Assembly (NCBI RefSeq): GCF_000379525.1 | Contig: NZ_KB902501.1 | Span: 1 to 64,000 of the forward strand | DNA: 64,000 nucleotides | From: Lamprocystis purpurea DSM 4197 | GTDB taxonomy: Bacteria; Pseudomonadota; Gammaproteobacteria; Chromatiales; Chromatiaceae | Direction: 5' to 3' | Shown: one piece after another, positions 1-64,000 of the stretch | Layout of the letters: every line of letters begins with the position of its first letter | How positions within the stretch are numbered: position 1 is the stretch's first letter | The notes under the pieces: model-generated | What the model was told of the DNA's origin: nothing | What the model saw: the letters and a program-made list of their open reading frames with translations, nothing else | The model's database searches: none | Position numbers and translations under genes: made by a program

Positions 1-125
1 GGCCTTGATCAAGATTCCGGCCACTTGGGCTCGCCGGGTGCGTAGTCAGGCCATCCTGGCCTGACACCGTCAGGGCTGGAAGCCCTGACTACGCACGCCG
101 CGGGCGGGGATTACGATCAAGGCCA
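1..125. repeat. Palindromic dispersed repeat, copy 1 (MITE/REP-like)
   Basis: A nested inverted repeat. Outer arms start with GGCCTTGATCA and end with GATCAAGGCC. The inner arms at 39-95 begin TGCGTAGTCAGG and end CCTGACTACGCA. A nearly identical full copy lies at 6411-6534 and an inner-arm-only copy at 3875-3946. No transposase is encoded, so it is a REP or MITE-like element. The remaining non-coding stretch to 244 contains only the palindrome at 206-234. Confidence 0.8.
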
Positions 126-205
126 ACATGCATTTCGCGAAGGCGCTGTCGTGGCCGCCCTGGAACTCGATATGGATATATCGCCTTCGGACGTGATAAC
201 CGGAT

Positions 206-234
206 GTAGGGGCGGGTTTCAAACCCGCCCCTAC
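206..234. repeat. Short perfect palindrome, GTAGGGGCGGG type
   Basis: A perfect inverted repeat with 14-bp arms (GTAGGGGCGGGTTT and its complement around one central base). It lies just beyond the stop codon of the sulfatase gene and could act as a terminator or mRNA-end hairpin. A close copy is at 12243-12270, beyond the end of the batD-like gene, so it is a dispersed repeat of this genome. Confidence 0.7.
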
Positions 235-244
235 ACCAATCGCC

Positions 245-2065
245 TTAACGCGAATGCACCGCTGCCGGCGGCTGTGTCGGCGGATGTTGCCCGGCCGCCG
301 CCTTCAAACGGGGCAAGAGATCATAAAGCGGCGGGTTGTTCGGCGCGAATTCGGTCTTGACCTGCGGGGGATATTTGACGAGATCATCCATGTAGGGCTT
401 GAGCGCCCCCTGAACCAGCACCTCCAGCGGGAGGTGGCGCAACCCGACCGTCACGTCCTCCCGCGGATCGGTGTAGAGGTTCACCATCACCACCCCGCCG
501 GTTTCCGTGGCGATGGGGCCGCTGAAGCCGCCGGTAAAGCCTTTCTGGAAGAAACCGTCCTCGATTTCGGCCGTGAAGATGTATTTGAATTCGTCAACGC
601 GGATTGCCGAAAGATATTGCAGCAGGGTATAGATGCGGCTGCGGCGGGCCGATTCACCCTGATCGGCAAGCAGCAGGCCGGTTTGGTCGATGCCGTCGAT
701 ATAGGTCGACTTGGGTACCAGGTCCGCGACTTGGGCACCGGGCTTGCCGGCGAGCGCGATGCTGGTATTGAAGAGGTCGGCGAGGTCGAACAGCCCCTCC
801 GAGCGGCGCGGCTGAATCATGCCCGGCCAATAGACGAAGGTCGGCACCCGCTGCCCGCCCTCCCAGCTCGACCCTTTACACCCGCGGAACGGGCTGCGCC
901 CGGCCGGCGGCACCTCGCACTCGGGGCCGTTGTCGGAGCTGAAGAAGACCAGGGTGTTCTCAAGCTGCCCGGTCTCATCCAGGGTCTTCACCAGTTGACC
1001 GAGGATGTGGTCCATTTCCACCATGCAGTCGCTGTAGACGGTGCGGGCGCGCGAGCGGCCGGCCCATGTATCGGACGGGTAGTTGTCGAAGTGACAGCCG
1101 CGGGTGCCGTGGTAGAGAAAGAACGGCGCCTTGCTGTCCTTCATCTTGCGGATGAAGGCGATGCTGTAGTCCATCCAATTGCGGTCGAGATCCTTGATGC
1201 TGTTCAGATCGATGACCCGGCCATTCTCGCACGCCTGTTTGTTGGCCGGGGTGCAGTGGACCTCGGTCTTGTTGAACGGCATCTGCTCCATCATCCGGAA
1301 CCGGGCCGGGCTCAGCGCAACCTCCGGATTGAAATAGATGTCCCGCCACTCGCTGTACATGTCGGAGACGCTGAGGAAGCCCAGGAAGTCATCGTAGCCG
1401 GTGTTCTGCGGCAGCGAGCCCTGGTTCTCGCCCATGTGCCATTTGCCGACCGCCTGGGTGACATAACCAAGCTGCTTGAGGATCATCGGGAGCGTCGTCG
1501 CGCCCTCCAAGCCGCCCGGCTGGCCGTACATGGGCGGATAGAGCAGACCATGATGCAGGGGGTTCTGGCCGGTGTGGATCGAAGCGCGGGTCGGTGAGCA
1601 GGAGGGCGTGGAGTAGGCCGAGGTGAGCACCAGGCCCCCGGCGGCCAGCCGGTCCATGTTGGGTGTCTCGTTGCCGACCGCGATGCCGCCGCCGTTGAAG
1701 CCCGGATCCATCCAGCCCACGTCATCCAACAAGAAGATCAGGATGTTGGGCTTCTTGCCGGTTTTCTTTTCCAAGGCCGCGAGCTTGTCGCGGGCTTGCT
1801 GTTCCTGCGCCGGGTGTGCGATGACCGGGTACATGTTGTCCGCCGGCTTCACGTCCTTCAAATGAATGAACTGGTCCGGGTGGTCATAGCCCGCGGCGGT
1901 CGTCGGACCGGTGGCGGCGCCGCGCGGGTTCGCTGCCGGTGCGTCGGCCAGGGTCCCGCTCGCCGCGAGCGCCAGGGCCAGGGCCAGGGCCACGGCCACG
2001 GCCACGGCCAACGTCAGTGCCGCCGCACCATGCCGGGGCGAGCGGGTCGGAAAGCATCGGCTCAT
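245..2065 (-). CDS. Sulfatase (arylsulfatase family), exported
   Basis: A 606-residue formylglycine-dependent sulfatase that hydrolyses sulfate esters, probably in the periplasm. The chosen ATG gives a signal peptide: a basic start, a long alternating Val/Ala/Leu-Ala core at about 16-36, then ASGTLADA. Residues 114-117 are the metal-binding DDVG. CSPTR at about 156-160 is the C-x-P-x-R motif whose Cys is oxidised to formylglycine. GKWHMG and a later SSDNGP supply further metal and sulfate ligands. A maturase is needed but none lies nearby. A longer start at 2170 is possible but would put a charged leader before the signal peptide. The substrate cannot be told from sequence. The signal core is encoded by a hexanucleotide tandem repeat. 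Confidence 0.9.
   Translation of the reverse strand: MSRCFPTRSPRHGAAALTLAVAVAVALALALALAASGTLADAPAANPRGAATGPTTAAGYDHPDQFIHLKDVKPADNMYPVIAHPAQEQQARDKLAALEKKTGKKPNILIFLLDDVGWMDPGFNGGGIAVGNETPNMDRLAAGGLVLTSAYSTPSCSPTRASIHTGQNPLHHGLLYPPMYGQPGGLEGATTLPMILKQLGYVTQAVGKWHMGENQGSLPQNTGYDDFLGFLSVSDMYSEWRDIYFNPEVALSPARFRMMEQMPFNKTEVHCTPANKQACENGRVIDLNSIKDLDRNWMDYSIAFIRKMKDSKAPFFLYHGTRGCHFDNYPSDTWAGRSRARTVYSDCMVEMDHILGQLVKTLDETGQLENTLVFFSSDNGPECEVPPAGRSPFRGCKGSSWEGGQRVPTFVYWPGMIQPRRSEGLFDLADLFNTSIALAGKPGAQVADLVPKSTYIDGIDQTGLLLADQGESARRSRIYTLLQYLSAIRVDEFKYIFTAEIEDGFFQKGFTGGFSGPIATETGGVVMVNLYTDPREDVTVGLRHLPLEVLVQGALKPYMDDLVKYPPQVKTEFAPNNPPLYDLLPRLKAAAGQHPPTQPPAAVHSR
1971..2012. repeat. Hexanucleotide tandem repeat inside the sulfatase signal peptide
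   Basis: Seven successive 6-bp units: three GCCAGG, three GCCACG and one GCCAAC. Read on the minus strand they encode the alternating Val-Ala/Leu-Ala hydrophobic core of the signal peptide. Loss or gain of a unit keeps the reading frame and changes core length by two residues. Confidence 0.85.
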
Positions 2066-2324
2066 GATCGGTGTGTCCTCTACATGCTTGATTGAGAAAG
2101 GATGCGCGAGGCGTCCGCCGACTGACACGGGGGTTGACGGTGGATCGATCGTCGCGGTCGGACGGGGCACCTGATGCGCAACGACACGGACTTCTTCGCG
2201 AATCGCGGTATGATGAGGCGTCGCAAAACCTCAGTAAAGACGAGGCTTCGCAATTTGTTCGATTGAAAGCCGGCCTGGAATCAACAGGCGGGCTCACGCC
2301 GATGTTACGCGAGGAGAGCAAGCC

Positions 2325-2504
2325 ATGCGCCTATTCGACGCCGAGCCATCGATTATTCAGGATCTAAAGGACGAGAGCGACGTGCTGACCGAGAAGTCGG
2401 GGGTCTCCTTCACCGTGGTCACCGCCCGACACCCGACACTCGGCAAGCTGGTCATCGTCATCGGCAAGGATGGTTCAGGGATGGTCGTGGAAACGGACGA
2501 ATAG
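2325..2504 (+). CDS. Small protein of unknown function (59 aa)
   Basis: An open frame of 60 codons starting ATG CGC CTA, with a strong ribosome binding site (GAGGAGAG at about 2311-2318) seven bases upstream. The product starts MRLFDAEPSIIQDLKD and ends GSGMVVETDE. It has an acidic helix-like first half and a beta-rich second half (VSFTVVTARHP, LGKLVIVIGKDG). I recognise no family; it could be a small antitoxin-like or regulatory protein, but nothing next to it supports that. About 180 bp after its stop carry no gene. Confidence 0.55.
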   Translation: MRLFDAEPSIIQDLKDESDVLTEKSGVSFTVVTARHPTLGKLVIVIGKDGSGMVVETDE

Positions 2505-2680
2505 CCGGTCGTCGACCGGTTTAGGCGATTGCCGGAAAATCCTGTGCCAGATCGCGAAGGATTTTCGTCTGCCTTCAAGGAGCGCCGACAGGAGCATAGC
2601 AGGGCTATGTGACTGTCGGCACGACGGGGAAGGCGGGCGAAAAGACGAGCGAGATGGTATAGGATTTGACAGAAATCGCC

Positions 2681-3103
2681 TTAGTCGTCCGCCTGGTGAC
2701 GCCCGCGCAGTTGCTTGGTGGCGGAGGTGGCGCGCTTGGTCTCCAGCCGCCGCTCCTTGGACGCGCGCGTCGGCTTGGTGGCTACGCGCGGCTTGGGCTT
2801 GTGGGCGGCGAGCCGGATCAGTTCCACCAGACGCTCGCGGGCGTCCTCGCGGTTGCGCTCGCGGGTGCGGAAGCGATGGGCCTCGATCATCAGGACGCCA
2901 TTGTTGTCGACGCGCCGGCCGCCCAGCCGGATCAGCCGCCGCCGCACGTCTTCCGGCAGCGACGGCGAGCCGGCCACGTCGAACCGCAGTTGCACCGCCG
3001 TCTCGACTTTGTTCACATTCTGGCCGCCGGGCCCGGGCGAGCGGATAAACCGCTCTTCGAGCTCGAGCGGGTCGATGCGGATGCGGGGAGTGATCTGGAT
3101 CAT
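2681..3103 (-). CDS. arfB: Alternative ribosome-rescue factor ArfB (YaeJ family)
   Basis: A 140-residue peptidyl-tRNA hydrolase that rescues stalled ribosomes. The release-factor catalytic motif GGQ is at residues 26-28 in the context RSPGPGGQNVNKVET, as in class I release-factor-like proteins. The tRNA-recognition domain of true release factors is absent. The basic C-terminal tail, rich in Lys and Arg from about residue 105, is the extension that ArfB places in the empty mRNA channel. Length matches the family. It overlaps the preceding small membrane gene by 4 bp, so the two may be co-transcribed. Confidence 0.9.
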   Translation of the reverse strand: MIQITPRIRIDPLELEERFIRSPGPGGQNVNKVETAVQLRFDVAGSPSLPEDVRRRLIRLGGRRVDNNGVLMIEAHRFRTRERNREDARERLVELIRLAAHKPKPRVATKPTRASKERRLETKRATSATKQLRGRHQADD

Positions 3104-3516
3104 GACGCTTGCGCTGCTGCCGGCGGGCGCGGCGCTACCTGATCCCCAGCCGCACCGTCATTCGCGAGGTGCTCAACCGGGTTGGCCCCGAGGCGCGCTG
3201 GATCGCGCGGAGCAGCGCCGGCATAGCCGCCGCTAATGGCTCCTGGGATCGCCGAGACAGCGTGAACCAGGGGCGCAATGAACAAGAACCGCATATTCCC
3301 GGATAGACCAATAAAGATCAGATAGAAAATGGACATGACCGTGATCCCTGCAATCGCCAGGCAAAAGAAGATAGCGACGATCTCACTGGCCTTATAATTT
3401 GGTGCAGACACGGCAAATTTCGCCATCTGGTATGGAACCAGCGTGGTCATTAGAAGGGCGAGCAAAAATAAGGCCCATCCTTCACTGAGTTCGTTGCGGT
3501 CAACGAAGAACGTCAA
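3100..3516 (-). CDS. Small hypothetical membrane protein
   Basis: A 138-residue open frame with two or three hydrophobic segments: about residues 14-34 (GWALFLLALLMTTLVPYQ), 45-72 (EIVAIFFCLAIAGITVMSI) and 76-95. The DNA of the first 90 codons is clearly less GC-rich than its surroundings, which suggests a recently acquired gene. The last 45 residues are Ala/Pro/Arg-rich and look like read-through into host-like sequence, so the original end may have been lost. No family recognised. Its stop overlaps the arfB start. Confidence 0.45.
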   Translation of the reverse strand: MTFFVDRNELSEGWALFLLALLMTTLVPYQMAKFAVSAPNYKASEIVAIFFCLAIAGITVMSIFYLIFIGLSGNMRFLFIAPLVHAVSAIPGAISGGYAGAAPRDPARLGANPVEHLANDGAAGDQVAPRPPAAAQAS

Positions 3517-4320
3517 AAATCGCCCATTTGTACTCCTCGCTACCGTGACGATATGCCTAGCCGGCGAAGTTCACCAAGAACCCCGCAGTTTGTCAAAGGC
3601 GGTCCGCTTCCGTGGTCGCGCAACCTCGAACCAGTCACCGTCCACGGAAATGGGGAAGGTACCACGAAATCCGGCGCTCGCGCCGCCCCGGACCGGTGAT
3701 GCCCCATCCTCACACAAATCCCCCGGCGGAGGCGACTTCTAGGGTCAAGCTCGCCGAGCCGGGATCGATGGGTAGGAGGTCGTCGCCGCGCTACGCTTGG
3801 CGCGTGCCCCGGCGGGGGCCTCGATCGCCGTCCCGGCCACAAGAAAACCGGAGGCCGAGGCTTTACCGTGAAAGTGCGTAGTCAGGCCATCCTGGCCTGG
3901 CGGCGTCGGGGCTGGAACAGTCAGGGCTGGAAGCCCTGACTACGCAGCCTTGCATGCCGACAGTTGCGACCGTGGTCGAGAGGACGTTCATGTTCCGGGG
4001 TGACGCAGGCGTCATGGCCGTTAACCGGAGGGTGCCCGAAGGGCGGTGTCTTGCCTTGATGGAGGCCGCCGGCTAAAGCCTCGGCCTCCGGTTGCCGGGT
4101 AGTGCTTCTTGAGCCGGATGCGGCTCGCCGAGGCCACCCGGAGCCGTTCGCGTGCCCGATCATCCCGCCGGCCGCCTTGCTGGACCTGATCCGGCGCGCA
4201 TGATGGCTTACCCATCTGTAATAAAGCGGTAAGCCGCCGGCCTATCCAAACGCCCGCGAATTTCAGACAATCCACGCCTGAAGGCCCGCGGTCCGGGCCA
4301 TCCGACAGAGGAGCATCGCC
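3517..4320. other. Intergenic region without a convincing gene
   Basis: About 800 bp between the small membrane gene and moxR. It contains the partial palindromic repeat at 3875-3946. Short open frames on both strands are Arg/Pro-rich and show no ribosome binding sites or family motifs. The end holds the moxR ribosome binding site. Confidence 0.6.
3875..3946. repeat. Palindromic dispersed repeat, copy 2 (inner arms only)
   Basis: Starts TGCGTAGTCAGGCC and ends CCTGACTACGCA like the inner part of the copies at 1-125 and 6411-6534, with a slightly longer loop. The outer GGCCTTGATCA arms are missing. Confidence 0.75.
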
Positions 4321-5334
4321 TTGGATCAGACCCTATCCGACCCGCCATCAGACCCGCAGTCCGATCAGGCACACGCCCTCGCGGCCGAGTTCGCCGCCTT
4401 GCGTGATCGTGTCGGCCGCGTCATCCTCGGTCAGGCCAACCTGGTCGAACGGCTGCTGATCGCCCTGCTGGCCGATGGGCATCTGCTGGTGGAAGGCGCT
4501 CCGGGGCTGGCCAAAACCACCGCCATCAAGCAGTTGGCGCTGGGGCTCGAAGGGGATTTTCACCGCATCCAGTTCACCCCGGACTTGTTGCCGGCCGATC
4601 TGACCGGCACCGAAATCTATCGGCCCAACGACGGCACTTTCCGCTTCGACCGCGGGCCGATCTTCCACAACCTGCTGCTGGCCGACGAGGTGAACCGGGC
4701 TCCGGCCAAGGTGCAGTCCGCCCTGCTGGAGGCGATGGGCGAGCGGCAGGTGACCGTGGGCCGGGAGACTTATCCGTTACCCCGCCTGTTCCTGGTGATG
4801 GCGACCCAGAATCCGATCGAACAGGAGGGGACCTATCCGTTGCCGGAGGCCCAGCTCGACCGCTTTCTGATGCATGTGCGGGTGGACTACCCGGACGGGG
4901 CGACCGAGCGCGCCATCCTGCACCTGAACCGCGACGAGGCGCTGCGCGAGGGTCCCGAGGCGGCCGGGGTTCGGCTGAGTCAGGCGAGCATCTTCGCCGC
5001 CCGCCGCGCCATCTTCGGCCTCTACATGGCCCCCGAGGTGGAGGACTATCTGGTGCATCTGGTGATGGCCACCCGGCGGCCGCTGGAGTATGCCGCGGAC
5101 CTGGGCGGCTGGCTGCGCTTCGGCGCCAGCCCCCGCGCGACCCTGGCTTTGGATCGGTGCTCCCGCGCCCGCGCCTGGCTCGGAGGGCGCGACTACGTTT
5201 CGCCGGAGGACCTCCAGTCCGTAGCCCCGGACGTGCTGCGCCACCGGGTGCTGCTGTCCTATGAGGCCGAGGCCGAGGGCAAACACCCCGACGACTTCAT
5301 CGCCGCACTGCTGGCGCGCGTCCCGGCGCCTTGA
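4321..5334 (+). CDS. MoxR-family AAA+ ATPase
   Basis: A 337-residue AAA+ ATPase of the MoxR class, which acts as a chaperone in assembling or activating partner VWA proteins. Walker A is GAPGLAKTT at about 59-67, Walker B is LLLADEVNRA at about 119-128, and sensor 1 is MATQNPIEQEG. The TTG start at 4321 is chosen because AGAGGAG lies 7-8 bases upstream and no in-frame ATG precedes the ATPase core. It is the first gene of a six-gene operon with DUF58, DUF4381, two VWA proteins and a BatD-like protein, the usual partners of MoxR. Confidence 0.93.
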   Translation: MDQTLSDPPSDPQSDQAHALAAEFAALRDRVGRVILGQANLVERLLIALLADGHLLVEGAPGLAKTTAIKQLALGLEGDFHRIQFTPDLLPADLTGTEIYRPNDGTFRFDRGPIFHNLLLADEVNRAPAKVQSALLEAMGERQVTVGRETYPLPRLFLVMATQNPIEQEGTYPLPEAQLDRFLMHVRVDYPDGATERAILHLNRDEALREGPEAAGVRLSQASIFAARRAIFGLYMAPEVEDYLVHLVMATRRPLEYAADLGGWLRFGASPRATLALDRCSRARAWLGGRDYVSPEDLQSVAPDVLRHRVLLSYEAEAEGKHPDDFIAALLARVPAP

Positions 5335-5337
5335 GCG

Positions 5338-6273
5338 ATGTCCTTCCTCGCGTCGACACCATCGCCGGAGGCGCAACCCGGCATCCGCGCCGGGCTCACC
5401 GAGTTGATCGCCCTGCGCGAACAGGCGCGGCGGCTCGATCTGGCCCCGCGCGGGCGGGTGCTGGCGACCCGCAGCGGCGGTCATCTGTCGCGTTTTCGCG
5501 GGCGCGGGATGGAGTTCGACGAGTCGCGGGTCTATCAGCCGGGGGACGACCCGCGCAATATGGACTGGCGGGTCACCGCCCGGGCCGGCACGCCCCATGT
5601 GAAACTGTTTCGCGAGGAACGGGAGCGCCCGGTGTGGCTGCTGGTGGATCAGGGACCGGCCATGCGCTTCGGGACCCGTGTCGCCTTCAAGTCGGTGCTC
5701 GCGGCGCGTGCCGCGGCCCTGCTCGGCTGGGCCGCGGTGGACCGCGCGGACCGAGTGGGCGGCTTGGTGTTCGACGAGACCCGCCATCTGGAGCGGCGGC
5801 CGGCGGCCCGCGGCGGCGGGTTGCTGCCCTTGCTCGAGCGCCTGACCGAGCCCCCCATGGCCGGCGGTCGGGGTTATGACTCACTGGAAGTCGCGGCCGG
5901 TCACCTGGTGCGGCTGGTGCGTCCGGGCAGCCTGGTGGCGGTGATCAGCGATTTTGCCGGTGTGCACCCGCAGTCCGGCCGGTGGCTGGCACAGCTTGCC
6001 GCGGGCAGCGAATTGCTGCTGATCATGGTACACGACCCCATAGAAGCGGCAGCGCCGCCGCCGGGTCGTTATCCGGTGACCGATGGCCTGCGCCGCGGGG
6101 TGCTGGACCTGACCGGAATGCGCAGCCGGGCGTCCTATGAGCAGCGCTACGCCACGCGCACCCAAACGCTGGAGTTGTTGGCGCGGCGTCATCGGGCCCA
6201 CCTGCTGCAGTTGGTGACTGACGAACCGGTCGGCCCCGCGCTGGCCCGCGGGTTACGGGCGCGGGCCGGGTGA
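5338..6273 (+). CDS. DUF58 domain protein (MoxR-associated)
   Basis: A 311-residue protein of the DUF58 family, a VWA-like fold that accompanies MoxR ATPases. The family signature RGMEFDESRVYQPGDDPRNMDW lies at about 57-78 (the central DDPRNMDWRVTAR is the most conserved part). VWLLVDQGPAMRFG at about 100-113 corresponds to the degenerate metal-site strand of the VWA fold. It starts three bases after moxR, so translation is probably coupled. The gene is followed by an unusually long gap (6274-6712) in an otherwise tight operon. Confidence 0.88.
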   Translation: MSFLASTPSPEAQPGIRAGLTELIALREQARRLDLAPRGRVLATRSGGHLSRFRGRGMEFDESRVYQPGDDPRNMDWRVTARAGTPHVKLFREERERPVWLLVDQGPAMRFGTRVAFKSVLAARAAALLGWAAVDRADRVGGLVFDETRHLERRPAARGGGLLPLLERLTEPPMAGGRGYDSLEVAAGHLVRLVRPGSLVAVISDFAGVHPQSGRWLAQLAAGSELLLIMVHDPIEAAAPPPGRYPVTDGLRRGVLDLTGMRSRASYEQRYATRTQTLELLARRHRAHLLQLVTDEPVGPALARGLRARAG

Positions 6274-6410
6274 GGCCGATTCGTCCGCATATGCTTGTCG
6301 AAAAAGGTATTTCACGCGAAGGCGCGAAGGCGTAAAGAAGGAATCGGACCATGGATCACGCTGTGATGATTGACTGGTAAACCGCGCCCGGCGCGGTATG
6401 CGATGTTTTT

Positions 6411-6534
6411 GGCCTTGATCATGGTTCCGGCCACTTGGGCTCGCTGGGTGCGTAGTCAGGCCATCCTGGCCTGACACCGTCAGGGCTGGAAGCCCTGACT
6501 ACGCATGCCGCTGGCCGGGATTACGATCAAGGCC
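6411..6534. repeat. Palindromic dispersed repeat, copy 3, inside the MoxR/Bat operon
   Basis: Nearly identical to positions 1-125, including outer arms GGCCTTGATCA and GATCAAGGCC and the inner arms at 6449-6505. It lies in the 439-bp gap between the DUF58 and DUF4381 genes, whereas other junctions in this operon are overlaps or under 90 bp. A further small repeat resembling TTCACGCGAAGGCGCGAAGG is at about 6310-6336. Confidence 0.8.
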
Positions 6535-6712
6535 ATGTTTTTGGATAGGATCGGCCCCGGCAGACTCGACGATTGCTGGAGCCGGCGCGGTTTACAGTTC
6601 GAAAAAATTTAAATTTTCAGCCGCGTCTCCACCGAAATGAGTTAAATCCGCAAGGCCAAACACACCATGAAAACTACGCATTTCACGCTGGAGGCGGTTT
6701 AGCGACCCGCCG

Positions 6713-7285
6713 ATGGCCGACCCCACCCTCATTCCTGCTCCCACGACCCAGTCGCCGGCCATGGCCGACCCGCTGGCCGGGCTGCGCGACTGGCATCTGC
6801 CGGAGCCGGTGGCCTGGTGGCCGCCGGCCCCTGGGTGGTGGCTGGTCGCCGGGCTCGCCCTGGCCGCACTCGTGCTCGGCTGGGCGCTGTGGCGCCGTCG
6901 GCGGCGCCAGGGCGCCGCGGTCCGGGCCGCCCTGAGCCGGCTGGCGGCGCTGAATCAGGCGCTGCACACCGGCGGCGATCAACGCCGCTTTACCGCGGAG
7001 GTCTCGCAACTGTTGCGGCGGCTGGCCCTGATCCGTTATCCGCGCGAGCGGGTGGCCGGGCTGACCGGGTCCGCCTGGCTCGCTTTCCTCGATACGACCG
7101 GCGGGGGTGACGGGTTTACCCAGGGTCCCGGACGGGTGCTGGCCGATCGCCCCTATCGTGCCCCCGGTGATTCCGCGCCGCGCTCCAACGACCCGGCGCT
7201 GACGGCCCAACCGGACCTGGACCCCGTCGCGGTGACGGACCTGGCCGCCCGCTGGATCCGCGCCCAGCAGGAGACGACACCATGA
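6713..7285 (+). CDS. DUF4381 domain membrane protein
   Basis: A 190-residue protein with the layout of DUF4381 proteins: a short region containing PLAGLRDWHLPEPVAWWPPAPGWW, one transmembrane segment at about 42-62 (VAGLALAALVLGWALW), an Arg-rich stop-transfer RRRRRQ, and a cytoplasmic helical domain. It overlaps the next VWA gene by 4 bp (ATGA). In MoxR operons this protein sits between DUF58 and the VWA membrane proteins and probably helps assemble the complex; its exact role is unknown. Confidence 0.82.
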   Translation: MADPTLIPAPTTQSPAMADPLAGLRDWHLPEPVAWWPPAPGWWLVAGLALAALVLGWALWRRRRRQGAAVRAALSRLAALNQALHTGGDQRRFTAEVSQLLRRLALIRYPRERVAGLTGSAWLAFLDTTGGGDGFTQGPGRVLADRPYRAPGDSAPRSNDPALTAQPDLDPVAVTDLAARWIRAQQETTP

Positions 7286-8268
7286 TCACGCTCTCCTGGC
7301 CCTGGGTGCTGGCGGCCTTGCCCCTGCCGCTGCTGGCCTTGCTCCTGCCCCGCGCTAAAGCGACCGGCGGGGCCGCCCTGCGGGTGCCTTTCTATGGTGA
7401 ATTGCCGGGGATCGCGACCGGCGCGGCGCGGCGGCGCCCCTGGTGGCAACGCCTCGCCGCCGTCCTGGCCTGGGTGCTCCTGGTGCTGGCGGCGGCACGG
7501 CCGGAGTGGGTCGGGGACCCGGTGAATCTGCCGGTGTCCGGGCGCGATCTGATGCTCGCGGTTGACGTGTCGGGCAGCATGGAGCAGGAAGACTATGAGC
7601 TGGACGGCCGGATGGTCTCGCGGCTGGCGGTCATCAAAGCGGTGGCCGCCCGCTTTGTCGAGCGCCGCACCCAGGATCGACTGGGCCTGATCCTGTTCGG
7701 CAGCAACGCCTATGTGCAGACGCCCCTGACCTTCGACGGCCGCACGGTGGCCACCATGCTGCGCGATGCCGTGGTCGGGCTCGCCGGTCGGGAGACGGCC
7801 ATCGGCGATGCCATCGCGCTCGCGGTCAAGCGCCTGCGCGACCAGCCGGACGACAATCGGGTGCTGATCCTGCTTACCGACGGGGCCAATACGGCCGGTC
7901 AACTGGAACCCCTGGCCGCCGCGCGGTTGGCCGAGGAAGCGGGGGTGCGCATCTACACCATCGGCATCGGCGGCGGCGAGATCGGCATCCGCACCCCGCT
8001 GGGGATGCGGCTGATGCGCCAGGGGGGCGATGTCGATCCGGAGACACTCAAGCGCATCGCCGAACTCACCGGAGGGCGTTTCTTCTCCGCCACCGGCCGC
8101 GCTGAACTGGAGGCGGTGTACGACGAATTGGATCGGCTGGAGCCGAGCCGCCGCGACGAGCGCACCTATCGGCCGCGGGAGTCGCTGTTCGTCTGGCCCG
8201 CGGCTGCGGCGCTGATCCTGAGTGTCCTGATCGCCCTGCCGGGCCTGGGGGTGCGCAATGCCGGCTGA
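7282..8268 (+). CDS. VWA-domain membrane protein (BatA-like)
   Basis: A 328-residue BatA-type protein. Two N-terminal hydrophobic segments (about 4-23 and 58-73) precede a von Willebrand factor A domain with an intact MIDAS metal site: DVSGS at 95-99, with further ligands near TAIGDAIA. A C-terminal transmembrane segment (WPAAAALILSVLIALPGLG) follows. VWA domains in these operons are the presumed clients of MoxR and bind metal-dependent partners in the periplasm. It overlaps the next gene by 11 bp. Confidence 0.9.
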   Translation: MITLSWPWVLAALPLPLLALLLPRAKATGGAALRVPFYGELPGIATGAARRRPWWQRLAAVLAWVLLVLAAARPEWVGDPVNLPVSGRDLMLAVDVSGSMEQEDYELDGRMVSRLAVIKAVAARFVERRTQDRLGLILFGSNAYVQTPLTFDGRTVATMLRDAVVGLAGRETAIGDAIALAVKRLRDQPDDNRVLILLTDGANTAGQLEPLAAARLAEEAGVRIYTIGIGGGEIGIRTPLGMRLMRQGGDVDPETLKRIAELTGGRFFSATGRAELEAVYDELDRLEPSRRDERTYRPRESLFVWPAAAALILSVLIALPGLGVRNAG

Positions 8269-10309
8269 TCTGCACTTTCTGCGGCCGCTGTGGTTCCTCG
8301 CCCTGATCCCCCTCGCCGCCCTGGTCATTGGACTGTGGCGCCGCCGCCAAACCGCCACTGTCTGGCAGGGCCTGGTGGATGCCCATCTGTTGCCGCATCT
8401 TCTGGTTGGCGAAGAGTCCCGCCCGCGCCGCCTTCCCTTTGCCTTGCTCGCGCTGGCCTGGTTGGCGGGCGTGACCGCGCTGGCCGGACCGGTCTGGGAA
8501 CGCCTGCCGCAACCGGTGTTCACCACCGGGGCCAAGCGGGTGATCCTGCTGGACCTGTCGGCGAGCATGAATGCCGCGGATCTGGCGCCCTCACGGCTGG
8601 CCCGAGCGCGTTTTGCGGTCCTGGACCTGCTCAACGCCACCCACGAGGGGCAGGTCGCCCTGATCGCCTTCGGTCCGGATCCCTATATCGTCTCGCCGCT
8701 GACCGGCGACGCCCAGACCATCGCGGCGCAGGTCCCGCGCCTGACCACCGATCTGATTCCGGTGCCGGGTCCGCGCCGCCCGGAGCGCGCGCTGGCGCTG
8801 GCCGGCGAACTGCTGGCCCAGGCCGGTGCCGGCGGCGGCGAGGTCATCCTGATCAGCGACGGGGTCACGGAGCGCGGAGCCGGACTGGGCACCCTGGTCA
8901 ACGGGGCGGCCCGCGCCTTGGCGGCGGCCGGCCATCGGCTGTCGGTCCTCGGGGTCGGGACCACGCAGGGAGCGCCTGTGCCTGATGCGAGCGGCGGCTT
9001 CTCCGCGATCGGCAACGGTGCCATCGCGCTGTCGCGGCTCGACCGCGGGGCCCTGGAGACCCTGGCGCAGGTCGGCAACGGCCGCTATGTGGAGTTGGAC
9101 CCGGCGGGTCGGGACACCCAGACACTGATCACCGCGGGGGCACCGGCCCCCCTGGGTGCGATGGTCGAGCAACAGCACCTGACAGCGGATCAATGGCGCG
9201 AGGAGGGTCCGTGGCTGCTGCTGGCCCTGCTGCCGATCGCCGCGCTGGCGTTCCGGCGCGGCTGGCTGGTGCCGGTCATGGCCCTCGTCCTGGTGCTGCC
9301 GCCCGGCCCCGGCTGGGCCTTCGGCTGGGACGACCTGTGGCGCCGGCCGGATCAGCAGGCGGCCAGAGCCTTCGCGGCGGGTGACGCCACGGCCGCGGCG
9401 GAGCGCTTTCAAGACCCGGCCTGGCGCGCCGCGGCCCGTTATCGCGGCGGCGACTATGCGGGCGCCGTCGACGACCTTGCCGGACTTGAGGGGGCCGAGG
9501 TCGACTATAACCGCGGCAACGCCCTCGCTCGCCTGGGCCAGTTGGACCAGTCGATTGCCGCCTATGAGCGCGCGCTCGAACAGGCCCCGGATCATGCCGA
9601 CGCCCGCGCCAACCTGGAGCAGGTCAAACGGCTGCGGGACCAACAACAGCAACAAAACCCATCGTCCGAGCAAGGGCAGCCGGGCGAAAACGGTGAGGGC
9701 GAGGACGCATCGACCGGCGCGGACCAGGATTCCCAGGGCGGCGATCAGCCGCCGGACGCTGCCGATCAAGCAGGCAAGCAGAACGCGGATCAGCCTCAGG
9801 ACCAGCAAGCCGGCCCCGGACAGGACGGGGCACAACCCCAGGAGGCCGGCGGGCAGGACAACGCTTCAAGCGCGCGCCCCGGCGACACCGCGAACACTCC
9901 GGCGGACACCGAGCAAGCGCCGGCCGGTCAGGACCCGGGAACGCCGGGGGCGCCCGATCCGGCGGCCGGGCGCACCGGCCAGTCGGCACCGCCCAACGCG
10001 GGCGATCTCGGTTCCCAGGATCAGGCGGCGGAACCCGAGGTGTCGCTTCCGGATGCGACCGACGCCGATCCAGACGCGAACGAGGAAGGGCCTCAGGCCG
10101 GCGCCACGCCTGGCCAACCGCCGGGCACCACGGCGCAGGCCGGGACCGCGCGCCGCGCCCAGACCGGTGCCGCCGATCTCAGCATGGAGGAGCGTGAGCA
10201 ACAGCAGGCCCTGGAGGCGCAGTTGCAGCGCGTCCCGGACGACCCGGCCGGTCTGCTGCGGCAGCGCTTTCTGTTACAGCATCTGCGGCGGGAGGGGCGG
10301 TTGCCTTGA
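8258..10309 (+). CDS. VWA and TPR protein (BatB/BatC-like fusion)
   Basis: A 683-residue fusion. Residues 1-80 hold two hydrophobic segments, then a VWA domain with MIDAS motif DLSAS (in RVILLDLSASMNAADL). A transmembrane segment near 320-350 follows. TPR-like helices then occupy about 370-465 (DYNRGNALARLGQLDQSIAAYERAL). The rest, to about 650, is Gln/Asp/Pro/Gly-rich and probably disordered. In many genomes BatB and BatC are separate; the fusion is common in gammaproteobacteria. It probably forms a periplasm-facing complex with the BatA- and BatD-like neighbours. Confidence 0.88.
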   Translation: MPADLHFLRPLWFLALIPLAALVIGLWRRRQTATVWQGLVDAHLLPHLLVGEESRPRRLPFALLALAWLAGVTALAGPVWERLPQPVFTTGAKRVILLDLSASMNAADLAPSRLARARFAVLDLLNATHEGQVALIAFGPDPYIVSPLTGDAQTIAAQVPRLTTDLIPVPGPRRPERALALAGELLAQAGAGGGEVILISDGVTERGAGLGTLVNGAARALAAAGHRLSVLGVGTTQGAPVPDASGGFSAIGNGAIALSRLDRGALETLAQVGNGRYVELDPAGRDTQTLITAGAPAPLGAMVEQQHLTADQWREEGPWLLLALLPIAALAFRRGWLVPVMALVLVLPPGPGWAFGWDDLWRRPDQQAARAFAAGDATAAAERFQDPAWRAAARYRGGDYAGAVDDLAGLEGAEVDYNRGNALARLGQLDQSIAAYERALEQAPDHADARANLEQVKRLRDQQQQQNPSSEQGQPGENGEGEDASTGADQDSQGGDQPPDAADQAGKQNADQPQDQQAGPGQDGAQPQEAGGQDNASSARPGDTANTPADTEQAPAGQDPGTPGAPDPAAGRTGQSAPPNAGDLGSQDQAAEPEVSLPDATDADPDANEEGPQAGATPGQPPGTTAQAGTARRAQTGAADLSMEEREQQQALEAQLQRVPDDPAGLLRQRFLLQHLRREGRLP

Positions 10310-10397
10310 TCCGTAGGGTCCGCTGTGCGGACCAACGACCGCTTGCCGCGAGTTGGCACGGCCGGAATTCCATGCTTCAAGTTCAGTCATAATCCTC

Positions 10398-12218
10398 ATG
10401 CACAGACCCATCACTACCTGGCTTTCACTGTTGATGCTGTTGCTTCTGGTCGGACCTGCCGGAGCGGCGGACGACTTCAGCGCGGAGTTGGACCGGACCC
10501 AGGTGCGCGCCAATGAAACCTTGACCCTGCGGCTGCGTGCCGAGGGTCGGCTCGCGGGCGAGCCGGACCTGACGCCGTTGAACCAGGATTTCGAGATCCT
10601 GGACCAGAGCAGCGGCACCCGGATGAGCATCATCAACGGCGCCGTCAGCCAGACCCGTGAATGGACCCTGGAGTTGGCCCCGCGGCGCGGCGGCCGGCTC
10701 CAGGTCCCGCCGCTTGCGCTCGGCGGCAAGCAGTCGAGCCCGGTCGCGGTGGAGGTGCTACCGGCCGATCAGGCCGCCGCGGACACTGGTTCCAAACCGA
10801 TCTTCGTGGAGACGCGGGTCGAGAACGCCACGCCCTATGTGCAGCAGTCCTTTGTCTATCGGATCCGGGTGCTCTACCGGGAACAGCCGCGACGGGCAGT
10901 CCTGTCCGAGCCGCAAGCCGAGGGGGCAACGCTGGAACGGCAAGGGGAGGATCAAAGCAGCTCCGAAACCATCCAGGGGCAGCGCTATACGGTCATCGAA
11001 CGCCGCTACCTGGTGGTACCGCAGCGCAGCGGCCCGCTCACCATCGCGTCGCCGCGGCTGGAGGCGCTGCTGCCGGAGAGCCGGTCCGCGGGGCGCCGCG
11101 GCCCATTCGCCGATTTCAATGATCCCTTCGGCAACGCGCCCTTCCAGGACTTGCCGGATCTCTTCGACCGGGGTTCCGGCCGCCGCGTGATCGAGCGGGG
11201 GCAGGATCTGACCGTCCAGGTCCGCCCCCAACCCAACGTCGGCACCGCAACCTGGCTGCCCGCCGAGTCGGTCCAACTGTCGGAGGAGTGGACCCCGTCC
11301 CCGCCGCGTTTTCGCGTCGGCGAGCCCGTCACCCGCACCCTGGTGATCACCGCCCGCGGTGTCACCGCGGCCCAGTTGCCGACCCTCGATCCCGGCACCC
11401 CCGAGGGCGCCAAGGTCTATCCCGAACCGCCGAAGGGCGAAGACCTGCCGGGCACCGCCCCGACCGCACTCAAGACCCTCAAGATCGCCCTGGTACCGAG
11501 CCGCGCGGGTGAACTCATCCTGCCGGAGGTCCGCGTGCCCTGGTGGGACACGACAGCGGATCAGGAGCGCGTCGCGGTGATCCCGCTACGCCGGGTCCAG
11601 GTGGAACCGGCGCCTGGTGAACCAGCATCACCGCCGCCAGAGACCGCGGCGGCCAACCGCCCGGCCGCGTCCGCGCCCAACCAAGTCAGCGCGGACGCTC
11701 CGCCGGCCGCGCGTGACACCGGCGTCGACTCATCAGCCACCGACAGCACCAAGGTCCCCTGGCCCTGGCTGACCCTGTTGTTCGCGCTCGCCTGGCTCGC
11801 AACCCTGTCATGGAATCTGCTGCGGCGATCCGGGCGCGGCGGGACGGGGCAAGTTACAGCGGCCCGTATGAAACCGCAGCGCGGCGAGGCAGCGGCGCGG
11901 ACTCGGGTGCGCCGGGCCTGCACGGCGGCTGATCCCAGGGCCGCCCGTGCCGCCCTGCTCGATTGGGGACTGGCGCGCTGGCCGCACGACCCACCCCGCG
12001 GGCTGGGTGACATCGGCACGCGCCTGGGTCCGGCGGGAAGCGCAACGGCAGACGTACTGGAACATATCGACCGGGCGGTTTACGCTCCCGGCGGCGCAGC
12101 CTGGGACGGGGCCGCGGCCTGGCGCGCGTTGGAGCCGACCTTGCGAATGGCCGAGCACCAGAGGCGGGCATTACCGGTCGACCCACTACCACACCTCTAC
12201 CCGCGGCCTGAGGGTTGA
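10398..12218 (+). CDS. BatD-like protein (oxygen-tolerance family)
   Basis: A 606-residue exported protein. The ATG at 10398 gives a signal peptide (MHRPITTWLSLLMLLLLVGPAGAA); the upstream TTG at 10353 would not. The body is a series of beta-sandwich regions typical of BatD (start: DDFSAELDRTQVRANETLTLRL). A Pro/Ala-rich linker at about 415-470 and a transmembrane segment near 475-492 (WPWLTLLFALAWLATLSW) follow, then a cytoplasmic helical C-terminus. It closes the MoxR/DUF58/DUF4381/Bat operon. Bat proteins were named for aerotolerance in Bacteroides, but their molecular role is unsettled. Confidence 0.85.
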   Translation: MHRPITTWLSLLMLLLLVGPAGAADDFSAELDRTQVRANETLTLRLRAEGRLAGEPDLTPLNQDFEILDQSSGTRMSIINGAVSQTREWTLELAPRRGGRLQVPPLALGGKQSSPVAVEVLPADQAAADTGSKPIFVETRVENATPYVQQSFVYRIRVLYREQPRRAVLSEPQAEGATLERQGEDQSSSETIQGQRYTVIERRYLVVPQRSGPLTIASPRLEALLPESRSAGRRGPFADFNDPFGNAPFQDLPDLFDRGSGRRVIERGQDLTVQVRPQPNVGTATWLPAESVQLSEEWTPSPPRFRVGEPVTRTLVITARGVTAAQLPTLDPGTPEGAKVYPEPPKGEDLPGTAPTALKTLKIALVPSRAGELILPEVRVPWWDTTADQERVAVIPLRRVQVEPAPGEPASPPPETAAANRPAASAPNQVSADAPPAARDTGVDSSATDSTKVPWPWLTLLFALAWLATLSWNLLRRSGRGGTGQVTAARMKPQRGEAAARTRVRRACTAADPRAARAALLDWGLARWPHDPPRGLGDIGTRLGPAGSATADVLEHIDRAVYAPGGAAWDGAAAWRALEPTLRMAEHQRRALPVDPLPHLYPRPEG

Positions 12219-12242
12219 TATAGCCTTCGTACCTGATATCCA

Positions 12243-12270
12243 GTAGGGGCGGGTTTGAAACCCGCCCCCA
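12243..12270. repeat. Short palindrome, second copy of the GTAGGGGCGGG type
   Basis: Same sequence as 206-234 apart from the last bases. It is just downstream of the batD-like stop codon and probably forms a 3' hairpin. The surrounding non-coding stretch 12219-12593 shows no gene I can support. Confidence 0.65.
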
Positions 12271-12593
12271 CGTCCGGTTCTGGCGTCGGAATGCTATACC
12301 TATCACAAACGCCAATCCACGTCTTGAGCCACGGAGTTAATCGTGTATCCTGTCGACTGTCAGCCAGCCGGCAGATGCTCCCCAGTCCCGGCCCAGGTGG
12401 CACCACTGAATGACGCTATTGAGTGGCACCATCGGGTGAGTCAGACGATAAGGCCGATCGGGGATTCAGCGGGCGGGCCGCCCGGTCCCCAGTCAAAACG
12501 AATCGCACAGCCTGGCTCGAAGACCATGACTCCGCCCCATCCGCCACGACTTGGCTTCGGTCCGTCCGGCCCACCCCGCAGGGAGGCCGGGGG

Positions 12594-15257
12594 GTGAACA
12601 GCGTTCCCGGCGCAGGCCGCTGGCGGTGGTCCCTGGCGCTGATCACGCTGCTCATCCTGGGGCTGGCAGTTCCGGGTGACGTCAGCGTGCCGGACCGGGT
12701 CGACGTTGCCGCCCACGCGCCCCTCGGTTGGAGTCCCTGGCTGATCCTGGGCGCCCTGACCCTGGCCCTCATGCTGCTGGAGCGGTGGTTGCTCGCCCCG
12801 CTGCGCCGCTTGCGCACCTACGCCGAGCAGTTGGCCGCCGGTCGCTACGAGGGCGTGTCAGGGGTCGGCGGCATCGGCGCAGTCGCCGACTTGGCCGCCA
12901 CACTCGACCGTTTGAGCGAACAGCTCCGGGCACAGGACAGCCTGCAAGCCACCGACACGCGCCCGGTTGCGGTCGAGCGCAAGCAGATCGAACGTGCGCT
13001 GTCCTATCTGGAAGCATTGGACACGGTGTTGGTCGAAGCCTCGCGCACCTTGCTGACCGCCCAGCCCGAAGCCCTGGATCACGTGGTGATTCGCGTCCTG
13101 GGCGCCGTCGCCCGACGCATGGATGTGGAGCGTGCCTGCCTCTATCAAGTCAGTCACGATAGCCAACAGTTGAGCGCCACCCATGAGTGGTGCGCGATGA
13201 ACGTCGCGGAGCGGCGGGTCACGGCCGACCCCGTACCGCTGGCAAGCCTGCCACGCTGGATGGACACCCTGCGCCATGGGGAAAGCGTCTCCATCGGTGA
13301 TATCGACCTGTTGCCGGACCCCTGGTCGCTGGATCGCCGGATCCTGCTGGCGCAGGGTGTCCGCGCGGTCCTGGCAGTTCCGTTACGCGTCGGCGGCCGG
13401 TTGGCCGGCTGCGTCGTCACGGAAGTGGAAGGCGCACCGCGAACCTGGCAGGATCCCGAAATCCGCGTCCTGCGCCTGCTGGCGGATCTGATCGGTGTCG
13501 CGCTGGAGCGGCATCGGGTCCAGCAAGAACTGGTTGAAGGCCGGCAACGCCTGGAGGAGGCCGCGCGCTTCGACACCCTCACCGGCCTGCCCAACCGCCG
13601 GCTGTTGGCCGAACGCATGCGCGAGGCCATGGGCGTAGCGCTGGAGAGCGCCACCGAATTGGCCGTTTGCTCCCTTGATCTGGACAGCTTCAAGGCGATC
13701 AACGACGCCTGTGGCCAGGCGGTCGGCGACCAGATACTGGTGGCGGTTGGCGCCCGACTGCGTGACCAGATTCGCGAAAGCGACACCGTGGCACGACTCG
13801 GCGGTGATGAGTTCGTTCTGCTGCTGGGCGGCTTCGAGAATCCGCTGGAATGCGCCAACCTGCTCGACCGTCTGATCACGGCCTTGGCGCAGCCCCATGT
13901 TGTCGGGGACCAGGAACTGCGCGTGACCGCCAGCGCCGGCGTCACCCTCTTCCCGCGGGACGCGAATGATGCCGACACCTTGTTGCGCCATGCCGATCAC
14001 GCCATGTACCGGGCGAAACAACGCGGGCGCAATCGCTATCGCTTCTTCGACCCGTTGCGCGACCGCCGTGTCCATGACCGTCTCTCGCAATTGGAGCGCA
14101 TCGGTGCGGCGATCGACAGCGGCGAGTTGGTGCTCTACTATCAGCCCAAGGTGGACATGCGCCGCGGCAAGGTCATCGGAGCCGAGGGCTTGGTGCGCTG
14201 GCAGCATCCGGAAAGAGGCCTGCTGCCCCCGGGTGTCTTTATTCCACTGCTCGCTGGAACCGAGTATCAGCAGCGGCTCGACTGGTGGGTGCTGCAGGCG
14301 GGTCTGAATCAACTCCAGACCTGGCATGACCATGGACTTGACCTGGAGCTCAGCCTCAACATCTCGGCCCGTTCGATCCAGCATAACGACTTCATCCACA
14401 ACCTGGATGAGCAATTGCATGCCCACCCCGGACTTGCGACGGGCGTGCTGTCGCTGGAGATCTTGGAGTCCGAGGCCTTGGGCGATCTGGAGGCGGTCGC
14501 CCGGGTCATGCTGCATTGCGCCAGACTCGGGGTGCGCTTCGCCCTCGACGATTTCGGGACGGGCTATTCCTCTTTGACCTATTTCAGGCGTCTGCCGGCC
14601 CAAGTACTCAAGATCGATCAGACCTTCGTGCGCGACATGCTCCGCTCCCCGGACGACCGCAACATTGTCGAGGGCGTGGTCGGGCTGGCCCACGCCTTCC
14701 GGCGGGAAGTCATCGCGGAGGGGGTGGAGTCCGCCGCCCACGGATTGATGCTGTTGCGCTTGGGCTGCAACCGCGCTCAAGGCTATGGCATCGCGGAGCC
14801 CATGCCGGCCGGGCAGTTCCCGGACTGGGTGAGCCGCTACCGCTTCCCCGCGTTGTGGCGCGTCACCGCCGAGTTCGAGTGGTCGGAGCCGCTTCTGGGT
14901 CTGTTGACCATGGAGTCCGAACACCGCGACTGGGTGGCGAGCCTGATCCGCGCGCTCGGCCCGAACGCCAACCAAACACCGCCGACCCTGGAGGAAAAGT
15001 GGTGTGGATTCGGCCGCTGGTACCATGCCGAAGGGCGCCGTCTCTACGGGACACTGCCGGCGTTCCGGCAACTCGATCCGCTGCATCACGGCATTCATGA
15101 ACTGGCGCGCACCCTGACCAAGGCACGCGCGCAAGGCCAATCGACCGAGGCGGCAATCGCGGACATCATTGCCGCCCGTGACGGTTTCATCATCGCCCTG
15201 CATGCCCTGCAGGAGCAGGTCTTGAGCGAGGGCGTCGCCGAGACGGGGCCGGGCTGA
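12594..15257 (+). CDS. GAF-GGDEF-EAL-CZB cyclic-di-GMP signalling protein
   Basis: About 887 residues if translation starts at GTG 12594, which has AGGGAGG 7-8 bases upstream and places two membrane segments (SLALITLLILGLAV and WLILGALTLALMLLERW) at the N-terminus. A GTG start at 12423 is also open. A HAMP-like linker, a GAF domain, a GGDEF domain with intact LGGDEF and an EAL-type domain follow. The signature is EGL instead of EAL (GAEGLVRW), but the other metal and catalytic positions look intact (NISARS, EILESEAL, DDFGTGYSS, KIDQTFV, EGVE). The C-terminus is a chemoreceptor zinc-binding (CZB) domain with His, WCGFGRWYHAEG and two later His. It may both make and degrade c-di-GMP under zinc or redox control. 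Confidence 0.9.
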   Translation: MNSVPGAGRWRWSLALITLLILGLAVPGDVSVPDRVDVAAHAPLGWSPWLILGALTLALMLLERWLLAPLRRLRTYAEQLAAGRYEGVSGVGGIGAVADLAATLDRLSEQLRAQDSLQATDTRPVAVERKQIERALSYLEALDTVLVEASRTLLTAQPEALDHVVIRVLGAVARRMDVERACLYQVSHDSQQLSATHEWCAMNVAERRVTADPVPLASLPRWMDTLRHGESVSIGDIDLLPDPWSLDRRILLAQGVRAVLAVPLRVGGRLAGCVVTEVEGAPRTWQDPEIRVLRLLADLIGVALERHRVQQELVEGRQRLEEAARFDTLTGLPNRRLLAERMREAMGVALESATELAVCSLDLDSFKAINDACGQAVGDQILVAVGARLRDQIRESDTVARLGGDEFVLLLGGFENPLECANLLDRLITALAQPHVVGDQELRVTASAGVTLFPRDANDADTLLRHADHAMYRAKQRGRNRYRFFDPLRDRRVHDRLSQLERIGAAIDSGELVLYYQPKVDMRRGKVIGAEGLVRWQHPERGLLPPGVFIPLLAGTEYQQRLDWWVLQAGLNQLQTWHDHGLDLELSLNISARSIQHNDFIHNLDEQLHAHPGLATGVLSLEILESEALGDLEAVARVMLHCARLGVRFALDDFGTGYSSLTYFRRLPAQVLKIDQTFVRDMLRSPDDRNIVEGVVGLAHAFRREVIAEGVESAAHGLMLLRLGCNRAQGYGIAEPMPAGQFPDWVSRYRFPALWRVTAEFEWSEPLLGLLTMESEHRDWVASLIRALGPNANQTPPTLEEKWCGFGRWYHAEGRRLYGTLPAFRQLDPLHHGIHELARTLTKARAQGQSTEAAIADIIAARDGFIIALHALQEQVLSEGVAETGPG

Positions 15258-15293
15258 TCCGGATATTTGCACGCCCAGACGCCAGGACGCCAC

Positions 15294-15989
15294 ATGCCAG
15301 AGCCGCACGAGCCAGTTCCCCCATCATCATCCCCCGCCCGGGGCCAGGAGCAAGCGCGGCAGATCCAGGCCGATCTGACGCGGATGCTTTACGCACAGGC
15401 GCCGCCGGGGCTTGCCGTCACCGCGGTCAACGGCCTGCTGGTGGCGGCCGCCATGAGCTTGGTCAGCAGTGCGTGGGCGGCTTGGACCTGGTTCGGCTCG
15501 CTGGTGTTGGTCCTGGCAGCGCGTGCCTTGCTGCTGGTGCGCTTCCACCGTGCCCCCCACCTGCACCCCGATGCATTCTGGTCCAGCCGGTTCGCGCTGG
15601 GGGCCGCCGCCACCGGTCTTGCCTGGGGTCTGTCCGTGGTGCTCCTGCCGAGTGACGAACTCGCGTATCAGGTGTTCCTGGGGTTCGTCATTTCCGGCAT
15701 GGCGGCCGGAGCCATCCCGACACTGAGCCCTCACCTGCTGGCCTATCGCGCCTATTTGCTGGCCGCGCTGGTCCCCTTCGGCATCCGCATGGCGATCCTG
15801 GGTGATCAACTCGCCTATACGTTCTTGGTCATCGTGACATTGTTCGGGTTGTTCATGTGGATCAACGCCCGTCGCTATCACGACACCTTGCGGCGCTCAT
15901 TGGAATTGGGCCGCGCCAACCTGGATCTGGTGGCTGACCTGACAGGCGGCGTGCGAAAGATTTCTCCCAAAAACGCGAAAGATTTATAA
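15294..15989 (+). pseudogene. 5' fragment of a hybrid sensor histidine kinase, split by the prophage
   Basis: The first 216 codons encode an N-terminal cytoplasmic stretch and about six transmembrane segments (a MASE-like sensor, about residues 35-195), then the start of a coiled coil (RRSLELGRANLDLVADLT). At 15944 the reading frame enters prophage DNA and stops after 15 foreign codons (ending NAKDL). The gene resumes in the same frame at 51034: joining 15294-15943 to 51034-52681 gives one open frame of 766 codons. The fragment may still make a membrane stub. It starts 36 bp after the GGDEF-EAL gene. Confidence 0.92.
15939..15943 (+). repeat. Target-site duplication, left copy (CTGAC)
   Basis: CTGAC borders the prophage at 15939-15943 and again at 51029-51033. 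A 5-bp duplication is what Mu-type transposition produces. Removing one copy together with 15944-51028 restores the kinase reading frame exactly. Because the sequence next to it (ACAG against ACAG) is similar at both ends, a 3-bp duplication (CTG) cannot be excluded from sequence alone. Confidence 0.85.
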
Positions 15990-16014
15990 AAAAGACTGTT
16001 GGCCACACCAACAG
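15944..16014. repeat. Prophage left end: transposase-site repeats and stem-loop
   Basis: Contains GCGTGCGAAAGA at 15949-15960 and CGCGAAAGATTT at 15974-15985, both related to GCGAAAG motifs at the right end (50988-50996 and 51011-51022, opposite strand). They are the likely transposase binding sites. A stem-loop follows at 15996-16014 (TGTTGGCCACACCAACA, six-base arms) with a T-rich tract after it, resembling a small terminator. The identical 17-mer occurs inverted at 50918-50934. Confidence 0.75.
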
Positions 16015-16094
16015 TTTGTTGAGCGATTCCCGTGAAACCGCCCGGCACGGGGGAGGACGACGGACCAACCTCCACCACCCGACGAAGTACCCGC

Positions 16095-16424
16095 ATGAAA
16101 TCCACACCCGATCGTTTGATTCCCGCCCTGCTCGCGGCCTGCCTCGTGGCCTCGTACCAGGTCAGCGCGCGCGATCATGCGCGCCTCACCGGCACCAGCC
16201 AGGCGGCAGGGATTTACCAAGTGATCCCAGGCACGCGGACCCCGGATTACGGTCGCCGAGTCGGGGAGATACGCGACGGGGTGGTCTACCCGACGATCCC
16301 CGGCACGCGCACGCCGGACTATGGGTCACCGCGAGCGACCCTATGTAACGGAACGCTTAACCCGGTAATCCCCGGCACCCGGACGCCGGACCCGGGGGCA
16401 GCAAGCCACTGGTTAGAACGTTAG
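16095..16424 (+). CDS. Secreted repeat protein, prophage accessory gene
   Basis: 109 residues, plus strand, convergent with the tail genes (4-bp overlap) and next to the prophage left end, the usual place for accessory (moron) genes. An N-terminal signal peptide (MKSTPDRLIPALLAACLVAS, cleavage perhaps after VSA) is followed by three repeats with a period of exactly 24 residues. The cores begin at residues 43, 67 and 91: VIPGTRTPDYG, TIPGTRTPDYG and VIPGTRTPDPG. Linkers share a D/N-G-x-x-x-P pattern. One Cys is present (ATLCNGT). I recognise no family. It could be expressed from the lysogen as a surface or exclusion factor, but that is inference. Confidence 0.65.
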   Translation: MKSTPDRLIPALLAACLVASYQVSARDHARLTGTSQAAGIYQVIPGTRTPDYGRRVGEIRDGVVYPTIPGTRTPDYGSPRATLCNGTLNPVIPGTRTPDPGAASHWLER

Positions 16425-16822
16425 CTGCCGCGTATCTCGGAAGGCCGCACGTCCGCCAGCAGTCCGGCGGCGACCAGGTAGCCAAGCCCCGCAATCAGGT
16501 CCGGGTCATCGGCGCGCACCCGCCCGCCGCTGACGACCGTCGCCCGCGCCATCGTGAGTAGGGAGGCGATCAGCGGGTCGGTCGACGCGGCCGCGATGAT
16601 CGCCACCCGCTCGGCGAGGGTGAACTCCCGCATCAGTTGCAGCTCGTCCCAGGTCTTCACCACCGGACCCGAATCCGGCGTGACAAACCGGGAGCCGGTC
16701 CACCGATCCCCCGGCGATGCCTCAAGGCCGTTGCCAAGCACCAGCCCGTTTGGCCACTCCCCCGGCTCCCCCACAATCACATTGCGCACAGTGTCACCGT
16801 CGACCAGGGCAAGCCGCGTCAT
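16421..16822 (-). CDS. Phage tail-tip/fibre-associated protein
   Basis: A 133-residue protein starting MTRLALVDGDTVRNVIVGEPGEW, the N-terminal pattern of small phage proteins found after tail fibres. The second half is helical (DELQLMREFTLAERVAIIAAASTDPLIASLLTMARA) and resembles DUF4376-type or fibre-assembly segments. It follows the Gly-rich tail protein by one base. Its function is not known; a role in fibre assembly or as a fibre-tip domain fits its position. Confidence 0.6.
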   Translation of the reverse strand: MTRLALVDGDTVRNVIVGEPGEWPNGLVLGNGLEASPGDRWTGSRFVTPDSGPVVKTWDELQLMREFTLAERVAIIAAASTDPLIASLLTMARATVVSGGRVRADDPDLIAGLGYLVAAGLLADVRPSEIRGS

Positions 16823-16823
16823 C

Positions 16824-17474
16824 TCACACCTCCACCCAGATGATGCCGGCGGCACCGGCCCCGCCCAGGCTGCCCGCGACGGCGTAACAGCCCCCGCCGC
16901 CAGCACCCGGCCCCGGGCCAACGCCCCCGTTCACGCTACCACCCGCTCCGGGCGCCCCGCCCGCGCCGAAGAGCGTCGCGCCCCCAGCGCCCGCCAGATA
17001 CCCAGTATTATAGCCCGCCCCGGCCCCGCCGGCCACCCCGACCAGTGTCAAGTGCGCGGGGATAGCCCCGCCCAGCCCCCCCACACTGGCGCCGGCGCCC
17101 ACCTGGCCCCCGGCCGCGGCCACGCCCTTCAGGCTTGAGCCGAACCGCGTGATCCCGCCCGCTGTCGGCGCCGCCGCCAGCGTACCCGCCGCGCCGCCGG
17201 CCCCGATCACATAGCCAATCACCTGCCCCGGCGTCACCGGGAAGAACATCCGATGAATGGTCGCTCCCGCCCCGCCGCCGCCGCCTTGATTTGTCGGCGC
17301 GCTAAACCGCCCTTGGCCCCCCGCACCGCCGCCCACCAGCGTCAGTATCAGCCGGGTCACCCCCGCCGGCACGGTGTAACTGCCGGAGGACGTCAAGGCC
17401 GCGCATTGGTTCAGGTTGGCGATGCCGGACGCGAGCGCCAGCAAGCGGCTAGGGATACCCATCAGCGTAATCAT
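16824..17474 (-). CDS. Glycine-rich tail tip/receptor-binding protein
   Basis: 216 residues. The N-terminus (MITLMGIPSRLLALASGIANLNQCAALTSSGS) is followed by YTVPAGVTRLILTLVGGGAGGQG, the start of a Gly-rich domain like those in phage tail tips and adhesins, with long runs of Gly and Ala to the end (GAAGIIWVEV). Such domains form polyglycine sandwiches that bind host receptors. It is the second-to-last late gene, the usual position of receptor-binding proteins. Confidence 0.7.
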   Translation of the reverse strand: MITLMGIPSRLLALASGIANLNQCAALTSSGSYTVPAGVTRLILTLVGGGAGGQGRFSAPTNQGGGGGAGATIHRMFFPVTPGQVIGYVIGAGGAAGTLAAAPTAGGITRFGSSLKGVAAAGGQVGAGASVGGLGGAIPAHLTLVGVAGGAGAGYNTGYLAGAGGATLFGAGGAPGAGGSVNGGVGPGPGAGGGGCYAVAGSLGGAGAAGIIWVEV

Positions 17475-17478
17475 ACCG

Positions 17479-18180
17479 TCAGCTCCACGTTGTCCCGGTC
17501 ACGTTGCCCGCGCTGTCGTAGCCGATCGTCAGCGTCGCCACCGGGGCCAGGGCCGTGTAGTGCGTCCCCGCGTTAATCGAATGGGCGAGCGCCGCCGCCG
17601 TCACGCAGCCCGCGGCGCCGCCCGCCACGCCCCAGGTCAGCGTCGCCCGATAGCGCTCCACGCCCCGCGCCCATACCAGACAGGCGGGTTGCGCCGGATC
17701 GACCGGCGCCGAGACGCCATCCACCCCGGTGGCCGTTAACGCCCACCCCGGATACACCCCCGTGCCCAAAATCAGCGCGGCGGCAAAATGCAGATCCGGG
17801 TTCAGCGGCACCCAGGCCCCGGTCAAATCGGTCACCGGGTCCACCGCGCTGCCGGCAGCGGTGCGCCGATACACTCGCCCGTCCGCGCCGATACACACCG
17901 CCCATTGCGCATAGCTGGTGCCGGCGCTGTAGGGCGTGGCCGTGCCCTGCGACACCACCGCCGCCGCCGCTTCCTGCGCGCTGGTGACAGCGACCGTGGC
18001 CGCCGCCAACGCGCCGTTGGCCGCCGCCCCCATGGCGTTGGCCTGGCTCGCGTAGCCATTGAGTTCCGTGCCGAACTGCACCAGCGCATCCACAAACGCA
18101 TCCGCGCGCGGGTCGAAGTTCACCGGATCGGCCCGCGAGGGCGGGTCGGGCAATGCGGCAATGATCACGCTGATACTCAT
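17479..18180 (-). CDS. Phage tail fibre-like protein
   Basis: A 233-residue protein. The N-terminus (MSISVIIAALPDPPSRADPVNFDPRADAFVDALVQF) matches a common head of phage tail-fibre and baseplate-attachment proteins, where RADPANFAARADAF-like text leads into an Ala-rich helical segment (about 40-70). The remainder is beta-rich (GTSYAQWAVCIGADGRVYRRT). It overlaps the upstream gene by 4 bp. Probably links the tail tip to the Gly-rich receptor-binding protein. Confidence 0.65.
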   Translation of the reverse strand: MSISVIIAALPDPPSRADPVNFDPRADAFVDALVQFGTELNGYASQANAMGAAANGALAAATVAVTSAQEAAAAVVSQGTATPYSAGTSYAQWAVCIGADGRVYRRTAAGSAVDPVTDLTGAWVPLNPDLHFAAALILGTGVYPGWALTATGVDGVSAPVDPAQPACLVWARGVERYRATLTWGVAGGAAGCVTAAALAHSINAGTHYTALAPVATLTIGYDSAGNVTGTTWS

Positions 18181-19082
18181 GTCATCCCCTCCAGGTTGAG
18201 CGTGCACGTGGTTTGATTGAGGCCGCCCAACTGCAGGGCGAACTCCTTATAAATGCCGAAAATCCGCAGCGACTCAAACGCGGTATCCGGGCCGTTGCAA
18301 TCCCAGATCACCGGCACCGCGCGCACCGCCGCCAGTTGCGCCTGCACCGTGTCGGCGTGCGCATCGGGCAGCGTCAACCGCAGCGTCGCCCGCTTGGCAT
18401 ACGCGCGCTGCACCAGCTGCGTCTCGCCCCACTCATCGGTCTCCTTGCGCGAGTAGTCGGTGATGCCGACCTCGGCATCCACCAGCGTCTCGCCGAGCCA
18501 CACCGCCCGCCCGATGGCCAGGTGCCCGACCCCCACCATGGTGTCGGCATCGCCCGCCACGGTCACCGTCAGCGCGAAATTCCCAACACTGCGGGGAAAC
18601 GCCAGCACCAGCGCCCCGACGTATTCGAACTGCGTGAACCACCAGTCGGACCACGACGCCGACCCGCCCGATCGCGCCAGGCTCCGCGTCATCGACCACG
18701 GGGCGGCCCCGTTGGCGATCAGCGCCTGCTCCACCGTCACCTGCTTGGCGCCGGTCAGGCCGAACAACCCCAGGTGCGAACAGCGCTGCTCCACGGCCAC
18801 CGTCACGGTCACCGCCGTGGTGTCCTTGGTCGCGCTCGACACCGAGGCGTCCAGCATTTTGTAACGATTGCTCGCCCCGAGGTCGAGCCAATAGGTGGGG
18901 TTGGTGGCCGGCGCATTGTTCGTGCCCGCCTGCACCGCCTCATAATCCGTGCACCAGTCGGCCGTCGCCACACTCACCCGCGCCCCGATCGCGTAGGTAC
19001 GCGTGGACAACCACGCGGTCTCATCCGACAGCGGCGCGGTCGCGGCCGTCAAGGTCATCGCGGCAGGACGAATCAATTGCAT
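18177..19082 (-). CDS. Phage distal tail protein of unknown function
   Basis: 301 residues, starting MQLIRPAAMTLTAATAPLSD. It contains a short carbohydrate-binding-like module at about 22-60 (WLSTRTYAIGARVSVATADWCTDYEAVQAG..W, typical of CBM5/12-like phage modules), then beta-rich sequence ending LNLEGMT. It follows the tape measure by 3 bp, the position of distal tail or hub proteins in siphoviruses. Assignment rests on position and fold pattern. Confidence 0.6.
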   Translation of the reverse strand: MQLIRPAAMTLTAATAPLSDETAWLSTRTYAIGARVSVATADWCTDYEAVQAGTNNAPATNPTYWLDLGASNRYKMLDASVSSATKDTTAVTVTVAVEQRCSHLGLFGLTGAKQVTVEQALIANGAAPWSMTRSLARSGGSASWSDWWFTQFEYVGALVLAFPRSVGNFALTVTVAGDADTMVGVGHLAIGRAVWLGETLVDAEVGITDYSRKETDEWGETQLVQRAYAKRATLRLTLPDAHADTVQAQLAAVRAVPVIWDCNGPDTAFESLRIFGIYKEFALQLGGLNQTTCTLNLEGMT

Positions 19083-19085
19083 CGC

Positions 19086-22000
19086 TCAACTCCGTGCGGC
19101 CGGCAGGCCGTCATAGTCCCACTGCTCGAGCACGCGCCCCGCGGTCTGCGCCAGGCGCAGCCGTTGCGCGTGCGCCTCGCGCAGTTGGGCGCGCAACCCC
19201 TGCACCTCGGTGAGCAGCGCATCCGTCGCGGGGGGCGCCGCGGCGACGCCGTTCAGCGGAATAATCGCCTCGGTACCATGCAGCATCACCGGATAGCCGC
19301 TCGCCGGACCGCGCGCGATACCGCCGGCGGCGAACCCCGGCAGCCGTTCTGGGCGGTCACCGCCCGCGGTCCGCGCCAGGGCCTCCACCTGCGCGGTCAC
19401 GCGCGCCACCGTGCGCGCGTACTCCAGGCGCGTGGCCGACTCGCGCTTGGCTGCGGCTAGGTAGGTATCGGCGTAGCCGGTCAGCCCCTCCAGCGCCTCC
19501 CGGTCGCCGGCGCGCGCCGCGCTGTACTGCGTCAGGAACGCCGCGCGCGCCGTGGCGTAGCCGTCCGGCCCCTCCGCCAGGGCGGATTCCGCCTCCCGCA
19601 CCCGCTCCACCCACTCCATCAGACTCTTGCCGAGGTCCCGCAGCGCGTCATCGGCTGCTTGTTTCCGCTGCGCGAAGCCGGCCGCTGCCGCCGCATTGGC
19701 GATGTTGCCGTCATCGTTCGCCGCGGCATAATACGTCTGCACCGCCGCCGCCCAGGCCCCGGCGCCCGTCCCCAGCAGGCCCACCACCGCCGCGATGCCG
19801 CCCAGCCCCTCGATCGCCGCGGCCAGGCCCTCGATCGACAGCGCGCCGATATCGATCCCCAGCGCCGCTTGGCCCAGCGCATTGGCCTGCGCGCGCGCGG
19901 CCTCGAGCTGCGCCTGTTGCTGCTGCGCAGGGGTCCACAGCAGCCCCTGCAACGTCGCTTCAGCCGCCTCGGCCGCGCTGTAATAGGCGTCCATCGCCTC
20001 CGCCATCCCCATCACCCCCACATAAGACTTGCGTCCTGCGTCGGTCGACAGGTCGAACGACTTCACCAAGTCATCCAGCGCCGCGCGGGTTGGCGGCACC
20101 GCCGACCCCAGCGCGGCGAAGGTGCTGGTCATCGCGGCGTTCTGGGTCGCCGTCTGCTCGGCCACCGTGGTGAACAGGCTGGCGTAGGTCCCCTGGAGCT
20201 GGGCGAGGTTATCCACCCCGCCGGCCACCATCACCAGGCTGGCGGTCGCGCTCAGCGCATTGTCGCCCAGGTGCATCCCCGCGGCCTGCAACCCCGCGGC
20301 GATATCCGGCAACTGCCCCTCCAGGACCTTGAGCTGCGCGACCGTCTCCATGAACCCGCCGAGATCGCTGCTGCCCCCGTCCGCCCAGGCCTGTTTCACC
20401 ATGTCCCCGAGCACCCCGGTGGTGGACTGCACCATCGCCTCGGCCATCGCCTGCGTCTGCTCCGTAATCCAGGCACCGATCTCCTCCGGGGCTTTCGGCG
20501 CCGCGCCCGTGCTGAAATTCGCCCGTGCCGCCGCCGCCTCGTCCCCCAGTTGGGAGGCCAGCGCATCCAGGTTCGCATTGGCTTGATCCTTGGCGGCGTT
20601 GATCTCCGGCACCGCGCCCGACTTGCCCAACGACTGGTTCGCCCCGGCAAACTCCAGCCGCCCCCCCGTTGTCGCCATCGTCGCAATCGGCGCCTTCGCC
20701 TCTCCGCCCCCCAGCGCGTTGCCCGCCACGGCGCCGAGCACCGCCCCGATGATGGTCCCGATCACCGGCACTACGGAGCCCATCATCGCCCCCGCCGCCG
20801 CGCCGGTCAGCCCCATCGCCCCGCCCACCGCGGCGCCGCCATAGAGCCCGGCGATCCCGCCGACGCTCCCGCCGAGGCCGGCATAGGGCGAATCGGGGTA
20901 CATCGCTGAGCCGATAAACCCACCCGCCAAGCCGGCCCCGGCGCCCGCCCAGTTGGCGACCCCCATCATGCCAGCCTGCGCCCCGCCCAGGCCGCTGCTG
21001 TACGTCAACCCGGCCGCGGTCGGCGCCGCCCCGCTGTAACCCAGCCAACTCGCCCCCGTCTCCAGCCAACTCGCCGCCGTCGTCCCCATGCTGCTGCCGC
21101 CGAACAGCTTCGACAGCGACCCCACGACATTGGTCAGGCTCCCGCCGCTGCCGCCGCTGCCGGCGCTGCCGCCGCCCACCACCTGCGTCAGCCCGCCCGT
21201 GGTCCCGGTCAACCCCGACACCACGCCCACGATCTCGACGAAAATCTTGTTCACGGCCAGTTCGATCAGCCGCTTTTTCGCATAGTCCACAAAATCATCG
21301 AACGACAGCTTGCCGGCCGCCAGCCCGTCCACCAAGGTGGAGCGGAAGCGGTCGAGCATATCCACCGTCACCGATTCCAGCGTCCCCGCCGACTCTTCGA
21401 GCCCCGCCACATAGGCCGCCAGGGGTCCCTGCGACTTGGCATACGTCAGGCCGATCTGCTCGAGCGCCCGCTGATACTCATCAGCGGTAAAGACCCCGGC
21501 CTCAAACGCCTGATCGAGATCCCTCGTCTCCTTGGTATAGGCGTCCATCGCCGACTGGCTGGTGCCGTAGGCCGCCCCCAGCGCCTGCATCTGCTCGGTA
21601 GTCAGCGGCGCCGTCTGGTTCAGTTCCGCCAGGCGCTGGTTGAGCGTCGCCAGCACCGCGTTCGCCCCGGCCTGACGCTGCTCCACCGACAAGCTCAGAT
21701 CGTTCTGAATGCCGATGATCGTCTGCGCCGCCTCCATGCGGAGGCGCACCTCGTCGCTGGCCGATGCGCTCTGCAGCCCCAGCAGCTTCTGCGCGGCCGC
21801 ACTCTGCACCTGGTAGATCGCGTCCTGGCGCTCCTGTTCTAAGGATGCAACAGTCGCCTTGATCACCGCCGGATCGGCATCCGGGTTGCGCTGGGCCGCG
21901 GCAATCTTGGCCGCATACTCCGCCTCGATCGCGGCCACCTGGCTGGTGCGCCCGGCCACCGACGCCACCATCTGCTCGGTGAACGCGCGGTTGGCGTCCA

Positions 22001-23522
22001 GCCGTCGTTGCTGCGACTCCGCCTCGGCCTTCCTGGCTGCTTCGGCCGCGGCCGTCTCGGCTTTGCGCGCCCCCGCCAGTTCCACGTGCCAGCGCTCATT
22101 CGCCAGCGGCACGGCCAACCCAAATCGTTCCGCATTCTCCGCCACCCAGCGATAGCCGTCGCCGGTCGCCTTGAGGTCGGCCGCCATCCCCTTCTCATGC
22201 TGGCTATGGCCAGGCGGCGCCACCCACTTCCGGGCCGCCGCCGCGCTGCCGTACTTTTTCAGCGCCCCGGCCCACAGTTCCGCCTGCCGCTCGGTCGTGC
22301 GCAATCCCGAGCTGATGCCGAGCGTGATCCCTTGCGCGGAGGCGGCGCTGATCATCGCCGTCAGATTGGACGCAAACTCCGCATTCAGCCCCTTCGTCAT
22401 GCTCGCCACGCCCGCGGTCACCGCGGCGGACACCACCGGCGCCGCCGTTGGCGCCTGAATCTCCTTAATCTTCGCCTTCAGCCGGTCCAGTTCCTCCACC
22501 GTGCTGCGGATCTGCGCATCCATGCCCGCGGTGTTCACCAGCCCGGCCGGGCTGTTCTCCAACGCCCGCGCCCGCGCGTCCCGCAGCTCCAGGAGCTTCA
22601 GCGTCAACTCCTCCACCCGGTGCTGCAAATCATCCAGCGGCGCATCCAGGTTACCGAGCCCGACCGCCGCCCGGCTCAGCCCGGTATCCAGCGCCCCGGT
22701 CAGCGACTTCCAGAGATCCGACAGATGCAGCTGATCATCCATCCCCTTGAGCAGCCGCTCCCAGGAGGCCCCCAGCCGCGCCTGCTGCTGTTCCAGTAGC
22801 ACCGGGATCTGGGCCATATCCCCGGCCAGCCGCTCAAAGGTGGTGCGAAACGCCTCCTCCAGGATCTGCGGCGTCAGCTTGCCTTGCTCCGCCATCGCCT
22901 TCAGGCTGTCCGTCGTCTGCAAACTCTTTTGCAGCGTCTTCTCAAGCTCCGCGGTCAGTCCGCCCGCCGCGTCCTGCATGATCTGGAGTTCTTCCCACTG
23001 CGCGGCGCCGCCGCCCAGCGACTGTGCCAACTGCTGCGCGAACGAATTCGCCTGCGCCGCATTGCTACCCAAGGCCGTTAACGCCGTGGACAGTTTGCTG
23101 GCGAACGCAATGGTCTCATCGAAACTCTTGCCGAGCTTGGTCATCCCCGGCGACAGTCCCTGCACCTGCTCCGCCGCGCTCTGCATCGACACGCCGAGGT
23201 CATCGGCCATCTGGATCAGCTTGGCGAACCCCGCGTCCCCGCCCAGGCGCGACATCCGCACCGTCATCATCGCGAGATCGTCCGACACCAGCGCCACCTG
23301 GCGCGAGAACGCCACCGCGCTGGCCAGCGTCGCCACACTGAACACCCCGACCAGTTTGCCGGCCAGCGCCGCGGCGGTCGTGCTCAGGCGGCCAAGCTCA
23401 GTCCCCGCCTGCTGGCCGGCGGCCACCACCTTCTTCTCGGCCGCCGCCACCCGCTCCAGGCCGGTCACCGCCGCGGTGCCATCCGCGTTGAGCTTGATCG
23501 TTAACTTCAGATCACCGGCCAT
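19086..23522 (-). CDS. Tail tape measure protein with internal M15 peptidase domain
   Basis: 1478 residues counting from ATG at 23522 (MAGDLKLTIKLNADGTAAVTGLERV, a typical tape-measure start); the open frame upstream to 23696 is Arg-rich and rejected. Long Ala/Gln-rich helical regions dominate. Residues about 380-480 form an M15/VanY-type peptidase domain: SGLRTTERQAELW, the zinc motif HSQHEKGMAADL (SxHxxGxAxD) and ERWHVEL. A membrane-like Gly/Ala-rich segment lies at about 830-960. The protein sets tail length and is ejected first; the peptidase domain probably opens peptidoglycan during DNA entry. A second M15 enzyme is the endolysin at 28588-28968. Confidence 0.9.
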   Translation of the reverse strand: MAGDLKLTIKLNADGTAAVTGLERVAAAEKKVVAAGQQAGTELGRLSTTAAALAGKLVGVFSVATLASAVAFSRQVALVSDDLAMMTVRMSRLGGDAGFAKLIQMADDLGVSMQSAAEQVQGLSPGMTKLGKSFDETIAFASKLSTALTALGSNAAQANSFAQQLAQSLGGGAAQWEELQIMQDAAGGLTAELEKTLQKSLQTTDSLKAMAEQGKLTPQILEEAFRTTFERLAGDMAQIPVLLEQQQARLGASWERLLKGMDDQLHLSDLWKSLTGALDTGLSRAAVGLGNLDAPLDDLQHRVEELTLKLLELRDARARALENSPAGLVNTAGMDAQIRSTVEELDRLKAKIKEIQAPTAAPVVSAAVTAGVASMTKGLNAEFASNLTAMISAASAQGITLGISSGLRTTERQAELWAGALKKYGSAAAARKWVAPPGHSQHEKGMAADLKATGDGYRWVAENAERFGLAVPLANERWHVELAGARKAETAAAEAARKAEAESQQRRLDANRAFTEQMVASVAGRTSQVAAIEAEYAAKIAAAQRNPDADPAVIKATVASLEQERQDAIYQVQSAAAQKLLGLQSASASDEVRLRMEAAQTIIGIQNDLSLSVEQRQAGANAVLATLNQRLAELNQTAPLTTEQMQALGAAYGTSQSAMDAYTKETRDLDQAFEAGVFTADEYQRALEQIGLTYAKSQGPLAAYVAGLEESAGTLESVTVDMLDRFRSTLVDGLAAGKLSFDDFVDYAKKRLIELAVNKIFVEIVGVVSGLTGTTGGLTQVVGGGSAGSGGSGGSLTNVVGSLSKLFGGSSMGTTAASWLETGASWLGYSGAAPTAAGLTYSSGLGGAQAGMMGVANWAGAGAGLAGGFIGSAMYPDSPYAGLGGSVGGIAGLYGGAAVGGAMGLTGAAAGAMMGSVVPVIGTIIGAVLGAVAGNALGGGEAKAPIATMATTGGRLEFAGANQSLGKSGAVPEINAAKDQANANLDALASQLGDEAAAARANFSTGAAPKAPEEIGAWITEQTQAMAEAMVQSTTGVLGDMVKQAWADGGSSDLGGFMETVAQLKVLEGQLPDIAAGLQAAGMHLGDNALSATASLVMVAGGVDNLAQLQGTYASLFTTVAEQTATQNAAMTSTFAALGSAVPPTRAALDDLVKSFDLSTDAGRKSYVGVMGMAEAMDAYYSAAEAAEATLQGLLWTPAQQQQAQLEAARAQANALGQAALGIDIGALSIEGLAAAIEGLGGIAAVVGLLGTGAGAWAAAVQTYYAAANDDGNIANAAAAAGFAQRKQAADDALRDLGKSLMEWVERVREAESALAEGPDGYATARAAFLTQYSAARAGDREALEGLTGYADTYLAAAKRESATRLEYARTVARVTAQVEALARTAGGDRPERLPGFAAGGIARGPASGYPVMLHGTEAIIPLNGVAAAPPATDALLTEVQGLRAQLREAHAQRLRLAQTAGRVLEQWDYDGLPAARS

Positions 23523-23900
23523 GGCCCGCTCCCGCTGGTGGTGCCTGCTGTGCTTGCCGTGCGGTGCGCACCGTGCGCAATTCCGCCTCCAGTTCCCGCA
23601 GCGCCTCCCAGGTCGGCGCCGCGTCCGCCGCGGCGATGCCGTGCAGGTCGAACAGCGCGCGCACCGCGCCGCGGTCAAACCCCTCCTGGAGCGCACCGCC
23701 CTGCAGTCCCGGCACCTGATAGGTCGGCAACGCGTCGATGAACAAATCGATCACGGGCAGGTTCTCCGGGAACACCTCCGGCGCCTGACAGGCCGCGCAC
23801 CAGGTGCGTTCGCCGCGGATCGTCATGCAGCCATCACAGGCGTGCGCGCTATAGCGACTGCGCCGGTCGGCATCCAGCCACCAGCGCAGCCAGTCTAGGC
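23512..23900 (-). CDS. Tail assembly chaperone, -1 frameshift extension (GT-type)
   Basis: The frame that begins right after the slippery site at 23901-23907. Its first codons encode RLDWLRWWLDADRRS, then HACDGCMTIRGERTWCAAC, and it ends APPAGAGHGR just inside the tape-measure start. It contains two CxxC pairs, as do several phage T-extensions. The ATG at 23826 could start a separate 104-residue protein, but the frame is open back to the slippery site and the G/GT arrangement before a tape-measure gene is the rule in long-tailed phages, so I read it as the -1 extension of the gene at 23895-24299. Confidence 0.75.
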
Positions 23901-24299
23901 GTTTTTTCGGGCCGCCCCGCTCGAGGCATCCAGCAGCCCCTGAAACAGCGGCCGGAAGAACGCCCCATGATCCAGCACCGCGCTCAGGCTCTCCGGCGTC
24001 AGCGCCAGCGCCTCGCCGGTGTCGGCATCCACCAGGTCCCAGTCGATCACGCGCTCCAGGAGCAGCGCGCGCACCGTCGCCAGTTGATCGGGCGCCAGTT
24101 CATGCAGGAGGAAATCCAGCCCCTCGGGCGTCTCGGCCTTCAGCGCGGCAAACCCCTTCAGCCGCTCGGCCGCGAACTCGGCCGCCGCCACCGGCGTCAG
24201 CAGCCAGTAGCGCACCCGCAGCGGGGTCGGCGTGCCGTCCAGGTTGATATCAATCGTCGTCCAGGCTTCGGGCCGGGCGCGGGGAGAGAGACGAATCAT
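23895..24299 (-). CDS. Tail assembly chaperone (G-type)
   Basis: 134 residues starting MIRLSPRARPEAWTTIDI and ending DASSGAARKNA. It lies between the tail tube and tape-measure genes, the position of tail assembly chaperones that coat the tape measure before tube polymerisation. Near its end the codons CGA AAA AAC present the heptamer A AAA AAC in the zero frame, a classical -1 ribosomal frameshift site. The normal stop TAG is at 23895-23897, one codon after it. Confidence 0.78.
   Translation of the reverse strand: MIRLSPRARPEAWTTIDINLDGTPTPLRVRYWLLTPVAAAEFAAERLKGFAALKAETPEGLDFLLHELAPDQLATVRALLLERVIDWDLVDADTGEALALTPESLSAVLDHGAFFRPLFQGLLDASSGAARKNA
23901..23907 (-). promoter_or_regulatory. 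Programmed -1 frameshift slippery heptamer A AAA AAC
   Basis: On the minus strand the bases are A AAA AAC, positioned as X XXY YYZ relative to the chaperone reading frame, with the zero-frame stop one codon downstream. Slipping back one base continues into an open frame that joins the 104-codon frame upstream of the tape measure. GC-rich sequence after the site could form a stimulatory structure. Confidence 0.78.
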
Positions 24300-24312
24300 G
24301 TGTGCACTCCAG

Positions 24313-24437
24313 TGACGAGAAAAGAGAAGCGAGAAACGAGAAACGAGAAGCGAGAAGTGAGAAACGAGAAGCGAGAAGCAAGAAGCGAGCGAGGCACCCT
24401 CTCACTTCTCACTTCTCACTTCTCACTACTATTCACA
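24313..24437. repeat. GAGAAG-rich inverted repeat, copy A
   Basis: A polypurine run of GAGAAGCGAGAA-type units followed, after GGCACC, by its pyrimidine complement (CTCTCACTTCTCACTTCTCAC). Transcribed in either direction it would fold into a long hairpin. Related copies are at 28980-29062 and 31546-31632, each in a gap of the late operon. It lies between the tail chaperone and tail tube genes. Confidence 0.75.
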
Positions 24438-25401
24438 GGCTCGCCGCGGCCACGGCGTTCTTCAACACCACCGACAACCCCGGATCTGCAGCGCTGGAAA
24501 ACGCCACAAACTCAAAGGTCGCGATAATCCCCGCCTCGGTATCCACCGGCACCGAGGTCGGCATCAGCTCGCAGTGGGTCACCGTGAACGTCAGCATCTC
24601 ATTGCCCGCCGACCCGGCCCCGGTGCCGCGCGTCAGCACAAACTCCACGGTCGTATCGGTCGCGGCATCCGCCAGGTCAACGAGCGTAAAGGCATCGAAC
24701 ACCACCTTCACGCTGCCCGAAATCGCGCACCGCCCGGAGGCCAGCGCATAGCGCTTGCCGGCCAGGCTCAGCGTGTAGACATCGCCCGACAGATTATTCT
24801 CGACCTTCAGCGACCCCTCCATCGCCGCCGCCAGCACCGACCCGCCCTGCTTCAAGCTCGCCTCCAGCGAGGTAAACCCGGCGTGCCCGGTGCCCGGCTC
24901 CACCGCCGCGGCATCGCGCGGGGTGGTGGCAATCGTGCGCTCGCGGCCCATCACTTCCAGGTCGGCCGTCACAAAGCCCGCCTGCGGAAAGGTGAAGGTC
25001 GCCGCGTTCAGCCGGCAGCCCTTGAACAGCTCCACCTTGCTGGTGATATCGGTGCGCCAATCCTTCTCCACCGAAAATCCCGCCGGCAGCGTCCCCGGCA
25101 CGAACGTATGCACATAGGGCCCCGCCCCGGTCGTCACCGGCGCGCCCAGCAGGTGCTTCAGCCAAAACCCCACCACCGTTGGGGCGAGTTCCGTCTTGAT
25201 GCTGCCGTCGGCCTTCACATTCCCGCGCGCCCCGCGGATGCTGCCGCGCCCGCCGCGCAACGCCTCGCTCTTGATCAACTCCACGCTGGCATCCAGCGCC
25301 ACGCTATTCACCACCACCTTGCGCCCGGTCGCGTCCGGCGACCCCCAAGTCGCCTCGTGATAGACATTGACAACAACATTGGTACCCGATGCTTGTGGCA
25401 T
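24433..25401 (-). CDS. Major tail tube protein
   Basis: 322 residues. The start (MPQASGTNVVVNVYHEATWG) resembles the phage tail tube family in which T-x-x-x-x-E-x-T-W/F-G follows the N-terminus. The body is beta-rich with HTFVPGTLPAGFSVEKDW and a long repeat-like core, consistent with a tube subunit carrying an extra immunoglobulin-like domain. It lies directly upstream (in transcription order) of the chaperone and tape measure, as expected for a siphovirus-type tail. Confidence 0.75.
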   Translation of the reverse strand: MPQASGTNVVVNVYHEATWGSPDATGRKVVVNSVALDASVELIKSEALRGGRGSIRGARGNVKADGSIKTELAPTVVGFWLKHLLGAPVTTGAGPYVHTFVPGTLPAGFSVEKDWRTDITSKVELFKGCRLNAATFTFPQAGFVTADLEVMGRERTIATTPRDAAAVEPGTGHAGFTSLEASLKQGGSVLAAAMEGSLKVENNLSGDVYTLSLAGKRYALASGRCAISGSVKVVFDAFTLVDLADAATDTTVEFVLTRGTGAGSAGNEMLTFTVTHCELMPTSVPVDTEAGIIATFEFVAFSSAADPGLSVVLKNAVAAASL

Positions 25402-25404
25402 GGC

Positions 25405-25635
25405 TTAGCCCTCCGGCGGTGCTGGGGTAGGAGTGGGAGTGGGGTCGAGCGGCGCCCGTGCGCCGGGCCGGCGTTTGGCCGCCGCCGCGGGTTCGTCGGC
25501 GTCCTCCAGCGGCGCGATCGCCCCCTGCGCCAACAACAGCGCCTGCCACGGCGGCTCGATCGGCACCGCCGCGCCGGGCGCGTAGTCTTGGCCCTGCGCA
25601 TGGATCGGCAGCAGCGCGCGGAACACCTCAGTCAT
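25405..25635 (-). CDS. Small phage tail-region protein
   Basis: 76 residues from ATG 25635 (MTEVFRALLPIHAQGQDY), Pro-rich at the C-terminus. It sits between the tail terminator and tail tube genes with tight spacing. No family recognised; GQDYAPGAAVPIEPPWQALLLAQGAI resembles short phage proteins next to tail tube genes, but no function can be assigned. Confidence 0.6.
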   Translation of the reverse strand: MTEVFRALLPIHAQGQDYAPGAAVPIEPPWQALLLAQGAIAPLEDADEPAAAAKRRPGARAPLDPTPTPTPAPPEG

Positions 25636-25651
25636 AGCGGCATCACTCCAG

Positions 25652-26095
25652 TTACAAAACACTCACCGGGGCCGCCGTGTCATAGCGGTCCATCCAGGTA
25701 AACAGCCCCTCGGCAATCGCGATCATCTGCCCCCCCTGATAGCGCAGCGGCCCCCAGGTCGGCGGCGCCAGGCGCTGGCCTTCCAGCGCCGTCCACACCG
25801 CCGCGCGGATCGCGCCGATCGCCGTCGCCGCCGCCGCGTCGTCGCTGTCGAGATTGCGCACCTGCACCAGGATGCCGATCGTCTCGGTCAGCGTGCGGCC
25901 CCGCCCGATCCCCTCCGGGCCGGTGCACACCGTGCGCTCCGGCACGATCAGCACACTCGGCGGCTGCCGCACCCCACTGGCCGGGTCGGCACGCTCGGCC
26001 GACCCGAGCAAGCGCAGGTCGCGCACCAGACCGGTGTCGCGCAGCGGCGCCAGTGCCGCGGCAATCACCGCGAGGTCAAAAAACGGGGCACTCAT
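25652..26095 (-). CDS. Tail terminator/completion protein (Mu gp37-like)
   Basis: 147 residues. FFDLAVIAAALAPLRDTGLVRDLRLLGSAERA, then PSVLIVPERTVCTGPEGIGRGRTLTETIGILVQVRNLD, is the alpha-beta pattern of small tail terminator proteins, which cap the tail tube and join it to the head. Position before the tube gene agrees. The family assignment is by pattern and position, not by an exact motif. Confidence 0.6.
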   Translation of the reverse strand: MSAPFFDLAVIAAALAPLRDTGLVRDLRLLGSAERADPASGVRQPPSVLIVPERTVCTGPEGIGRGRTLTETIGILVQVRNLDSDDAAAATAIGAIRAAVWTALEGQRLAPPTWGPLRYQGGQMIAIAEGLFTWMDRYDTAAPVSVL

Positions 26096-26107
26096 CCGCG
26101 GCCCCGG

Positions 26108-26731
26108 TTACAGCGGCAGCTCTTCGTACGCCAGCGACAGCAGCATCAACGGCGTGGTGCCGGCCGCCGCCACCCCTTGCAGACACAAGCAGGTGCCCGG
26201 CGGCAGCACAATCGCCCCATGCACCAGATCGAGCGCCGGATCGGGCGCGACCGCCGTCGCTGCCGCAAAGGCGCCCAACACATAGGCCGGGCGCAACAGC
26301 GTCGGTATCGCCACCAGCGTGCTTCCGGTGAACCCGCGGGCCACCCCGCGCGGGGCGCCGACCAACGAACACTGCGGCACCAACTCGGTGCCGGTGGTCG
26401 GCACCGTCATCTGCGCCGGCACCACCGCATAGACGACGCTCCCGCCGCCCAGCGTGCCGGAAATGTACCCCAGATAACTCTTGAGCACCGCCACCAGCGT
26501 GCCGCTGCTGGGCGGATTCCACAGCGTCAGCGGCGGCGTGGTGCTCAACACCGTGCCGGGCGCCACCCCGGCCACCGGCGTGACCAGATCGAACATCCGC
26601 GCGCGCAGCGCCGCCTCGGTAAAGTCGCCCTGGCCTTTGGCGGTCACCAGCGCCCCCAGCCGGGTGGCGCGCGCCCCGCCCACCGCCCCATCGCCCCGCG
26701 TGACCACCCCGGTGGTGATTTCAGCCAGCAT
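26108..26731 (-). CDS. Phage structural protein of unknown function
   Basis: 207 residues starting MLAEITTGVVTRGDGAVGG, rich in Val, Gly, Ala and Thr with an overall beta pattern. It lies among the head-tail joining genes and is followed closely by the tail terminator. No family recognised; probably a decoration, neck or fibre-like virion protein. Confidence 0.55.
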   Translation of the reverse strand: MLAEITTGVVTRGDGAVGGARATRLGALVTAKGQGDFTEAALRARMFDLVTPVAGVAPGTVLSTTPPLTLWNPPSSGTLVAVLKSYLGYISGTLGGGSVVYAVVPAQMTVPTTGTELVPQCSLVGAPRGVARGFTGSTLVAIPTLLRPAYVLGAFAAATAVAPDPALDLVHGAIVLPPGTCLCLQGVAAAGTTPLMLLSLAYEELPL

Positions 26732-26740
26732 GTCGTGCTC

Positions 26741-27823
26741 CTAACAGACTTCGTCGGCCCCGTGGGGCAGCGACAGATCGCCGGCTCGCGCCAGCAGTTG
26801 ATTGGTGACCCGCACTTCCATCAGGAGCTGCTCCAGCAGCGAGAACACCTCCGGAGTGGCCACCTCCAGCCGATTGGTATACGGCTCCTGCGCCAACGCC
26901 AGCCCCTGGGAACCGCCGATCTCCACCCGCAGCCGGCGCAGCCGCTGCGGCCAGGCCGCCGCCAGCGGGGTGACGAACGTGGTCGGCTGCGCCGGGGCGG
27001 TCAGCGGCGCCACGCGCGCGACCGGCGCATCGGTGAGCGCCGGAGCAAACAGCCCGGTGGCGCCGAAGATGGTGGGTAATTGACTGTCGGCGGTCACTTG
27101 CGAGGCCGGAAAGGCGACCACCATCGGCGCCGCGGCATCGGCCGTCAGCGTCAGCAGCGCCGCGCCCGAGGTCCAGGCCGTCAGCAGCGCACGCACCGCG
27201 GCGAGGCCCGCGCAGTTGATCACCCACTGGCCGACCACGGTCGCCGTCGTGACCCCCGAGCCGCCAATCACTGGCAGGGCGACCACGCTGCCCCAGTCCA
27301 TGCCATTGACCGACCCCTGGAACGTCAGGGTGCCGGCGAACGTGCCGACCACTTGCACCCCGACCGTATTGGCCCCCGCGCACGCGATGCGCACCTCGTT
27401 GCCCACGCCCATCAGGTTGCCGCGCACCGGCGCCCAGCGCTTGAGCGCCATCGTCGTCGCCAGCGTGCCGTTGTCCGCCAGCGGCTGGCTGCCGAACACC
27501 TCGGCCAGATTGGTATCGAGCACATAGGCCGGGTCCAGGCCCTGGGTCTCCTGCGCGCTCGCCGCCGGCCGCGGCAGGTCGACCCAGATCTGCAGGGCAT
27601 CGGTCGCCAGCAGCCCGCTGGTGTCGGCGGCCAGCGTCAGCACCCCCTCCGCCAGGGTCCCGCCCAGCGCCGGATCGGCGAAGCTGTACAGCAGCAGCCC
27701 GGCGCTCACATCGGTGATCAGCAGCACTTCCGGCAGCGTCGGCACGACGCCGGTGAAGGTAATGGTGCCGGCCGCGGGGTCGAAGGTGTAGGTCCCACCG
27801 GCATGGTCGAACAGGGTTTTCAT
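26741..27823 (-). CDS. Phage virion protein of unknown function
   Basis: 360 residues from ATG 27823 (MKTLFDHAGGTYTFDPAAGTITFTGV); the open frame upstream to 27949 is Arg-rich and rejected. FDPAAGTITFTGVVPTLPEVLLITDV and LLLYSFADPALGG resemble a recurring phage domain in which a virion protein describes binding strands, seen near tail-fibre or decoration genes. The C-terminal part ends NRLEVATPEVFSLLEQLLMEVRVTNQLLARAG. Probably structural. Confidence 0.6.
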   Translation of the reverse strand: MKTLFDHAGGTYTFDPAAGTITFTGVVPTLPEVLLITDVSAGLLLYSFADPALGGTLAEGVLTLAADTSGLLATDALQIWVDLPRPAASAQETQGLDPAYVLDTNLAEVFGSQPLADNGTLATTMALKRWAPVRGNLMGVGNEVRIACAGANTVGVQVVGTFAGTLTFQGSVNGMDWGSVVALPVIGGSGVTTATVVGQWVINCAGLAAVRALLTAWTSGAALLTLTADAAAPMVVAFPASQVTADSQLPTIFGATGLFAPALTDAPVARVAPLTAPAQPTTFVTPLAAAWPQRLRRLRVEIGGSQGLALAQEPYTNRLEVATPEVFSLLEQLLMEVRVTNQLLARAGDLSLPHGADEVC

Positions 27824-27833
27824 GGGTGTTGTC

Positions 27834-28226
27834 TCAGCCCAGCGCGATCGCCAGGGCGATGGTCTGCGCGCGCCATGGCCCCAGGAGCTCGGCCGGGTCA
27901 ATCCCCGCCGCCCCCACCAGGTCACGCAACTCCTGCACCTGGGGCACATCCGCCACCTGGATGCGATAGCGCGTCGCCACCGCCCGCGTCGCCAGCGTCA
28001 GGGCGTACCAAGTCGGCGCCCCGTCCGGCAGCGCCAACTGCGCCGTGGGAGTGAGGTCCAGCACCACCTCCGCGCTCATGGCCAGGTCCGCATACTCGGT
28101 GCGCAACCCCGTCCCGGCGAACCCCAGCACCTGCGCCCCGCTGGCATCCACCAGCCGCACACTCAGCCGGGCCGGGCCTAAGTCCGCGCTCCAGCCGGTC
28201 GGCAGCGGAATGCGTACCTGCGCCAT
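27834..28226 (-). CDS. Phage hypothetical protein
   Basis: 130 residues from ATG 28226 (MAQVRIPLPTGWSADLG). Beta-rich first half (ARLSVRLVDASGAQVLGF) and a helical C-terminus with PQVQELRDLVGAAGIDPAELL. It overlaps neither neighbour and is spaced as part of the late operon. No family recognised; position suggests a head-tail connector or fibre accessory. Confidence 0.55.
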   Translation of the reverse strand: MAQVRIPLPTGWSADLGPARLSVRLVDASGAQVLGFAGTGLRTEYADLAMSAEVVLDLTPTAQLALPDGAPTWYALTLATRAVATRYRIQVADVPQVQELRDLVGAAGIDPAELLGPWRAQTIALAIALG

Positions 28227-28228
28227 GC

Positions 28229-28588
28229 TCAGCCCCGCCCCAGCGTGATGCTGGCGTAACCCGCCGCCCCGGACCCCAGCGCGGCCACCCCGAGCGCCTC
28301 GCGGTTGCACCGCGCGGCCAGCACCTTGGCCTGTGCCCGGTAGGCCGCGGCCTTCGCCCACAGCGGGCTATCACTCTCCACCGCGGCGCCCGTGGCGGCC
28401 GTCGCGGTCGCCTCGGCCACCGCCAAATCCTGCAACAGCGCCCGCCCGGCCGCGTCCACCACCGCCGCCGGATCAATCCCCAGATTGCGCAGCAGCGCCT
28501 CCACCGCCCGGTCGGCGGCCAACAAATCCGCTTCCCCCACGCTTACCAGCGGGTCCCGGCAATCCTCCACCGTCGCATAGAGCGCCAT
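28229..28588 (-). CDS. Head-tail adaptor-like protein
   Basis: 119 residues from ATG 28588 (MALYATVEDCRDPLVSVGEADLLAADRAVEALLRNLG). The short all-helical pattern with a Pro/Asp-containing start resembles DUF1320/Mu gp36-type head-tail adaptors. It overlaps the endolysin stop by 1 bp. Assignment by pattern and position only. Confidence 0.5.
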   Translation of the reverse strand: MALYATVEDCRDPLVSVGEADLLAADRAVEALLRNLGIDPAAVVDAAGRALLQDLAVAEATATAATGAAVESDSPLWAKAAAYRAQAKVLAARCNREALGVAALGSGAAGYASITLGRG

Positions 28589-28968
28589 CAGGGATACCGC
28601 GCCCACGGCAACTGGTAATGCGGCCCATCGCGCAGACTGGCCCAGTCGCCGCCCCACTCCAGGGGCACCCGCAACTCCGCCGCCGCCTGCTTGAACACCA
28701 CCGCCAACTGCTCATACAACGGCCAATCCCAGCGCACCGCGCCCTCCACATAGGCCACCACATCGATCGCATGGCCGGTCAGATGCCGCGAGCGCAGGGT
28801 CTGGCTCGCCCCCTGACGCACCAGCGCCGCCTGCCGTTCCTTGGTGCGCAGCCCCTCCGAGATCCCGAAATCCACCGTCGACAACGCCAGCGCGCGCGTT
28901 GCCACCGCGATCAACTCCGGGCGCACCCCGCGCAGCCGGTCATAGGACTGTTGCGAAAACCGAAACAT
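28588..28968 (-). CDS. Endolysin, M15-family peptidase
   Basis: 126 residues from ATG 28968 (MFRFSQQSYDRLRGVRPELI). Zinc-dependent L-Ala-D-Glu/D-Ala endopeptidase type: ISEGLRTKERQAALVRQG, the metal motif SRHLTGHAID (SxHxxGxAxD) and the third ligand in DGPHYQL. Enzymes of this size are lysis proteins of phages. No clear holin is adjacent; the small membrane proteins at 39148-39483 or 43256-43384 are possible candidates. Confidence 0.85.
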   Translation of the reverse strand: MFRFSQQSYDRLRGVRPELIAVATRALALSTVDFGISEGLRTKERQAALVRQGASQTLRSRHLTGHAIDVVAYVEGAVRWDWPLYEQLAVVFKQAAAELRVPLEWGGDWASLRDGPHYQLPWARYP

Positions 28969-28979
28969 CACCCGTTCTC

Positions 28980-29062
28980 CTGGTGAGCAGTGAGAAAATA
29001 GAAGTGAGAAGTGAGAGGGTGTCTTCTCACTTCTCACTTCTCCCTTCTCACTTCTCACTGCT
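28980..29062. repeat. GAGAAG-rich inverted repeat, copy B
   Basis: Lies between the gp10-like gene and the endolysin. A 39-bp stretch at 28983-29021 (starting GTGAGCAGTGAG, ending GAGGGTG) is the exact reverse complement of 31592-31630, so copies B and C are inverted relative to each other. Purine run and its complement within the same copy can fold into a hairpin upstream of the endolysin start. Confidence 0.78.
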
Positions 29063-29533
29063 CGCGCCCAGCACCACCTCAGCCACCGCCTTGCGCCCCT
29101 CATCCAGCATCCGCGCCTCGCGTGCGGCTGCGTCGGCAAAGAAGAACGGCCGCGGCTTGGTGCCCGGATGCGTGACGGCACGGCGGATCACCTGCCCGCC
29201 GCCCGGTCCACCGGTGAAAAACCGCAATGCCTGGCGCCCCGGCTTGGGCGCAATCACATGCGCCGCGGTCCCGAACTCCACGTACCGCGCGTATTCCTTA
29301 TTGGAATAGATCAGCGCGCCATCGCCCGTCGGGTGCCAGTCCGTTTCCTGCGTCAAGTGCCCGGTGCGGTCGGTATAGGCCCGGCCGGCCCGCACCCAAT
29401 CGTGAATATCATCCGCATACGACTCCGCCGCCCGCAACACCGCCAGCCGCCCGGCGCGTTGCACCAGCGCTTGCGGCTGCCCGAGCAGCGCGGCCAGCGC
29501 CGGCGACACCTCGACCTTGAATCCTCCGCTCAT
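29048..29533 (-). CDS. Head-tail joining protein, HK97 gp10-like
   Basis: 161 residues (MSGGFKVEVSPALAALLGQPQALVQRAG). DWVRAGRAYTDRTGHLTQE and YARYVEFGTAAHVIAPKPG.ALRF are the family signature of gp10-like tail-completion or minor capsid proteins (..R.GT.L..S..Y..yvEfGT....P.pFl.pA), with RPFFFADAAAREAR near the end. It overlaps the upstream gene by 4 bp. Confidence 0.78.
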   Translation of the reverse strand: MSGGFKVEVSPALAALLGQPQALVQRAGRLAVLRAAESYADDIHDWVRAGRAYTDRTGHLTQETDWHPTGDGALIYSNKEYARYVEFGTAAHVIAPKPGRQALRFFTGGPGGGQVIRRAVTHPGTKPRPFFFADAAAREARMLDEGRKAVAEVVLGASSEK

Positions 29534-29907
29534 GACGCCGCCGCCGGATCGCGCCCGCCGCCCGGCCGCCGCGACGGGCGGCCGGGGCCATTCAGTGGCC
29601 GCTCCGAGGCCTTTGGGTCATGAAGAATAGGGCCATCCGTGGCAGTCGCGGCAGCACCACCCGCCGCGACCGGTCCCACCACCACCTCGATCGGGGTCTG
29701 CGGATACGCCGCGCGCACCTGCTCCACGTCCGCGGGCGAGCGCGCCCCCAGCAGCCGCACCGCGGTGCACGGCTCGGCCTGGTCGGGGGTCAGCAACTCC
29801 AACCCCCGCACCAGCGCGTGCCGCCCGGCGGCACGGGTCTCGCCCGCCACCCGCTCGGCCTCCGCCAGCGCGCCCGTGGGCGCATAAATCAGCAGCGTCT
29901 CGCTCAT
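29530..29907 (-). CDS. Phage hypothetical protein downstream of the capsid gene
   Basis: 125 residues (MSETLLIYAPTGALAEAERVAGETRAAGRHALVRGLELL). The C-terminal third is Pro/Gly/Arg-rich (GPGRPSRRPGGGRDP) and probably disordered. No family recognised. It follows the capsid gene by 11 bp. Confidence 0.55.
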   Translation of the reverse strand: MSETLLIYAPTGALAEAERVAGETRAAGRHALVRGLELLTPDQAEPCTAVRLLGARSPADVEQVRAAYPQTPIEVVVGPVAAGGAAATATDGPILHDPKASERPLNGPGRPSRRPGGGRDPAAAS

Positions 29908-29918
29908 CGCAGCCCCCG

Positions 29919-30920
29919 TTAACCCGAAATAATCACCACACCGGCCAGCTCGCGCTTGTCGGTCGCCACCATGTCCCAGTTGGTCGCCGTGCCCAGCGCG
30001 GTCGGATTCGGGTTGGCGCCGCCGTTGGCCATATCCCAGGTCGCGCCCTTCACCCCCAGGTTGTAGGCGAACTCGCCCTGCAACCGCACCACCAACTGTT
30101 CCAGGCCGGTCACCAGATCGCTCACCAGCGTCTGTTCCTCGCTGGTCACCAGCTCCGCGGCGCCGTCCACCAGCCCCAGCGTGCGGTACAGGTTCGGGCT
30201 GCCGGTCACCACCAACGATGCCGAATCGCTCACCAGAATCGGGCGATTGAGCGAGATCGGCGTGCCCGACATCATGGTGCCGAACGCCATATCCGTCCCG
30301 CCGGTCGCCAGTGCCGTTTGCAGCGCCAGCAAATCGAAGTAGACCTTGCTGTGCATCACCCAGGCCGCGACCTGCTGACTGGCATCGCCCAGCAGCCCCA
30401 GCGCCGTCACCAAGGCCGCGTTGGTCATGGTGCCGTTGGTCGCGATCACATGACGGTTGCTGTTGGTGTTGGCGTTCTCCAAAAACGTGCGCAGCGCCAG
30501 CAGCGCCGCATCCAGCATATCGATCGCCTGCGCCTTGGCGATCTGCCCGCCCAGATACCGGCTCAGCCCCTGCTCGCCGGTCGCGTCCCAGTCCGCCACA
30601 AAGGGCAGCGCCGCCTTGCGCAACGCATCCACCGCCTGCGCCACCGGGCCGATCTTGCGCGACAGCTTCACGCTCGCGTTCTCGCCCATCGTCAGCGCGG
30701 TGTCGGTCGCCGCCGCCACGCTGGTGATATCGCGCCGCGACACCAGCCCGGCAATCGCCTTCACGAAACTCTGCAACTCGTAATGACCCGCCACCGGCCG
30801 CGCCGTCACCCGGATGCCGGCGCCGGTCAGCGGGGCCGTGGACTGCGCCAGCTCCTCGGTGAACCCGCCCCAGAACTGTGCGTTGTAGATCTGAAAATTA
30901 CTTGCGACACCGATCGCCAT
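29919..30920 (-). CDS. Major capsid protein
   Basis: 333 residues, starting MAIGVASNFQIYNAQFWGGFTEELAQSTAPL. HYELQSFVKAIAGLVSRRDITS and VMHSKVYFDLLALQ are typical of HK97-fold capsid subunits of transposable siphoviruses, where WVMHSxxyfdL marks the peripheral domain. It follows a scaffold-like gene by 3 bp and precedes head-tail joining genes. Length fits the family. Confidence 0.8.
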   Translation of the reverse strand: MAIGVASNFQIYNAQFWGGFTEELAQSTAPLTGAGIRVTARPVAGHYELQSFVKAIAGLVSRRDITSVAAATDTALTMGENASVKLSRKIGPVAQAVDALRKAALPFVADWDATGEQGLSRYLGGQIAKAQAIDMLDAALLALRTFLENANTNSNRHVIATNGTMTNAALVTALGLLGDASQQVAAWVMHSKVYFDLLALQTALATGGTDMAFGTMMSGTPISLNRPILVSDSASLVVTGSPNLYRTLGLVDGAAELVTSEEQTLVSDLVTGLEQLVVRLQGEFAYNLGVKGATWDMANGGANPNPTALGTATNWDMVATDKRELAGVVIISG

Positions 30921-30923
30921 GGC

Positions 30924-31526
30924 TTACCCCTGCTGTGCCGCGTGCTTGGCCGCGGCCTTGCTGAACTCGATCGCGGACGGATAGTCCGACCGCACCGGCG
31001 CCCGGCTCGGCCCCGCCGCCCCGGCCGCCCCCGCCGAGCCCGACCCCGCCGACCCGGCCGGCCGCGCCAGGAAGGGCTTGGCCGCCAACAGCGCGGCCAC
31101 CGCCGCGGCCGGCGTCTGGCCGCCGATCGTCACCGTGCCATCGCTGCCCACCTGGGCCTCGCCGGCCAGGAGCGCCCGCACCGTCTCCGGATCGATCGCG
31201 TCGGTCGCCGCCGCCAGCACCGCCCCGCGAATCCGCTCGGCGTGATAGGCCGCCTTGACCTCGCCGAGTTGCGCCTGGGCCTGTTCGGCGAGTTGCTTGA
31301 ACTGCCCCTGTTCGGCCAGCTTGTCGGCCGCCGCTTGATCTTGCGCCGCCTTCAGGGCAGAGAGGGACTCATGCCCGGTCGCCGCCTTCAGCCCCGCGGC
31401 GAACTCCGCGGCCAGTTGTGCGCGCAGCGCCTCCACCGAGACCAGTGCGGCAGCCGCGGCGGCCGCGGCCGGAGGCGCCGCGGCCGGAGGGGATTCGGGA
31501 CTTGGGGTGCCTTGCGGCTCAGCCAT
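30924..31526 (-). CDS. Capsid scaffold-like protein
   Basis: 200 residues, Ala-rich and mainly helical: AAAAALVSVEALRAQLAAEFAAGLKAATG, then a Gln-rich coiled coil (KLAEQGQFKQLAEQAQAQLGEVKAAYHAERIRGAV). This resembles phage scaffold proteins that precede the capsid gene. There is no visible serine-protease motif, so it is a scaffold without protease, or the protease is elsewhere. Confidence 0.65.
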   Translation of the reverse strand: MAEPQGTPSPESPPAAAPPAAAAAAAALVSVEALRAQLAAEFAAGLKAATGHESLSALKAAQDQAAADKLAEQGQFKQLAEQAQAQLGEVKAAYHAERIRGAVLAAATDAIDPETVRALLAGEAQVGSDGTVTIGGQTPAAAVAALLAAKPFLARPAGSAGSGSAGAAGAAGPSRAPVRSDYPSAIEFSKAAAKHAAQQG

Positions 31527-31929
31527 GGGATGCGCTCCACTCTATAGATGAGAAGCGAGAAGTGAGGAGCGAGAAGTGAGAAGAGGGGAGGCACCCTCTC
31601 ACTTCTCACTTCTATTTTCTCACTGCTCACCAGAAACCCCGGACCGCCCGAGGCCACGGCGGCATTCTTCCGCACGCGGGCGCACGCGGTGTCCTTAGTG
31701 GCACGCGACGCGGCTGGACCGGTCAGCGGGGGGAAACGCGGCGGATCAGCGTCGCGGCAGGGCGAGCGCGTAGGAGGCGATTTAAGGCGCTGGCTGCTGC
31801 GCCGGTGCGATGGGTCGCCGGACGGCTGGCACCGCCTTGCGCAAGAAGGCTAAGGTGCCTCAGTGGTGTAGGTTGGGGTGACGAAGGAACCCCAACGCTG
31901 TGCGGCCGGCGATGCCGCTAGGTGGCGGC
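31527..31929. other. Intergenic region with repeats in the late operon
   Basis: About 400 bp without a convincing gene. It contains the GAGAAG hairpin repeat (31546-31632), an 18-19-bp sequence (GTGTCCTTAGTGGCACGCG, about 31689-31707) found again at about 39504-39522, and a 29-bp repeat (31868-31896, starts GTAGGTTGGGGTG) whose exact reverse complement is at 39886-39914. A promoter for the capsid genes may lie here, but none is clear. Confidence 0.6.
31546..31632. repeat. GAGAAG-rich inverted repeat, copy C
   Basis: GAGAAGCGAGAAGTGAGGAG-type purine run, then GGCACC and CTCTCACTTCTCACTTC. The right half (31592-31630) is the exact reverse complement of 28983-29021. It lies just upstream of the scaffold and capsid genes. 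Confidence 0.78.
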
Positions 31930-32139
31930 TTAGTCTCCAGATAACCAAGGCTCAAACTTGACATCAAACTCCCCGCGGGCCCGCACGTAAATCGTGTGCT
32001 CATCGTCGGCTGGGCAGTAGATCGCCACCGCTGTTCCGTCTCGACTGTTGGTGCAATCCACTCCAGCCGCGAGCCAGCGGTAGATTTTCCCGGTCTTGAT
32101 GTGTCGGTACAGCCGGGAATGCTGGGGTTCGTTCCTCAC
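31930..32139 (-). CDS. Small DUF1653-like protein
   Basis: 69 residues (MRNEPQHSRLYRHIKTGKIYRWLAAGVDCTNSRDG). YRHIKTGKIYRWLAAG, VAIYCPADDEHTIYVRARGEF resembles the DUF1653 pattern (YrHyKgg.Y.vlg..., vvY......vwvRp...F). The function of that family is unknown. It is a small gene inserted between the head protein and scaffold genes; expression is uncertain. Confidence 0.5.
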   Translation of the reverse strand: MRNEPQHSRLYRHIKTGKIYRWLAAGVDCTNSRDGTAVAIYCPADDEHTIYVRARGEFDVKFEPWLSGD

Positions 32140-32164
32140 CCCAGCCTACGGGGCTCACCCCAAC

Positions 32165-32494
32165 CTACGCTGCGGAACGGTCGAGATAGATCGCCCGCAC
32201 CGACGCGGGCAAGCGATCAGCCGGGTAGCTGCGGTCCCGGATCGCGCCCAGGTGCCACCACCAATGATCCAGGGGTTCGGCCGGCAGATCGGCCAACAGC
32301 TCCGGCAGCACCGCACCGGCCAGCGTCTGCTCGATCAGGATGCCGTCCAACTCATCACAATCCGCGCGTTCCTGATCACTGAGCATCAACCCGGACAGCC
32401 ACTCACGTTCCGTTCGGGCCTCGGCGCCAACGGGTGTCGCGTCCATTACCCAGACGTTATAGGTCCGCGTCCGGAGAGCTTGCTGATCGTCCAC
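32165..32494 (-). CDS. Phage hypothetical protein
   Basis: 109 residues (MDDQQALRTRTYNVWVMDATPVGAEARTEREWLSGLML). Acidic and helical, with LDHWWWHLGAIRDRSY. It overlaps the 3' end of the gpF-like gene by 49 bp in a different frame. No family recognised. Confidence 0.55.
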   Translation of the reverse strand: MDDQQALRTRTYNVWVMDATPVGAEARTEREWLSGLMLSDQERADCDELDGILIEQTLAGAVLPELLADLPAEPLDHWWWHLGAIRDRSYPADRLPASVRAIYLDRSAA

Positions 32495-34923
32495 GCTGGT
32501 TCCCCCATGCGCTCTAAATACTGTTGATCCGGCGGGAACACCGTCACCCGCCGACCGCTACTCTCCACCACTGCCACCCGCCCCAGTTGCTTGGAGTATA
32601 CGCTGTAGCGCGTGCCGCCTTGCGGATCGCGGATCACCACGGCCGCCGCGTCACTCAGCACCCCCGCATAAGCGACATCCAGATCAGCCGGCGCCTGCAA
32701 CGGCCAGCCCGCCCCGTAGCGTCTCAATAGATAGTGTAGTTCACGCGAGTCGATGCCCTTGCCGGCGCTGGCCTGGGTGCGTGCCAGAAAGCCCGCCACC
32801 TCCGGCACCTGTGCATGGGGTGCCAGCAACGCCGCGTTGCGCCGCCACTTCCCGCCGGTCAGACTCACATCCTGGGTCGGCCACCGGGGTTCCCGTAGCG
32901 CCGACCCCACCGCCTGCACCGCGTCAAACCGCTCCGGCCCCAGGGCGGTGCGCAGATCCTCCTTGCCGGCCAACCAACGCCCATCCGCCCGCTGCATCTG
33001 CGCCCACGGCATCCCCGCCGCGTTCAAGTCCCGCGCCCAGCGCGGCGTCATCGCCTCCCGCTGGGCCGGTGTCACCCGCTCCATGAAGTCGGCCACATCC
33101 GTCGCCCCCCGCACCCCATCCTTGCGCATCGGCCGCGTGGTGGGGGTCAAGGAGCACATGCAGTTGTGTGCCACAATACCGTTTGCCGCATACCAATGAT
33201 GCCGGTCGATCTCCAGGTCATAGACATGCCCCGCGAACTCTTTATCCCGAATCTCGACGACCTCGTGCAGCGCTACCAGGCCGGCACCTCGGTCAACCGC
33301 CTGGCTCACGAAACCGGGATATCCCGCTCCATCATCACGCACCGACTGCGCGCGCGCGGCATCGCCGTCAGACCGCTGACCGAAAGTCAAAGGCTCTGGA
33401 TGTCCGGCACCAGCCGGGAGTTTCGTCAGCGCCTCACTGCCCCTGCCCACGCCGCCGTCCGCGGCAAGCCCAAGAGCGTGGCGCATCGCGTCGCCAACGC
33501 GCTCGCCAAGGAGCGCAGACCCGCAGGCATCGCCCCCGCCGAGGATCAGCTCGCGACAATGCTGCGGGAGGCGGGCCTCGATCTCACTCAACAGAAGGCC
33601 GTCCACATCTACAATGTGGACCTCGCCATTCATGCCCCCCCCATCGCCGTGGAAGTGTTCGGCGGCAACTGGCACAGTTACGGCCGACACGCCGCCCGTT
33701 TTGAGGAGCGCCAGAAATACCTGCTCGACGCTGGGTGGCATGTCGTCGTGATCCTGGTACGGCGTTCCGGGCTGCGCGACGCCTGCCGTGACTACCTGAT
33801 CGCTCTGGCGGATGAACTGCGCCGCAACCCACCCCCGCGCAGTCAATACCGCGTGATTCGGGGTACAGGCAAGGCCGCGTCCATCGGCCAACACAATTTC
33901 AATGACCCGGCCTTGATAGCCCGACTTGGTTGCGGCGACGATCCGGCCAGGGACCTGAATCCGGGTATCTCCTAGCACGCAGTGCGGATGCGCCTTGCCC
34001 TTCGGCACCTGCTCCTTGGGCCACACCCCCGCCCCCATCCCGAAATCCACGTCCGCGTAATAGTCGCAGATATCCGCCACCGGGTGACTGGCCGACAGCC
34101 GCCACCGATACCCCAGCACCTCCGGGTCCTCCTCGGACACCGCGATCACCGCCTGATGATGCGCGGTGGACATCTCGGTGCGGGCGATGCGCCGTAGCCC
34201 GTACAACTGCCGATCGTACAGCCACCATTCCAGATGCTTGTCCACCAGGTCCAGCCGCCCCGCGGCCACCGCCTGGCGGATACTGGCCAGGGCATGTTCG
34301 GCTTGGCGCCGCGTCCCGCCCACGCGCAAGGAGGCGACGTGTTCCTCGGCCTCCTTCACCGTCTTGACCCAGTGCGCCATCGCCCCCGGTGTCTTGATGC
34401 TGCCCCGCGCCGCCTGGCGTAGCCGGTCCGCCCAATCCTCGCGCGCCTGCTGGGCGATGGTAAAGCGCTCGCCAGAGGCCGCCTCGATCGCCCGCTGCAT
34501 GTCCATCACCACCGCGTCGGCGGCCCGCCCGGTGCGCACCCCGGCCGCCACCGCCGCGCTCACCCCGGCGCGGGTCTGCTCCTGCCAGGCCCACACCCGC
34601 TGGCTCAGCGTCAACCCATCCGGCCAGCGCTGGGCATAGGCCGCGGCCGTGCGCTCGGCGATCAGCGCGGAACGCAGCTCCGCCGGCACGGTCGCGGCCA
34701 CCGGCTGCACCGCCGCGGCGATGCCTTCGCGGATCAGCGCCTCGGCCGCATCCAGATAGTCACTCACAAATTGGGCGCCCGCCGCATCCAAGATCACCCC
34801 GCCGGCCCGCACCGCCTCGGCAATCGCCGCCGCATAGTCGGCGGCCGTCTCGCCCAGGCGCGCATCATGGGCCTGCACCGCGGCCCACAGCGCCCGCTGC
34901 ACCGCCGCCCAATCAGTCGCCAC
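32446..34923 (-). CDS. Mu gpF-like head morphogenesis protein interrupted by an intein
   Basis: 825 residues as translated; 552 after splicing. The start is taken as GTG 34923 (giving VATDWAAVQRALWAAV), which overlaps the preceding small gene by 11 bp; there is no better ATG. The N-extein (314 residues) is the Mu F-like domain, including LYGLRRIARTEMSTAHHQAVI and HPVADICDYYADVDFGMGAGV. The intein spans residues 315-587. Splicing rejoins KGKAHPH to CMCSLTPT, restoring the HP.C.C motif that marks this family. The C-extein (238 residues) contains PAQREAMTPRWARDLNAAGMPW and a YSVYSKQLGR barwin/nuclease-like tail. gpF-like proteins are minor head proteins needed for capsid assembly. Confidence 0.88.
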   Translation of the reverse strand: MATDWAAVQRALWAAVQAHDARLGETAADYAAAIAEAVRAGGVILDAAGAQFVSDYLDAAEALIREGIAAAVQPVAATVPAELRSALIAERTAAAYAQRWPDGLTLSQRVWAWQEQTRAGVSAAVAAGVRTGRAADAVVMDMQRAIEAASGERFTIAQQAREDWADRLRQAARGSIKTPGAMAHWVKTVKEAEEHVASLRVGGTRRQAEHALASIRQAVAAGRLDLVDKHLEWWLYDRQLYGLRRIARTEMSTAHHQAVIAVSEEDPEVLGYRWRLSASHPVADICDYYADVDFGMGAGVWPKEQVPKGKAHPHCVLGDTRIQVPGRIVAATKSGYQGRVIEIVLADGRGLACTPNHAVLTARGWVAAQFIRQSDQVVTAGVAQPGTPYQDHDDMPPSVEQVFLALLKTGGVSAVTVPVAAEHFHGDGGGMNGEVHIVDVDGLLLSEIEARLPQHCRELILGGGDACGSALLGERVGDAMRHALGLAADGGVGRGSEALTKLPAGAGHPEPLTFGQRSDGDAARAQSVRDDGAGYPGFVSQAVDRGAGLVALHEVVEIRDKEFAGHVYDLEIDRHHWYAANGIVAHNCMCSLTPTTRPMRKDGVRGATDVADFMERVTPAQREAMTPRWARDLNAAGMPWAQMQRADGRWLAGKEDLRTALGPERFDAVQAVGSALREPRWPTQDVSLTGGKWRRNAALLAPHAQVPEVAGFLARTQASAGKGIDSRELHYLLRRYGAGWPLQAPADLDVAYAGVLSDAAAVVIRDPQGGTRYSVYSKQLGRVAVVESSGRRVTVFPPDQQYLERMGEPAWTISKLSGRGPITSG
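33163..33981 (-). mobile_element. Intein in the gpF-like protein
   Basis: 273 codons. Block A: CVLGDTRIQVPG with Cys1. Block B: GLACTPNHAVLTARGWV (TxxH). Block F/G: FAGHVYDLEIDRHHWYAANGIVAHN followed by Cys+1. All residues for protein splicing are present (C1, TxxH, penultimate His, terminal Asn, Cys+1). No LAGLIDADG or HNH endonuclease is seen on this strand; the middle part is low-complexity-like (AEHFHGDGGGMNGEV). The opposite strand of the same DNA encodes a nuclease-like protein (33226-33975). The insertion point is in the most conserved part of the host protein, as expected for a homing element. Confidence 0.92.
33226..33975 (+). CDS. VSR/EDxHD-like homing endonuclease encoded antisense to the intein
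   Basis: 249 residues from ATG 33226 (AGG eight bases upstream; the frame is open from GTG 33166, and ATG 33196 is another option). Residues 1-60 look like a helix-turn-helix: LVQRYQAGTSVNRLAHETGISRSIITHRLRARGI. A PD-(D/E)xK nuclease of the very-short-patch-repair type follows: AEDQLATMLREAGLDL (helix with Glu), YNVDLAI (Asp), IAVEVFGGNWH (Glu and His), FEERQKYLLDAGWHVVVIL. This order fits the EDxHD homing endonucleases. The frame lies wholly inside the intein, in codon register with it; its stop TAG is the complement of the intein's third codon, CTA. I infer it cuts intein-less gpF genes. Confidence 0.78.
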   Translation: MPRELFIPNLDDLVQRYQAGTSVNRLAHETGISRSIITHRLRARGIAVRPLTESQRLWMSGTSREFRQRLTAPAHAAVRGKPKSVAHRVANALAKERRPAGIAPAEDQLATMLREAGLDLTQQKAVHIYNVDLAIHAPPIAVEVFGGNWHSYGRHAARFEERQKYLLDAGWHVVVILVRRSGLRDACRDYLIALADELRRNPPPRSQYRVIRGTGKAASIGQHNFNDPALIARLGCGDDPARDLNPGIS

Positions 34924-35098
34924 GATGCCGCACCACCACCCGCAGATGAGCCGCGACCTGCTCGCGATAGCACGCGGGCACCAGGGCGAGGCGCCGCGCG
35001 GTCTCTGCCGCATCGCGCCCCTGCGCGAGCCAATAATTCCACTGCCCCAGCGTCGCCGTGGGGTCCGGGGGGGGAGGGGGGCCAGCCGCGTCCATCAT
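34913..35098 (-). CDS. Small phage protein
   Basis: 61 residues (MMDAAGPPPPPDPTATLGQWNYWLAQGRDAAETARRLALVP). Pro-rich start, then helical with LGQWNYWLAQGRD. It overlaps both neighbours by a few bases (4 bp upstream, 11 bp into the gpF-like start), which supports translation by coupling. No family recognised. Confidence 0.55.
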   Translation of the reverse strand: MMDAAGPPPPPDPTATLGQWNYWLAQGRDAAETARRLALVPACYREQVAAHLRVVVRHRGD

Positions 35099-35307
35099 GT
35101 CAGCAGCGCGATCGCATCAAAGCACGCCTGCGCCGCGCACAGATGCGTCTCGGCCTCGTACTGCAACTGCTCGATCTTCCGCAGCCGTTGCGCTGCCTCC
35201 TGCGCGGCAAGCAGCCCGCTGAACCCCTCACGCCGCTCCTGCTTGATCCGGTCGATCTCGCCGGGGATCATCTGCGGAGTGATCTTGCGGATCGCCGGCT
35301 CGCTCAC
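35095..35307 (-). CDS. Small phage protein, helical
   Basis: 70 residues (MSEPAIRKITPQMIPGEIDRIKQERREGFSGLLAAQEAAQRLRK). Charged and helical throughout. Tight 4-bp overlaps with the portal gene and the next small gene. No family recognised. Confidence 0.55.
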   Translation of the reverse strand: MSEPAIRKITPQMIPGEIDRIKQERREGFSGLLAAQEAAQRLRKIEQLQYEAETHLCAAQACFDAIALLT

Positions 35308-36689
35308 GCCCCCACCTCCGCGGCCACCCGATCCCCATACGGATCGGCCCCCGCCGCCTGTTCATCATCGATCCGCGCATAATCATCGGGCGAGGCCGCA
35401 TCCCCCAGCACCCGCCGCGCCGCCCGGCCGCGGATCAACCGCTCGGTCGTCGCCCCCAGCCCCAGCGTCAGCGCATCCATATCCTCGGCCAACCGCGCGG
35501 CCAAATCCTGCACCTGGAAGGCCCGTGGATAGACCACCCGCAGATCGGTGCCAGGGTCGACCCGCATCCACCCACAGGCCAGCCGACCGCACGCGATCTC
35601 GGCCGCCTCCAGCGCCTGCGCAAGCAGGCTCAAGGTGTCGTCCGCCGCCCGCAGGTGGAAGCCCAACGCCACCCCCGAGGACTGCACGCCCCCGGTAAAT
35701 TCCAAATTCGCCAGCTCATAGAGCCGCGCCACACAGTCCCGAATCGTCTCCCGATACGCCGTCACCGGCCCATCGGGCGGCGCCACATAGGCCGGCTGGC
35801 CGCCGCCGTCGCTGGAGTAGGGCAGGGCGTTCTCGGTCGACAGCGTCAGACCCGACTCGCGCAAGCGGTCGACCTCGCCCGGATCCTTGAAGGGCAGGGT
35901 GAGGATGCTGAAGGTCTGCGACCGCAGCAGGTCCCGCTGCTCACTCCATAGATTGAATAGGTCGTCGGTGAGCGCGATCACCCCCTCCGCCCACGGCGCC
36001 GCCCGCTCATCGGTCAGTTCCAGCAGTTCCGTGGAGTGCAACCGCACCACCGGCACCTGGCCGCACCCATGCTCACCGGTCAGTGGTGCGCCGGTCGCCT
36101 GGTCCGTCAGCAGCGTCTGGCCCTCCACATCCTCGGCCACCCACCAGCGCGTCGCGTCCCAGCCGCGATAGCGCAGCGTGGTCTCGGTCGTCACCCCCGT
36201 CCCGTAACTCACCCCGTCCGCGCCGGACTCGGCAAAGACGATCTGCGTAATCTCTCCCAGCGGTCCCAGCGTCAACCGGGCCACCGACCCCGGCAGCCGC
36301 AACACCACATAGGGCATCCGCCCGGCATCATCCGCCCGCGTCACCGAGGCCCCGGCCGGCCGGTCCACCACCAGATAGACCGTCCCCAACAGCATGGCGA
36401 GCAGCGTCGCGCGGCGCATCACATCATCGATCTGCCCGCCGCGCCCATCGGCATTGACTTGCAGCGCCTGCCAGGCCGCCGCCTCGCCACTGCGTTGCGC
36501 CGGCCGCGCGAACAGCGTCCCGCGGTAGGCGTCGATGATCTTGCGCGGGTAGTTCAGATACCGGGCCAGCGCCTGGCGCCGCTGAAACTTGTCATCGGTC
36601 TCGCGTGGATGGCGCACCAGATACGTGCCGTCCGCATAGCCGCCGGCACCGCGATAGGCGTCCAGGCGTTGGGTATCCGTCAGCGCCAT
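35304..36689 (-). CDS. Portal protein (DUF4055-type)
   Basis: 461 residues. The start MALTDTQRLDAYRGAGGYADGTYLVRHPRETDDKFQRRQALARYLNYPRKIIDAYRGTLF is characteristic of DUF4055-type portal proteins of transposable siphoviruses. Later text includes WSEQRDLLRSQTFSILTLPF and YRETIRDCVARLYELANL. The portal forms the dodecameric DNA channel at one capsid vertex. It lies between the large terminase and the gpF-like gene, as expected. Confidence 0.82.
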   Translation of the reverse strand: MALTDTQRLDAYRGAGGYADGTYLVRHPRETDDKFQRRQALARYLNYPRKIIDAYRGTLFARPAQRSGEAAAWQALQVNADGRGGQIDDVMRRATLLAMLLGTVYLVVDRPAGASVTRADDAGRMPYVVLRLPGSVARLTLGPLGEITQIVFAESGADGVSYGTGVTTETTLRYRGWDATRWWVAEDVEGQTLLTDQATGAPLTGEHGCGQVPVVRLHSTELLELTDERAAPWAEGVIALTDDLFNLWSEQRDLLRSQTFSILTLPFKDPGEVDRLRESGLTLSTENALPYSSDGGGQPAYVAPPDGPVTAYRETIRDCVARLYELANLEFTGGVQSSGVALGFHLRAADDTLSLLAQALEAAEIACGRLACGWMRVDPGTDLRVVYPRAFQVQDLAARLAEDMDALTLGLGATTERLIRGRAARRVLGDAASPDDYARIDDEQAAGADPYGDRVAAEVGA

Positions 36690-36695
36690 GATTCG

Positions 36696-38309
36696 TTACA
36701 ACCCCAACAACCGCATCGGTGAATAGGTATGCCTAGACCCCGCCAGGCACAAATCCCACAACATCGCCAGCGCATCCGGCCCGTCGTCATGATCGGCATC
36801 CGGGTAATGCCGCAACTGCTCGATCAACTCGCGCTGATCCGGCCGCAGCAGGATCAACCCGTTCTGGCAGTGCGGCTGCAACGCCTCGATCCGCAGCCCC
36901 TTATCGGCGTGCGGCAGCACCCCGCGCGCTGGCACCGGCACCCCCGCGGCAGCCGAACGGCTCACCAACTCGGTGCGCAGAAACTCTTGAAATTGGACGG
37001 ACTCCACCGCCCACAACCGGCAGTGATGCTGCCGCTGCAACGCGATGATGTCCGAGATTATCCGGTCCGGGGTCCGCCGCCGCACACTGGCCTCCAGCAC
37101 AAACAGCCGCCCGGACGGCCGATGAAAGGCCCCCACCACCAGCGCGCTCGGGTCCCCGCGGCGGTTCAGCCGCCCCAGGCTCGGATCGCAGGCGCCAAAG
37201 CACTCGCAGCCCGTGGGCACCTGCGCCCAATACTGCAACGCCTCGGCAAACGGATTCGCCTCGCCGCTCACCGGCTCGTTTTGATGCTCACTCTCGAAGG
37301 CATCGCGGTTCTGGGCGCGGATCAACATCAGCGCATACAACGGCCGCACCGCCGGCCACGACACCACCGCCCCGGCCTCCATCGCGTCCCGGCTCGCCTC
37401 GTAGAAGGCCCGCGCCGCGGTCGGCCCATGCTCGCGCAACACCAGCTCCCACTGCTCCCAGAGGTCCAGCCGGTCCGGCACCTGGATCAGGCTGCGGAAG
37501 TGCCGTCCGCTCCACAGCGGCGAGCGCAACACCCGCGCCAACACCGCGTCGTAATGCAGCACGGTGCCGATATACAGCACATCCATCGACCCATCGGGCG
37601 GCCCCAACGGCAGCACCGTGCGATTCAGCCAAGCGTCCAGCCGATCCCGTTGCTCCGGCGAGCGCACGTTCTCGTCATTCTCCAGGTCATCGAGCACGCA
37701 CAAGTCCGGCCGGTGCGGTCCATGGCGCAACCCGCGCACCCGCTGTCCGGCGCCGAACGCCTGCACCTTCACATTCCCCGTGGTGACAATCACCCCTTCC
37801 TTCCACACCCGCCCGCGGCCCACCGCCTGCGGAAAGTCCGCCTTCAGACGCGGGTTCGCCTCCAACTCCGCTTGCAGCGCGGCCAGTTGTTCCGCCGCCT
37901 GGCGGTAGGTATCCGAGAACAGAATCGGGTAGCGCTTCAGGGCGTAGACGATGCACCACAAGGGCAACGCCAAGGCGCACGTCGTGCTCTTGGTCTCGCC
38001 GCGGGGCGCGGCAATCGCGTCATGATCCCCGGCGCCATTGGTCGCCAGGTCCGGCAGCCGCGCGAACAAATGCGCCTGCAAGGTCGAGGGGGCGACCTCG
38101 CGGCCATCCGGCTGGTAATAGTGGGGGAGATAGGTCCGGCAGAAGTAGCCGAAGTCGGTGCGCGCCCGCGCCCGCCGCGTCGTCGCAGCCTCCGCCCCTG
38201 GGGCGAAGCCCACGCACTCCAATTCAATCTGATCCCGCAGCCCCGCCGCATAGGCCGCCAACTCGTCCAGCCATTCCCGCTGAACGCCGCTCGCCGCCCG
38301 CTTAGCCAT
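36696..38309 (-). CDS. Terminase large subunit
   Basis: 537 residues. The ATPase has a Walker A-like APRGETKSTTCALAL at about 102-116 and Walker B LCVLDDLEND at about 211-220. A C-terminal RNase H-like nuclease starts with FGACDPSLGRLNRRGDPSAL and has LFVLEASVRRRTPDRI and DADHDDGPDALAM with its late acidic residues. The enzyme packages DNA into capsids, in transposable phages by headful cutting. It overlaps the small subunit gene by 8 bp. Confidence 0.88.
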   Translation of the reverse strand: MAKRAASGVQREWLDELAAYAAGLRDQIELECVGFAPGAEAATTRRARARTDFGYFCRTYLPHYYQPDGREVAPSTLQAHLFARLPDLATNGAGDHDAIAAPRGETKSTTCALALPLWCIVYALKRYPILFSDTYRQAAEQLAALQAELEANPRLKADFPQAVGRGRVWKEGVIVTTGNVKVQAFGAGQRVRGLRHGPHRPDLCVLDDLENDENVRSPEQRDRLDAWLNRTVLPLGPPDGSMDVLYIGTVLHYDAVLARVLRSPLWSGRHFRSLIQVPDRLDLWEQWELVLREHGPTAARAFYEASRDAMEAGAVVSWPAVRPLYALMLIRAQNRDAFESEHQNEPVSGEANPFAEALQYWAQVPTGCECFGACDPSLGRLNRRGDPSALVVGAFHRPSGRLFVLEASVRRRTPDRIISDIIALQRQHHCRLWAVESVQFQEFLRTELVSRSAAAGVPVPARGVLPHADKGLRIEALQPHCQNGLILLRPDQRELIEQLRHYPDADHDDGPDALAMLWDLCLAGSRHTYSPMRLLGL

Positions 38310-38838
38310 ACTGCGCCGCCAACCGCTGCCCGGCCGGCTCCAACACCTCCAGCCACACCCCCGCGTGCTGCGGATAGTCGGTGCGGATCAACTCCGACAC
38401 CGTGCGTAGCACCTCCATCGCCAGGCTCAGCTTATCGAGCCCCGCGCCGCCTTCCAGCTCGCGCTGCGTCATCAACCGCAGCCGCATCAGGTTGGCAAAG
38501 GCGTTCATGGAGCGCGGGTCCGGCACCTCGCCGGCCGCCGCCGCCGCGGCAAAGGCCGCCTCATAGCGCTGGATTTGCAAGTCCAGACTGGCCAGGCTCG
38601 CCGCCCGGTCCAGACTCGCCGCCCGCGCCTGCCGCGTTGCCTCGGCCGCATCGGCCGCCGCCCGCGCCACCCAGCCCAGCGTATCGCGCCAGTCGGCCAA
38701 GGTCGCCTTAGCCAGCGGCCACTGGTGTTCGCGCTCGAGCACGCGCAACGTCTCGGCCAGATTCTGGCCGCTCGCGCACCACGCCCGATAGGCCAGTTCG
38801 CGCTCCGCGACCTCATAGCGCCCCGGCTGTTCGGACAT
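38302..38838 (-). CDS. Terminase small subunit (DUF3486-like)
   Basis: 178 residues. Begins with a helix-turn-helix-like stretch (AYRAWCASGQNLAETLRVLEREHQWPLAKATLADWRDTLGW), as in Mu gp27/DUF3486 proteins, then a long Ala-rich helical region used for oligomerisation. Recognises phage DNA for packaging. Directly precedes the large subunit. Confidence 0.78.
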   Translation of the reverse strand: MSEQPGRYEVAERELAYRAWCASGQNLAETLRVLEREHQWPLAKATLADWRDTLGWVARAAADAAEATRQARAASLDRAASLASLDLQIQRYEAAFAAAAAAGEVPDPRSMNAFANLMRLRLMTQRELEGGAGLDKLSLAMEVLRTVSELIRTDYPQHAGVWLEVLEPAGQRLAAQYG

Positions 38839-38840
38839 CG

Positions 38841-39155
38841 CTAGACCCCGCCAACGTCCGGGTCCACCCCCGCATCCTTCACGATCCCCGCGCGCAAGTC
38901 GCGCCCATTGGCCGTGATCGACAGCAAGGCGTTACTGATCTGGCCGATCGCATGATGCTGGATGCGCAGATACCCGCGCTCCTCCAGGTAGCTCAAGTGA
39001 TTGCGGAAATGCACCCCGTCGATCGCCACGCCCAACTGGCGCATCGCATTGCGCACCGTCCCGGCATCGGCCGCCCCGACCACCAAGTCGGCCAGGATCA
39101 CGATGATCCAGCCGCGCTCGGCGATCTGCCGCCCCATCAAATACTGCTCAACCAT
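38841..39155 (-). CDS. Mu gp26-like winged-helix protein
   Basis: 104 residues (MVEQYLMGRQIAERGWIIVILADLVVGAADAGTVRNAMRQLG). The pattern (helix, then FRNHLSYLEERGYLRIQHHAIGQISNALLSITANGRDLRAG) is a winged helix as seen in Mu gp26-like proteins located before the small terminase. Function in the phage is unknown. It overlaps the preceding gene by 8 bp. Confidence 0.65.
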   Translation of the reverse strand: MVEQYLMGRQIAERGWIIVILADLVVGAADAGTVRNAMRQLGVAIDGVHFRNHLSYLEERGYLRIQHHAIGQISNALLSITANGRDLRAGIVKDAGVDPDVGGV

Positions 39156-39483
39156 GACTCCCCCGCTGACTGTCCCGTTGGCTCTCGATCATCTGCGACA
39201 CCCGCGTGACCACAATCTCCAGCCCCGACACCGCTTGGCGCATCTCCCGATCCGCCGCCGCGTGCTCAGCCACCGCCCCGGCCTGCGTCTGGATCGCCGC
39301 CGCCAGCGTCTGCTGCACCGCCACGCGGGCCAGTTCGATATCCCGCATCGACGCGATATACGCCCGCGCCACCACCACCCCGGCATAGATCGCCAGGGCG
39401 AAGATCGCCGCCAACCCCAGCCGTTCAGACAGCAGAGGCACCAGTTCAGACAAGGTGGGTATCGGGTCCATGGCCGCGAGCAT
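39148..39483 (-). CDS. Membrane-anchored coiled-coil protein (DUF2730/Mu gp25-like)
   Basis: 111 residues from ATG 39483 (MLAAMDPIPTLSELVPLL; ATG 39471 also possible). One transmembrane segment (GLAAIFALAIYAGVVVARAYI) is followed by a long helix (RDIELARVAVQQTLAAAIQTQ...) as in DUF2730/gp25-like proteins of Mu-type phages. It may serve in lysis (spanin-like or holin-accessory) since it precedes the terminase genes as in Mu, but this is uncertain. Confidence 0.6.
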   Translation of the reverse strand: MLAAMDPIPTLSELVPLLSERLGLAAIFALAIYAGVVVARAYIASMRDIELARVAVQQTLAAAIQTQAGAVAEHAAADREMRQAVSGLEIVVTRVSQMIESQRDSQRGSHG

Positions 39484-39529
39484 GGCAGGCACCCGCGTGC
39501 GGAGTGTCCTTAGTGGCACGCGGTGCCGG

Positions 39530-39760
39530 GCGTTGTCCAAACAGTTTGGACTGTCAGTCACGTGACGCCTGAAGACATGACGCTAAGTCACTGATTGCGG
39601 ATTTTTGGGGCGTTGTCCAAACAGTTTGGACTGTCAGTCGCCGGGTCGAGGGCTGCCGGGGAGACCAGGGTCCTCACCGGGGCGTTGTCCAAACAGTTTG
39701 GACTGTCAGTCACGTGACGCCTGAAGACGTGACGCTAAGTCACTGATTGCGGATTTTTGG
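39530..39760. repeat. Three palindromes and a duplicated 79-bp segment upstream of the late genes
   Basis: GTCCAAACAGTTTGGAC occurs at 39535-39551, 39615-39631 and 39687-39703, each followed by TGTCAGTC. The 79 bp at 39530-39608 are repeated at 39682-39760 with a single A/G difference; both units end in GCGGATTTTTGG. Each palindrome has 8-bp arms around one base. The array lies between the first late gene and the 153-codon gene, so it may be an operator or late-promoter control region, or a set of hairpin terminators. Confidence 0.75.
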
Positions 39761-39946
39761 CGGAGCGGCGGACCATTTGGTCGGTGCCGACACAATGGTT
39801 GGCGGACCGTCCTTTTTCCCATGGAAGCCTGTCGGGGCGAATTCATTCGCCCCTTGGCCCTGGGCGAGGCCGCTGAGCGTTGGTCGTTGGGGTTCCTTCG
39901 TCACCCCAACCTACGGCCCTCTCTGAGAGAGTACCCTTTACGGCGG
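39562..39946. other. Non-coding control region between repressor side and late genes
   Basis: Besides the palindromes listed separately it contains a GGGGCGAATTCATTCGCCCC-type hairpin at about 39835-39854 and a 29-bp repeat at 39886-39914 that is the exact reverse complement of 31868-31896. No open frame here shows family features. The late promoter should lie in or near this region, reading leftward. Confidence 0.55.
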
Positions 39947-40408
39947 CTAGTCCAGCAAGACAAATTCTGGAACGATGTCGTAACGCCCCCGCAACTCGTC
40001 GATGCCCCCAAGGCGAGGCTCCAGCACGGCGAGATCACCTTCCAGCACCACGGTCGCCACGACCGGAGTCCAATCCCAAGTTTCCCGAACCGCTTTCATG
40101 CGGGCCAACACCACAGCATCAAGCCGCTCGCTGTGATGCACCACCAGCACCACATTTTTTGCCCCTCGATTTAGCGGCAAATGCTTCAAGTCATGCCATG
40201 CCTGGGCGGCTCGTTGCGCTGCCGCGCCCTGGTTTGGCAGTTCGACGCCAATGCCCTGTAGCCAAGCCCTGATCAGGGCCCCCATGCGGCCACCCTCCGG
40301 CGCATCGGCATGTAGCACCAGGATGTCGTCGCGCACCGGCAACAATGGCCACCGACGCGTACAGAGAATGGTTTTTTGCAGAAAAACCGAAGTCGTATCC
40401 CACCCCAC
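39947..40408 (-). CDS. Phage hypothetical protein, repressor-proximal
   Basis: 153 residues (MGWDTTSVFLQKTILCTRRWPLLPVRDDILVLHADAPEGG). Alpha/beta pattern with NVVLVVHHSERLDAVVLARMKAV and VVATVVLEGDLAVLE; no catalytic motif I recognise. It lies immediately downstream of the repressor in the same direction, so it is probably expressed in the lysogen and could contribute to lysogenic maintenance or defence. Confidence 0.55.
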   Translation of the reverse strand: MGWDTTSVFLQKTILCTRRWPLLPVRDDILVLHADAPEGGRMGALIRAWLQGIGVELPNQGAAAQRAAQAWHDLKHLPLNRGAKNVVLVVHHSERLDAVVLARMKAVRETWDWTPVVATVVLEGDLAVLEPRLGGIDELRGRYDIVPEFVLLD

Positions 40409-40422
40409 CGCCTCACCTCCAG

Positions 40423-40439
40423 TGTCTGATTAGCAGACA
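40423..40439. promoter_or_regulatory. Putative operator, TGTCTG palindrome
   Basis: TGTCTGATTAGCAGACA: perfect 6-bp arms around five bases. It overlaps the last codons of the repressor gene and lies ahead of the 153-codon gene. The same TGTCTGA half-site is repeated in the repressor-Ner intergenic region, so it may be a third repressor site. Confidence 0.5.
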
Positions 40440-40774
40440 GTTTTTGACAACAAAATGCTGCGTAAGCGCTCGGCTGTTGCGACTATTTTCCCTAAATCGT
40501 CTACGAGCGACGCAGGATCGATTAACGCCGAGCACGCAATGGATTGGCCGCGAGACATATCACCGACACCGGTGATCACCCAGTCCGCGCTTAGCGAGGT
40601 ACTTGCAACCACGCTCGCCAAAAAGTTGAAAGAAGGTTCGTTCGCTCCGGTCTCGACATTCGCTAAGTAGCTCCGGCTAACACCTACGTCTCGCGCGAAG
40701 TCCACCTGACTCTTGCCCGTACTCTTTCTGTAGTGGGCAATACGGCGCCCGAAATCAGTCTGAATGTCAGACAT
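40430..40774 (-). CDS. Prophage repressor, XRE-family helix-turn-helix
   Basis: 114 residues. HTH at about 8-60: RRIAHYRKSTGKSQVDFARDVGVSRSYLANVETGANEPSFNFL, a typical XRE/cI-type DNA-binding domain. The C-terminus (SLVDDLGKIVATAERLRSILL) is a short helix, probably for dimerisation; there is no peptidase domain, so it is not expected to self-cleave. It is divergent from the Ner-like gene across a 61-bp region with symmetrical operators, the arrangement of the lysis-lysogeny switch. Confidence 0.85.
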   Translation of the reverse strand: MSDIQTDFGRRIAHYRKSTGKSQVDFARDVGVSRSYLANVETGANEPSFNFLASVVASTSLSADWVITGVGDMSRGQSIACSALIDPASLVDDLGKIVATAERLRSILLSKTVC

Positions 40775-40835
40775 TTCTCTTGCCTCTGTCTGAAATACGG
40801 ACTAACATGTCCGCAAGTCAGACAGAGTAACTAGC
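40775..40835. promoter_or_regulatory. Divergent promoter/operator region of the lysis-lysogeny switch
   Basis: Contains a perfect 10-bp inverted repeat: CTCTGTCTGA at 40784-40793 and TCAGACAGAG at 40818-40827. Between them lies CGGAC (40798-40802) and GTCCG (40809-40813). The whole block is symmetrical about 40805.5. The repressor start codon itself lies in another TGTCTGACA. The likely proteins bound are the repressor and the Ner-like protein. Confidence 0.68.
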
Positions 40836-41084
40836 TTGAACGCATCACTCAAATTTCGTCTTGCCCTGCTTTCCAGAGGGCACACCCTCTCTAGCTGGGC
40901 CCGGGCCAACGGGTACTCACCAGGCACGGTCCAACGCGTGATGTGGCGGGTTTTCAACGAGTCTTCCGCCACTGGTCGAGGGGTCTTGAGCTACCGAATC
41001 ATCGCCGACCTGACGCGGGATCTGGAGATAACCATTGTCCCCGGCATCCCGCCAAGTCCATTCCCTGGCCGCCAAGCGGCCTAA
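40836..41084 (+). CDS. Ner-like DNA-binding protein
   Basis: 82 residues. LALLSRGHTLSSWARANGYSPGTVQRVMWRVFN is a helix-turn-helix resembling Ner/Nlp and the small Cro-like proteins at the start of Mu-type early operons (..GhtLtsWAranGy...tV...). First rightward gene, opposite to the repressor. It probably represses both divergent promoters during lytic growth. Confidence 0.72.
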   Translation: MNASLKFRLALLSRGHTLSSWARANGYSPGTVQRVMWRVFNESSATGRGVLSYRIIADLTRDLEITIVPGIPPSPFPGRQAA

Positions 41085-41104
41085 CCACCACCCTGGAGCA
41101 ATCC

Positions 41105-41878
41105 ATGTCTCAGTCTGCGTCCTCTGTTGTCCTGTTCGAGTTCCACACACATCAACTGCGCGTCATCCCGACCGAGGACGGCGGCTCATTCTGGGTCGTC
41201 GCCAAGGATGTAGCCGATATCCTCGGACTCACCACGGCAAAGGATGTTTGCCGCATCGTCCCCGAGCACCACAAGGGTAGGCACTCAGTGCCTACCCTTG
41301 GCGGTAGTCAAGAAATGCTGTGCCTGGACGAGGCCGGGCTGTATCGGGCCGTCCTGCGCAGTGACAAGCTCGAAGCGGAGCCTTTTATGGAGTGGGTCAC
41401 CGCCGAAGTCCTCCCCCAAATCCGCCGCACCGGCAGCTACCAGGGCCAGACCAGTAAAGCCGATCTGGAAGCCATCGCAGACCGCGCCAACACCCTCATC
41501 GCTCAGGCCGAGCGGCGCGAGGCGGCTGCAAAGCGCGCCAAGCGCGAGGCCAAGACCGCCTGGCTGCACGCCGTCGAGCGCGACCAAGAACTCAGCAACG
41601 CCCGCGCCGAAAGCGCCCGGCTCGCCGCCTGCCTGAGCGCCGCGCAGGCGCTCGCCCTCGACGGCCATGCCCACCTGTCCAGCGTCCTGCACTTCGCCCG
41701 CAAGGATCTCGACGCCAACCAGATCCATCGTTTGACCGACCTCCCCGAGCCCCTCGTCGCCGACCTGCTGGCCCGCGCCGAAGCCGCCGGCTTCTGCCCC
41801 AGCCTCAGCCAGGAACATCACGACATGGTGACCCTCGTGCGCAACGGCCTGGTCACCCTCGACCCCTTCGCCCACTGA
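41105..41878 (+). CDS. BRO-N domain antirepressor-like protein, long paralogue
   Basis: 257 residues. BRO-N domain at about 8-105: FEFHTHQLRVIPTEDGGSFWVVAKDVADILGL, then EMLCLDEAGLYRAVLRSDK and EPFMEWVTAEVLPQIRRTGSY. A long Ala/Arg/Glu coiled coil (about 115-190) and a C-terminal helical domain follow. BRO-N proteins of phages bind DNA and often act as antirepressors. A shorter paralogue lies 24 bp downstream; the sequences before both start codons (ACCACC..GAGCAATCC) are also similar. Confidence 0.85.
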   Translation: MSQSASSVVLFEFHTHQLRVIPTEDGGSFWVVAKDVADILGLTTAKDVCRIVPEHHKGRHSVPTLGGSQEMLCLDEAGLYRAVLRSDKLEAEPFMEWVTAEVLPQIRRTGSYQGQTSKADLEAIADRANTLIAQAERREAAAKRAKREAKTAWLHAVERDQELSNARAESARLAACLSAAQALALDGHAHLSSVLHFARKDLDANQIHRLTDLPEPLVADLLARAEAAGFCPSLSQEHHDMVTLVRNGLVTLDPFAH

Positions 41879-41902
41879 GCCACCACCACCCCGGAGCAAT
41901 CC

Positions 41903-42439
41903 ATGTCTCAGTCCCCGTCCCCTGTTCGTTTGTTCGAGTTCCACACGCATCAACTGCGCGTACTCCCGATCATGGATGACCCGTCATTCTGGTTTGTCGC
42001 TAAGGACATCGCCGACATCCTCGGCCATGCCACAGCGAACGCCGCCTGTCGCGCAGTGCCTGCAATTCACCAGCGCACTTTCTTGGTGCCCACCCGTGGT
42101 GGACCGCAGGAAATGCTGTGCCTGGACGAAGCGGGGCTGTATCGGGCCGTCCTGCGCAGTGACAAGCCCGAAGCGGAGCCCTTCATGGAGTGGGTCACCG
42201 CCCTGCTGCACCAGATGGCCGCGGCCGGCATCGACATCGCTTCCTGCCACGCGCTGACTCAGGAGGCCACCGAACCCCAGACCTGCGGCAACTGCGAGCA
42301 CTTCGATGATGATGAGGGCGATTGCGTCGCCCTGGGGGGTCAGTACCTGCCGATGTGGCTCAACCGGCTGACCAGCATCGAACCCATGGACGACGACGCC
42401 GCGGCGGATGAATGCGCGACCTGGGGCCCTCGCGACTAG
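41903..42439 (+). CDS. BRO-N domain protein, short paralogue with Cys-rich C-terminus
   Basis: 178 residues. Residues 1-100 are closely similar to the BRO-N domain just upstream (shared FEFHTHQLRV, EMLCLDEAGLYRAVLRSDK, EPFMEWVTA). Instead of the coiled coil it continues with LLHQMAAAGIDIASCHALTQ and a putative zinc-binding module, CGNCEHFDDDEGDC. It looks like a tandem duplication in which the C-terminus was replaced. The role may be DNA binding with a different partner. Confidence 0.8.
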   Translation: MSQSPSPVRLFEFHTHQLRVLPIMDDPSFWFVAKDIADILGHATANAACRAVPAIHQRTFLVPTRGGPQEMLCLDEAGLYRAVLRSDKPEAEPFMEWVTALLHQMAAAGIDIASCHALTQEATEPQTCGNCEHFDDDEGDCVALGGQYLPMWLNRLTSIEPMDDDAAADECATWGPRD

Positions 42440-42492
42440 ACCTGCCACCCGGCAACCACCCACTAACCCACCGCACCACCGGAACCACCCCC

Positions 42493-42765
42493 ATGCGCCA
42501 GATCCCCGCTCCCACCCCCGCCGCCCCGCTGTCGCCCGCCGCGGCCGACTGCCTCATGGCCTGCATCGCCCTCTCACGCGCCGGCTGCACCCTGCTGGCC
42601 GCGCACTGTCACGACCAGCGCCCGGTCATCGTCGTCGACCGCCGCCCGGCCGCGCTCACCTTGCAGCCCGGCACCCTGCGGCTGGACGCCCACAGTGCCG
42701 ACTATCACGCCGCCTTCGGCCCGGTGCAGATCGCCTGGACCGAGCCGCGCCGAGGTGCCGCATGA
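42493..42765 (+). CDS. Early-region hypothetical protein
   Basis: 90 residues from ATG 42493 (MRQIPAPTPAAPLSPAAADCLMACIALSRAGC). Beta-containing second half (RPVIVVDRRPAALTLQPGTLRL). Its stop overlaps the next start (ATGA), so translation is coupled. Similar short proteins occur in early operons of Mu-like phages; no function known. Confidence 0.6.
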   Translation: MRQIPAPTPAAPLSPAAADCLMACIALSRAGCTLLAAHCHDQRPVIVVDRRPAALTLQPGTLRLDAHSADYHAAFGPVQIAWTEPRRGAA

Positions 42766-43259
42766 ACCGCATGCCCCGCTGGACCCCGCAAGAAGACGCC
42801 GTGCTCATCGCCCTGTCTGCCGGTGCGCCGCTCACCGAGCGCACCGCCAAGACGGCCATGCTCGCCGCCGGCTACGACCGCACCGGCAAGGCGATCATGG
42901 CGCGGGCACGTCAGATCAACATCCCAACGAAGAGCAGCGGGGACCCTTGGACCCCGGCCGAAGACGCCCTCTTGCGGGCCGTGCTGGCCACCGGCGCATC
43001 GCCCTTCGGCCCGGCCATCGTCGCCGCCCTGGCCGCGGCCGGCGTCCACCGGACCATCAAAGCGATCGGCGCGCGCTACTACCGCCTGGCATGGATGGAT
43101 GCGCATGGGCAGCCAACGCGGCCGGCCCGCCCCGCGCCCGCCGCTCCCGCCCAGCCGCCCAGCCGTGCCGCCACGCTCGCCCGCGACTTCCGCCTGATCA
43201 CCGCGGTCATCAACCGGGTCTTTGTGCCCCAAGTGCACACCGGGGAGGCCGCGGCATGA
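42762..43259 (+). CDS. SANT/Myb-like DNA-binding protein
   Basis: 165 residues from ATG 42762. Two repeated helical units with conserved Trp and acidic residues: RWTPQEDAVLIALSAGAPLTE and PWTPAEDALLRAVLATGASPF, each followed by a basic helix containing GKAIMARARQ or IKAIGARYYRLAW. This resembles SANT/Myb-type tandem DNA-binding repeats. C-terminus is Pro/Ala-rich. Overlaps both neighbours by 4 bp. May regulate early or replication genes. Confidence 0.68.
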   Translation: MNRMPRWTPQEDAVLIALSAGAPLTERTAKTAMLAAGYDRTGKAIMARARQINIPTKSSGDPWTPAEDALLRAVLATGASPFGPAIVAALAAAGVHRTIKAIGARYYRLAWMDAHGQPTRPARPAPAAPAQPPSRAATLARDFRLITAVINRVFVPQVHTGEAAA

Positions 43260-43384
43260 GCGCCACCCTTTGGCTGCTGCTGAGCCTCGCGCCGCTGGCC
43301 CTGGCGTTGTTCATCCTCACCCGCGCCCGTCACGCGGTGCGCGCCGATCAGGATGAACATCGCCACCTGCGGGGGATCGGCTGA
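43256..43384 (+). CDS. Very small membrane protein (42 aa)
   Basis: MSATLWLLLSLAPLALALFI... : a short N-terminus, one transmembrane segment (about 3-22), then a charged tail (TRARHAVRADQDEHRHLRGIG). The start overlaps the previous stop (ATGA) and its own stop overlaps the following start, so coupled translation supports it. Could be a membrane regulator or accessory lysis protein; no evidence decides. Confidence 0.6.
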   Translation: MSATLWLLLSLAPLALALFILTRARHAVRADQDEHRHLRGIG

Positions 43385-44007
43385 TGGCGCCCCTCATTGG
43401 CACCTGTCCGCGCTGTCACGGCGCCGCCCCCATCGGCGCCTTCCTGACCCACGACGGCGCGCGCACTGCCTGGGACCTGCTGGTCGCGCGCCTCGCCGCG
43501 CACCCGGCGCTGCTCACCCGCGTGCTGCCCTACCTGGACCTGCACGCGCCCGTAGAGCACACCATGCACTGGCCCAAGGCCGCGCGCCTGATCGGGGAAC
43601 TGGTCGACCTCATCCTCGCCCCCACCGTGCGCGGTCCGGCCGGCCCGCTGCCGATTACCCCCGCGCACTGGGCCTTAGCCATGGACGCCGCGGCCGACGC
43701 GCACCAAGCCGGCACCCTGCGCGTGCCGTTGCCCGATGGCTTCGGCTGGCTCAAGACGGTGGCCGCCGCCAAGGCCGCGGACCCGGCCGCCGCGCTCGCG
43801 CTGGCCGCCCTGGCCGCCGCCACACCAGCACCCGGCGCCATGCCGCCGCCCGCGCCCGTGGCCGACCTGCGCGAGTTGCGCGCCGACCTCGCCGCCCTGC
43901 GCCAACTGGAGCGCTACAACCCCAACACCCACACCGCGGCCATTGCCGATCTGGAGACGCGCATCGCCGCACTCACCAAGACCCTGTGGGGCGAGGCCGC
44001 GCCATGA
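43384..44007 (+). CDS. Early-region hypothetical protein
   Basis: 207 residues. Starts with a possible zinc-binding pair (TCPRCHGAAPIGAFLTHDG), then helical Ala-rich sequence and a C-terminal helical region (DLRELRADLAALRQLERYNPNTHTAAIADLETRIAALTKTLWGE). No family recognised. Overlaps the next gene by 4 bp. Confidence 0.6.
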   Translation: MAPLIGTCPRCHGAAPIGAFLTHDGARTAWDLLVARLAAHPALLTRVLPYLDLHAPVEHTMHWPKAARLIGELVDLILAPTVRGPAGPLPITPAHWALAMDAAADAHQAGTLRVPLPDGFGWLKTVAAAKAADPAAALALAALAAATPAPGAMPPPAPVADLRELRADLAALRQLERYNPNTHTAAIADLETRIAALTKTLWGEAAP

Positions 44008-44288
44008 CGACCATTGATGACCTGATCCGCCTGGCCGGCATCGCCATCGGCTGCGAAGGCTTTGGCGCCGGCCTCACGCTGATCATCCCGCCGGACTGCC
44101 GCGCCGTGCCCGGCTTCCCGCTCGGCCAAGTGCTGACCGAGACCAGCGCCGGCACGCACGTCCGCTATCCCGCGCGGCACCTGGTGGCCTGGTGCGCCGC
44201 GCATCACGACCCGGCGGACCGCACCGCGGCCGTCTTTCACGAACCCCTCAGCCTGAGCCTGAGCATGAGCATGAGCAGTTGCCTATGA
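44004..44288 (+). CDS. Early-region hypothetical protein
   Basis: 94 residues (MTTIDDLIRLAGIAIGCEGFGAGLTLIIPPDCRAVPGFPLG). Compact alpha/beta, ending in a low-complexity SLSLSMSMSS tail encoded by a short CTGAGCATGAGC-type tandem repeat (about 44250-44277). No family recognised; tightly overlapped on both sides. Confidence 0.55.
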   Translation: MTTIDDLIRLAGIAIGCEGFGAGLTLIIPPDCRAVPGFPLGQVLTETSAGTHVRYPARHLVAWCAAHHDPADRTAAVFHEPLSLSLSMSMSSCL

Positions 44289-44497
44289 CCACGTTTCTCC
44301 CCTCGGCGCAGTGGCGCCGCCGCTCCCTGGCCCAGGAACTGGCCAGCGTCAATCACGCGCTGCGCCAACTGGCCCGGGCGGTGCGCGCCCGGCCCGACCT
44401 GGCGGCGCTGGTGACCCCGGTCGCCACCCATGCCGCGCACACCGTTGACCATCACACCCGCTGCTTGAGCAGCCTTGAGGAAACGCACTATGTCTGA
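44285..44497 (+). CDS. Early-region small protein
   Basis: 70 residues from ATG 44285 (MTTFLPSAQWRRRSLAQELASVNHALRQLARAVRARPDLAAL). Basic and helical with several His. Overlaps the preceding gene by 4 bp and the following one by 8 bp. No family recognised. Confidence 0.55.
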   Translation: MTTFLPSAQWRRRSLAQELASVNHALRQLARAVRARPDLAALVTPVATHAAHTVDHHTRCLSSLEETHYV

Positions 44498-45161
44498 CCA
44501 GAACCCCGTCCAGCCCCTGGCCGCCATCCCCGCCGGCTACCTCGCCGACGCGCAAGATCGCCTGGTGTTCGAGGGCAACATCCCCGATGCCGAGCGCCTG
44601 CGCAATGCGCTGGTCACCGACCTCATCGCCCAGGTGCGCACCGCCCATGCCGACCTGGCCGCGCTCAAGGCGCAGTTGCTCAGCCGGGTGGCCGAGCATG
44701 TCGCCCTGGTCGCCAGCGACTACAACGTCGACATCACCGGCACCAGCGGCAACTGCGTACTGATCAGTTACAACGGCCGCGCCAAGATCGAGCGCATCAG
44801 CGCCGACCGCATCGTGGTCGGTGAGCAGATCCACGCCGCCGAGGCCCTGGTGCGTGAGTACCTGGCCGATGCGACGCGCGAAGCCGGCCCGGCCTTGGTC
44901 GCCATCGTCGACCGTGCCTTCCGTCGCAACGTCAAGACCGGCCAACTCAACGTCGCCCGGTTGCTGGACTTCGTCGCCGTCAAGATCGACGACCAGCGCT
45001 GGAAGAACGCCCAGCAAGCCATCCGCGACTCACTCCAGGCCCAGGGCAGCACCACCTACTTCCGCGCCTACGAGCGGGCCGACGCCACCCAACCCTGGCA
45101 GCAAGTGCCGCTCGACTTCTCGATCATCAGTCCGGCCGCCCCGGAGGCTCCCCATGCCTAA
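44490..45161 (+). CDS. DUF3164 family protein
   Basis: 223 residues from ATG 44490 (MSDQNPVQPLAAIPAGYLADAQDRLV). DLAALKAQLLSRVAEHVALVASDYNVDITGTSGNCVLISYNGRAKIERISADRIVVGEQIHAAEALV matches DUF3164, found in early operons of Mu-like phages (family start ..d..G.lvp...v......d..V..l......l...k......). Function unknown; genomic position beside transposition genes suggests a role in replication or DNA handling. Confidence 0.75.
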   Translation: MSDQNPVQPLAAIPAGYLADAQDRLVFEGNIPDAERLRNALVTDLIAQVRTAHADLAALKAQLLSRVAEHVALVASDYNVDITGTSGNCVLISYNGRAKIERISADRIVVGEQIHAAEALVREYLADATREAGPALVAIVDRAFRRNVKTGQLNVARLLDFVAVKIDDQRWKNAQQAIRDSLQAQGSTTYFRAYERADATQPWQQVPLDFSIISPAAPEAPHA

Positions 45162-45438
45162 CCTCTGCCTGCTGCCGAACGTGGACTTCCTGCACCACGG
45201 CCCCAGCCCGGTCGATCAGCCATTCCGCGACTACCGGCCGCGCTATCCGGCCGGTTTCTCGCTGCGCGACTTGGCGCCGCTGCCCGACGCCACCCTCAAA
45301 GCGCAGCCGGCCACCGGGGGCGCTGCCACCCAACTGCCGCCCGGCGCCCACTCGCGCGACTGGGGCAAATCGGACGACATCCGCCACACCAACAACGCGC
45401 TGTTCCGTCGCCCGGAGACCACCGATGGCAACCCCTAA
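45154..45438 (+). CDS. Early-region hypothetical protein
   Basis: 94 residues (MPNLCLLPNVDFLHHGPSPVDQPFRDYRPRYPAGFSLRDL). Pro/Arg-rich with a polar C-terminus. Overlaps both the DUF3164 gene and the HU-like gene, so it is translationally coupled. No family recognised. Confidence 0.5.
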   Translation: MPNLCLLPNVDFLHHGPSPVDQPFRDYRPRYPAGFSLRDLAPLPDATLKAQPATGGAATQLPPGAHSRDWGKSDDIRHTNNALFRRPETTDGNP

Positions 45439-45748
45439 GGCCCCCATGCTCGGCTACACCGAACTCGTCGAACAACTCGCCGAGATCACCCAAACCCCGC
45501 GCACCCGCGTGCACCTGATCCTGGACGCCCTGGCGCTGCTGGCCGGCGATGAACTCGGCCAGGGCCGCCGCGTGCGCATCAAGGGCCTCGGCATCCTGTC
45601 GGCGAAGGACACCCCGGCCCGCACTGGCCAGGGTCCGAACGGCCAGCCCTACAGCGTCCCGGCGCGTCGTCGCGTCGTGCTGCGCGCCGATCAGGCGTTG
45701 ACGCGGGCGGTTGAAGTCGTGGTGGAGACCCCGGAGGCCGCACCATGA
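45425..45748 (+). CDS. HU/IHF-like DNA-bending protein
   Basis: 107 residues. YTELVEQLAEITQTPRTRVHLILDALALLAGDELGQGRRVRIKGLGILSAKDTPARTGQGPNGQPYSVPARRRVVLRADQAL follows the HU fold: two helices, a beta-saddle and the arm RTGQGPNGQPYSVPARR (compare R.GRNP.TGe.i.ipa...v.Fk). Mu transposition needs HU to assemble the transpososome, so a phage-encoded copy is functionally sensible. Confidence 0.8.
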   Translation: MATPKAPMLGYTELVEQLAEITQTPRTRVHLILDALALLAGDELGQGRRVRIKGLGILSAKDTPARTGQGPNGQPYSVPARRRVVLRADQALTRAVEVVVETPEAAP

Positions 45749-45975
45749 CGGACGCCCCCCTGACGGCGTTCACCATCGGCGCCCGGCATGTCATGCGGCT
45801 GCTGGCCCAACGCGAAAGCCGCGTGCTGGTCGAGACCGACCCCGCGCTCCCCGGCGCCGCCCGCTGGCTCGACCAGTTGGACGCGTTCGACCGCGAACTC
45901 ATCGAAACCTATACCGGACTGGTCGCGCTCTATAAGGCAGACCTCCAGTCAGCGACCGCGCCGGAGGACCGCTGA
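45745..45975 (+). CDS. Early-region small protein
   Basis: 76 residues (MTDAPLTAFTIGARHVMRLLAQRESRVLVETDPALPGAARWLD). Acidic, helical. Overlaps the HU-like gene by 4 bp and the next gene by 1 bp. No family recognised. Confidence 0.55.
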   Translation: MTDAPLTAFTIGARHVMRLLAQRESRVLVETDPALPGAARWLDQLDAFDRELIETYTGLVALYKADLQSATAPEDR

Positions 45976-46289
45976 TGGCCACCGACACCCCCACCGACCT
46001 CGCGCCCCCCGCCCGCGACTACCAGAGCGAGCCGCAGCAAGTGGTGCTGACGCTCATCAGCGCCCTGCTCGACACCTGGCCCGAGCCGCAGACCCCGAGC
46101 ACCCTGGCCGCGCGCACCGGTTACAGCCGCGACCAGTGCTATCGGGGTCTCAAGAACCTGGCGCTTGCCCGCCAGGCCGATGAAAGCCCCGCCGGCTGGA
46201 CCATCGGCCCGGTCCTCACCACCGCGGCCGAGCGCATCCGCCAGCGCACCGCGGCCCTGTTGACCACCTATCTCGGGAGAGCCGCATGA
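45975..46289 (+). CDS. Small winged-helix protein
   Basis: 104 residues. QQVVLTLISALLDTWPEPQTPSTLAARTGYSRDQCYRGLKNLALARQADESPAGWTIGPVL is a winged helix-turn-helix with a beta-wing (DESPAGWTIGP). Such MarR/IclR-like HTH modules occur in early operons of transposable phages. Overlaps both neighbours by 1 and 4 bp. Confidence 0.65.
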   Translation: MATDTPTDLAPPARDYQSEPQQVVLTLISALLDTWPEPQTPSTLAARTGYSRDQCYRGLKNLALARQADESPAGWTIGPVLTTAAERIRQRTAALLTTYLGRAA

Positions 46290-47416
46290 GCATCACTCAG
46301 GCCGCCATCGACGCCGGCATCATCGACGGCGAGATCGTCGCCGGCAGCGCCGGAACCGCGTTGCCCGAAGGGCCGGCCCTGCGCACGCGCTATGTCGATC
46401 CGGAGAACCCCGCCAATGTCTACGACGGCGGCATCCTGCCGGAGTGGATGCGCACCAAGATGCAGGAGCAAGGGTATAACCCCAACGCCCCCGCCGATCG
46501 CGAGGCGTTCAAGGCCAACTATCTCAGCGGCCCCGTCCGCGGTCGGCGTCGCACCCCCCGCGAACCCCTGACCGATGCCGAGCGCACCCGCGCCGAAGAG
46601 GACGCCTCAATCGCCGAGATCGAGCGCACCGGCACCGCCCTGGTAACTGCCGGCCCCGGCACGGACTTGGTCCCCGCGGCCATGGACGGCGAATGGATCA
46701 GCCGCGAGGCGCAACTGGCCACCCTGGAGCGTGAGGCCGACGACGCCCGCGCTGCGATCGTCCATGCCCATTACGAATACGGGACCATCCTGCGCAAGTA
46801 CCGCGGCCTTTGCGACGCTGACGACCTCCGCTTCCGCGATTTCTTGGAGCGTCAAGGTCTGAGCCGCTCCACCGCCTATGGCTTGATCCAAGTGGCAGAT
46901 GCGGTCGATGAAAACCCCGCCTTGCGCCATTTGGCCGCCAACCAATACTGCAAGGTCCTCTCCCTCATCCAGGGCATCAGCGGCGATGATCTCGCCAAGG
47001 TCGTCGACGGCACCCACCCCACACTCACCCTCGACGAGGTGGAACTGATGCCGGTGCGCAAGCTCAAGGACGAACTGCGCCGCCGCAGGACCGACACCCA
47101 GCGCATCGTCGCCGAAGAGACCAAGACCCTGCGCAGCGAGAACGACGCCCTGCGCGACGACCTCGCTCAAGCCCATGCCGCGCTCGACGGCGATGTGGCC
47201 CAAGCCCGCAAAACCGCCCGCGCCCTGCGCGAAGCCGTCCAGACCCTGGCCGAGACCGCCGACCGCCTCATCGACCAGCTCGCCCCGCTGCCGAGCGGCG
47301 ATCTGCGCGGCCTGCGCCTGGATCTGGAATCCTGCATCAGCAGCGGCTCCATCCGCCTCAAGGACCTCTGGGCCAACTGGCAAGACCGCGTGCTCGACCT
47401 GGGCTTGGACGACTGA
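46286..47416 (+). CDS. ParB-like/DUF3102-like early protein
   Basis: 376 residues. N-terminal polar region, then an HTH-like central part (YGTILRKYRGLCDADDLRFRDFLERQGLSRSTAYGLIQVADAVDENPALRHLAANQYCKVLSLIQGI) resembling DUF3102-type proteins that carry a sterile-alpha or HTH-like module. A charged coiled coil follows (LKDELRRRRTDTQRIVAEETKTLRSENDALRDDLAQAHAAL). It lies directly before the transposase, so a DNA-binding auxiliary role in replication or transposition is plausible. Confidence 0.6.
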   Translation: MSITQAAIDAGIIDGEIVAGSAGTALPEGPALRTRYVDPENPANVYDGGILPEWMRTKMQEQGYNPNAPADREAFKANYLSGPVRGRRRTPREPLTDAERTRAEEDASIAEIERTGTALVTAGPGTDLVPAAMDGEWISREAQLATLEREADDARAAIVHAHYEYGTILRKYRGLCDADDLRFRDFLERQGLSRSTAYGLIQVADAVDENPALRHLAANQYCKVLSLIQGISGDDLAKVVDGTHPTLTLDEVELMPVRKLKDELRRRRTDTQRIVAEETKTLRSENDALRDDLAQAHAALDGDVAQARKTARALREAVQTLAETADRLIDQLAPLPSGDLRGLRLDLESCISSGSIRLKDLWANWQDRVLDLGLDD

Positions 47417-47441
47417 CCTGGAACCTCGCGGAGCAGCAGCA

Positions 47442-49088
47442 ATGGCCATCGATCCAACGGCGGTCCGGCTCGCGCTGGCCGAATGGACGGCCGCGCCCCC
47501 CAAGGGGCGCACCGCCATCGCGGATCAGCTCGCGGCCCGGTTGGGCTGCAGCCGCGCCACCCTGTATCGCGCGTTCGCGGCGGTCGGCCACGCCGGCCCC
47601 GCGCACCCGCGCCAGGCCAAATTCCCCGAACGCGGCGCCTGGGCCGACACCCTTGCCGCGCTCACCCTCAAAGCCCCGGTCGGCACCATCCCGCTCGACC
47701 TGTGCCTGGAAGCCGCCCTGCGCGATGGCCTGCTGCCGCCCGCCGCCGGCCAGGTCCGCGTCAACGAATACGCCCGCCTGATCCGCGAGCGCGGCTATCG
47801 CCAGACCGAACAGCGCGGCCGCCGGCTCAGCGCCGAATACCCCATGCAGGCGGTGCAGTTCGATGCCACGACGTCGCGGTCATTCCGCGTGCTGCGCCAG
47901 CTCGACGACGGCGATCGGCTGTTGGCACTCTGGCACCGCCCGGACCCGGCCAGCGGCTACAAGAACAAACCCCTGGGCGAAGACCGCGAGCGCCTCGTCA
48001 TCTATGGTCAGTGGGACATGTGCACCGGCTATCGCCACGCCCGCGCCCGCGCCGCCCTGGGCGAGTCCGGCCTGGATGCGATGGACTATCTGGTCGCCAG
48101 TTGGGTCGGCAGCGACGACCCGCGCGACCCCTTCCGCGGCAAGCCCGAAGACCTCTGGTGCGACCAGGGCCCGCTGGTGAAATACCCCGCCACGCGCGAC
48201 CTCCTGGAGCGACTGGACGTGCATGTGGAAGTCGGCAAGCCCTACCAGCACACCCGCCAGAGCGGCATCGAAAACACCTGGCGCAACGTGTGGGCGCGCT
48301 TCGAGAACCAATTCTTCCTGCGCACCCACAAAGGGGAAAAATTTACCCTTCGCCTGTCGGAGTACTCCGCCGAACTGGCCGAATACCTGGTGGAGATCAA
48401 CGCCAAGCCCGCGCGCGGCGATACCCACCTCAGCCGCCGTGATGCCTGGGTCCGCGGCATCAATCGCGAGGGCGGTCTGCGCCCGTGCCCGGCCGACGCC
48501 CTGGAGACCCTGGCCACCGAGGTCTATCGCACGCTCGATTCCTGCGGGGTTTTCAGTTGGGCTAGTGTCGAGTACGAAGTGCCCAAGTGGCACAGCCGCA
48601 AGATCATCGCCCGCCGCGCGCTCGACGGTTCCGACCGCGTCATCATCGAAATCCCCGAGACCGGCGAACGCGTCGCCGCGGAACTGCACCGGCCGCTGGC
48701 TTACGGCACGTTCAAAGGACAGCCCCCCGAACTGCCGGCCGAGCGCGCCAAGGTGCGCGGCGCCGACCTGATCTGTGCCACCCCCCACTTCGGGCCGGCC
48801 ACCGCCGAGGCCCCCAACGTGGTCCACCTGCCGCCGCGCGCCAAGCCCGTCGCGGACCTGCCGGACCCGTTGGAGATCAGCCCCAGCTATCGCAACCTGG
48901 CCGACGCCATGCAAACCCTGCGCACCATCTACACCGGGCCGCTGGACCCACTCCAGCAACAACTCGTCGAGCAGGTTGTGATTGGGTCCGGGCTCAACCG
49001 CACCGCCGTCCGCGATCTTGCCCTGCAACTCACCACCCTGGCGGCGGCGCCCGCCGCGCCCGTCCGCCCAACCCTGTCCATCGTTTGA
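47442..49088 (+). CDS. DDE transposase (MuA/TnsB-like)
   Basis: 548 residues from ATG 47442. An N-terminal HTH (ADQLAARLGCSRATLYRAFAAVG) is followed by an RNase H-fold catalytic core: D141 in VQFDATTS, D241 in WCDQGP and E277 in GIENTW, giving a D-D-35-E triad as in Mu/Tn7-type transposases. The C-terminal beta-barrel region (VEYEVPKWHSRKIIARRALDG) and an ATPase-interacting tail follow. It should bind the GCGAAAG repeats at both prophage ends and catalyse integration and replicative transposition. The partner ATPase lies 17 bp downstream. Confidence 0.92.
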   Translation: MAIDPTAVRLALAEWTAAPPKGRTAIADQLAARLGCSRATLYRAFAAVGHAGPAHPRQAKFPERGAWADTLAALTLKAPVGTIPLDLCLEAALRDGLLPPAAGQVRVNEYARLIRERGYRQTEQRGRRLSAEYPMQAVQFDATTSRSFRVLRQLDDGDRLLALWHRPDPASGYKNKPLGEDRERLVIYGQWDMCTGYRHARARAALGESGLDAMDYLVASWVGSDDPRDPFRGKPEDLWCDQGPLVKYPATRDLLERLDVHVEVGKPYQHTRQSGIENTWRNVWARFENQFFLRTHKGEKFTLRLSEYSAELAEYLVEINAKPARGDTHLSRRDAWVRGINREGGLRPCPADALETLATEVYRTLDSCGVFSWASVEYEVPKWHSRKIIARRALDGSDRVIIEIPETGERVAAELHRPLAYGTFKGQPPELPAERAKVRGADLICATPHFGPATAEAPNVVHLPPRAKPVADLPDPLEISPSYRNLADAMQTLRTIYTGPLDPLQQQLVEQVVIGSGLNRTAVRDLALQLTTLAAAPAAPVRPTLSIV

Positions 49089-49105
49089 CCCACCAGAGCA
49101 CCACC

Positions 49106-50143
49106 ATGAGCCGCATCCTCACCCGTCTAGGCCTTTCCCTTCCCGCCGATCCGTGGTCACGTGTCAGCCTGCGCACCGCCGATCAGGCCCGCGTCGACGA
49201 CCTGGTGCGGGCCACCGTGCGCACCCGCGACCGCGCTGGCCGCCGCACCCCGCCCGCCCTCATCCAGATCCTGGGCGAGCGCGGTGCGGGCAAGTCCAGC
49301 GCCGTCGCCACCGCCCTCGAAGGCCAGCGCACCACCGACCGGCACGGGCAGCCCGAAGCCCCGCACTGGGTCTATGTGCAGCGCCTCTATAAGGAGCGCA
49401 TCACCATCTCAGATATTGAAATGGCCATCCTCACCGACCTGCCGCGACCCGCGTCCGAGCGCATCGCCACCCGCGGCGAAATCCGCTCGCGCCAACTCGC
49501 CCGCTGCCTCGGCCAAGCCGACCGCACCGGCCCCGTCGTCGTCGTGCTGGAAGAGACCCACCGCTACCACCACGCCACCATCAGCGCGCTCAAGAGCCTG
49601 CGCGAGCTGCGTCACGGCGTCGATGACCGGCTGTGCGGCGTCATTCTGATTGGGCAGCGTGACACCCTCGCCGGCAATGCCGAGATCGCGCTACGCAGTG
49701 ACACCATGGATATGCAAGGCTTACTGCCTGCCGAGATCGCCCAGGCCGTGGAACTGGCCCTGGGTCCGGTCTGCACCCCCGCGGCCCGCGAGGTCTTCAG
49801 CCAGTGTGGGGACTGCCGCAACTGGCTCACCCTGCAAGATCGTGTCGATCAGGCCCTGGGCCTGGCCCAAGCTGCGGGGCGCCGCGCCATCGACCAGACC
49901 GATGCCATCCGCGTCACCCACAGCGGCCTGCGCGAACTCGCCAAGGCCGCCCAGGTCACCAACGTCCAGATCGCCGCCCACCTCAAGGAAGCCACCGGCC
50001 GCCACGTCTCCGACAGCCAAGTCTCGCGCATCTTGAGTGGCGAACGCAGCGACCCCGCCGCCCAACAGAGCATCACGGACTTCCTGCTGGCCCAGACCAA
50101 CAGCGCCGCGCCCGCGGCCGTCGCCGGAGGCCACCATGGCTAA
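49106..50143 (+). CDS. AAA ATPase, transposition target factor (MuB/TnsC-like)
   Basis: 345 residues from ATG 49106. Walker A GERGAGKSSAV at about 58-68 and Walker B VVVVLEETH at about 150-158; sensor region VILIGQRD. The C-terminus carries an HTH-like part (TGRHVSDSQVSRILSGERSDP). As in Mu, it follows the transposase and would select targets, activate the transposase and give target immunity. Overlaps gemA by 8 bp. Confidence 0.9.
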   Translation: MSRILTRLGLSLPADPWSRVSLRTADQARVDDLVRATVRTRDRAGRRTPPALIQILGERGAGKSSAVATALEGQRTTDRHGQPEAPHWVYVQRLYKERITISDIEMAILTDLPRPASERIATRGEIRSRQLARCLGQADRTGPVVVVLEETHRYHHATISALKSLRELRHGVDDRLCGVILIGQRDTLAGNAEIALRSDTMDMQGLLPAEIAQAVELALGPVCTPAAREVFSQCGDCRNWLTLQDRVDQALGLAQAAGRRAIDQTDAIRVTHSGLRELAKAAQVTNVQIAAHLKEATGRHVSDSQVSRILSGERSDPAAQQSITDFLLAQTNSAAPAAVAGGHHG

Positions 50144-50684
50144 AAGCGTCGCACCACCGCGCACCGACACGGCCGCCCCCGCCACCCGCAAGCAGATCGC
50201 CGCGTTGCATACCCAGCGCACCCGGCTCGGTTTGGACGAGGCCACCTACCGCCGCGCCCTGGCCAACTACCGCTGCACCCTCACCGCGCCGACCGGACCG
50301 CGCCCGGTCGGAGAGGACTGGCCCGCGCTCGGCGCCCCCTGCACCTCCAGCCTGCATTTGAGCCGCCGGCAAGCCCGCTCCCTCATCACCCGCTGGACCC
50401 TCGCCGGGGCCCCCGTCGGCGGCCCTTACAGCGGCAGCCGCGTCGACGCCCAGACCCAAGCCGCGGCCGGAGCGCATCCCCTGCCGACCCCCGCCCAACG
50501 CGCCTTCATCGCCCGCCTGGTGGACGAGATCAATTGGCGCACCGCGGACGGCTATCACGGCTGGCTCCAGACCAACCTCCACCAAGACCCCGCCACCGCA
50601 CCGCGCAGCTACGCGGCGGCCGCAGCCATCATCGAAGGGCTCAAGGGACTCCAGAGACACGGCCATGCCCGGCCCGCGTCCTGA
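50136..50684 (+). CDS. GemA-like regulatory protein (DUF1018)
   Basis: 182 residues from ATG 50136. RKQIAALHTQRTRLGLDEATYRRALANYRC matches the start of DUF1018/GemA proteins (..K.IaaIHiAkkqLgld.etYr..L.....v.S...L), and a later SLHLSRRQARSLITRW fits the family's second helix. In Mu, GemA (with Mor) modulates host and phage gene expression in the early phase. It follows MuB-like as in several transposable phages. Confidence 0.78.
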   Translation: MAKSVAPPRTDTAAPATRKQIAALHTQRTRLGLDEATYRRALANYRCTLTAPTGPRPVGEDWPALGAPCTSSLHLSRRQARSLITRWTLAGAPVGGPYSGSRVDAQTQAAAGAHPLPTPAQRAFIARLVDEINWRTADGYHGWLQTNLHQDPATAPRSYAAAAAIIEGLKGLQRHGHARPAS

Positions 50685-50913
50685 CCCCACCATCACCCCC
50701 GAACTGACCACCTGGCTGGCTGCTGCCGGCCTTGCGGTCAAGGGCAGCTATCGGGTCGACGAGCTGGCGGTCTTGCTCCAGGTCAGCCGCCGCTGCATCT
50801 ATCGGATGATCGACCGTGGCGAACTCGACGGAATCACCCTGCGCGACCGCCAACGCCACACCCCCACCCGCATCCCCATTCACTCCGTAGCCTGCCTCCT
50901 CGACCGCGACTAA
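50665..50913 (+). CDS. Small excisionase/MerR-like HTH protein
   Basis: 82 residues. YRVDELAVLLQVSRRCIYRMIDRGELDGITLRDRQRHTPTRIPIHSVACLL is the HTH_17 pattern (wHTH of Xis/MerR type: hs.eEaA.lLgvs..tvyrli..G.l.a.r.g...rI....l..fl). Last gene before the right end. May act as a regulator of late transcription or an accessory DNA-binding factor at the right end. Confidence 0.75.
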   Translation: MPGPRPDPTITPELTTWLAAAGLAVKGSYRVDELAVLLQVSRRCIYRMIDRGELDGITLRDRQRHTPTRIPIHSVACLLDRD

Positions 50914-50917
50914 GCCC

Positions 50918-51028
50918 TGTTGGTGTGGCCAACACTCTGTTGGCCGCCCACCTCCCGCCTACCTCCCGCCCACCCCCTTTTTTCAATTCTTTCGCATTTT
51001 TCACCGTTTTCTTTCGCACGCTGGCTGT
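50918..51028. repeat. Prophage right end: stem-loop and transposase-site repeats
   Basis: TGTTGGTGTGGCCAACA at 50918-50934 is the reverse complement of 15997-16013 at the left end and is itself a stem-loop. TCTTTCGCA at 50988-50996 and CTTTCGCACGC at 51011-51021 are inverted copies of the left-end GCGAAAG sites. A CCTCCCGCC/TACCTCCCGCC repeat lies between. The terminal 18 bp align with the left end (including two bases of the duplicated CTGAC) with two mismatches. Confidence 0.78.
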
Positions 51029-51033
51029 CTGAC
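51029..51033 (+). repeat. Target-site duplication, right copy (CTGAC)
   Basis: Same five bases as 15939-15943. The host kinase frame continues at this point: CTG ACG CGG GAA CAG. Confidence 0.85.
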
Positions 51034-52681
51034 GCGGGAACAGGAGCGCATCAGCAACCTCAACCAGGAATTGGAACGCGAGGTACAAGAGCGGCGTGCC
51101 GTCGCCGAGGCCCTGGTCCAGGCCAAAGAAGGGGCGGAGTCCGCCAGTCAGGCCAAGAGCCAGTTCGTGGCCAACATGAGCCATGAGATCCGCACCCCCA
51201 TGAACGGCGTCCTGGGAATGCTGGAGATGCTCACGCAAACCGACCTCAGCACGATCCAGCGCGGCTATGTCGAAATCGCCCGCAATTCGGCCGAAGGTCT
51301 GCTGACCGTCATCAATGACATCCTGGACTTCTCCAAGATCGAGGCCGGTAAACTCGACCTGGAATCCATCCCGTTCGATGTGCGCCTGCTGGCGGAAGAC
51401 GTAGCCGCGCTGTTCAGTGCGAGCGCGCAAAGTCGGCACATCGAGATCGCCTGCTTCGTCGAGCCCAGCGTTTGCAATCGCGTCATCGGGGATCCGACGC
51501 GGCTGCGTCAGATCCTGACCAACATTCTGGGCAATGCGGTCAAGTTCACCCCACAGGGAGAGGTGCTGCTGCACGTGAGTGAGTGCCGACACGAACCGAC
51601 CACCTTGACCCTGTGTTTCGCGATCAGTGACACAGGCATCGGTATCTCGCCGGAACAACAAGGGCGACTCTTCAGCCCATTCGTTCAGGCCGACGGCTCC
51701 ACCACGCGCCGCTTCGGCGGTTCCGGACTCGGACTCACCATCAGCAAGAACCTGGTGGAGCTGATGGGCGGTACCCTGGAATTGCAGAGTACGCTCGGCC
51801 AGGGCTCGCGTTTCCTGATCCGTATCCCCTTCACTCCCCAGGCCGACACGGGTGAGCCGCCACAGGCCGACGGACTGGATGGGCGGCGGATGCTCGCGGT
51901 GGACGACCACCCGACCAACCTGGAAATTCTGGGACACTATTTGCGCGGTTGGGGCGTGCACTACGACTGCGTCAGCCGGGCCGCGGAGGCCTTGACGCAC
52001 CTACGCGCGGCAACGGCGCGCGGCCAGCCCTGCGAGGTCGCCATCCTGGACCTGCAGATGCCGGACATGGACGGTCTGGATCTGGCCCGCACGATCCGGG
52101 CGGACCCGCTGATCGCACCGATCCGTCTCGTGCTGCTGAGTTCCGCGGGTCAACCGGCTCCTGAGGACGCCCCCGGGATCGATCTGTCACTCGGTAAGCC
52201 GGTACGCTTGTCCCTGCTGCGTGATGCCCTGTTCCAATTGGTCCACGGCCGCACCCCGGAGCCCGCCGCAACGGCCATGGCCGCATCGACCATGAAACAG
52301 CTCACCGGTCAGGTCCTGCTGGCAGAGGACAACCCGATCAATCAGAAAGTGGCCTGCGGCATGTTACGCAAGCTGGGATTGACCGTCACGGTAGCGGATA
52401 ATGGCGCCCAGGCCCTGGACCTGCTTGCCGCCGGTCACTACGACGCGGTGCTGATGGACGTGCAGATGCCGGTGCTCGACGGCTTCGCCGCGACCACCGC
52501 GTTGCGCACCAGAGAGCACCGCAACGGCGAACCGCGGGTCCCGGTGATCGCCATGACGGCCAACGCCATGTCGGGTGATCGCGCGCAGTGCCTGGCCGCC
52601 GGCATGGACGACTACATCCCCAAACCGGTCAAACTCGCCGAACTGTACCGCACCCTCGCCCAGTGGATCGACGGCGGGTGA
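51034..52681 (+). pseudogene. 3' part of the hybrid sensor histidine kinase, separated by the prophage
   Basis: Continues the frame of 15294-15943. Coiled coil ISNLNQELEREVQERRAV, then HisKA with MSHEIRTPMNGVLGML (phospho-acceptor His), HATPase with NAVKFTPQGEV, DTGIGI and GGSGLGLTISKNL, then two receiver domains. The first (about ML AVDDHPTNLEIL, ILDLQMPDMDG) and the second (LLAEDNPINQK, LMDVQMPVLDG) both retain the phosphorylated Asp. There is no Hpt domain. A soluble product could start at TTG 51071, but the native membrane sensor is lost while the prophage is in place. Confidence 0.9.
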
Positions 52682-52927
52682 CACGCCTTGAGAACGCTTC
52701 ACTAATAACTTACCGTGAAAGTCGCGCAGCGACCCCGTGGGAGCGGCGTCCCGCCGCGATGGGGTCGGGCGTGTCACCGCAGCGTTCGCGATCACCGCGG
52801 CACCGCATCGCGGCGGGACGCCGCTCCCACGGGGGCCATTCATCGTCCGGGGTGGCGGATGTTCCTTGCATGGCCGTTAAACAAGTCCATTGGGGGACTC
52901 CTTTGGCTTCTCGGTCGTTGTCGTTGT
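52682..52927. repeat. Intergenic region with a perfect 29-bp inverted repeat
   Basis: Arms at 52733-52761 and 52806-52834 (start CCCCGTGGGAGCGGCGTCCC) are exact complements with a 44-bp loop. It lies between the convergent kinase and NTF2-like genes and may terminate transcription from both sides. It resembles dispersed repeats common in such genomes; no other copy is in this window. Confidence 0.7.
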
Positions 52928-53365
52928 TTACCTTAGTTCTGAATCCTTACTAGGGAAGAGCTCGCGATAGAGCGAGGCATCGAACAGGGCTTCGATGCGT
53001 TGGATGCGGCCATGCTCGACGTGCGCCCAATGGGCGACGTCCACCGCCTGTTTCTCCGAGATCTGGATGCGGTAGGTGAGGAAGTGACAGACATCGGGCC
53101 CGTCCACAAACACTTTGCGGACCTCAGTCGACTGGATGATGCCGCTTGAGTGGGCAGAATATTGGATCAGGTGATCGGCGCTGTCGCAGCACAAGATGGG
53201 GCTGCGGAAACTGAATCCGTGGTCGGCCAGGAGGCCGCGCGCCCGCTCGAAGTCGAAGCACTCGCGGGCGGCAAAAAAGGCTTCAACGACGGCAAGCGGA
53301 TCGGCGACCACGGGAGGGCTCCAGGTGCGGGTAAACTGTGACGATGTTGCAGGGTTTTCCCGCAT
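52928..53365 (-). CDS. NTF2/SnoaL-like protein
   Basis: 145 residues. DPLAVVEAFFAARECFDFERARGLLADHGFSFRSPI is the SnoaL-like opening (..fyeal...D.d.....la.d..f..P.), and the beta-sheet part (VRKVFVDGPDVCHFLTYRI, AVDVAHWAHVEHGRIQRIEALFD) completes a cone-shaped NTF2 fold. Catalytic residues are not diagnostic; function unknown. Its start is 14 bp from the transglycosylase stop, so both may form a leftward operon. Confidence 0.75.
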   Translation of the reverse strand: MRENPATSSQFTRTWSPPVVADPLAVVEAFFAARECFDFERARGLLADHGFSFRSPILCCDSADHLIQYSAHSSGIIQSTEVRKVFVDGPDVCHFLTYRIQISEKQAVDVAHWAHVEHGRIQRIEALFDASLYRELFPSKDSELR

Positions 53366-53379
53366 TCGTCCAGCACGCT

Positions 53380-54180
53380 TCAGGGCATCGCCTCCACATC
53401 CAGCTCGAACATGGGGCGGCTTTCCGGACCAACCCGGTGTAATGCCGGGTTGAGCGAGCGCAGACTTAAGGTCGGCTTGACCTTCAGCGACAACAGCGAG
53501 GGATCCAGGTACCGCTTCAACAGGCGTCGGGCCTGCCCCTTGTTGCGCATCCCGCGCAGTGCGTGGACCTTGGACAAGGCACCCTGGGTCGGTGCGCTCC
53601 CGCCCTGACGGCGGTAGTGTTTGATCACCGCCTCAGTGTAGTTGAGGGTTTCCTGGTAGGTTACATTGCTGTTGGTGCGGTCCACCACACCTTCACCGGC
53701 GTTGTAGGCCATGATCACCCGCCCGTAGTCGCCCTGGTACTTCTTGAGCAGCCGCTTGAGATGACGGGTCCCGGTCTTGAGGTTGGTCTTGGGGTCGAAC
53801 AAGGCTTCGTGAGACTTGACGCCGTAGTCGCCGGCCGTCGCCGGCATCACCTGCATCAGCCCCACGGCGCCGACCGGTGAGACCGCATGGGCGTTGAAGT
53901 TGGATTCGGCGGCGACGACCGCCCGCACCAACTGCCGCTCGACGCCGAACTCATCCGCCACCGCATCGATCATGGCGCCGACCTGGTCGCGGCTCGGTTT
54001 GGCACCACCGGGGGCTCGCGGCAAGGGCGCTCGGGGCACCGACGCTTTGGCGACGGGCGGTTCCGTCTTGGGCTCCGCGGACGTTCCAGCCGAACCGCGG
54101 GAATCCGCGTCCACCGCCGCCAGGCCGGCGAACGGCAGCAGCACAAAGAACCCAAGAGTAAGGATCGCGACAGGTTTCAT
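53380..54180 (-). CDS. Lytic transglycosylase (SLT domain), exported
   Basis: 266 residues from ATG 54180, which gives a signal peptide (MKPVAILTLGFFVLLPFAGLAAVDA). A Pro/Ala-rich linker precedes the SLT domain at about 80-200: VERQLVRAVVAAESNFNAHAVSPVGAVGLMQVMPATAG, with the catalytic Glu in AAESNF, and VIMAYNAGEGVVDR. Cleaves peptidoglycan glycan strands to 1,6-anhydro-MurNAc in the periplasm. The C-terminus (about 205-266) is an uncharacterised basic extension. Confidence 0.88.
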   Translation of the reverse strand: MKPVAILTLGFFVLLPFAGLAAVDADSRGSAGTSAEPKTEPPVAKASVPRAPLPRAPGGAKPSRDQVGAMIDAVADEFGVERQLVRAVVAAESNFNAHAVSPVGAVGLMQVMPATAGDYGVKSHEALFDPKTNLKTGTRHLKRLLKKYQGDYGRVIMAYNAGEGVVDRTNSNVTYQETLNYTEAVIKHYRRQGGSAPTQGALSKVHALRGMRNKGQARRLLKRYLDPSLLSLKVKPTLSLRSLNPALHRVGPESRPMFELDVEAMP

Positions 54181-54908
54181 CGTGGCTCCGGCGGATGGGC
54201 AAATGGCTCCGATCGGGTCGCTCTGGTCGGGTGAGGGCAGCAGTGGAGTCGGGCGAGTATGACGATAAACCCGTGGCTCACCAATGTCGAGCGTGCGATA
54301 GTTAGCGCAGGATTTCAACTGCGTGGAGATGGCGTGGCCGGCTAAAAACAATTAAAAAGATTGATATTTTCAACTTTCCTCATGAACGTTGCGTTGGGGA
54401 TGCTCGCGGGCAAGATCGTCAGGGCCTAAGACGCGCGTTGCCACCGCTACGTTCACGAACCGACAATCAGCAAAGTAGAACTTTCTTATTTTATTCCGGG
54501 CCTTCGGGGCCCGACATAAAACCCTGATTTGAACACTTGAATACCTGAGCGCGCGTCATGCGGTGTCCGTCGGCTGCCACCGCCCGTGTGATCGACGACC
54601 ATCGCCGCGGCGTCCTGCGAGCGTCCGACGCTGCATCAGGATGTTGCATCTTCCCGGTGGGTCGGCGTAAATTAGGTTTGTGCGCCGCAGCAACCGTGGA
54701 CGCCCGGCGATCCGGGCTGCTCAGCCCGCCGGGTCCACTCCCCATACCGCTGACATTCCAACCGGCGCCGACGCGTCGCTGTATCCAAAGACGATGGCGC
54801 TCATGGCCGCAGTGATATGGTGCCTGACCAGGCGCCCCGGTTCCCCGTGGGCTTGCGGTCCACGGCTGTCGCTCCCGGAGCGGGGCCCTAACCTCAGAGG
54901 TCGATTCA
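54181..54908. other. Intergenic region between divergent genes
   Basis: About 730 bp between the leftward transglycosylase and the rightward rseC-like gene. An AT-rich stretch at 54330-54400 and a CGGGCCTTCGGGGCCCG hairpin at about 54497-54513 are the only notable structures. Open frames here are short and carry no family features. Promoters for both directions should lie here but I cannot place them. Confidence 0.5.
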
Positions 54909-55442
54909 GTGGACAGAGACACCGAGGATGATGCAACCGCGTCAGGCCAGGCAACCCTGGTCGAAGGGACGGCCCGGGTGGTGGCGATCGAGGACGGCGT
55001 GCCCTGGCTCGAGCCCGAACAGACGACCAGTTGCGGCGGCTGCGCGGCGTCGGGATTGTGCGGCGCGAAAGGGATCGGAACCGCGGCGAGTCAGCTCGCA
55101 CGCCGCCGCTTTCCCCTCCCGGATGCGCCTCGACTCGTCATCGGTGAGCGCGTGGTGGTCGGTGTCAGCGAGCGCGCCCTGCTCAAGGCGTCGGGTATCG
55201 CCTATGCGCTGCCGCTGGTCTTCATGTTCGGCGCCGGCGGCGTGGCACAGTGGCTCGCCGGCAGCGACGGCATCACCATGGTCAGCATGGTAGCAGCACT
55301 CGGTGTCGGTTTGATTGCCGTCCGCCGGGGCGGGCAGGCCTTGAGTGCCCGTGGACAACTCGCACCCCGCTTTCTGCGGCGGGCCGGTTTCAATGAGACC
55401 TGCCCGACCACCGCACCACTGGCGACCGGGCCCAACGATTAG
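54909..55442 (+). CDS. rseC: RseC/MucC-like protein (SoxR-reducing system)
   Basis: 177 residues from GTG 54909. The N-terminal Cys-rich motif TSCGGCAASGLCG at about 41-53 and two central transmembrane segments (ALLKASGIAYALPLVFMFGAGGVAQWL and ITMVSMVAALGVGLIAVRRG) are those of RseC. In E. coli, RseC and the Rsx (Rnf) complex reduce SoxR. The gene sits 44 bp ahead of rnfA and reads in the same direction, supporting a functional link. It could bind a redox cofactor through its Cys cluster. Confidence 0.86.
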   Translation: MDRDTEDDATASGQATLVEGTARVVAIEDGVPWLEPEQTTSCGGCAASGLCGAKGIGTAASQLARRRFPLPDAPRLVIGERVVVGVSERALLKASGIAYALPLVFMFGAGGVAQWLAGSDGITMVSMVAALGVGLIAVRRGGQALSARGQLAPRFLRRAGFNETCPTTAPLATGPND

Positions 55443-55486
55443 ACCGAACGATCAGAGCAACCGACGAGACCCCAGGGGTTGAAGAG

Positions 55487-56068
55487 ATGCAGGAATACGT
55501 CCTTTTGATGGTCGGCGCGGCCTTGGTCAACAATGTGATCCTGGCGCGCTTCCTGGGCCTGTGTTCCTTCATGGGGGTCACCACGCGCGTGGATACCGCC
55601 ATCGGGATGGGGCTCGCCACCACCTTCGTGATCACCGTCTCGTCGATGGGCAACTGGGCGATCGAGGGCTATTTGCTGGAACCCTACGGGTTGGGCTACC
55701 TGCGCACCGTCACTTTCATCCTGGTGATCGCCGGGGCCGTCCAGTTCACTGAAATGACGGTCCGCAAGATCTCCCCGCCGCTGTTCCAGATGCTCGGCAT
55801 CTATCTGCCGCTCATCACCACCAACTGTGCGGTACTCGGCGTCGCGCTCATCATGGTCGAAACCAAACTGAGCTTCATCGCGGCAACCCTGTTCGCCTTC
55901 GCATCCTCGCTCGGCTACAGCCTGGTCATGGTGATCTTCGCCGGGCTGCGCGAACGCCTCGCCTTGTCCGAAGTGCCGCGCTTGTTCGCGGGCCCGCCGA
56001 TCGGCTTCATCGTCGCCAGCCTCCTGGCCCTGGCATTCCTGGGTTTTTCCGGCATCAACACCAACTGA
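55487..56068 (+). CDS. rnfA: RNF complex subunit A
   Basis: 193 residues, six predicted transmembrane segments. QEYVLLMVGAALVNNVILARFLGLCSFMGVTTRVDTAIGMG is near-invariant in RnfA/RsxA. Forms the membrane core with RnfE, each contributing a Cys to an intramembrane iron-sulfur cluster (here CSFMGV and TNCAVLGV). First gene of rnfABCDGEH; RBS-like GAAGAG just before the ATG. The complex couples ferredoxin and NAD oxidoreduction to ion transport. Confidence 0.96.
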   Translation: MQEYVLLMVGAALVNNVILARFLGLCSFMGVTTRVDTAIGMGLATTFVITVSSMGNWAIEGYLLEPYGLGYLRTVTFILVIAGAVQFTEMTVRKISPPLFQMLGIYLPLITTNCAVLGVALIMVETKLSFIAATLFAFASSLGYSLVMVIFAGLRERLALSEVPRLFAGPPIGFIVASLLALAFLGFSGINTN

Positions 56069-56081
56069 GGTCTAGCGCATC

Positions 56082-56660
56082 ATGTTACTCGCTGTCGGTA
56101 GTCTCACGGCCATCGGCCTTGGTCTGGGTGGCTTATTGGGCGTCGCGGGGCGCCTGCTCGCGGTGGAGGAGAACCCGCTGGAAGCGGAACTCCAGGCGCT
56201 GCTGCCCGGTTCGCAGTGCGGACAATGCGGCTTTGTCGGCTGCGCTCAAGCGGCCGCGGCGCTCGCGCGCGGCGAGGCGGCGGTGACCCTGTGCCCGCCG
56301 GGCGGCAAGGCGGTCGCGGAGCAACTGGCGAAGCGTCTGGGGGTGCGGGTCGACCTCTCGGCCCACACGAAACGCGTCCCGGCCTATGCCCAGATCGTCG
56401 AAGAGTTGTGCATCGGGTGTACCCGCTGTCTCAAAGAATGCTCGGTTGACGGTATCGTGGGTGCCAATAAGCTGATGCACACGGTGGTCAGCGAGGTCTG
56501 CCACGGCTGCGGCAAGTGCGCCGCGGTCTGCCCGACCAACGCCATCCGGATGATCGAGATACCCGACACCCTGGCCACCTGGCACTGGCCCAAGCCCGAT
56601 GCAGCCGCCTTGAGCCGGTCCCGCCGTTCACACCTTGAATCCGGCATGACACCGGCCTGA
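56082..56660 (+). CDS. rnfB: RNF complex subunit B
   Basis: 192 residues. An N-terminal membrane anchor (LLAVGSLTAIGLGLGGLLGVAGRLL), a 4Fe-4S domain (GSQCGQCGFVGC with a later CPPGG), and two ferredoxin clusters: CIGCTRCLKECSVDGI at about 108-123 and CHGCGKCAAVCPTNAI at about 138-153. Accepts electrons from ferredoxin or passes them to it. Length equals E. coli RsxB. Confidence 0.95.
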   Translation: MLLAVGSLTAIGLGLGGLLGVAGRLLAVEENPLEAELQALLPGSQCGQCGFVGCAQAAAALARGEAAVTLCPPGGKAVAEQLAKRLGVRVDLSAHTKRVPAYAQIVEELCIGCTRCLKECSVDGIVGANKLMHTVVSEVCHGCGKCAAVCPTNAIRMIEIPDTLATWHWPKPDAAALSRSRRSHLESGMTPA

Positions 56661-56683
56661 ATGGCCCGACTCTGGAGAAGCGA

Positions 56684-58141
56684 ATGAAGCTGTTCCCGAT
56701 CCGTGGCGGTATCCATCCGCAATACCGCAAGGAGTTGACCGGCGACTGTGCCATCGAGGCACTGCCGCTGCCGAATCGACTCTACATCCCCTTGCAGCAA
56801 CACATCGGTGTACCCGCCGAGGTGTTGGTCAGTGAAGGCGATCTGGTCAGCAAAGGCCAGGTCATCGCGCGCCGTCAGGGTCCGGTGTCGGTGAATCAGC
56901 ATGCCCCGACCTCCGGACGCGTGGCGGCCGTCACCGAGATCCCCGCCCCGCATCCCTCGGGTCTGCCGCAGCCGACGATCGTGATCGAGCCCGACGGCGC
57001 CGACACCTGGGGCACGCTGGCCGAACCGATCACCGATCCCTTCGCGGTCGACGCCCAGACGATCGAGGCGCGGGTCGCCGAGTGCGGTATCGTCGGGATG
57101 GGCGGCGCCGGTTTCCCCTCCGCGGTCAAGCTGAATCTGGGGATTCGTCACCGCATCGAGACGCTGTTGATCAACGGGGCTGAATGCGAACCCTATTTGA
57201 CTTGCGATGACCGGGTCATGCGCGAACACGCGGACGAAGTGATCGACGGCGCCCGCATCATGGCTCACGCCCTGCACGCGCCGAAGATCGTGGTGGCGAT
57301 CGAGGAGAATAAGCCGCAGGCGCTGGCGATCATGACCGCCGCCGCGCAGGCCCACACCAATATGGAAGTGGTCGCGGTCCCGGCAAAATACCCCATGGGG
57401 TCCGAACGTCACCTGACCCTGGCCATCACCGGCCGGGAGACCCCCGCGCGCAAGCTCACCGCGGACCTCGGGGTCGTGGTGCACAACGTCGCCACGGCCC
57501 GTGCCGTTCACCACGCGGTACGCCATGGCCGCCCCTTGGTGGCCCGCGTGGTGACCGTCAGCGGGCAGGCGATGCGCACCCCCAAGAATGTCGAGGCGCC
57601 GATCGGCGCCACGGTGTCCGACCTGATCGCGTTCTGCGGCGGCTTCGCGCAGCGCCCCGAGCGGTTGGTCCAGGGCGGGCCCATGATGGGCGCCCTGTTG
57701 CCCGGCACCGATGTCCCGGTGGTCAAGAGCACCTCGGGCATCCTCGCGCTCACCGCCGAAGAGATCAACGACCGGCCTGCCGACCCCTGCGTGCGCTGCG
57801 GTTCCTGCGTCGCCATCTGTGCCTGCGGTCTGGTGCCGGTTGAAATCGCCGCCCATGTCCGGCATGACGATCTTGAAGGCGCCGCGCGGCTCGGCCTCAT
57901 GGACTGTGTGTCCTGCGGCAGTTGCTCCTGGGTCTGTCCCTCGCACATCCCGCTGGTCCATTATTTCAACTACGCGAAAGGGGCTTTGAACGCCCAGGAA
58001 CGCGAACGCCGCAAGAGCGAGCGGACCAAGACCCTGGTCGAAGCGCGGGCCGCCCGGGTCGAACGGATCGCAGCGCAGCGCGCCGCGAACCTGGCCCGCA
58101 AGCCCAAGGCCGCGGTCGGCGCCGAAGAGGTTGGGGCATGA
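56684..58141 (+). CDS. rnfC: RNF complex subunit C
   Basis: 485 residues. The NADH-binding, FMN-containing region includes GGAGFPSAVKL and NGAECEPYLTCDDRVM, signature stretches of RnfC and related NuoF-like domains. Two 4Fe-4S clusters follow: CVRCGSCVAICACGLVP at about 368-384 and CVSCGSCSWVCPSHIPLVHYFNYAKG at about 407-432. The short basic C-terminus ends EEVGA; E. coli RsxC carries a much longer Ala-rich tail. It overlaps rnfD by 4 bp. Confidence 0.95.
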   Translation: MKLFPIRGGIHPQYRKELTGDCAIEALPLPNRLYIPLQQHIGVPAEVLVSEGDLVSKGQVIARRQGPVSVNQHAPTSGRVAAVTEIPAPHPSGLPQPTIVIEPDGADTWGTLAEPITDPFAVDAQTIEARVAECGIVGMGGAGFPSAVKLNLGIRHRIETLLINGAECEPYLTCDDRVMREHADEVIDGARIMAHALHAPKIVVAIEENKPQALAIMTAAAQAHTNMEVVAVPAKYPMGSERHLTLAITGRETPARKLTADLGVVVHNVATARAVHHAVRHGRPLVARVVTVSGQAMRTPKNVEAPIGATVSDLIAFCGGFAQRPERLVQGGPMMGALLPGTDVPVVKSTSGILALTAEEINDRPADPCVRCGSCVAICACGLVPVEIAAHVRHDDLEGAARLGLMDCVSCGSCSWVCPSHIPLVHYFNYAKGALNAQERERRKSERTKTLVEARAARVERIAAQRAANLARKPKAAVGAEEVGA

Positions 58142-59241
58142 TCGGCGAGCCGGCGACCCCTAGCGGGCCCTTTGCCCACACCGCGAATACCGTCCAGCGG
58201 ACCATGTTCATGGTGCTGCTGGCGTTGACGCCCGCGACCCTGTTCAATCTGTACCTGTTCGGTTGGCCGGCCATTCTGCTGTTCGCCGTCACCGTCGGGG
58301 CCTGTGTGGTGGCCGAGGCGGCCTGCCTGGTCCTGGCCGGAAAACCGGTCTCGGCGACTCTCTCGGACGGTTCGGCGATCCTCACCGGCTGGCTGTTGGC
58401 CATGACCCTGCCGCCTTGGGCACCCTGGTGGATTGGTGTCCTGGGTGCCATGTTCGCCATTCCGCTCGCCAAGCATGCCTTTGGCGGCCTGGGTCAGAAT
58501 CTGTTCAACCCGGCCATGGTCGCGCGGGTCGCCTTGCTGGTGTCTTTTCCGGTGGTGATGACCGCCTGGGTCGCACCCCACCCCTTGTTTACGACCGGCT
58601 CGCCCACGCTGAACGAGGCCATGACCATCACCTTCGCCGGTGAGACCCCCGACGGCGTGACCGCCGCCACCGCACTCGGCTATGTGAAGACCGAACTCTC
58701 GCGCGGCATACCGGTCTCCGAGTCGCTGCAGGAATACGGACGCAGCAGCGCCCTGACCTATGCCCCCGATCTGATGGATCTGGCCACCGGCTTCAAACCG
58801 GGCAGTTTAGGGGAGACCTCCGCCGGCCTGATCCTGCTCGGCGGCATCTTCCTGCTGTGGCGACGCGTCATCACCTGGCACATCCCGGTCATGATGATCG
58901 GCACCCTGTTCGTGATGGGCACCCTGTTCAATGCCTTCGATCCGACACGGTTCGCTCCCGGATTCTTTCATATCCTGTCCGGATCGGCCATTCTCGGGGC
59001 CTTTTTCATCGCCACCGACTATGTGACCTCCCCGGTCACCCAGAAGGGACAACTGGTGTTCGGTTTCGGCGTCGGGCTGCTGACCTGGGTCATTCGCACC
59101 TTTGCCGGCTATCCCGAGGGCATGGCCTTTGCCGTCCTGCTGATGAATTCGCTCACCCCCATCATCGATCAGTACACCCGGCCGCGGATGTTCGGCCGCA
59201 CCCGCAAGGGTGAACCCTTGCCGGTCGAGGGCCAGCGATGA
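58138..59241 (+). CDS. rnfD: RNF complex subunit D
   Basis: 367 residues, about nine to ten transmembrane segments. SDGSAILTGWLLAMTLPPWAPWWIGVLG is typical of RnfD/NqrB. The covalent FMN threonine is expected in DGVTAATALGY. ATG 58138 overlaps the rnfC stop. Likely part of the ion-translocating path of the complex together with RnfG. Confidence 0.95.
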   Translation: MIGEPATPSGPFAHTANTVQRTMFMVLLALTPATLFNLYLFGWPAILLFAVTVGACVVAEAACLVLAGKPVSATLSDGSAILTGWLLAMTLPPWAPWWIGVLGAMFAIPLAKHAFGGLGQNLFNPAMVARVALLVSFPVVMTAWVAPHPLFTTGSPTLNEAMTITFAGETPDGVTAATALGYVKTELSRGIPVSESLQEYGRSSALTYAPDLMDLATGFKPGSLGETSAGLILLGGIFLLWRRVITWHIPVMMIGTLFVMGTLFNAFDPTRFAPGFFHILSGSAILGAFFIATDYVTSPVTQKGQLVFGFGVGLLTWVIRTFAGYPEGMAFAVLLMNSLTPIIDQYTRPRMFGRTRKGEPLPVEGQR

Positions 59242-59837
59242 AACAGCGGACACTGATCCATGGCGTCATCCTGGGGCTTTTCTGTCTCGGCTTCGGGCTA
59301 GCGCTCGCACTCACCGAGTATGTCACCCACGACGCCATCCTGGCCCGCGCCATGGAAGACCGGCAAAACTCGCTCGGACAGGTGATCCCGACCGCGATCC
59401 ACGACAACAATCCCGTGGTCGATACCATTCAGATGCAGGACGCCGCCGGCCGGGAACTGACGGTCTACCGGGCACTCAAAGGCGGCCGCGTCACCGGCGT
59501 TGCCTTCGAGGTCTTCGGCTCCGGCTATGCCGGCAAGATGAAATTCATGCTCGGCGTCGATGCCGAGGGCCGGGTGCTGGGGGTGCGGGTGCTGAGCCAC
59601 AAAGAGACCCCCGGACTGGGTGACAAGATCGAGGTGAAGAAGGGCGATTGGATTCTGCAGTTCGCCGGTCTGTCATTGGGTGATCCACCGGCCGAGAAAT
59701 GGGCGGTGAAAAAAGACGGCGGCCGCTTCGATCAGTTCACCGGGGCCACTATCACACCCCGCGGGACGGTCGCCGCCATTCGCTCCGGGCTCGATTTCTA
59801 TGCCGCCCACGAGGCGCAACTCTTGGAGGTGAACTGA
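59238..59837 (+). CDS. rnfG: RNF complex subunit G
   Basis: 199 residues. One N-terminal transmembrane anchor (LIHGVILGLFCLGFGLALALTEYVT) and a periplasmic FMN-binding domain. The flavinylation motif is FTGATITPRG near residue 171-180, with the modified Thr in GATIT. An ApbE-type transferase is needed but is not in this window. Overlaps rnfD by 4 bp and rnfE by 1 bp. Confidence 0.94.
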   Translation: MKQRTLIHGVILGLFCLGFGLALALTEYVTHDAILARAMEDRQNSLGQVIPTAIHDNNPVVDTIQMQDAAGRELTVYRALKGGRVTGVAFEVFGSGYAGKMKFMLGVDAEGRVLGVRVLSHKETPGLGDKIEVKKGDWILQFAGLSLGDPPAEKWAVKKDGGRFDQFTGATITPRGTVAAIRSGLDFYAAHEAQLLEVN

Positions 59838-60511
59838 TGGCCACGCCTGGTTACGGCCGGATCGTCCGCGACGGTCTGTGGGAGAACAACGGCGTCCTCG
59901 TCATGCTGCTCGGGATGTGCCCGACCATGGCCATGACCGCCACGGCCACCAACGGGTTCGGCATGGGACTGGCCACCGCGGTGGTGATGGCCGCCTCCAG
60001 CCTGATGGTGGCGACGTTTCGCAACTACATCACCCGCGAAGTCCGCATCCCCGTTTACATCCTGATCGTGGCGGCCAATGTCACCTTCGTGGACCTGGCG
60101 ATGAATGCCTATATGCACGAACTCTACAAGGTGCTGGGTCTCTTCATCCCGCTGATCGTCTCCAACTGCCTGCCGTTGGCGCGGCTCGAGTCCTTCGCCT
60201 CGCGCGAACCGGTCCTCCCCTCGCTGGTCGATGGGATCTTCATGGGGCTGGGTTTCACCCTGGCGCTCACCCTGATCGGTGCGGTACGCGAGATCCTGGG
60301 TTCCGGCACCCTGTTCGCCGACGCCTCCCTGCTGCTGGGACCCGCGTTCAAGGTTGTGGAGATGCGTGTCATGCCGGCCGACATGGGTGTCTTGCTGTTT
60401 ATCCTGCCGCCCGGCGGGTTCCTGGTCACCGGTCTGATTGTCGTGGGCAAGCGCATGCTCGACATCCGCGCGGGCAAGGGCATCCAGATGGCCGGCGCTC
60501 ATAGCGTATGA
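59837..60511 (+). CDS. rnfE: RNF complex subunit E
   Basis: 224 residues, six predicted transmembrane segments. LWENNGVLVMLLGMCPTMAMTATATNGFGMGLAT and VSNCLPLARLESFASRE are near-invariant in RnfE/RsxE, including the two Cys that bind the intramembrane cluster with RnfA. ATG 59837 overlaps the rnfG stop by one base. Confidence 0.96.
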   Translation: MATPGYGRIVRDGLWENNGVLVMLLGMCPTMAMTATATNGFGMGLATAVVMAASSLMVATFRNYITREVRIPVYILIVAANVTFVDLAMNAYMHELYKVLGLFIPLIVSNCLPLARLESFASREPVLPSLVDGIFMGLGFTLALTLIGAVREILGSGTLFADASLLLGPAFKVVEMRVMPADMGVLLFILPPGGFLVTGLIVVGKRMLDIRAGKGIQMAGAHSV

Positions 60512-60521
60512 GGACGCGGCA

Positions 60522-60815
60522 ATGAAAATCGGAATTGCCTATGCCCTGCTGAAACGCCAGGCCTGGCTGACGGTCGAGGTCCCCGAGGGCAGCAGCATTC
60601 GGGAGGCCATCGATCGCTCGGGCATCCTCGCGCAGTTTCCCGAGATCGACCTGACCCAACAGAAGGTCGGCATCTTCGGCAAAGTGACCGCCCTGGATAC
60701 CAAGCTGGAGGAAGGCGACCGGGTCGAAATCTATCGCCCACTCACGGCGGACCCCAAGGCCGCGAAGGCCCGCATGAAGGCCGACGACGGGAAGGGGGAG
60801 CCCGCGAGCTCCTGA
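60522..60815 (+). CDS. rnfH: RnfH family ubiquitin-like protein
   Basis: 97 residues from ATG 60522. Beta-grasp pattern: IGIAYALLKRQAWLTVEVPEGSSIREAIDRSGILAQFPEIDLTQQKVGIFGKVTALDTKLEEGDRVEIYRPLTADP, diagnostic of RnfH (the VEIYRPL.aDPk end is highly conserved). Role unclear; it ends rnf operons in photosynthetic and nitrogen-fixing bacteria. Starts ten bases after rnfE. Confidence 0.92.
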   Translation: MKIGIAYALLKRQAWLTVEVPEGSSIREAIDRSGILAQFPEIDLTQQKVGIFGKVTALDTKLEEGDRVEIYRPLTADPKAAKARMKADDGKGEPASS

Positions 60816-61410
60816 CACTGGTGGCGAACTCTCCCGACCGCGGAGTCTGGAAAGAACCGATCTCACGCCAAGTCGCCAAGCACGCCAAGAAGAGCGCAAT
60901 GCTGCGGTCACCCCAGTCACTCCGCGAGCGCCTCCGGTTTAGCTATCGCCTGAAGACCCTTGGCGTCTTGGCGCCTTGGCGTGAGACATTCCGGGTCTGA
61001 GCCAAGCCGGTGCGGCGGATGCGCCCGCGTGGGGGCAATTCCCCACCAGTGTCCGTTCCTGAGCGTGCTGTCGGTTGATCCGCGACCACGTTACTAGGGC
61101 GATCTGCGCCCCGCCGCGCCGACAAGCGCATGACTCCTTCAGCTTGCTGGGGCCTGTAGTTCCATCATCGATTGTTGCAATATCTACTATGACGCCAGGC
61201 AGCGACCTGCGCTAGACTACGCGCGCGCCCGAGGGTGCGCGGTGAATGTTTGGGCTGCGCGCCGTCGTTTTCAACCACGAGCCTCAGACCCGCTGTTTTT
61301 CGCTGTAACGAGCGGCCAATGGCGGCTGAACGCGTTCGTCAGGTCAAACGCGAGCGTCACGGCGCAGCCGCGTCGCCGGCATAATTCCACTTACCACCCG
61401 AGACAGATCG
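60816..61410. other. Intergenic region between rnfH and nifJ
   Basis: About 590 bp. It holds an imperfect inverted repeat: 60862-60889 (TCACGCCAAGTCGCCAAG...) and 60959-60984 (...GGCGCCTTGGCGTGA), which may act as a terminator for the rnf operon. An open frame at 61242-61481 overlaps the nifJ start and lacks family features. I see no clear sigma-54 site (TGGC-N9-TTGC) upstream of nifJ. Confidence 0.6.

Positions 61411-64000
<2,590 letters not shown>

Follow-up and report, generated by a model that had tools for sequence, protein, structure and literature searches.

The minus strand of the window (the whole 64,000-nucleotide stretch of DNA that was analysed) carries a MuF/gpF-like phage head morphogenesis gene at 32446..35013, listed as 855 aa with its intein included. 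In PHROG profile searches its best match is phrog_1657 (1.6e-28), accompanied by other head-packaging PHROGs, and the Pfam MuF model matches weakly (0.079). Two nearby open reading frames, 35304-36689 and 36696-38309, look by eye like portal and terminase genes. Within the head gene, minus strand 33163..33981 is a complete intein of 273 aa with the Hint fold. Its motifs are read directly from the translation: Cys1 (33979-33981), TPNH of block B in the TxxH position, GHVYDLE of block F and the terminal His-Asn (33163-33168), with Cys+1 just outside the element. The N-terminal splicing half, blocks A-B, occupies 33811..33981 and the C-terminal half, blocks F-G, occupies 33163..33243, and in both halves the intein frame is the more conserved one. 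This frame matches PF14890 at 5.9e-14 and TIGR01443 at 1e-5, and its AlphaFold2 model aligns with the Mtu RecA intein (2in0) with a Z of 13.8 and an rmsd of 1.2 over 108 residues. Among relatives, His43 and Asn273 are each present in 90 of 90, while Cys1 and Cys+1 are found in 90 of the 93 with both intein ends placed. The initial annotation had described a complete intein in a gpF-like gene with no endonuclease domain on its own strand, and both parts of this description hold, as Pfam- and TIGRFAM-type profile searches of the intein frame matched no separate endonuclease domain. A split-intein or fractured-gene arrangement is ruled out by the single continuous host frame.

The plus strand of the same element is open from GTG 33166 to the stop codon TAG at 33973-33975 (269 aa), exactly in register, codon for codon, with the intein frame. 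The initial annotation was right about this open frame; the start of the gene, on the other hand, is most likely ATG 33226 rather than the mechanical GTG 33166, because the corresponding column is ATG in 67 and GTG in 5 of 90 relatives. The predicted antisense homing endonuclease gene, 33226..33975, encodes 249 aa. A predicted HTH DNA-binding domain (33253..33354, residues 10-43, with helices 10-18, 23-30 and 34-43 in the model) precedes a predicted Vsr/PD-(D/E)xK-like catalytic domain (33535..33825, residues 104-200), which is assigned by fold match. The AlphaFold2 model, with a mean pLDDT of 91.3, matches Vsr (1cw0) with a Z of 11.4 and an rmsd of 2.4 over 109 residues, 3hrl with a Z of 11.4, and I-Bth0305I (3r3p) with a Z of 10.5 and an rmsd of 2.8 over 94 residues; this similarity is at the level of the fold and is not a residue-by-residue superposition. 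Five conserved residues, E106 (33541), D132 (33619), E143 (33652), H150 (33673) and R162 (33709), are all present in the window's nuclease and occur in 89, 90, 89, 81 and 90 of the 90 relatives, respectively.

Sequence profiles agree with this assignment to varying degrees. PF18741 (REase_MTES_1575) matches the nuclease at 1.9e-8 with 34.7 and 35.4 bits, below its curated cut-off of 38.2, and is matched by 22 of 30 relatives at E <= 1e-3; the nuclease is related to this family and is not filed as a member. DUF559 matches weakly, as do HTH_7 (0.0016) and HTH_58 (0.0034), both under their family cut-offs. Foldseek gave weak E-values (0.0019 to 0.066) for three nucleases, and neither a PDB sequence search nor a PHROG profile scan with the nuclease gave anything significant. 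As modelled, the plus strand encodes an HTH followed by a Vsr/I-Bth0305I-like nuclease. The initial annotation had named these domains in this order, to be checked by profile search and structure prediction; the model bears it out, and the profile matches, weak or below cut-off, agree with it. A prediction with no nuclease fold would have spoken against that annotation by its own account, and the model does have such a fold. The annotation's comparison with EDxHD enzymes stands at the fold level. The nuclease cannot be a piece of the spliced protein, being encoded on the opposite strand.

The translation start region of the nuclease gene (33214..33228, plus strand) consists of AGGT and then ATG and lies antisense to block F of the intein, so that the start signals are written in synonymous codons of the splicing domain. 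A Shine-Dalgarno (SD)-like motif is present in 76 of 90 relatives, as GGAGG in 42, and none of the counted motifs is found in 14; the window's own motif is AGGT only, which is weaker than GGAGG. The synonymous codon choice of the intein favours the SD and ATG of the nuclease. In 80 cluster representatives, the His codon at the start is CAT in 49 of 53 testable cases (26.1 expected) and the Leu codon at the SD is CTC or CTT in 61 of 69 (24.4 expected), while the control, His43, is CAT in 25 of 69 (34.8 expected). Leu columns outside the start also favour CTC/CTT, but less so (Leu37, 43 of 70 with 23.9 expected; Leu57, 51 of 75 with 25.7 expected). Eighteen of the 90 relatives have no ATG or GTG at the usual column: six of these have another start with an SD in reach, in seven more an ATG or GTG follows two codons later, and the last five offer neither. 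The start signals embedded in block F support the earlier suggestion that the nuclease is made as a separate protein. A consensus promoter scan of the window gave nothing upstream of the nuclease start; its single plus-strand site, at 33588, lies inside the nuclease gene.

The arrangement is widespread. Relatives were found by tblastn in 119 phage records, and IMG/VR holds at least 537, of which 80 were kept; a phylum search with the nuclease alignment gave matches, mostly partial, in 40 of 398 genomes, of which L148 (the window itself) and L149 were followed into their context. Of 99 distinct nucleases, most of whose loci were found via the nuclease itself, 98 have no stop in the in-register frame opposite the match, and both intein ends were placed by profiles in 93 of these loci. 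Six unique loci (L002, L041, L046, L047, L087 and L097) are without a complete intein, and the analyses of 90 elements also leave out L101 and L144, in which the profile misplaced an intein end, and L013, in which the host frame ends with the contig. The endonuclease gene is contained in the intervening element: 87 of 90 elements have its stop codon within the intein, and 72 have ATG or GTG at the start column in block F. Against phage records, the match of the L060 nuclease covers at least 80% in 99 of 99, in a listing that is blind to internal stops. Single-protein IMG/VR scans confirmed nothing with the L051 nuclease, and a scan with that of L041 returned its own contig alone.

A less biased sample is provided by nine head-module loci, chosen from 40 listed of the 187 records that match the N-terminal 68 residues of the intein. 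All nine have an antisense endonuclease frame, eight Vsr-like and one LAGLIDADG-like. Two further loci obtained by intein-frame queries, L209 and L213, also carry the nuclease and are left out of this sample, since their queries lie over the nuclease gene and they cannot count as nuclease-independent. Damage, where it occurs, affects both strands: in L002, a near-identical prophage copy, a 23-nt deletion breaks both frames, and in MG969409 the nuclease match is in three pieces and the intein in two. Homologues with an intact intein and a broken antisense frame, which the initial annotation had named as evidence that would speak against its reading, were not found among the loci examined.

An open frame by itself is weak evidence for the window's copy: conditional on the intein protein and the codon usage of the gene, the probability of no antisense stop is about 10^-1.4 (~4%), and over the 90 relatives it has a median of 10^-2.6 and a lowest value of 10^-13.8. 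The strong evidence is family-wide and consists of homology, fold, selection on both frames and translation signals. That intein conservation and GC-rich codons merely yield an open, seemingly conserved opposite frame is nevertheless a reading with some points in its favour, namely this 4% for the window's copy alone, the exact codon register, which does mirror conservation, and the nuclease's conserved tail, VIRG.GE, which is the mirror of intein block B. We regard it as exceedingly improbable, and it is rejected on frame entropy, dN/dS and substitution pattern. Entropy by frame places intein conservation at the two ends and nuclease conservation in the middle, where the nuclease frame is the more conserved one over 33271-33783 except for one tied interval. 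Substitutions in the middle zone gather at nuclease third positions, which already contradicts a mirror effect. The independent family and fold matches of the nuclease, a free-standing relative (L041) with no long frame opposite, and the 15 of 90 elements with a GC content of 45% or less in which the opposite frame is still open also argue against it.

The initial annotation had asked whether dN/dS is low on the antisense frame, and it is. For five pooled pairs (those of at least 68% identity judged independent), the middle-zone dN/dS is 0.20 (0.16-0.25) for the nuclease and 0.58 (0.49-0.71) for the intein, which has values of 0.07 and 0.26 at its ends; these come from a simple OLGenie-like counting of our own making, not a published program, in which too few changes are silent in both frames for that class to be used. 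Pooling nine pairs gives 0.24 for the nuclease and 0.60 for the intein in the middle zone, and the pair L124-L142 has little constraint on the C-terminal end of the intein (0.80). One 15-bp segment, 33640..33654, is doubly constrained: its plus strand encodes PIAVE of the nuclease (PVAVE in many relatives) and its minus strand FHGDG of the intein. Among fourfold codons in the columns listed, nuclease third positions are almost invariant here (33640, 84/84; 33643, 48/48; 33646, 86/89; 33649, 77/80).

In nine Gordonia records, representing six phages, the corresponding position of MuF holds a second kind of enzyme, and the antisense frame there is LAGLIDADG-like instead of Vsr-like. This enzyme is under purifying selection, with 41 synonymous and 9 nonsynonymous codon differences in the nuclease frame against 5 and 45 in the intein frame. 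The protein of L207 matches I-MsoI (3fd2) at an E of 4e-4 over a 25-residue motif stretch and a cyanophage PP gene annotated as DNA endonuclease with 32% identity over 69% (E 5e-7). We read its motif AAYVAAFIDGEG as of the LAGLIDADG type; the Pfam LAGLIDADG search of this protein gave no match at E <= 1. Neither L207 nor L211 has a clear SD before the ATG of this gene, and a single-protein IMG/VR scan with the L207 protein confirmed nothing.

Exact empty sites are found in three relatives, L054, L055 and L062, in which HPN is followed directly by CRSTTAPV (1044 versus 1860 bp); natural empty sites occur in Salmonella phages. The element of E. coli phage L058 is 95% identical to that of Salmonella phage L060, with N- and C-exteins that are 68% and 79% identical. 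Since natural empty sites exist and the element is far more alike than its flanks, the data indicate that the element is mobile, and on these sequence comparisons the empty sites and horizontal spread would fit homing by cleavage of an element-less allele. Very probably, then, the locus is a mobile intein that carries its homing endonuclease gene on the antisense strand and homes by means of a separately translated enzyme. The minus strand is predicted to give a MuF head protein from which the Hint intein would splice out between HPH and Cys. The inverted nuclease gene fills the usual endonuclease insertion point of an intein, between blocks B and F, and the intein frame continues without a stop across the nuclease complement as a mostly disordered segment. 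The plus strand, once transcribed, would yield the HTH and Vsr/I-Bth0305I-like nuclease as its own protein from the ribosome-binding site and ATG in block F. In co-infecting phages this nuclease would cut intein-less MuF alleles at the insertion site, and repair after cutting would copy the whole 819-bp element.

The nuclease could instead be real and selected but serve in competition, by cutting co-infecting phage genomes, or in repair, with the intein as a safe place for its gene. The free-standing relative in L041 adjoins an apparently intein-less MuF-like gene, so the nuclease can exist outside inteins; moreover, the fold match is to Vsr, a repair enzyme, and nuclease divergence tracks intein divergence only to a moderate degree (Mantel r 0.43 over 80 sequences). 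Such a role is improbable, given an element that sits precisely between HPN and C, has natural empty sites and shows much higher identity between phages than its flanks do, and given a second, unrelated kind of homing enzyme in the same inverted slot. Somewhat less improbable, but still unlikely, is that the architecture is real in the family and the window's prophage copy is no longer active. The weak SD (AGGT) and the deletion in L002 point that way, while both frames are intact in the window and the five nuclease residues and Cys1, TxxH, Asn and Cys+1 are all in place.

Beyond this locus, antisense-coded homing endonucleases may form a recurrent class of mobile inteins. On this view, inteins at one site in a phage head gene would have taken up at least two unrelated folds (Vsr-like and LAGLIDADG) in reverse orientation, the reason being that an endonuclease encoded on the opposite strand would not depend on when a late structural protein is made and spliced. 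The overlap would then be true double coding, 15 bp fixing both a catalytic strand of the nuclease and FHGDG of the intein. We consider the case for and against this broader proposal evenly balanced.

Mobile inteins are usually described with the endonuclease in the same chain, where it sits between blocks B and F. Those with an in-frame LAGLIDADG or HNH endonuclease (PI-PfuI, Mtu RecA) are similar to the present element in the Hint domain, the placement of the endonuclease between blocks B and F, the insertion in a conserved motif and the empty sites; here, however, the endonuclease is on the opposite strand, in a frame of its own that has separate start signals and a stop codon. EDxHD/Vsr-like homing endonucleases, such as I-Bth0305I, share the catalytic fold and the tie to phages and self-splicing elements, and the EDxHD family has also been linked to fractured split-intein genes, whereas here the gene is nested antisense within a whole intein. 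A Didymium group I intron homing gene is reportedly the subject, by its title, of Johansen et al. 2006. One source counts the EDxHD family of I-Bth0305I with the homing endonucleases of group I introns (PMC3943268). For such introns, homing genes in antisense orientation are already described: the Didymium introns S956-1 and S956-2 have homing genes in opposite orientations (PMC13182076), and S956-2 is probably the intron with the antisense gene. The likeness is that a self-splicing element contains a homing gene running against its host gene; in the Didymium case it is an RNA that splices, whereas here the overlapping strand is translated throughout and both strands code for protein.

From the available parts of their accounts, the head-gene inteins of Guernseyvirinae (phage Snoke, the UPWr_S phages, vKMB36) are the same kind of intein in the same kind of host gene; these parts mention the intein and not an antisense nuclease. 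The Snoke record contains an antisense nuclease 94% identical to that of L060, and K1ind2 is without the intein according to the Snoke authors, in the text available (PMC6776784). The accessible text of the open-licence PubMed Central literature yielded no account of an intein with an antisense endonuclease (PMC3943268, PMC13182076, PMC6776784, PMC8425127, PMC11162368, PMC9957025, PMC8966425, PMC6669764, PMC5374615, PMC2988022).

The element parts splicing and endonuclease functions onto two strands of the same DNA and provides a natural long antisense protein-coding overlap in which selection is measurable on both strands. The LAGLIDADG-like recurrence makes the choice of homing-gene orientation directly testable in ordinary laboratory phages. 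The antisense location may account for many phage inteins annotated as endonuclease-free. Among the fetched records, PV446483 is the single one whose annotation places antisense CDSs over the intein, and it labels them hypothetical. The listing of NC_073177 also has hypothetical proteins over the intein.

The intein of the window occupies 33163-33981 on the minus strand and is 273 residues long. Its Cys1, TPNH and GHVYDLE motifs, terminal His-Asn and Cys+1 can be read directly, it matches PF14890 in a Pfam profile search (5.9e-14), and its model superimposes on the Mtu RecA intein (2in0) with a Z-score of 13.8 and an rmsd of 1.2 over 108 residues. It splits a MuF/gpF-like head gene (phrog_1657, 1.6e-28), in agreement with the initial annotation of a complete intein in a gpF-like gene. 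The middle of the intein (residues 128-217), outside the FHGDG segment, mostly has pLDDT below 50 and is predicted to be disordered. Elsewhere in the same genome, a 1073-aa open frame (G000:C80:3017-5188) has three intein-splicing family matches.

On the plus strand, the frame is open from 33166 to 33975, and its codons are in exact alignment with those of the intein. Both features had been proposed and are confirmed by direct reading, and the HTH followed by a VSR-type nuclease that had been recognized there is borne out by the predicted fold. The family matches for the two domains (PF18741 1.9e-8, HTH_7 0.0016, DUF559 0.03) are all under curated cut-offs. The AlphaFold2 model, based on a 30-sequence alignment, has a mean pLDDT of 91.3, and its nuclease domain superimposes on Vsr (1cw0; Z 11.4, rmsd 2.4, 109 residues), NGO0050 (3hrl; Z 11.4, 89 residues) and the catalytic domain of the homing endonuclease I-Bth0305I (3r3p; Z 10.5, rmsd 2.8, 94 residues). 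Foldseek gives weak E-values, 1.9e-3 at best; its probabilities for 3hrl, 3r3p and 1vsr are 0.98-1.00. Among the longer elements, of about 316-336 aa (L019, L027, L038 and others), several have an extra N-terminal stretch on the nuclease that is like a second HTH, which suggests that the DNA-binding part is modular.

A tblastn search with the nuclease finds 119 phage records, a profile scan of IMG/VR at least 537 confirmed relatives, 80 of which were kept, and a bacterial-genome scan six loci. The nuclease is present in 142 of the 145 loci collected, the other three being empty-site phages, and in 98 of the 99 distinct nucleases the in-register opposite frame is open over the whole match. Profiles place both intein ends in 93 elements, with Cys1 and Cys+1 in 90; the three rows left out of the 90-element set have a misplaced intein end or a cut contig. 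The usual insertion site is HPN|CRC of MuF, the bar marking the junction. Since most loci were found via the nuclease, phages were also searched with the N-terminal 68 residues of the intein, which match 187 records. Among nine head-module loci that we picked from 40 listed records of these 187, eight have a Vsr-like antisense nuclease and one a LAGLIDADG-like gene.

The exception to the open opposite frame, and the sole free-standing relative among the 99, is L041, whose nuclease (4001-4678) is convergent with a minus-strand MuF-like gene (4616-5377) and overlaps its end. This gene is apparently an intein-less MuF, judging by its HPNCAC motif and position, and L041 may descend from a forerunner of the antisense arrangement or have escaped from it; a search with its nuclease protein returned no contig beyond its own. 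A divergent member in the Streptomyces platensis plasmid NZ_CP108975 (L147, 1898-3727) has another insertion point, RDGPE|CGWVNHPD, and a cysteine-rich, zinc-finger-like N-terminus on its antisense nuclease. Gordonia phage Malisha (L214, 1605-3230) has the same kind of intein and antisense nuclease at the junction GSHDN|CKC of a shorter head-module protein, annotated as hypothetical, so that the range of host proteins is wider. In a near-identical prophage copy (L002, IMGVR_UViG_2703719267_000003), a 23-nt deletion at 288-289, corresponding to about 33280-33303 in the HTH-coding part, disrupts both frames together.

Because the codon register is exact, conservation of one frame shadows the other, and the antisense frame might be a mirror of intein conservation. 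For the window copy, an open frame is weak evidence by itself: an antisense strand free of stops would arise by chance with a probability of about 10^-1.4. In the relative with the lowest value, this probability is 10^-13.8. The frames were therefore tested separately. Across the 90 elements, two stretches, 33163-33243 and 33811-33972, vary less in the intein frame. The nuclease frame varies less over 33271-33783 except for a tied window at 33622-33648; ties also occur at 33244-33270 and 33784-33810. With substitutions counted by their effect in both frames and pooled over five pairs, dN/dS in the middle is 0.20 (0.16-0.25) for the nuclease and 0.58 (0.49-0.71) for the intein, while the intein has 0.07 (0.02-0.14) at the C-terminal end and 0.26 (0.17-0.39) at the N-terminal end, where the nuclease has 0.65 (0.24-2.41) and 0.63 (0.39-1.11), respectively. 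Nine pairs, some more divergent, give 0.24 for the nuclease and 0.60 for the intein in the middle; the single pair L124-L142 gives 0.80 for the intein at the C-terminal end. The frame-wise variability and two-frame dN/dS contradict a mirror effect, and the low dN/dS anticipated for a persistently open antisense frame is found in the middle.

The nuclease start lies opposite the codons of the intein block F motif GHVYDL. The start column is ATG in 67 of 90 elements, GTG in 5 and neither in 18, and is preceded by GGAGG in 42, a shorter SD-like motif in 34 and none of the counted motifs in 14; the window copy has only AGGT. Codon choice was examined in 80 sequences, each representing a cluster at 75% identity, with expectations from the exteins of the same genes. 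CAT encodes the block F His in 49/53 testable cases (26.1 expected), and CTC or CTT the Leu in 61/69 (24.4 expected). As controls, His43 of TPNH shows the reverse trend (25/69, 34.8 expected), Leu46 a mild bias (38/73, 25.6 expected) and, in all 90, the penultimate His272 no clear bias (23/40, 19.6 expected). In all 90, a bias is also seen at Leu37 (43/70, 23.9 expected) and Leu57 (51/75, 25.7 expected), as well as at several His and Leu columns within the nuclease overlap, where nuclease coding leads one to expect it. The cost of the start signals is borne by intein codon choice. The nuclease stop lies within the intein in 87/90, at a median distance of 7 codons from Cys1, so the nuclease gene is nested in the element.

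The intein-frame motif FHGDG (33640-33654) lies opposite the nuclease strand with the sequence P(I/V)AVE, which bears the conserved E143, and FHGD is exact in 51/90 inteins. Third positions of fourfold nuclease codons are nearly fixed here (33640 84/84, 33643 48/48, 33646 86/89, 33649 77/80), so that the Gly, Asp, Gly and His of FHGDG are kept. The codon at 33640 is CCC in 50, TCC in 18, GCC in 4 and CGC in 12, the last turning the intein Gly to Ala. Since its first position, silent for the intein Gly, varies, the pattern points to a protein-level constraint on the intein, and the overlap appears to be true double coding.

In Gordonia phage Thing3 (L207), an intein occupies the MuF site EVIN|CRC, at which other Gordonia phages have their Vsr-type elements; it has no Vsr-like gene and, by eye, no FHGDG. 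Its antisense in-register frame codes for a protein that resembles a LAGLIDADG-type endonuclease, matching the I-MsoI fusion 3fd2 (E 4e-4) over the motif stretch and, with 32-33% identity and E-values as low as 5e-7, cyanophage PP and Caulobacter phage endonuclease genes. A Pfam search of this protein gave no LAGLIDADG match, and no clear SD was found ahead of the ATG. The gene is present in nine records, representing six Gordonia phages. Thing3 and Barsten differ in this 146-codon gene by 41 synonymous and 9 nonsynonymous codons in the nuclease frame, versus 5 and 45 when the intein frame is read; the differences at the three antisense codon positions number 9, 4 and 43, and the pattern is reversed to either side of the gene (19/13/8 and 22/6/12). 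Two unrelated nucleases are thus encoded backwards in inteins at one site, each under selection on its own strand.

Homologues with and without the intein, whose comparison had been proposed, include Salmonella phages GRNsp27, St162 and vB_SenTO17, where the MuF gene is element-free (1044 bp versus 1860 bp) and the junction is exact at HPN|CRSTTAPV. The same two-piece match pattern is seen in ten further listed records, some of them duplicates of one phage. The elements of E. coli phage GZMU_E2010 and Salmonella phage SGPC are 95% identical, with N- and C-exteins at 68% and 79%. Nuclease and intein-end distances are correlated (Mantel r 0.43, 0/999 permutations, 80 sequences), so the two halves travel together, though imperfectly.

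Sequence comparison shows translation signals and selection, as well as empty sites and horizontal spread. The nuclease would most likely be made as a separate protein through transcription of an antisense message. It would probably cut MuF alleles that lack the intein, at the point where the element inserts, repair would copy the element into the cut allele to complete homing, and the MuF precursor would splice. Antisense coding could plausibly let the enzyme escape the late timing of the head gene.

A Didymium homing gene is reportedly expressed in vivo from the antisense strand, as the title of one study states. Guernseyvirinae head-gene inteins are on record, with no antisense nuclease mentioned in the passages covered. 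The Didymium introns S956-1 and S956-2 are described as having homing genes in opposite orientations (PMC13182076). In the open-licence literature searched, no description of an intein with an antisense endonuclease was found, and the initial annotation likewise knew of no described case. In Salmonella phage PK2 (L061, PV446483), the depositors placed antisense CDSs over the intein, at 1835-2644 and 1957-2358, as hypothetical proteins; the other intein-bearing records inspected have no such annotation over the intein. The listing of NC_073177 also has hypothetical proteins beneath the nuclease match.
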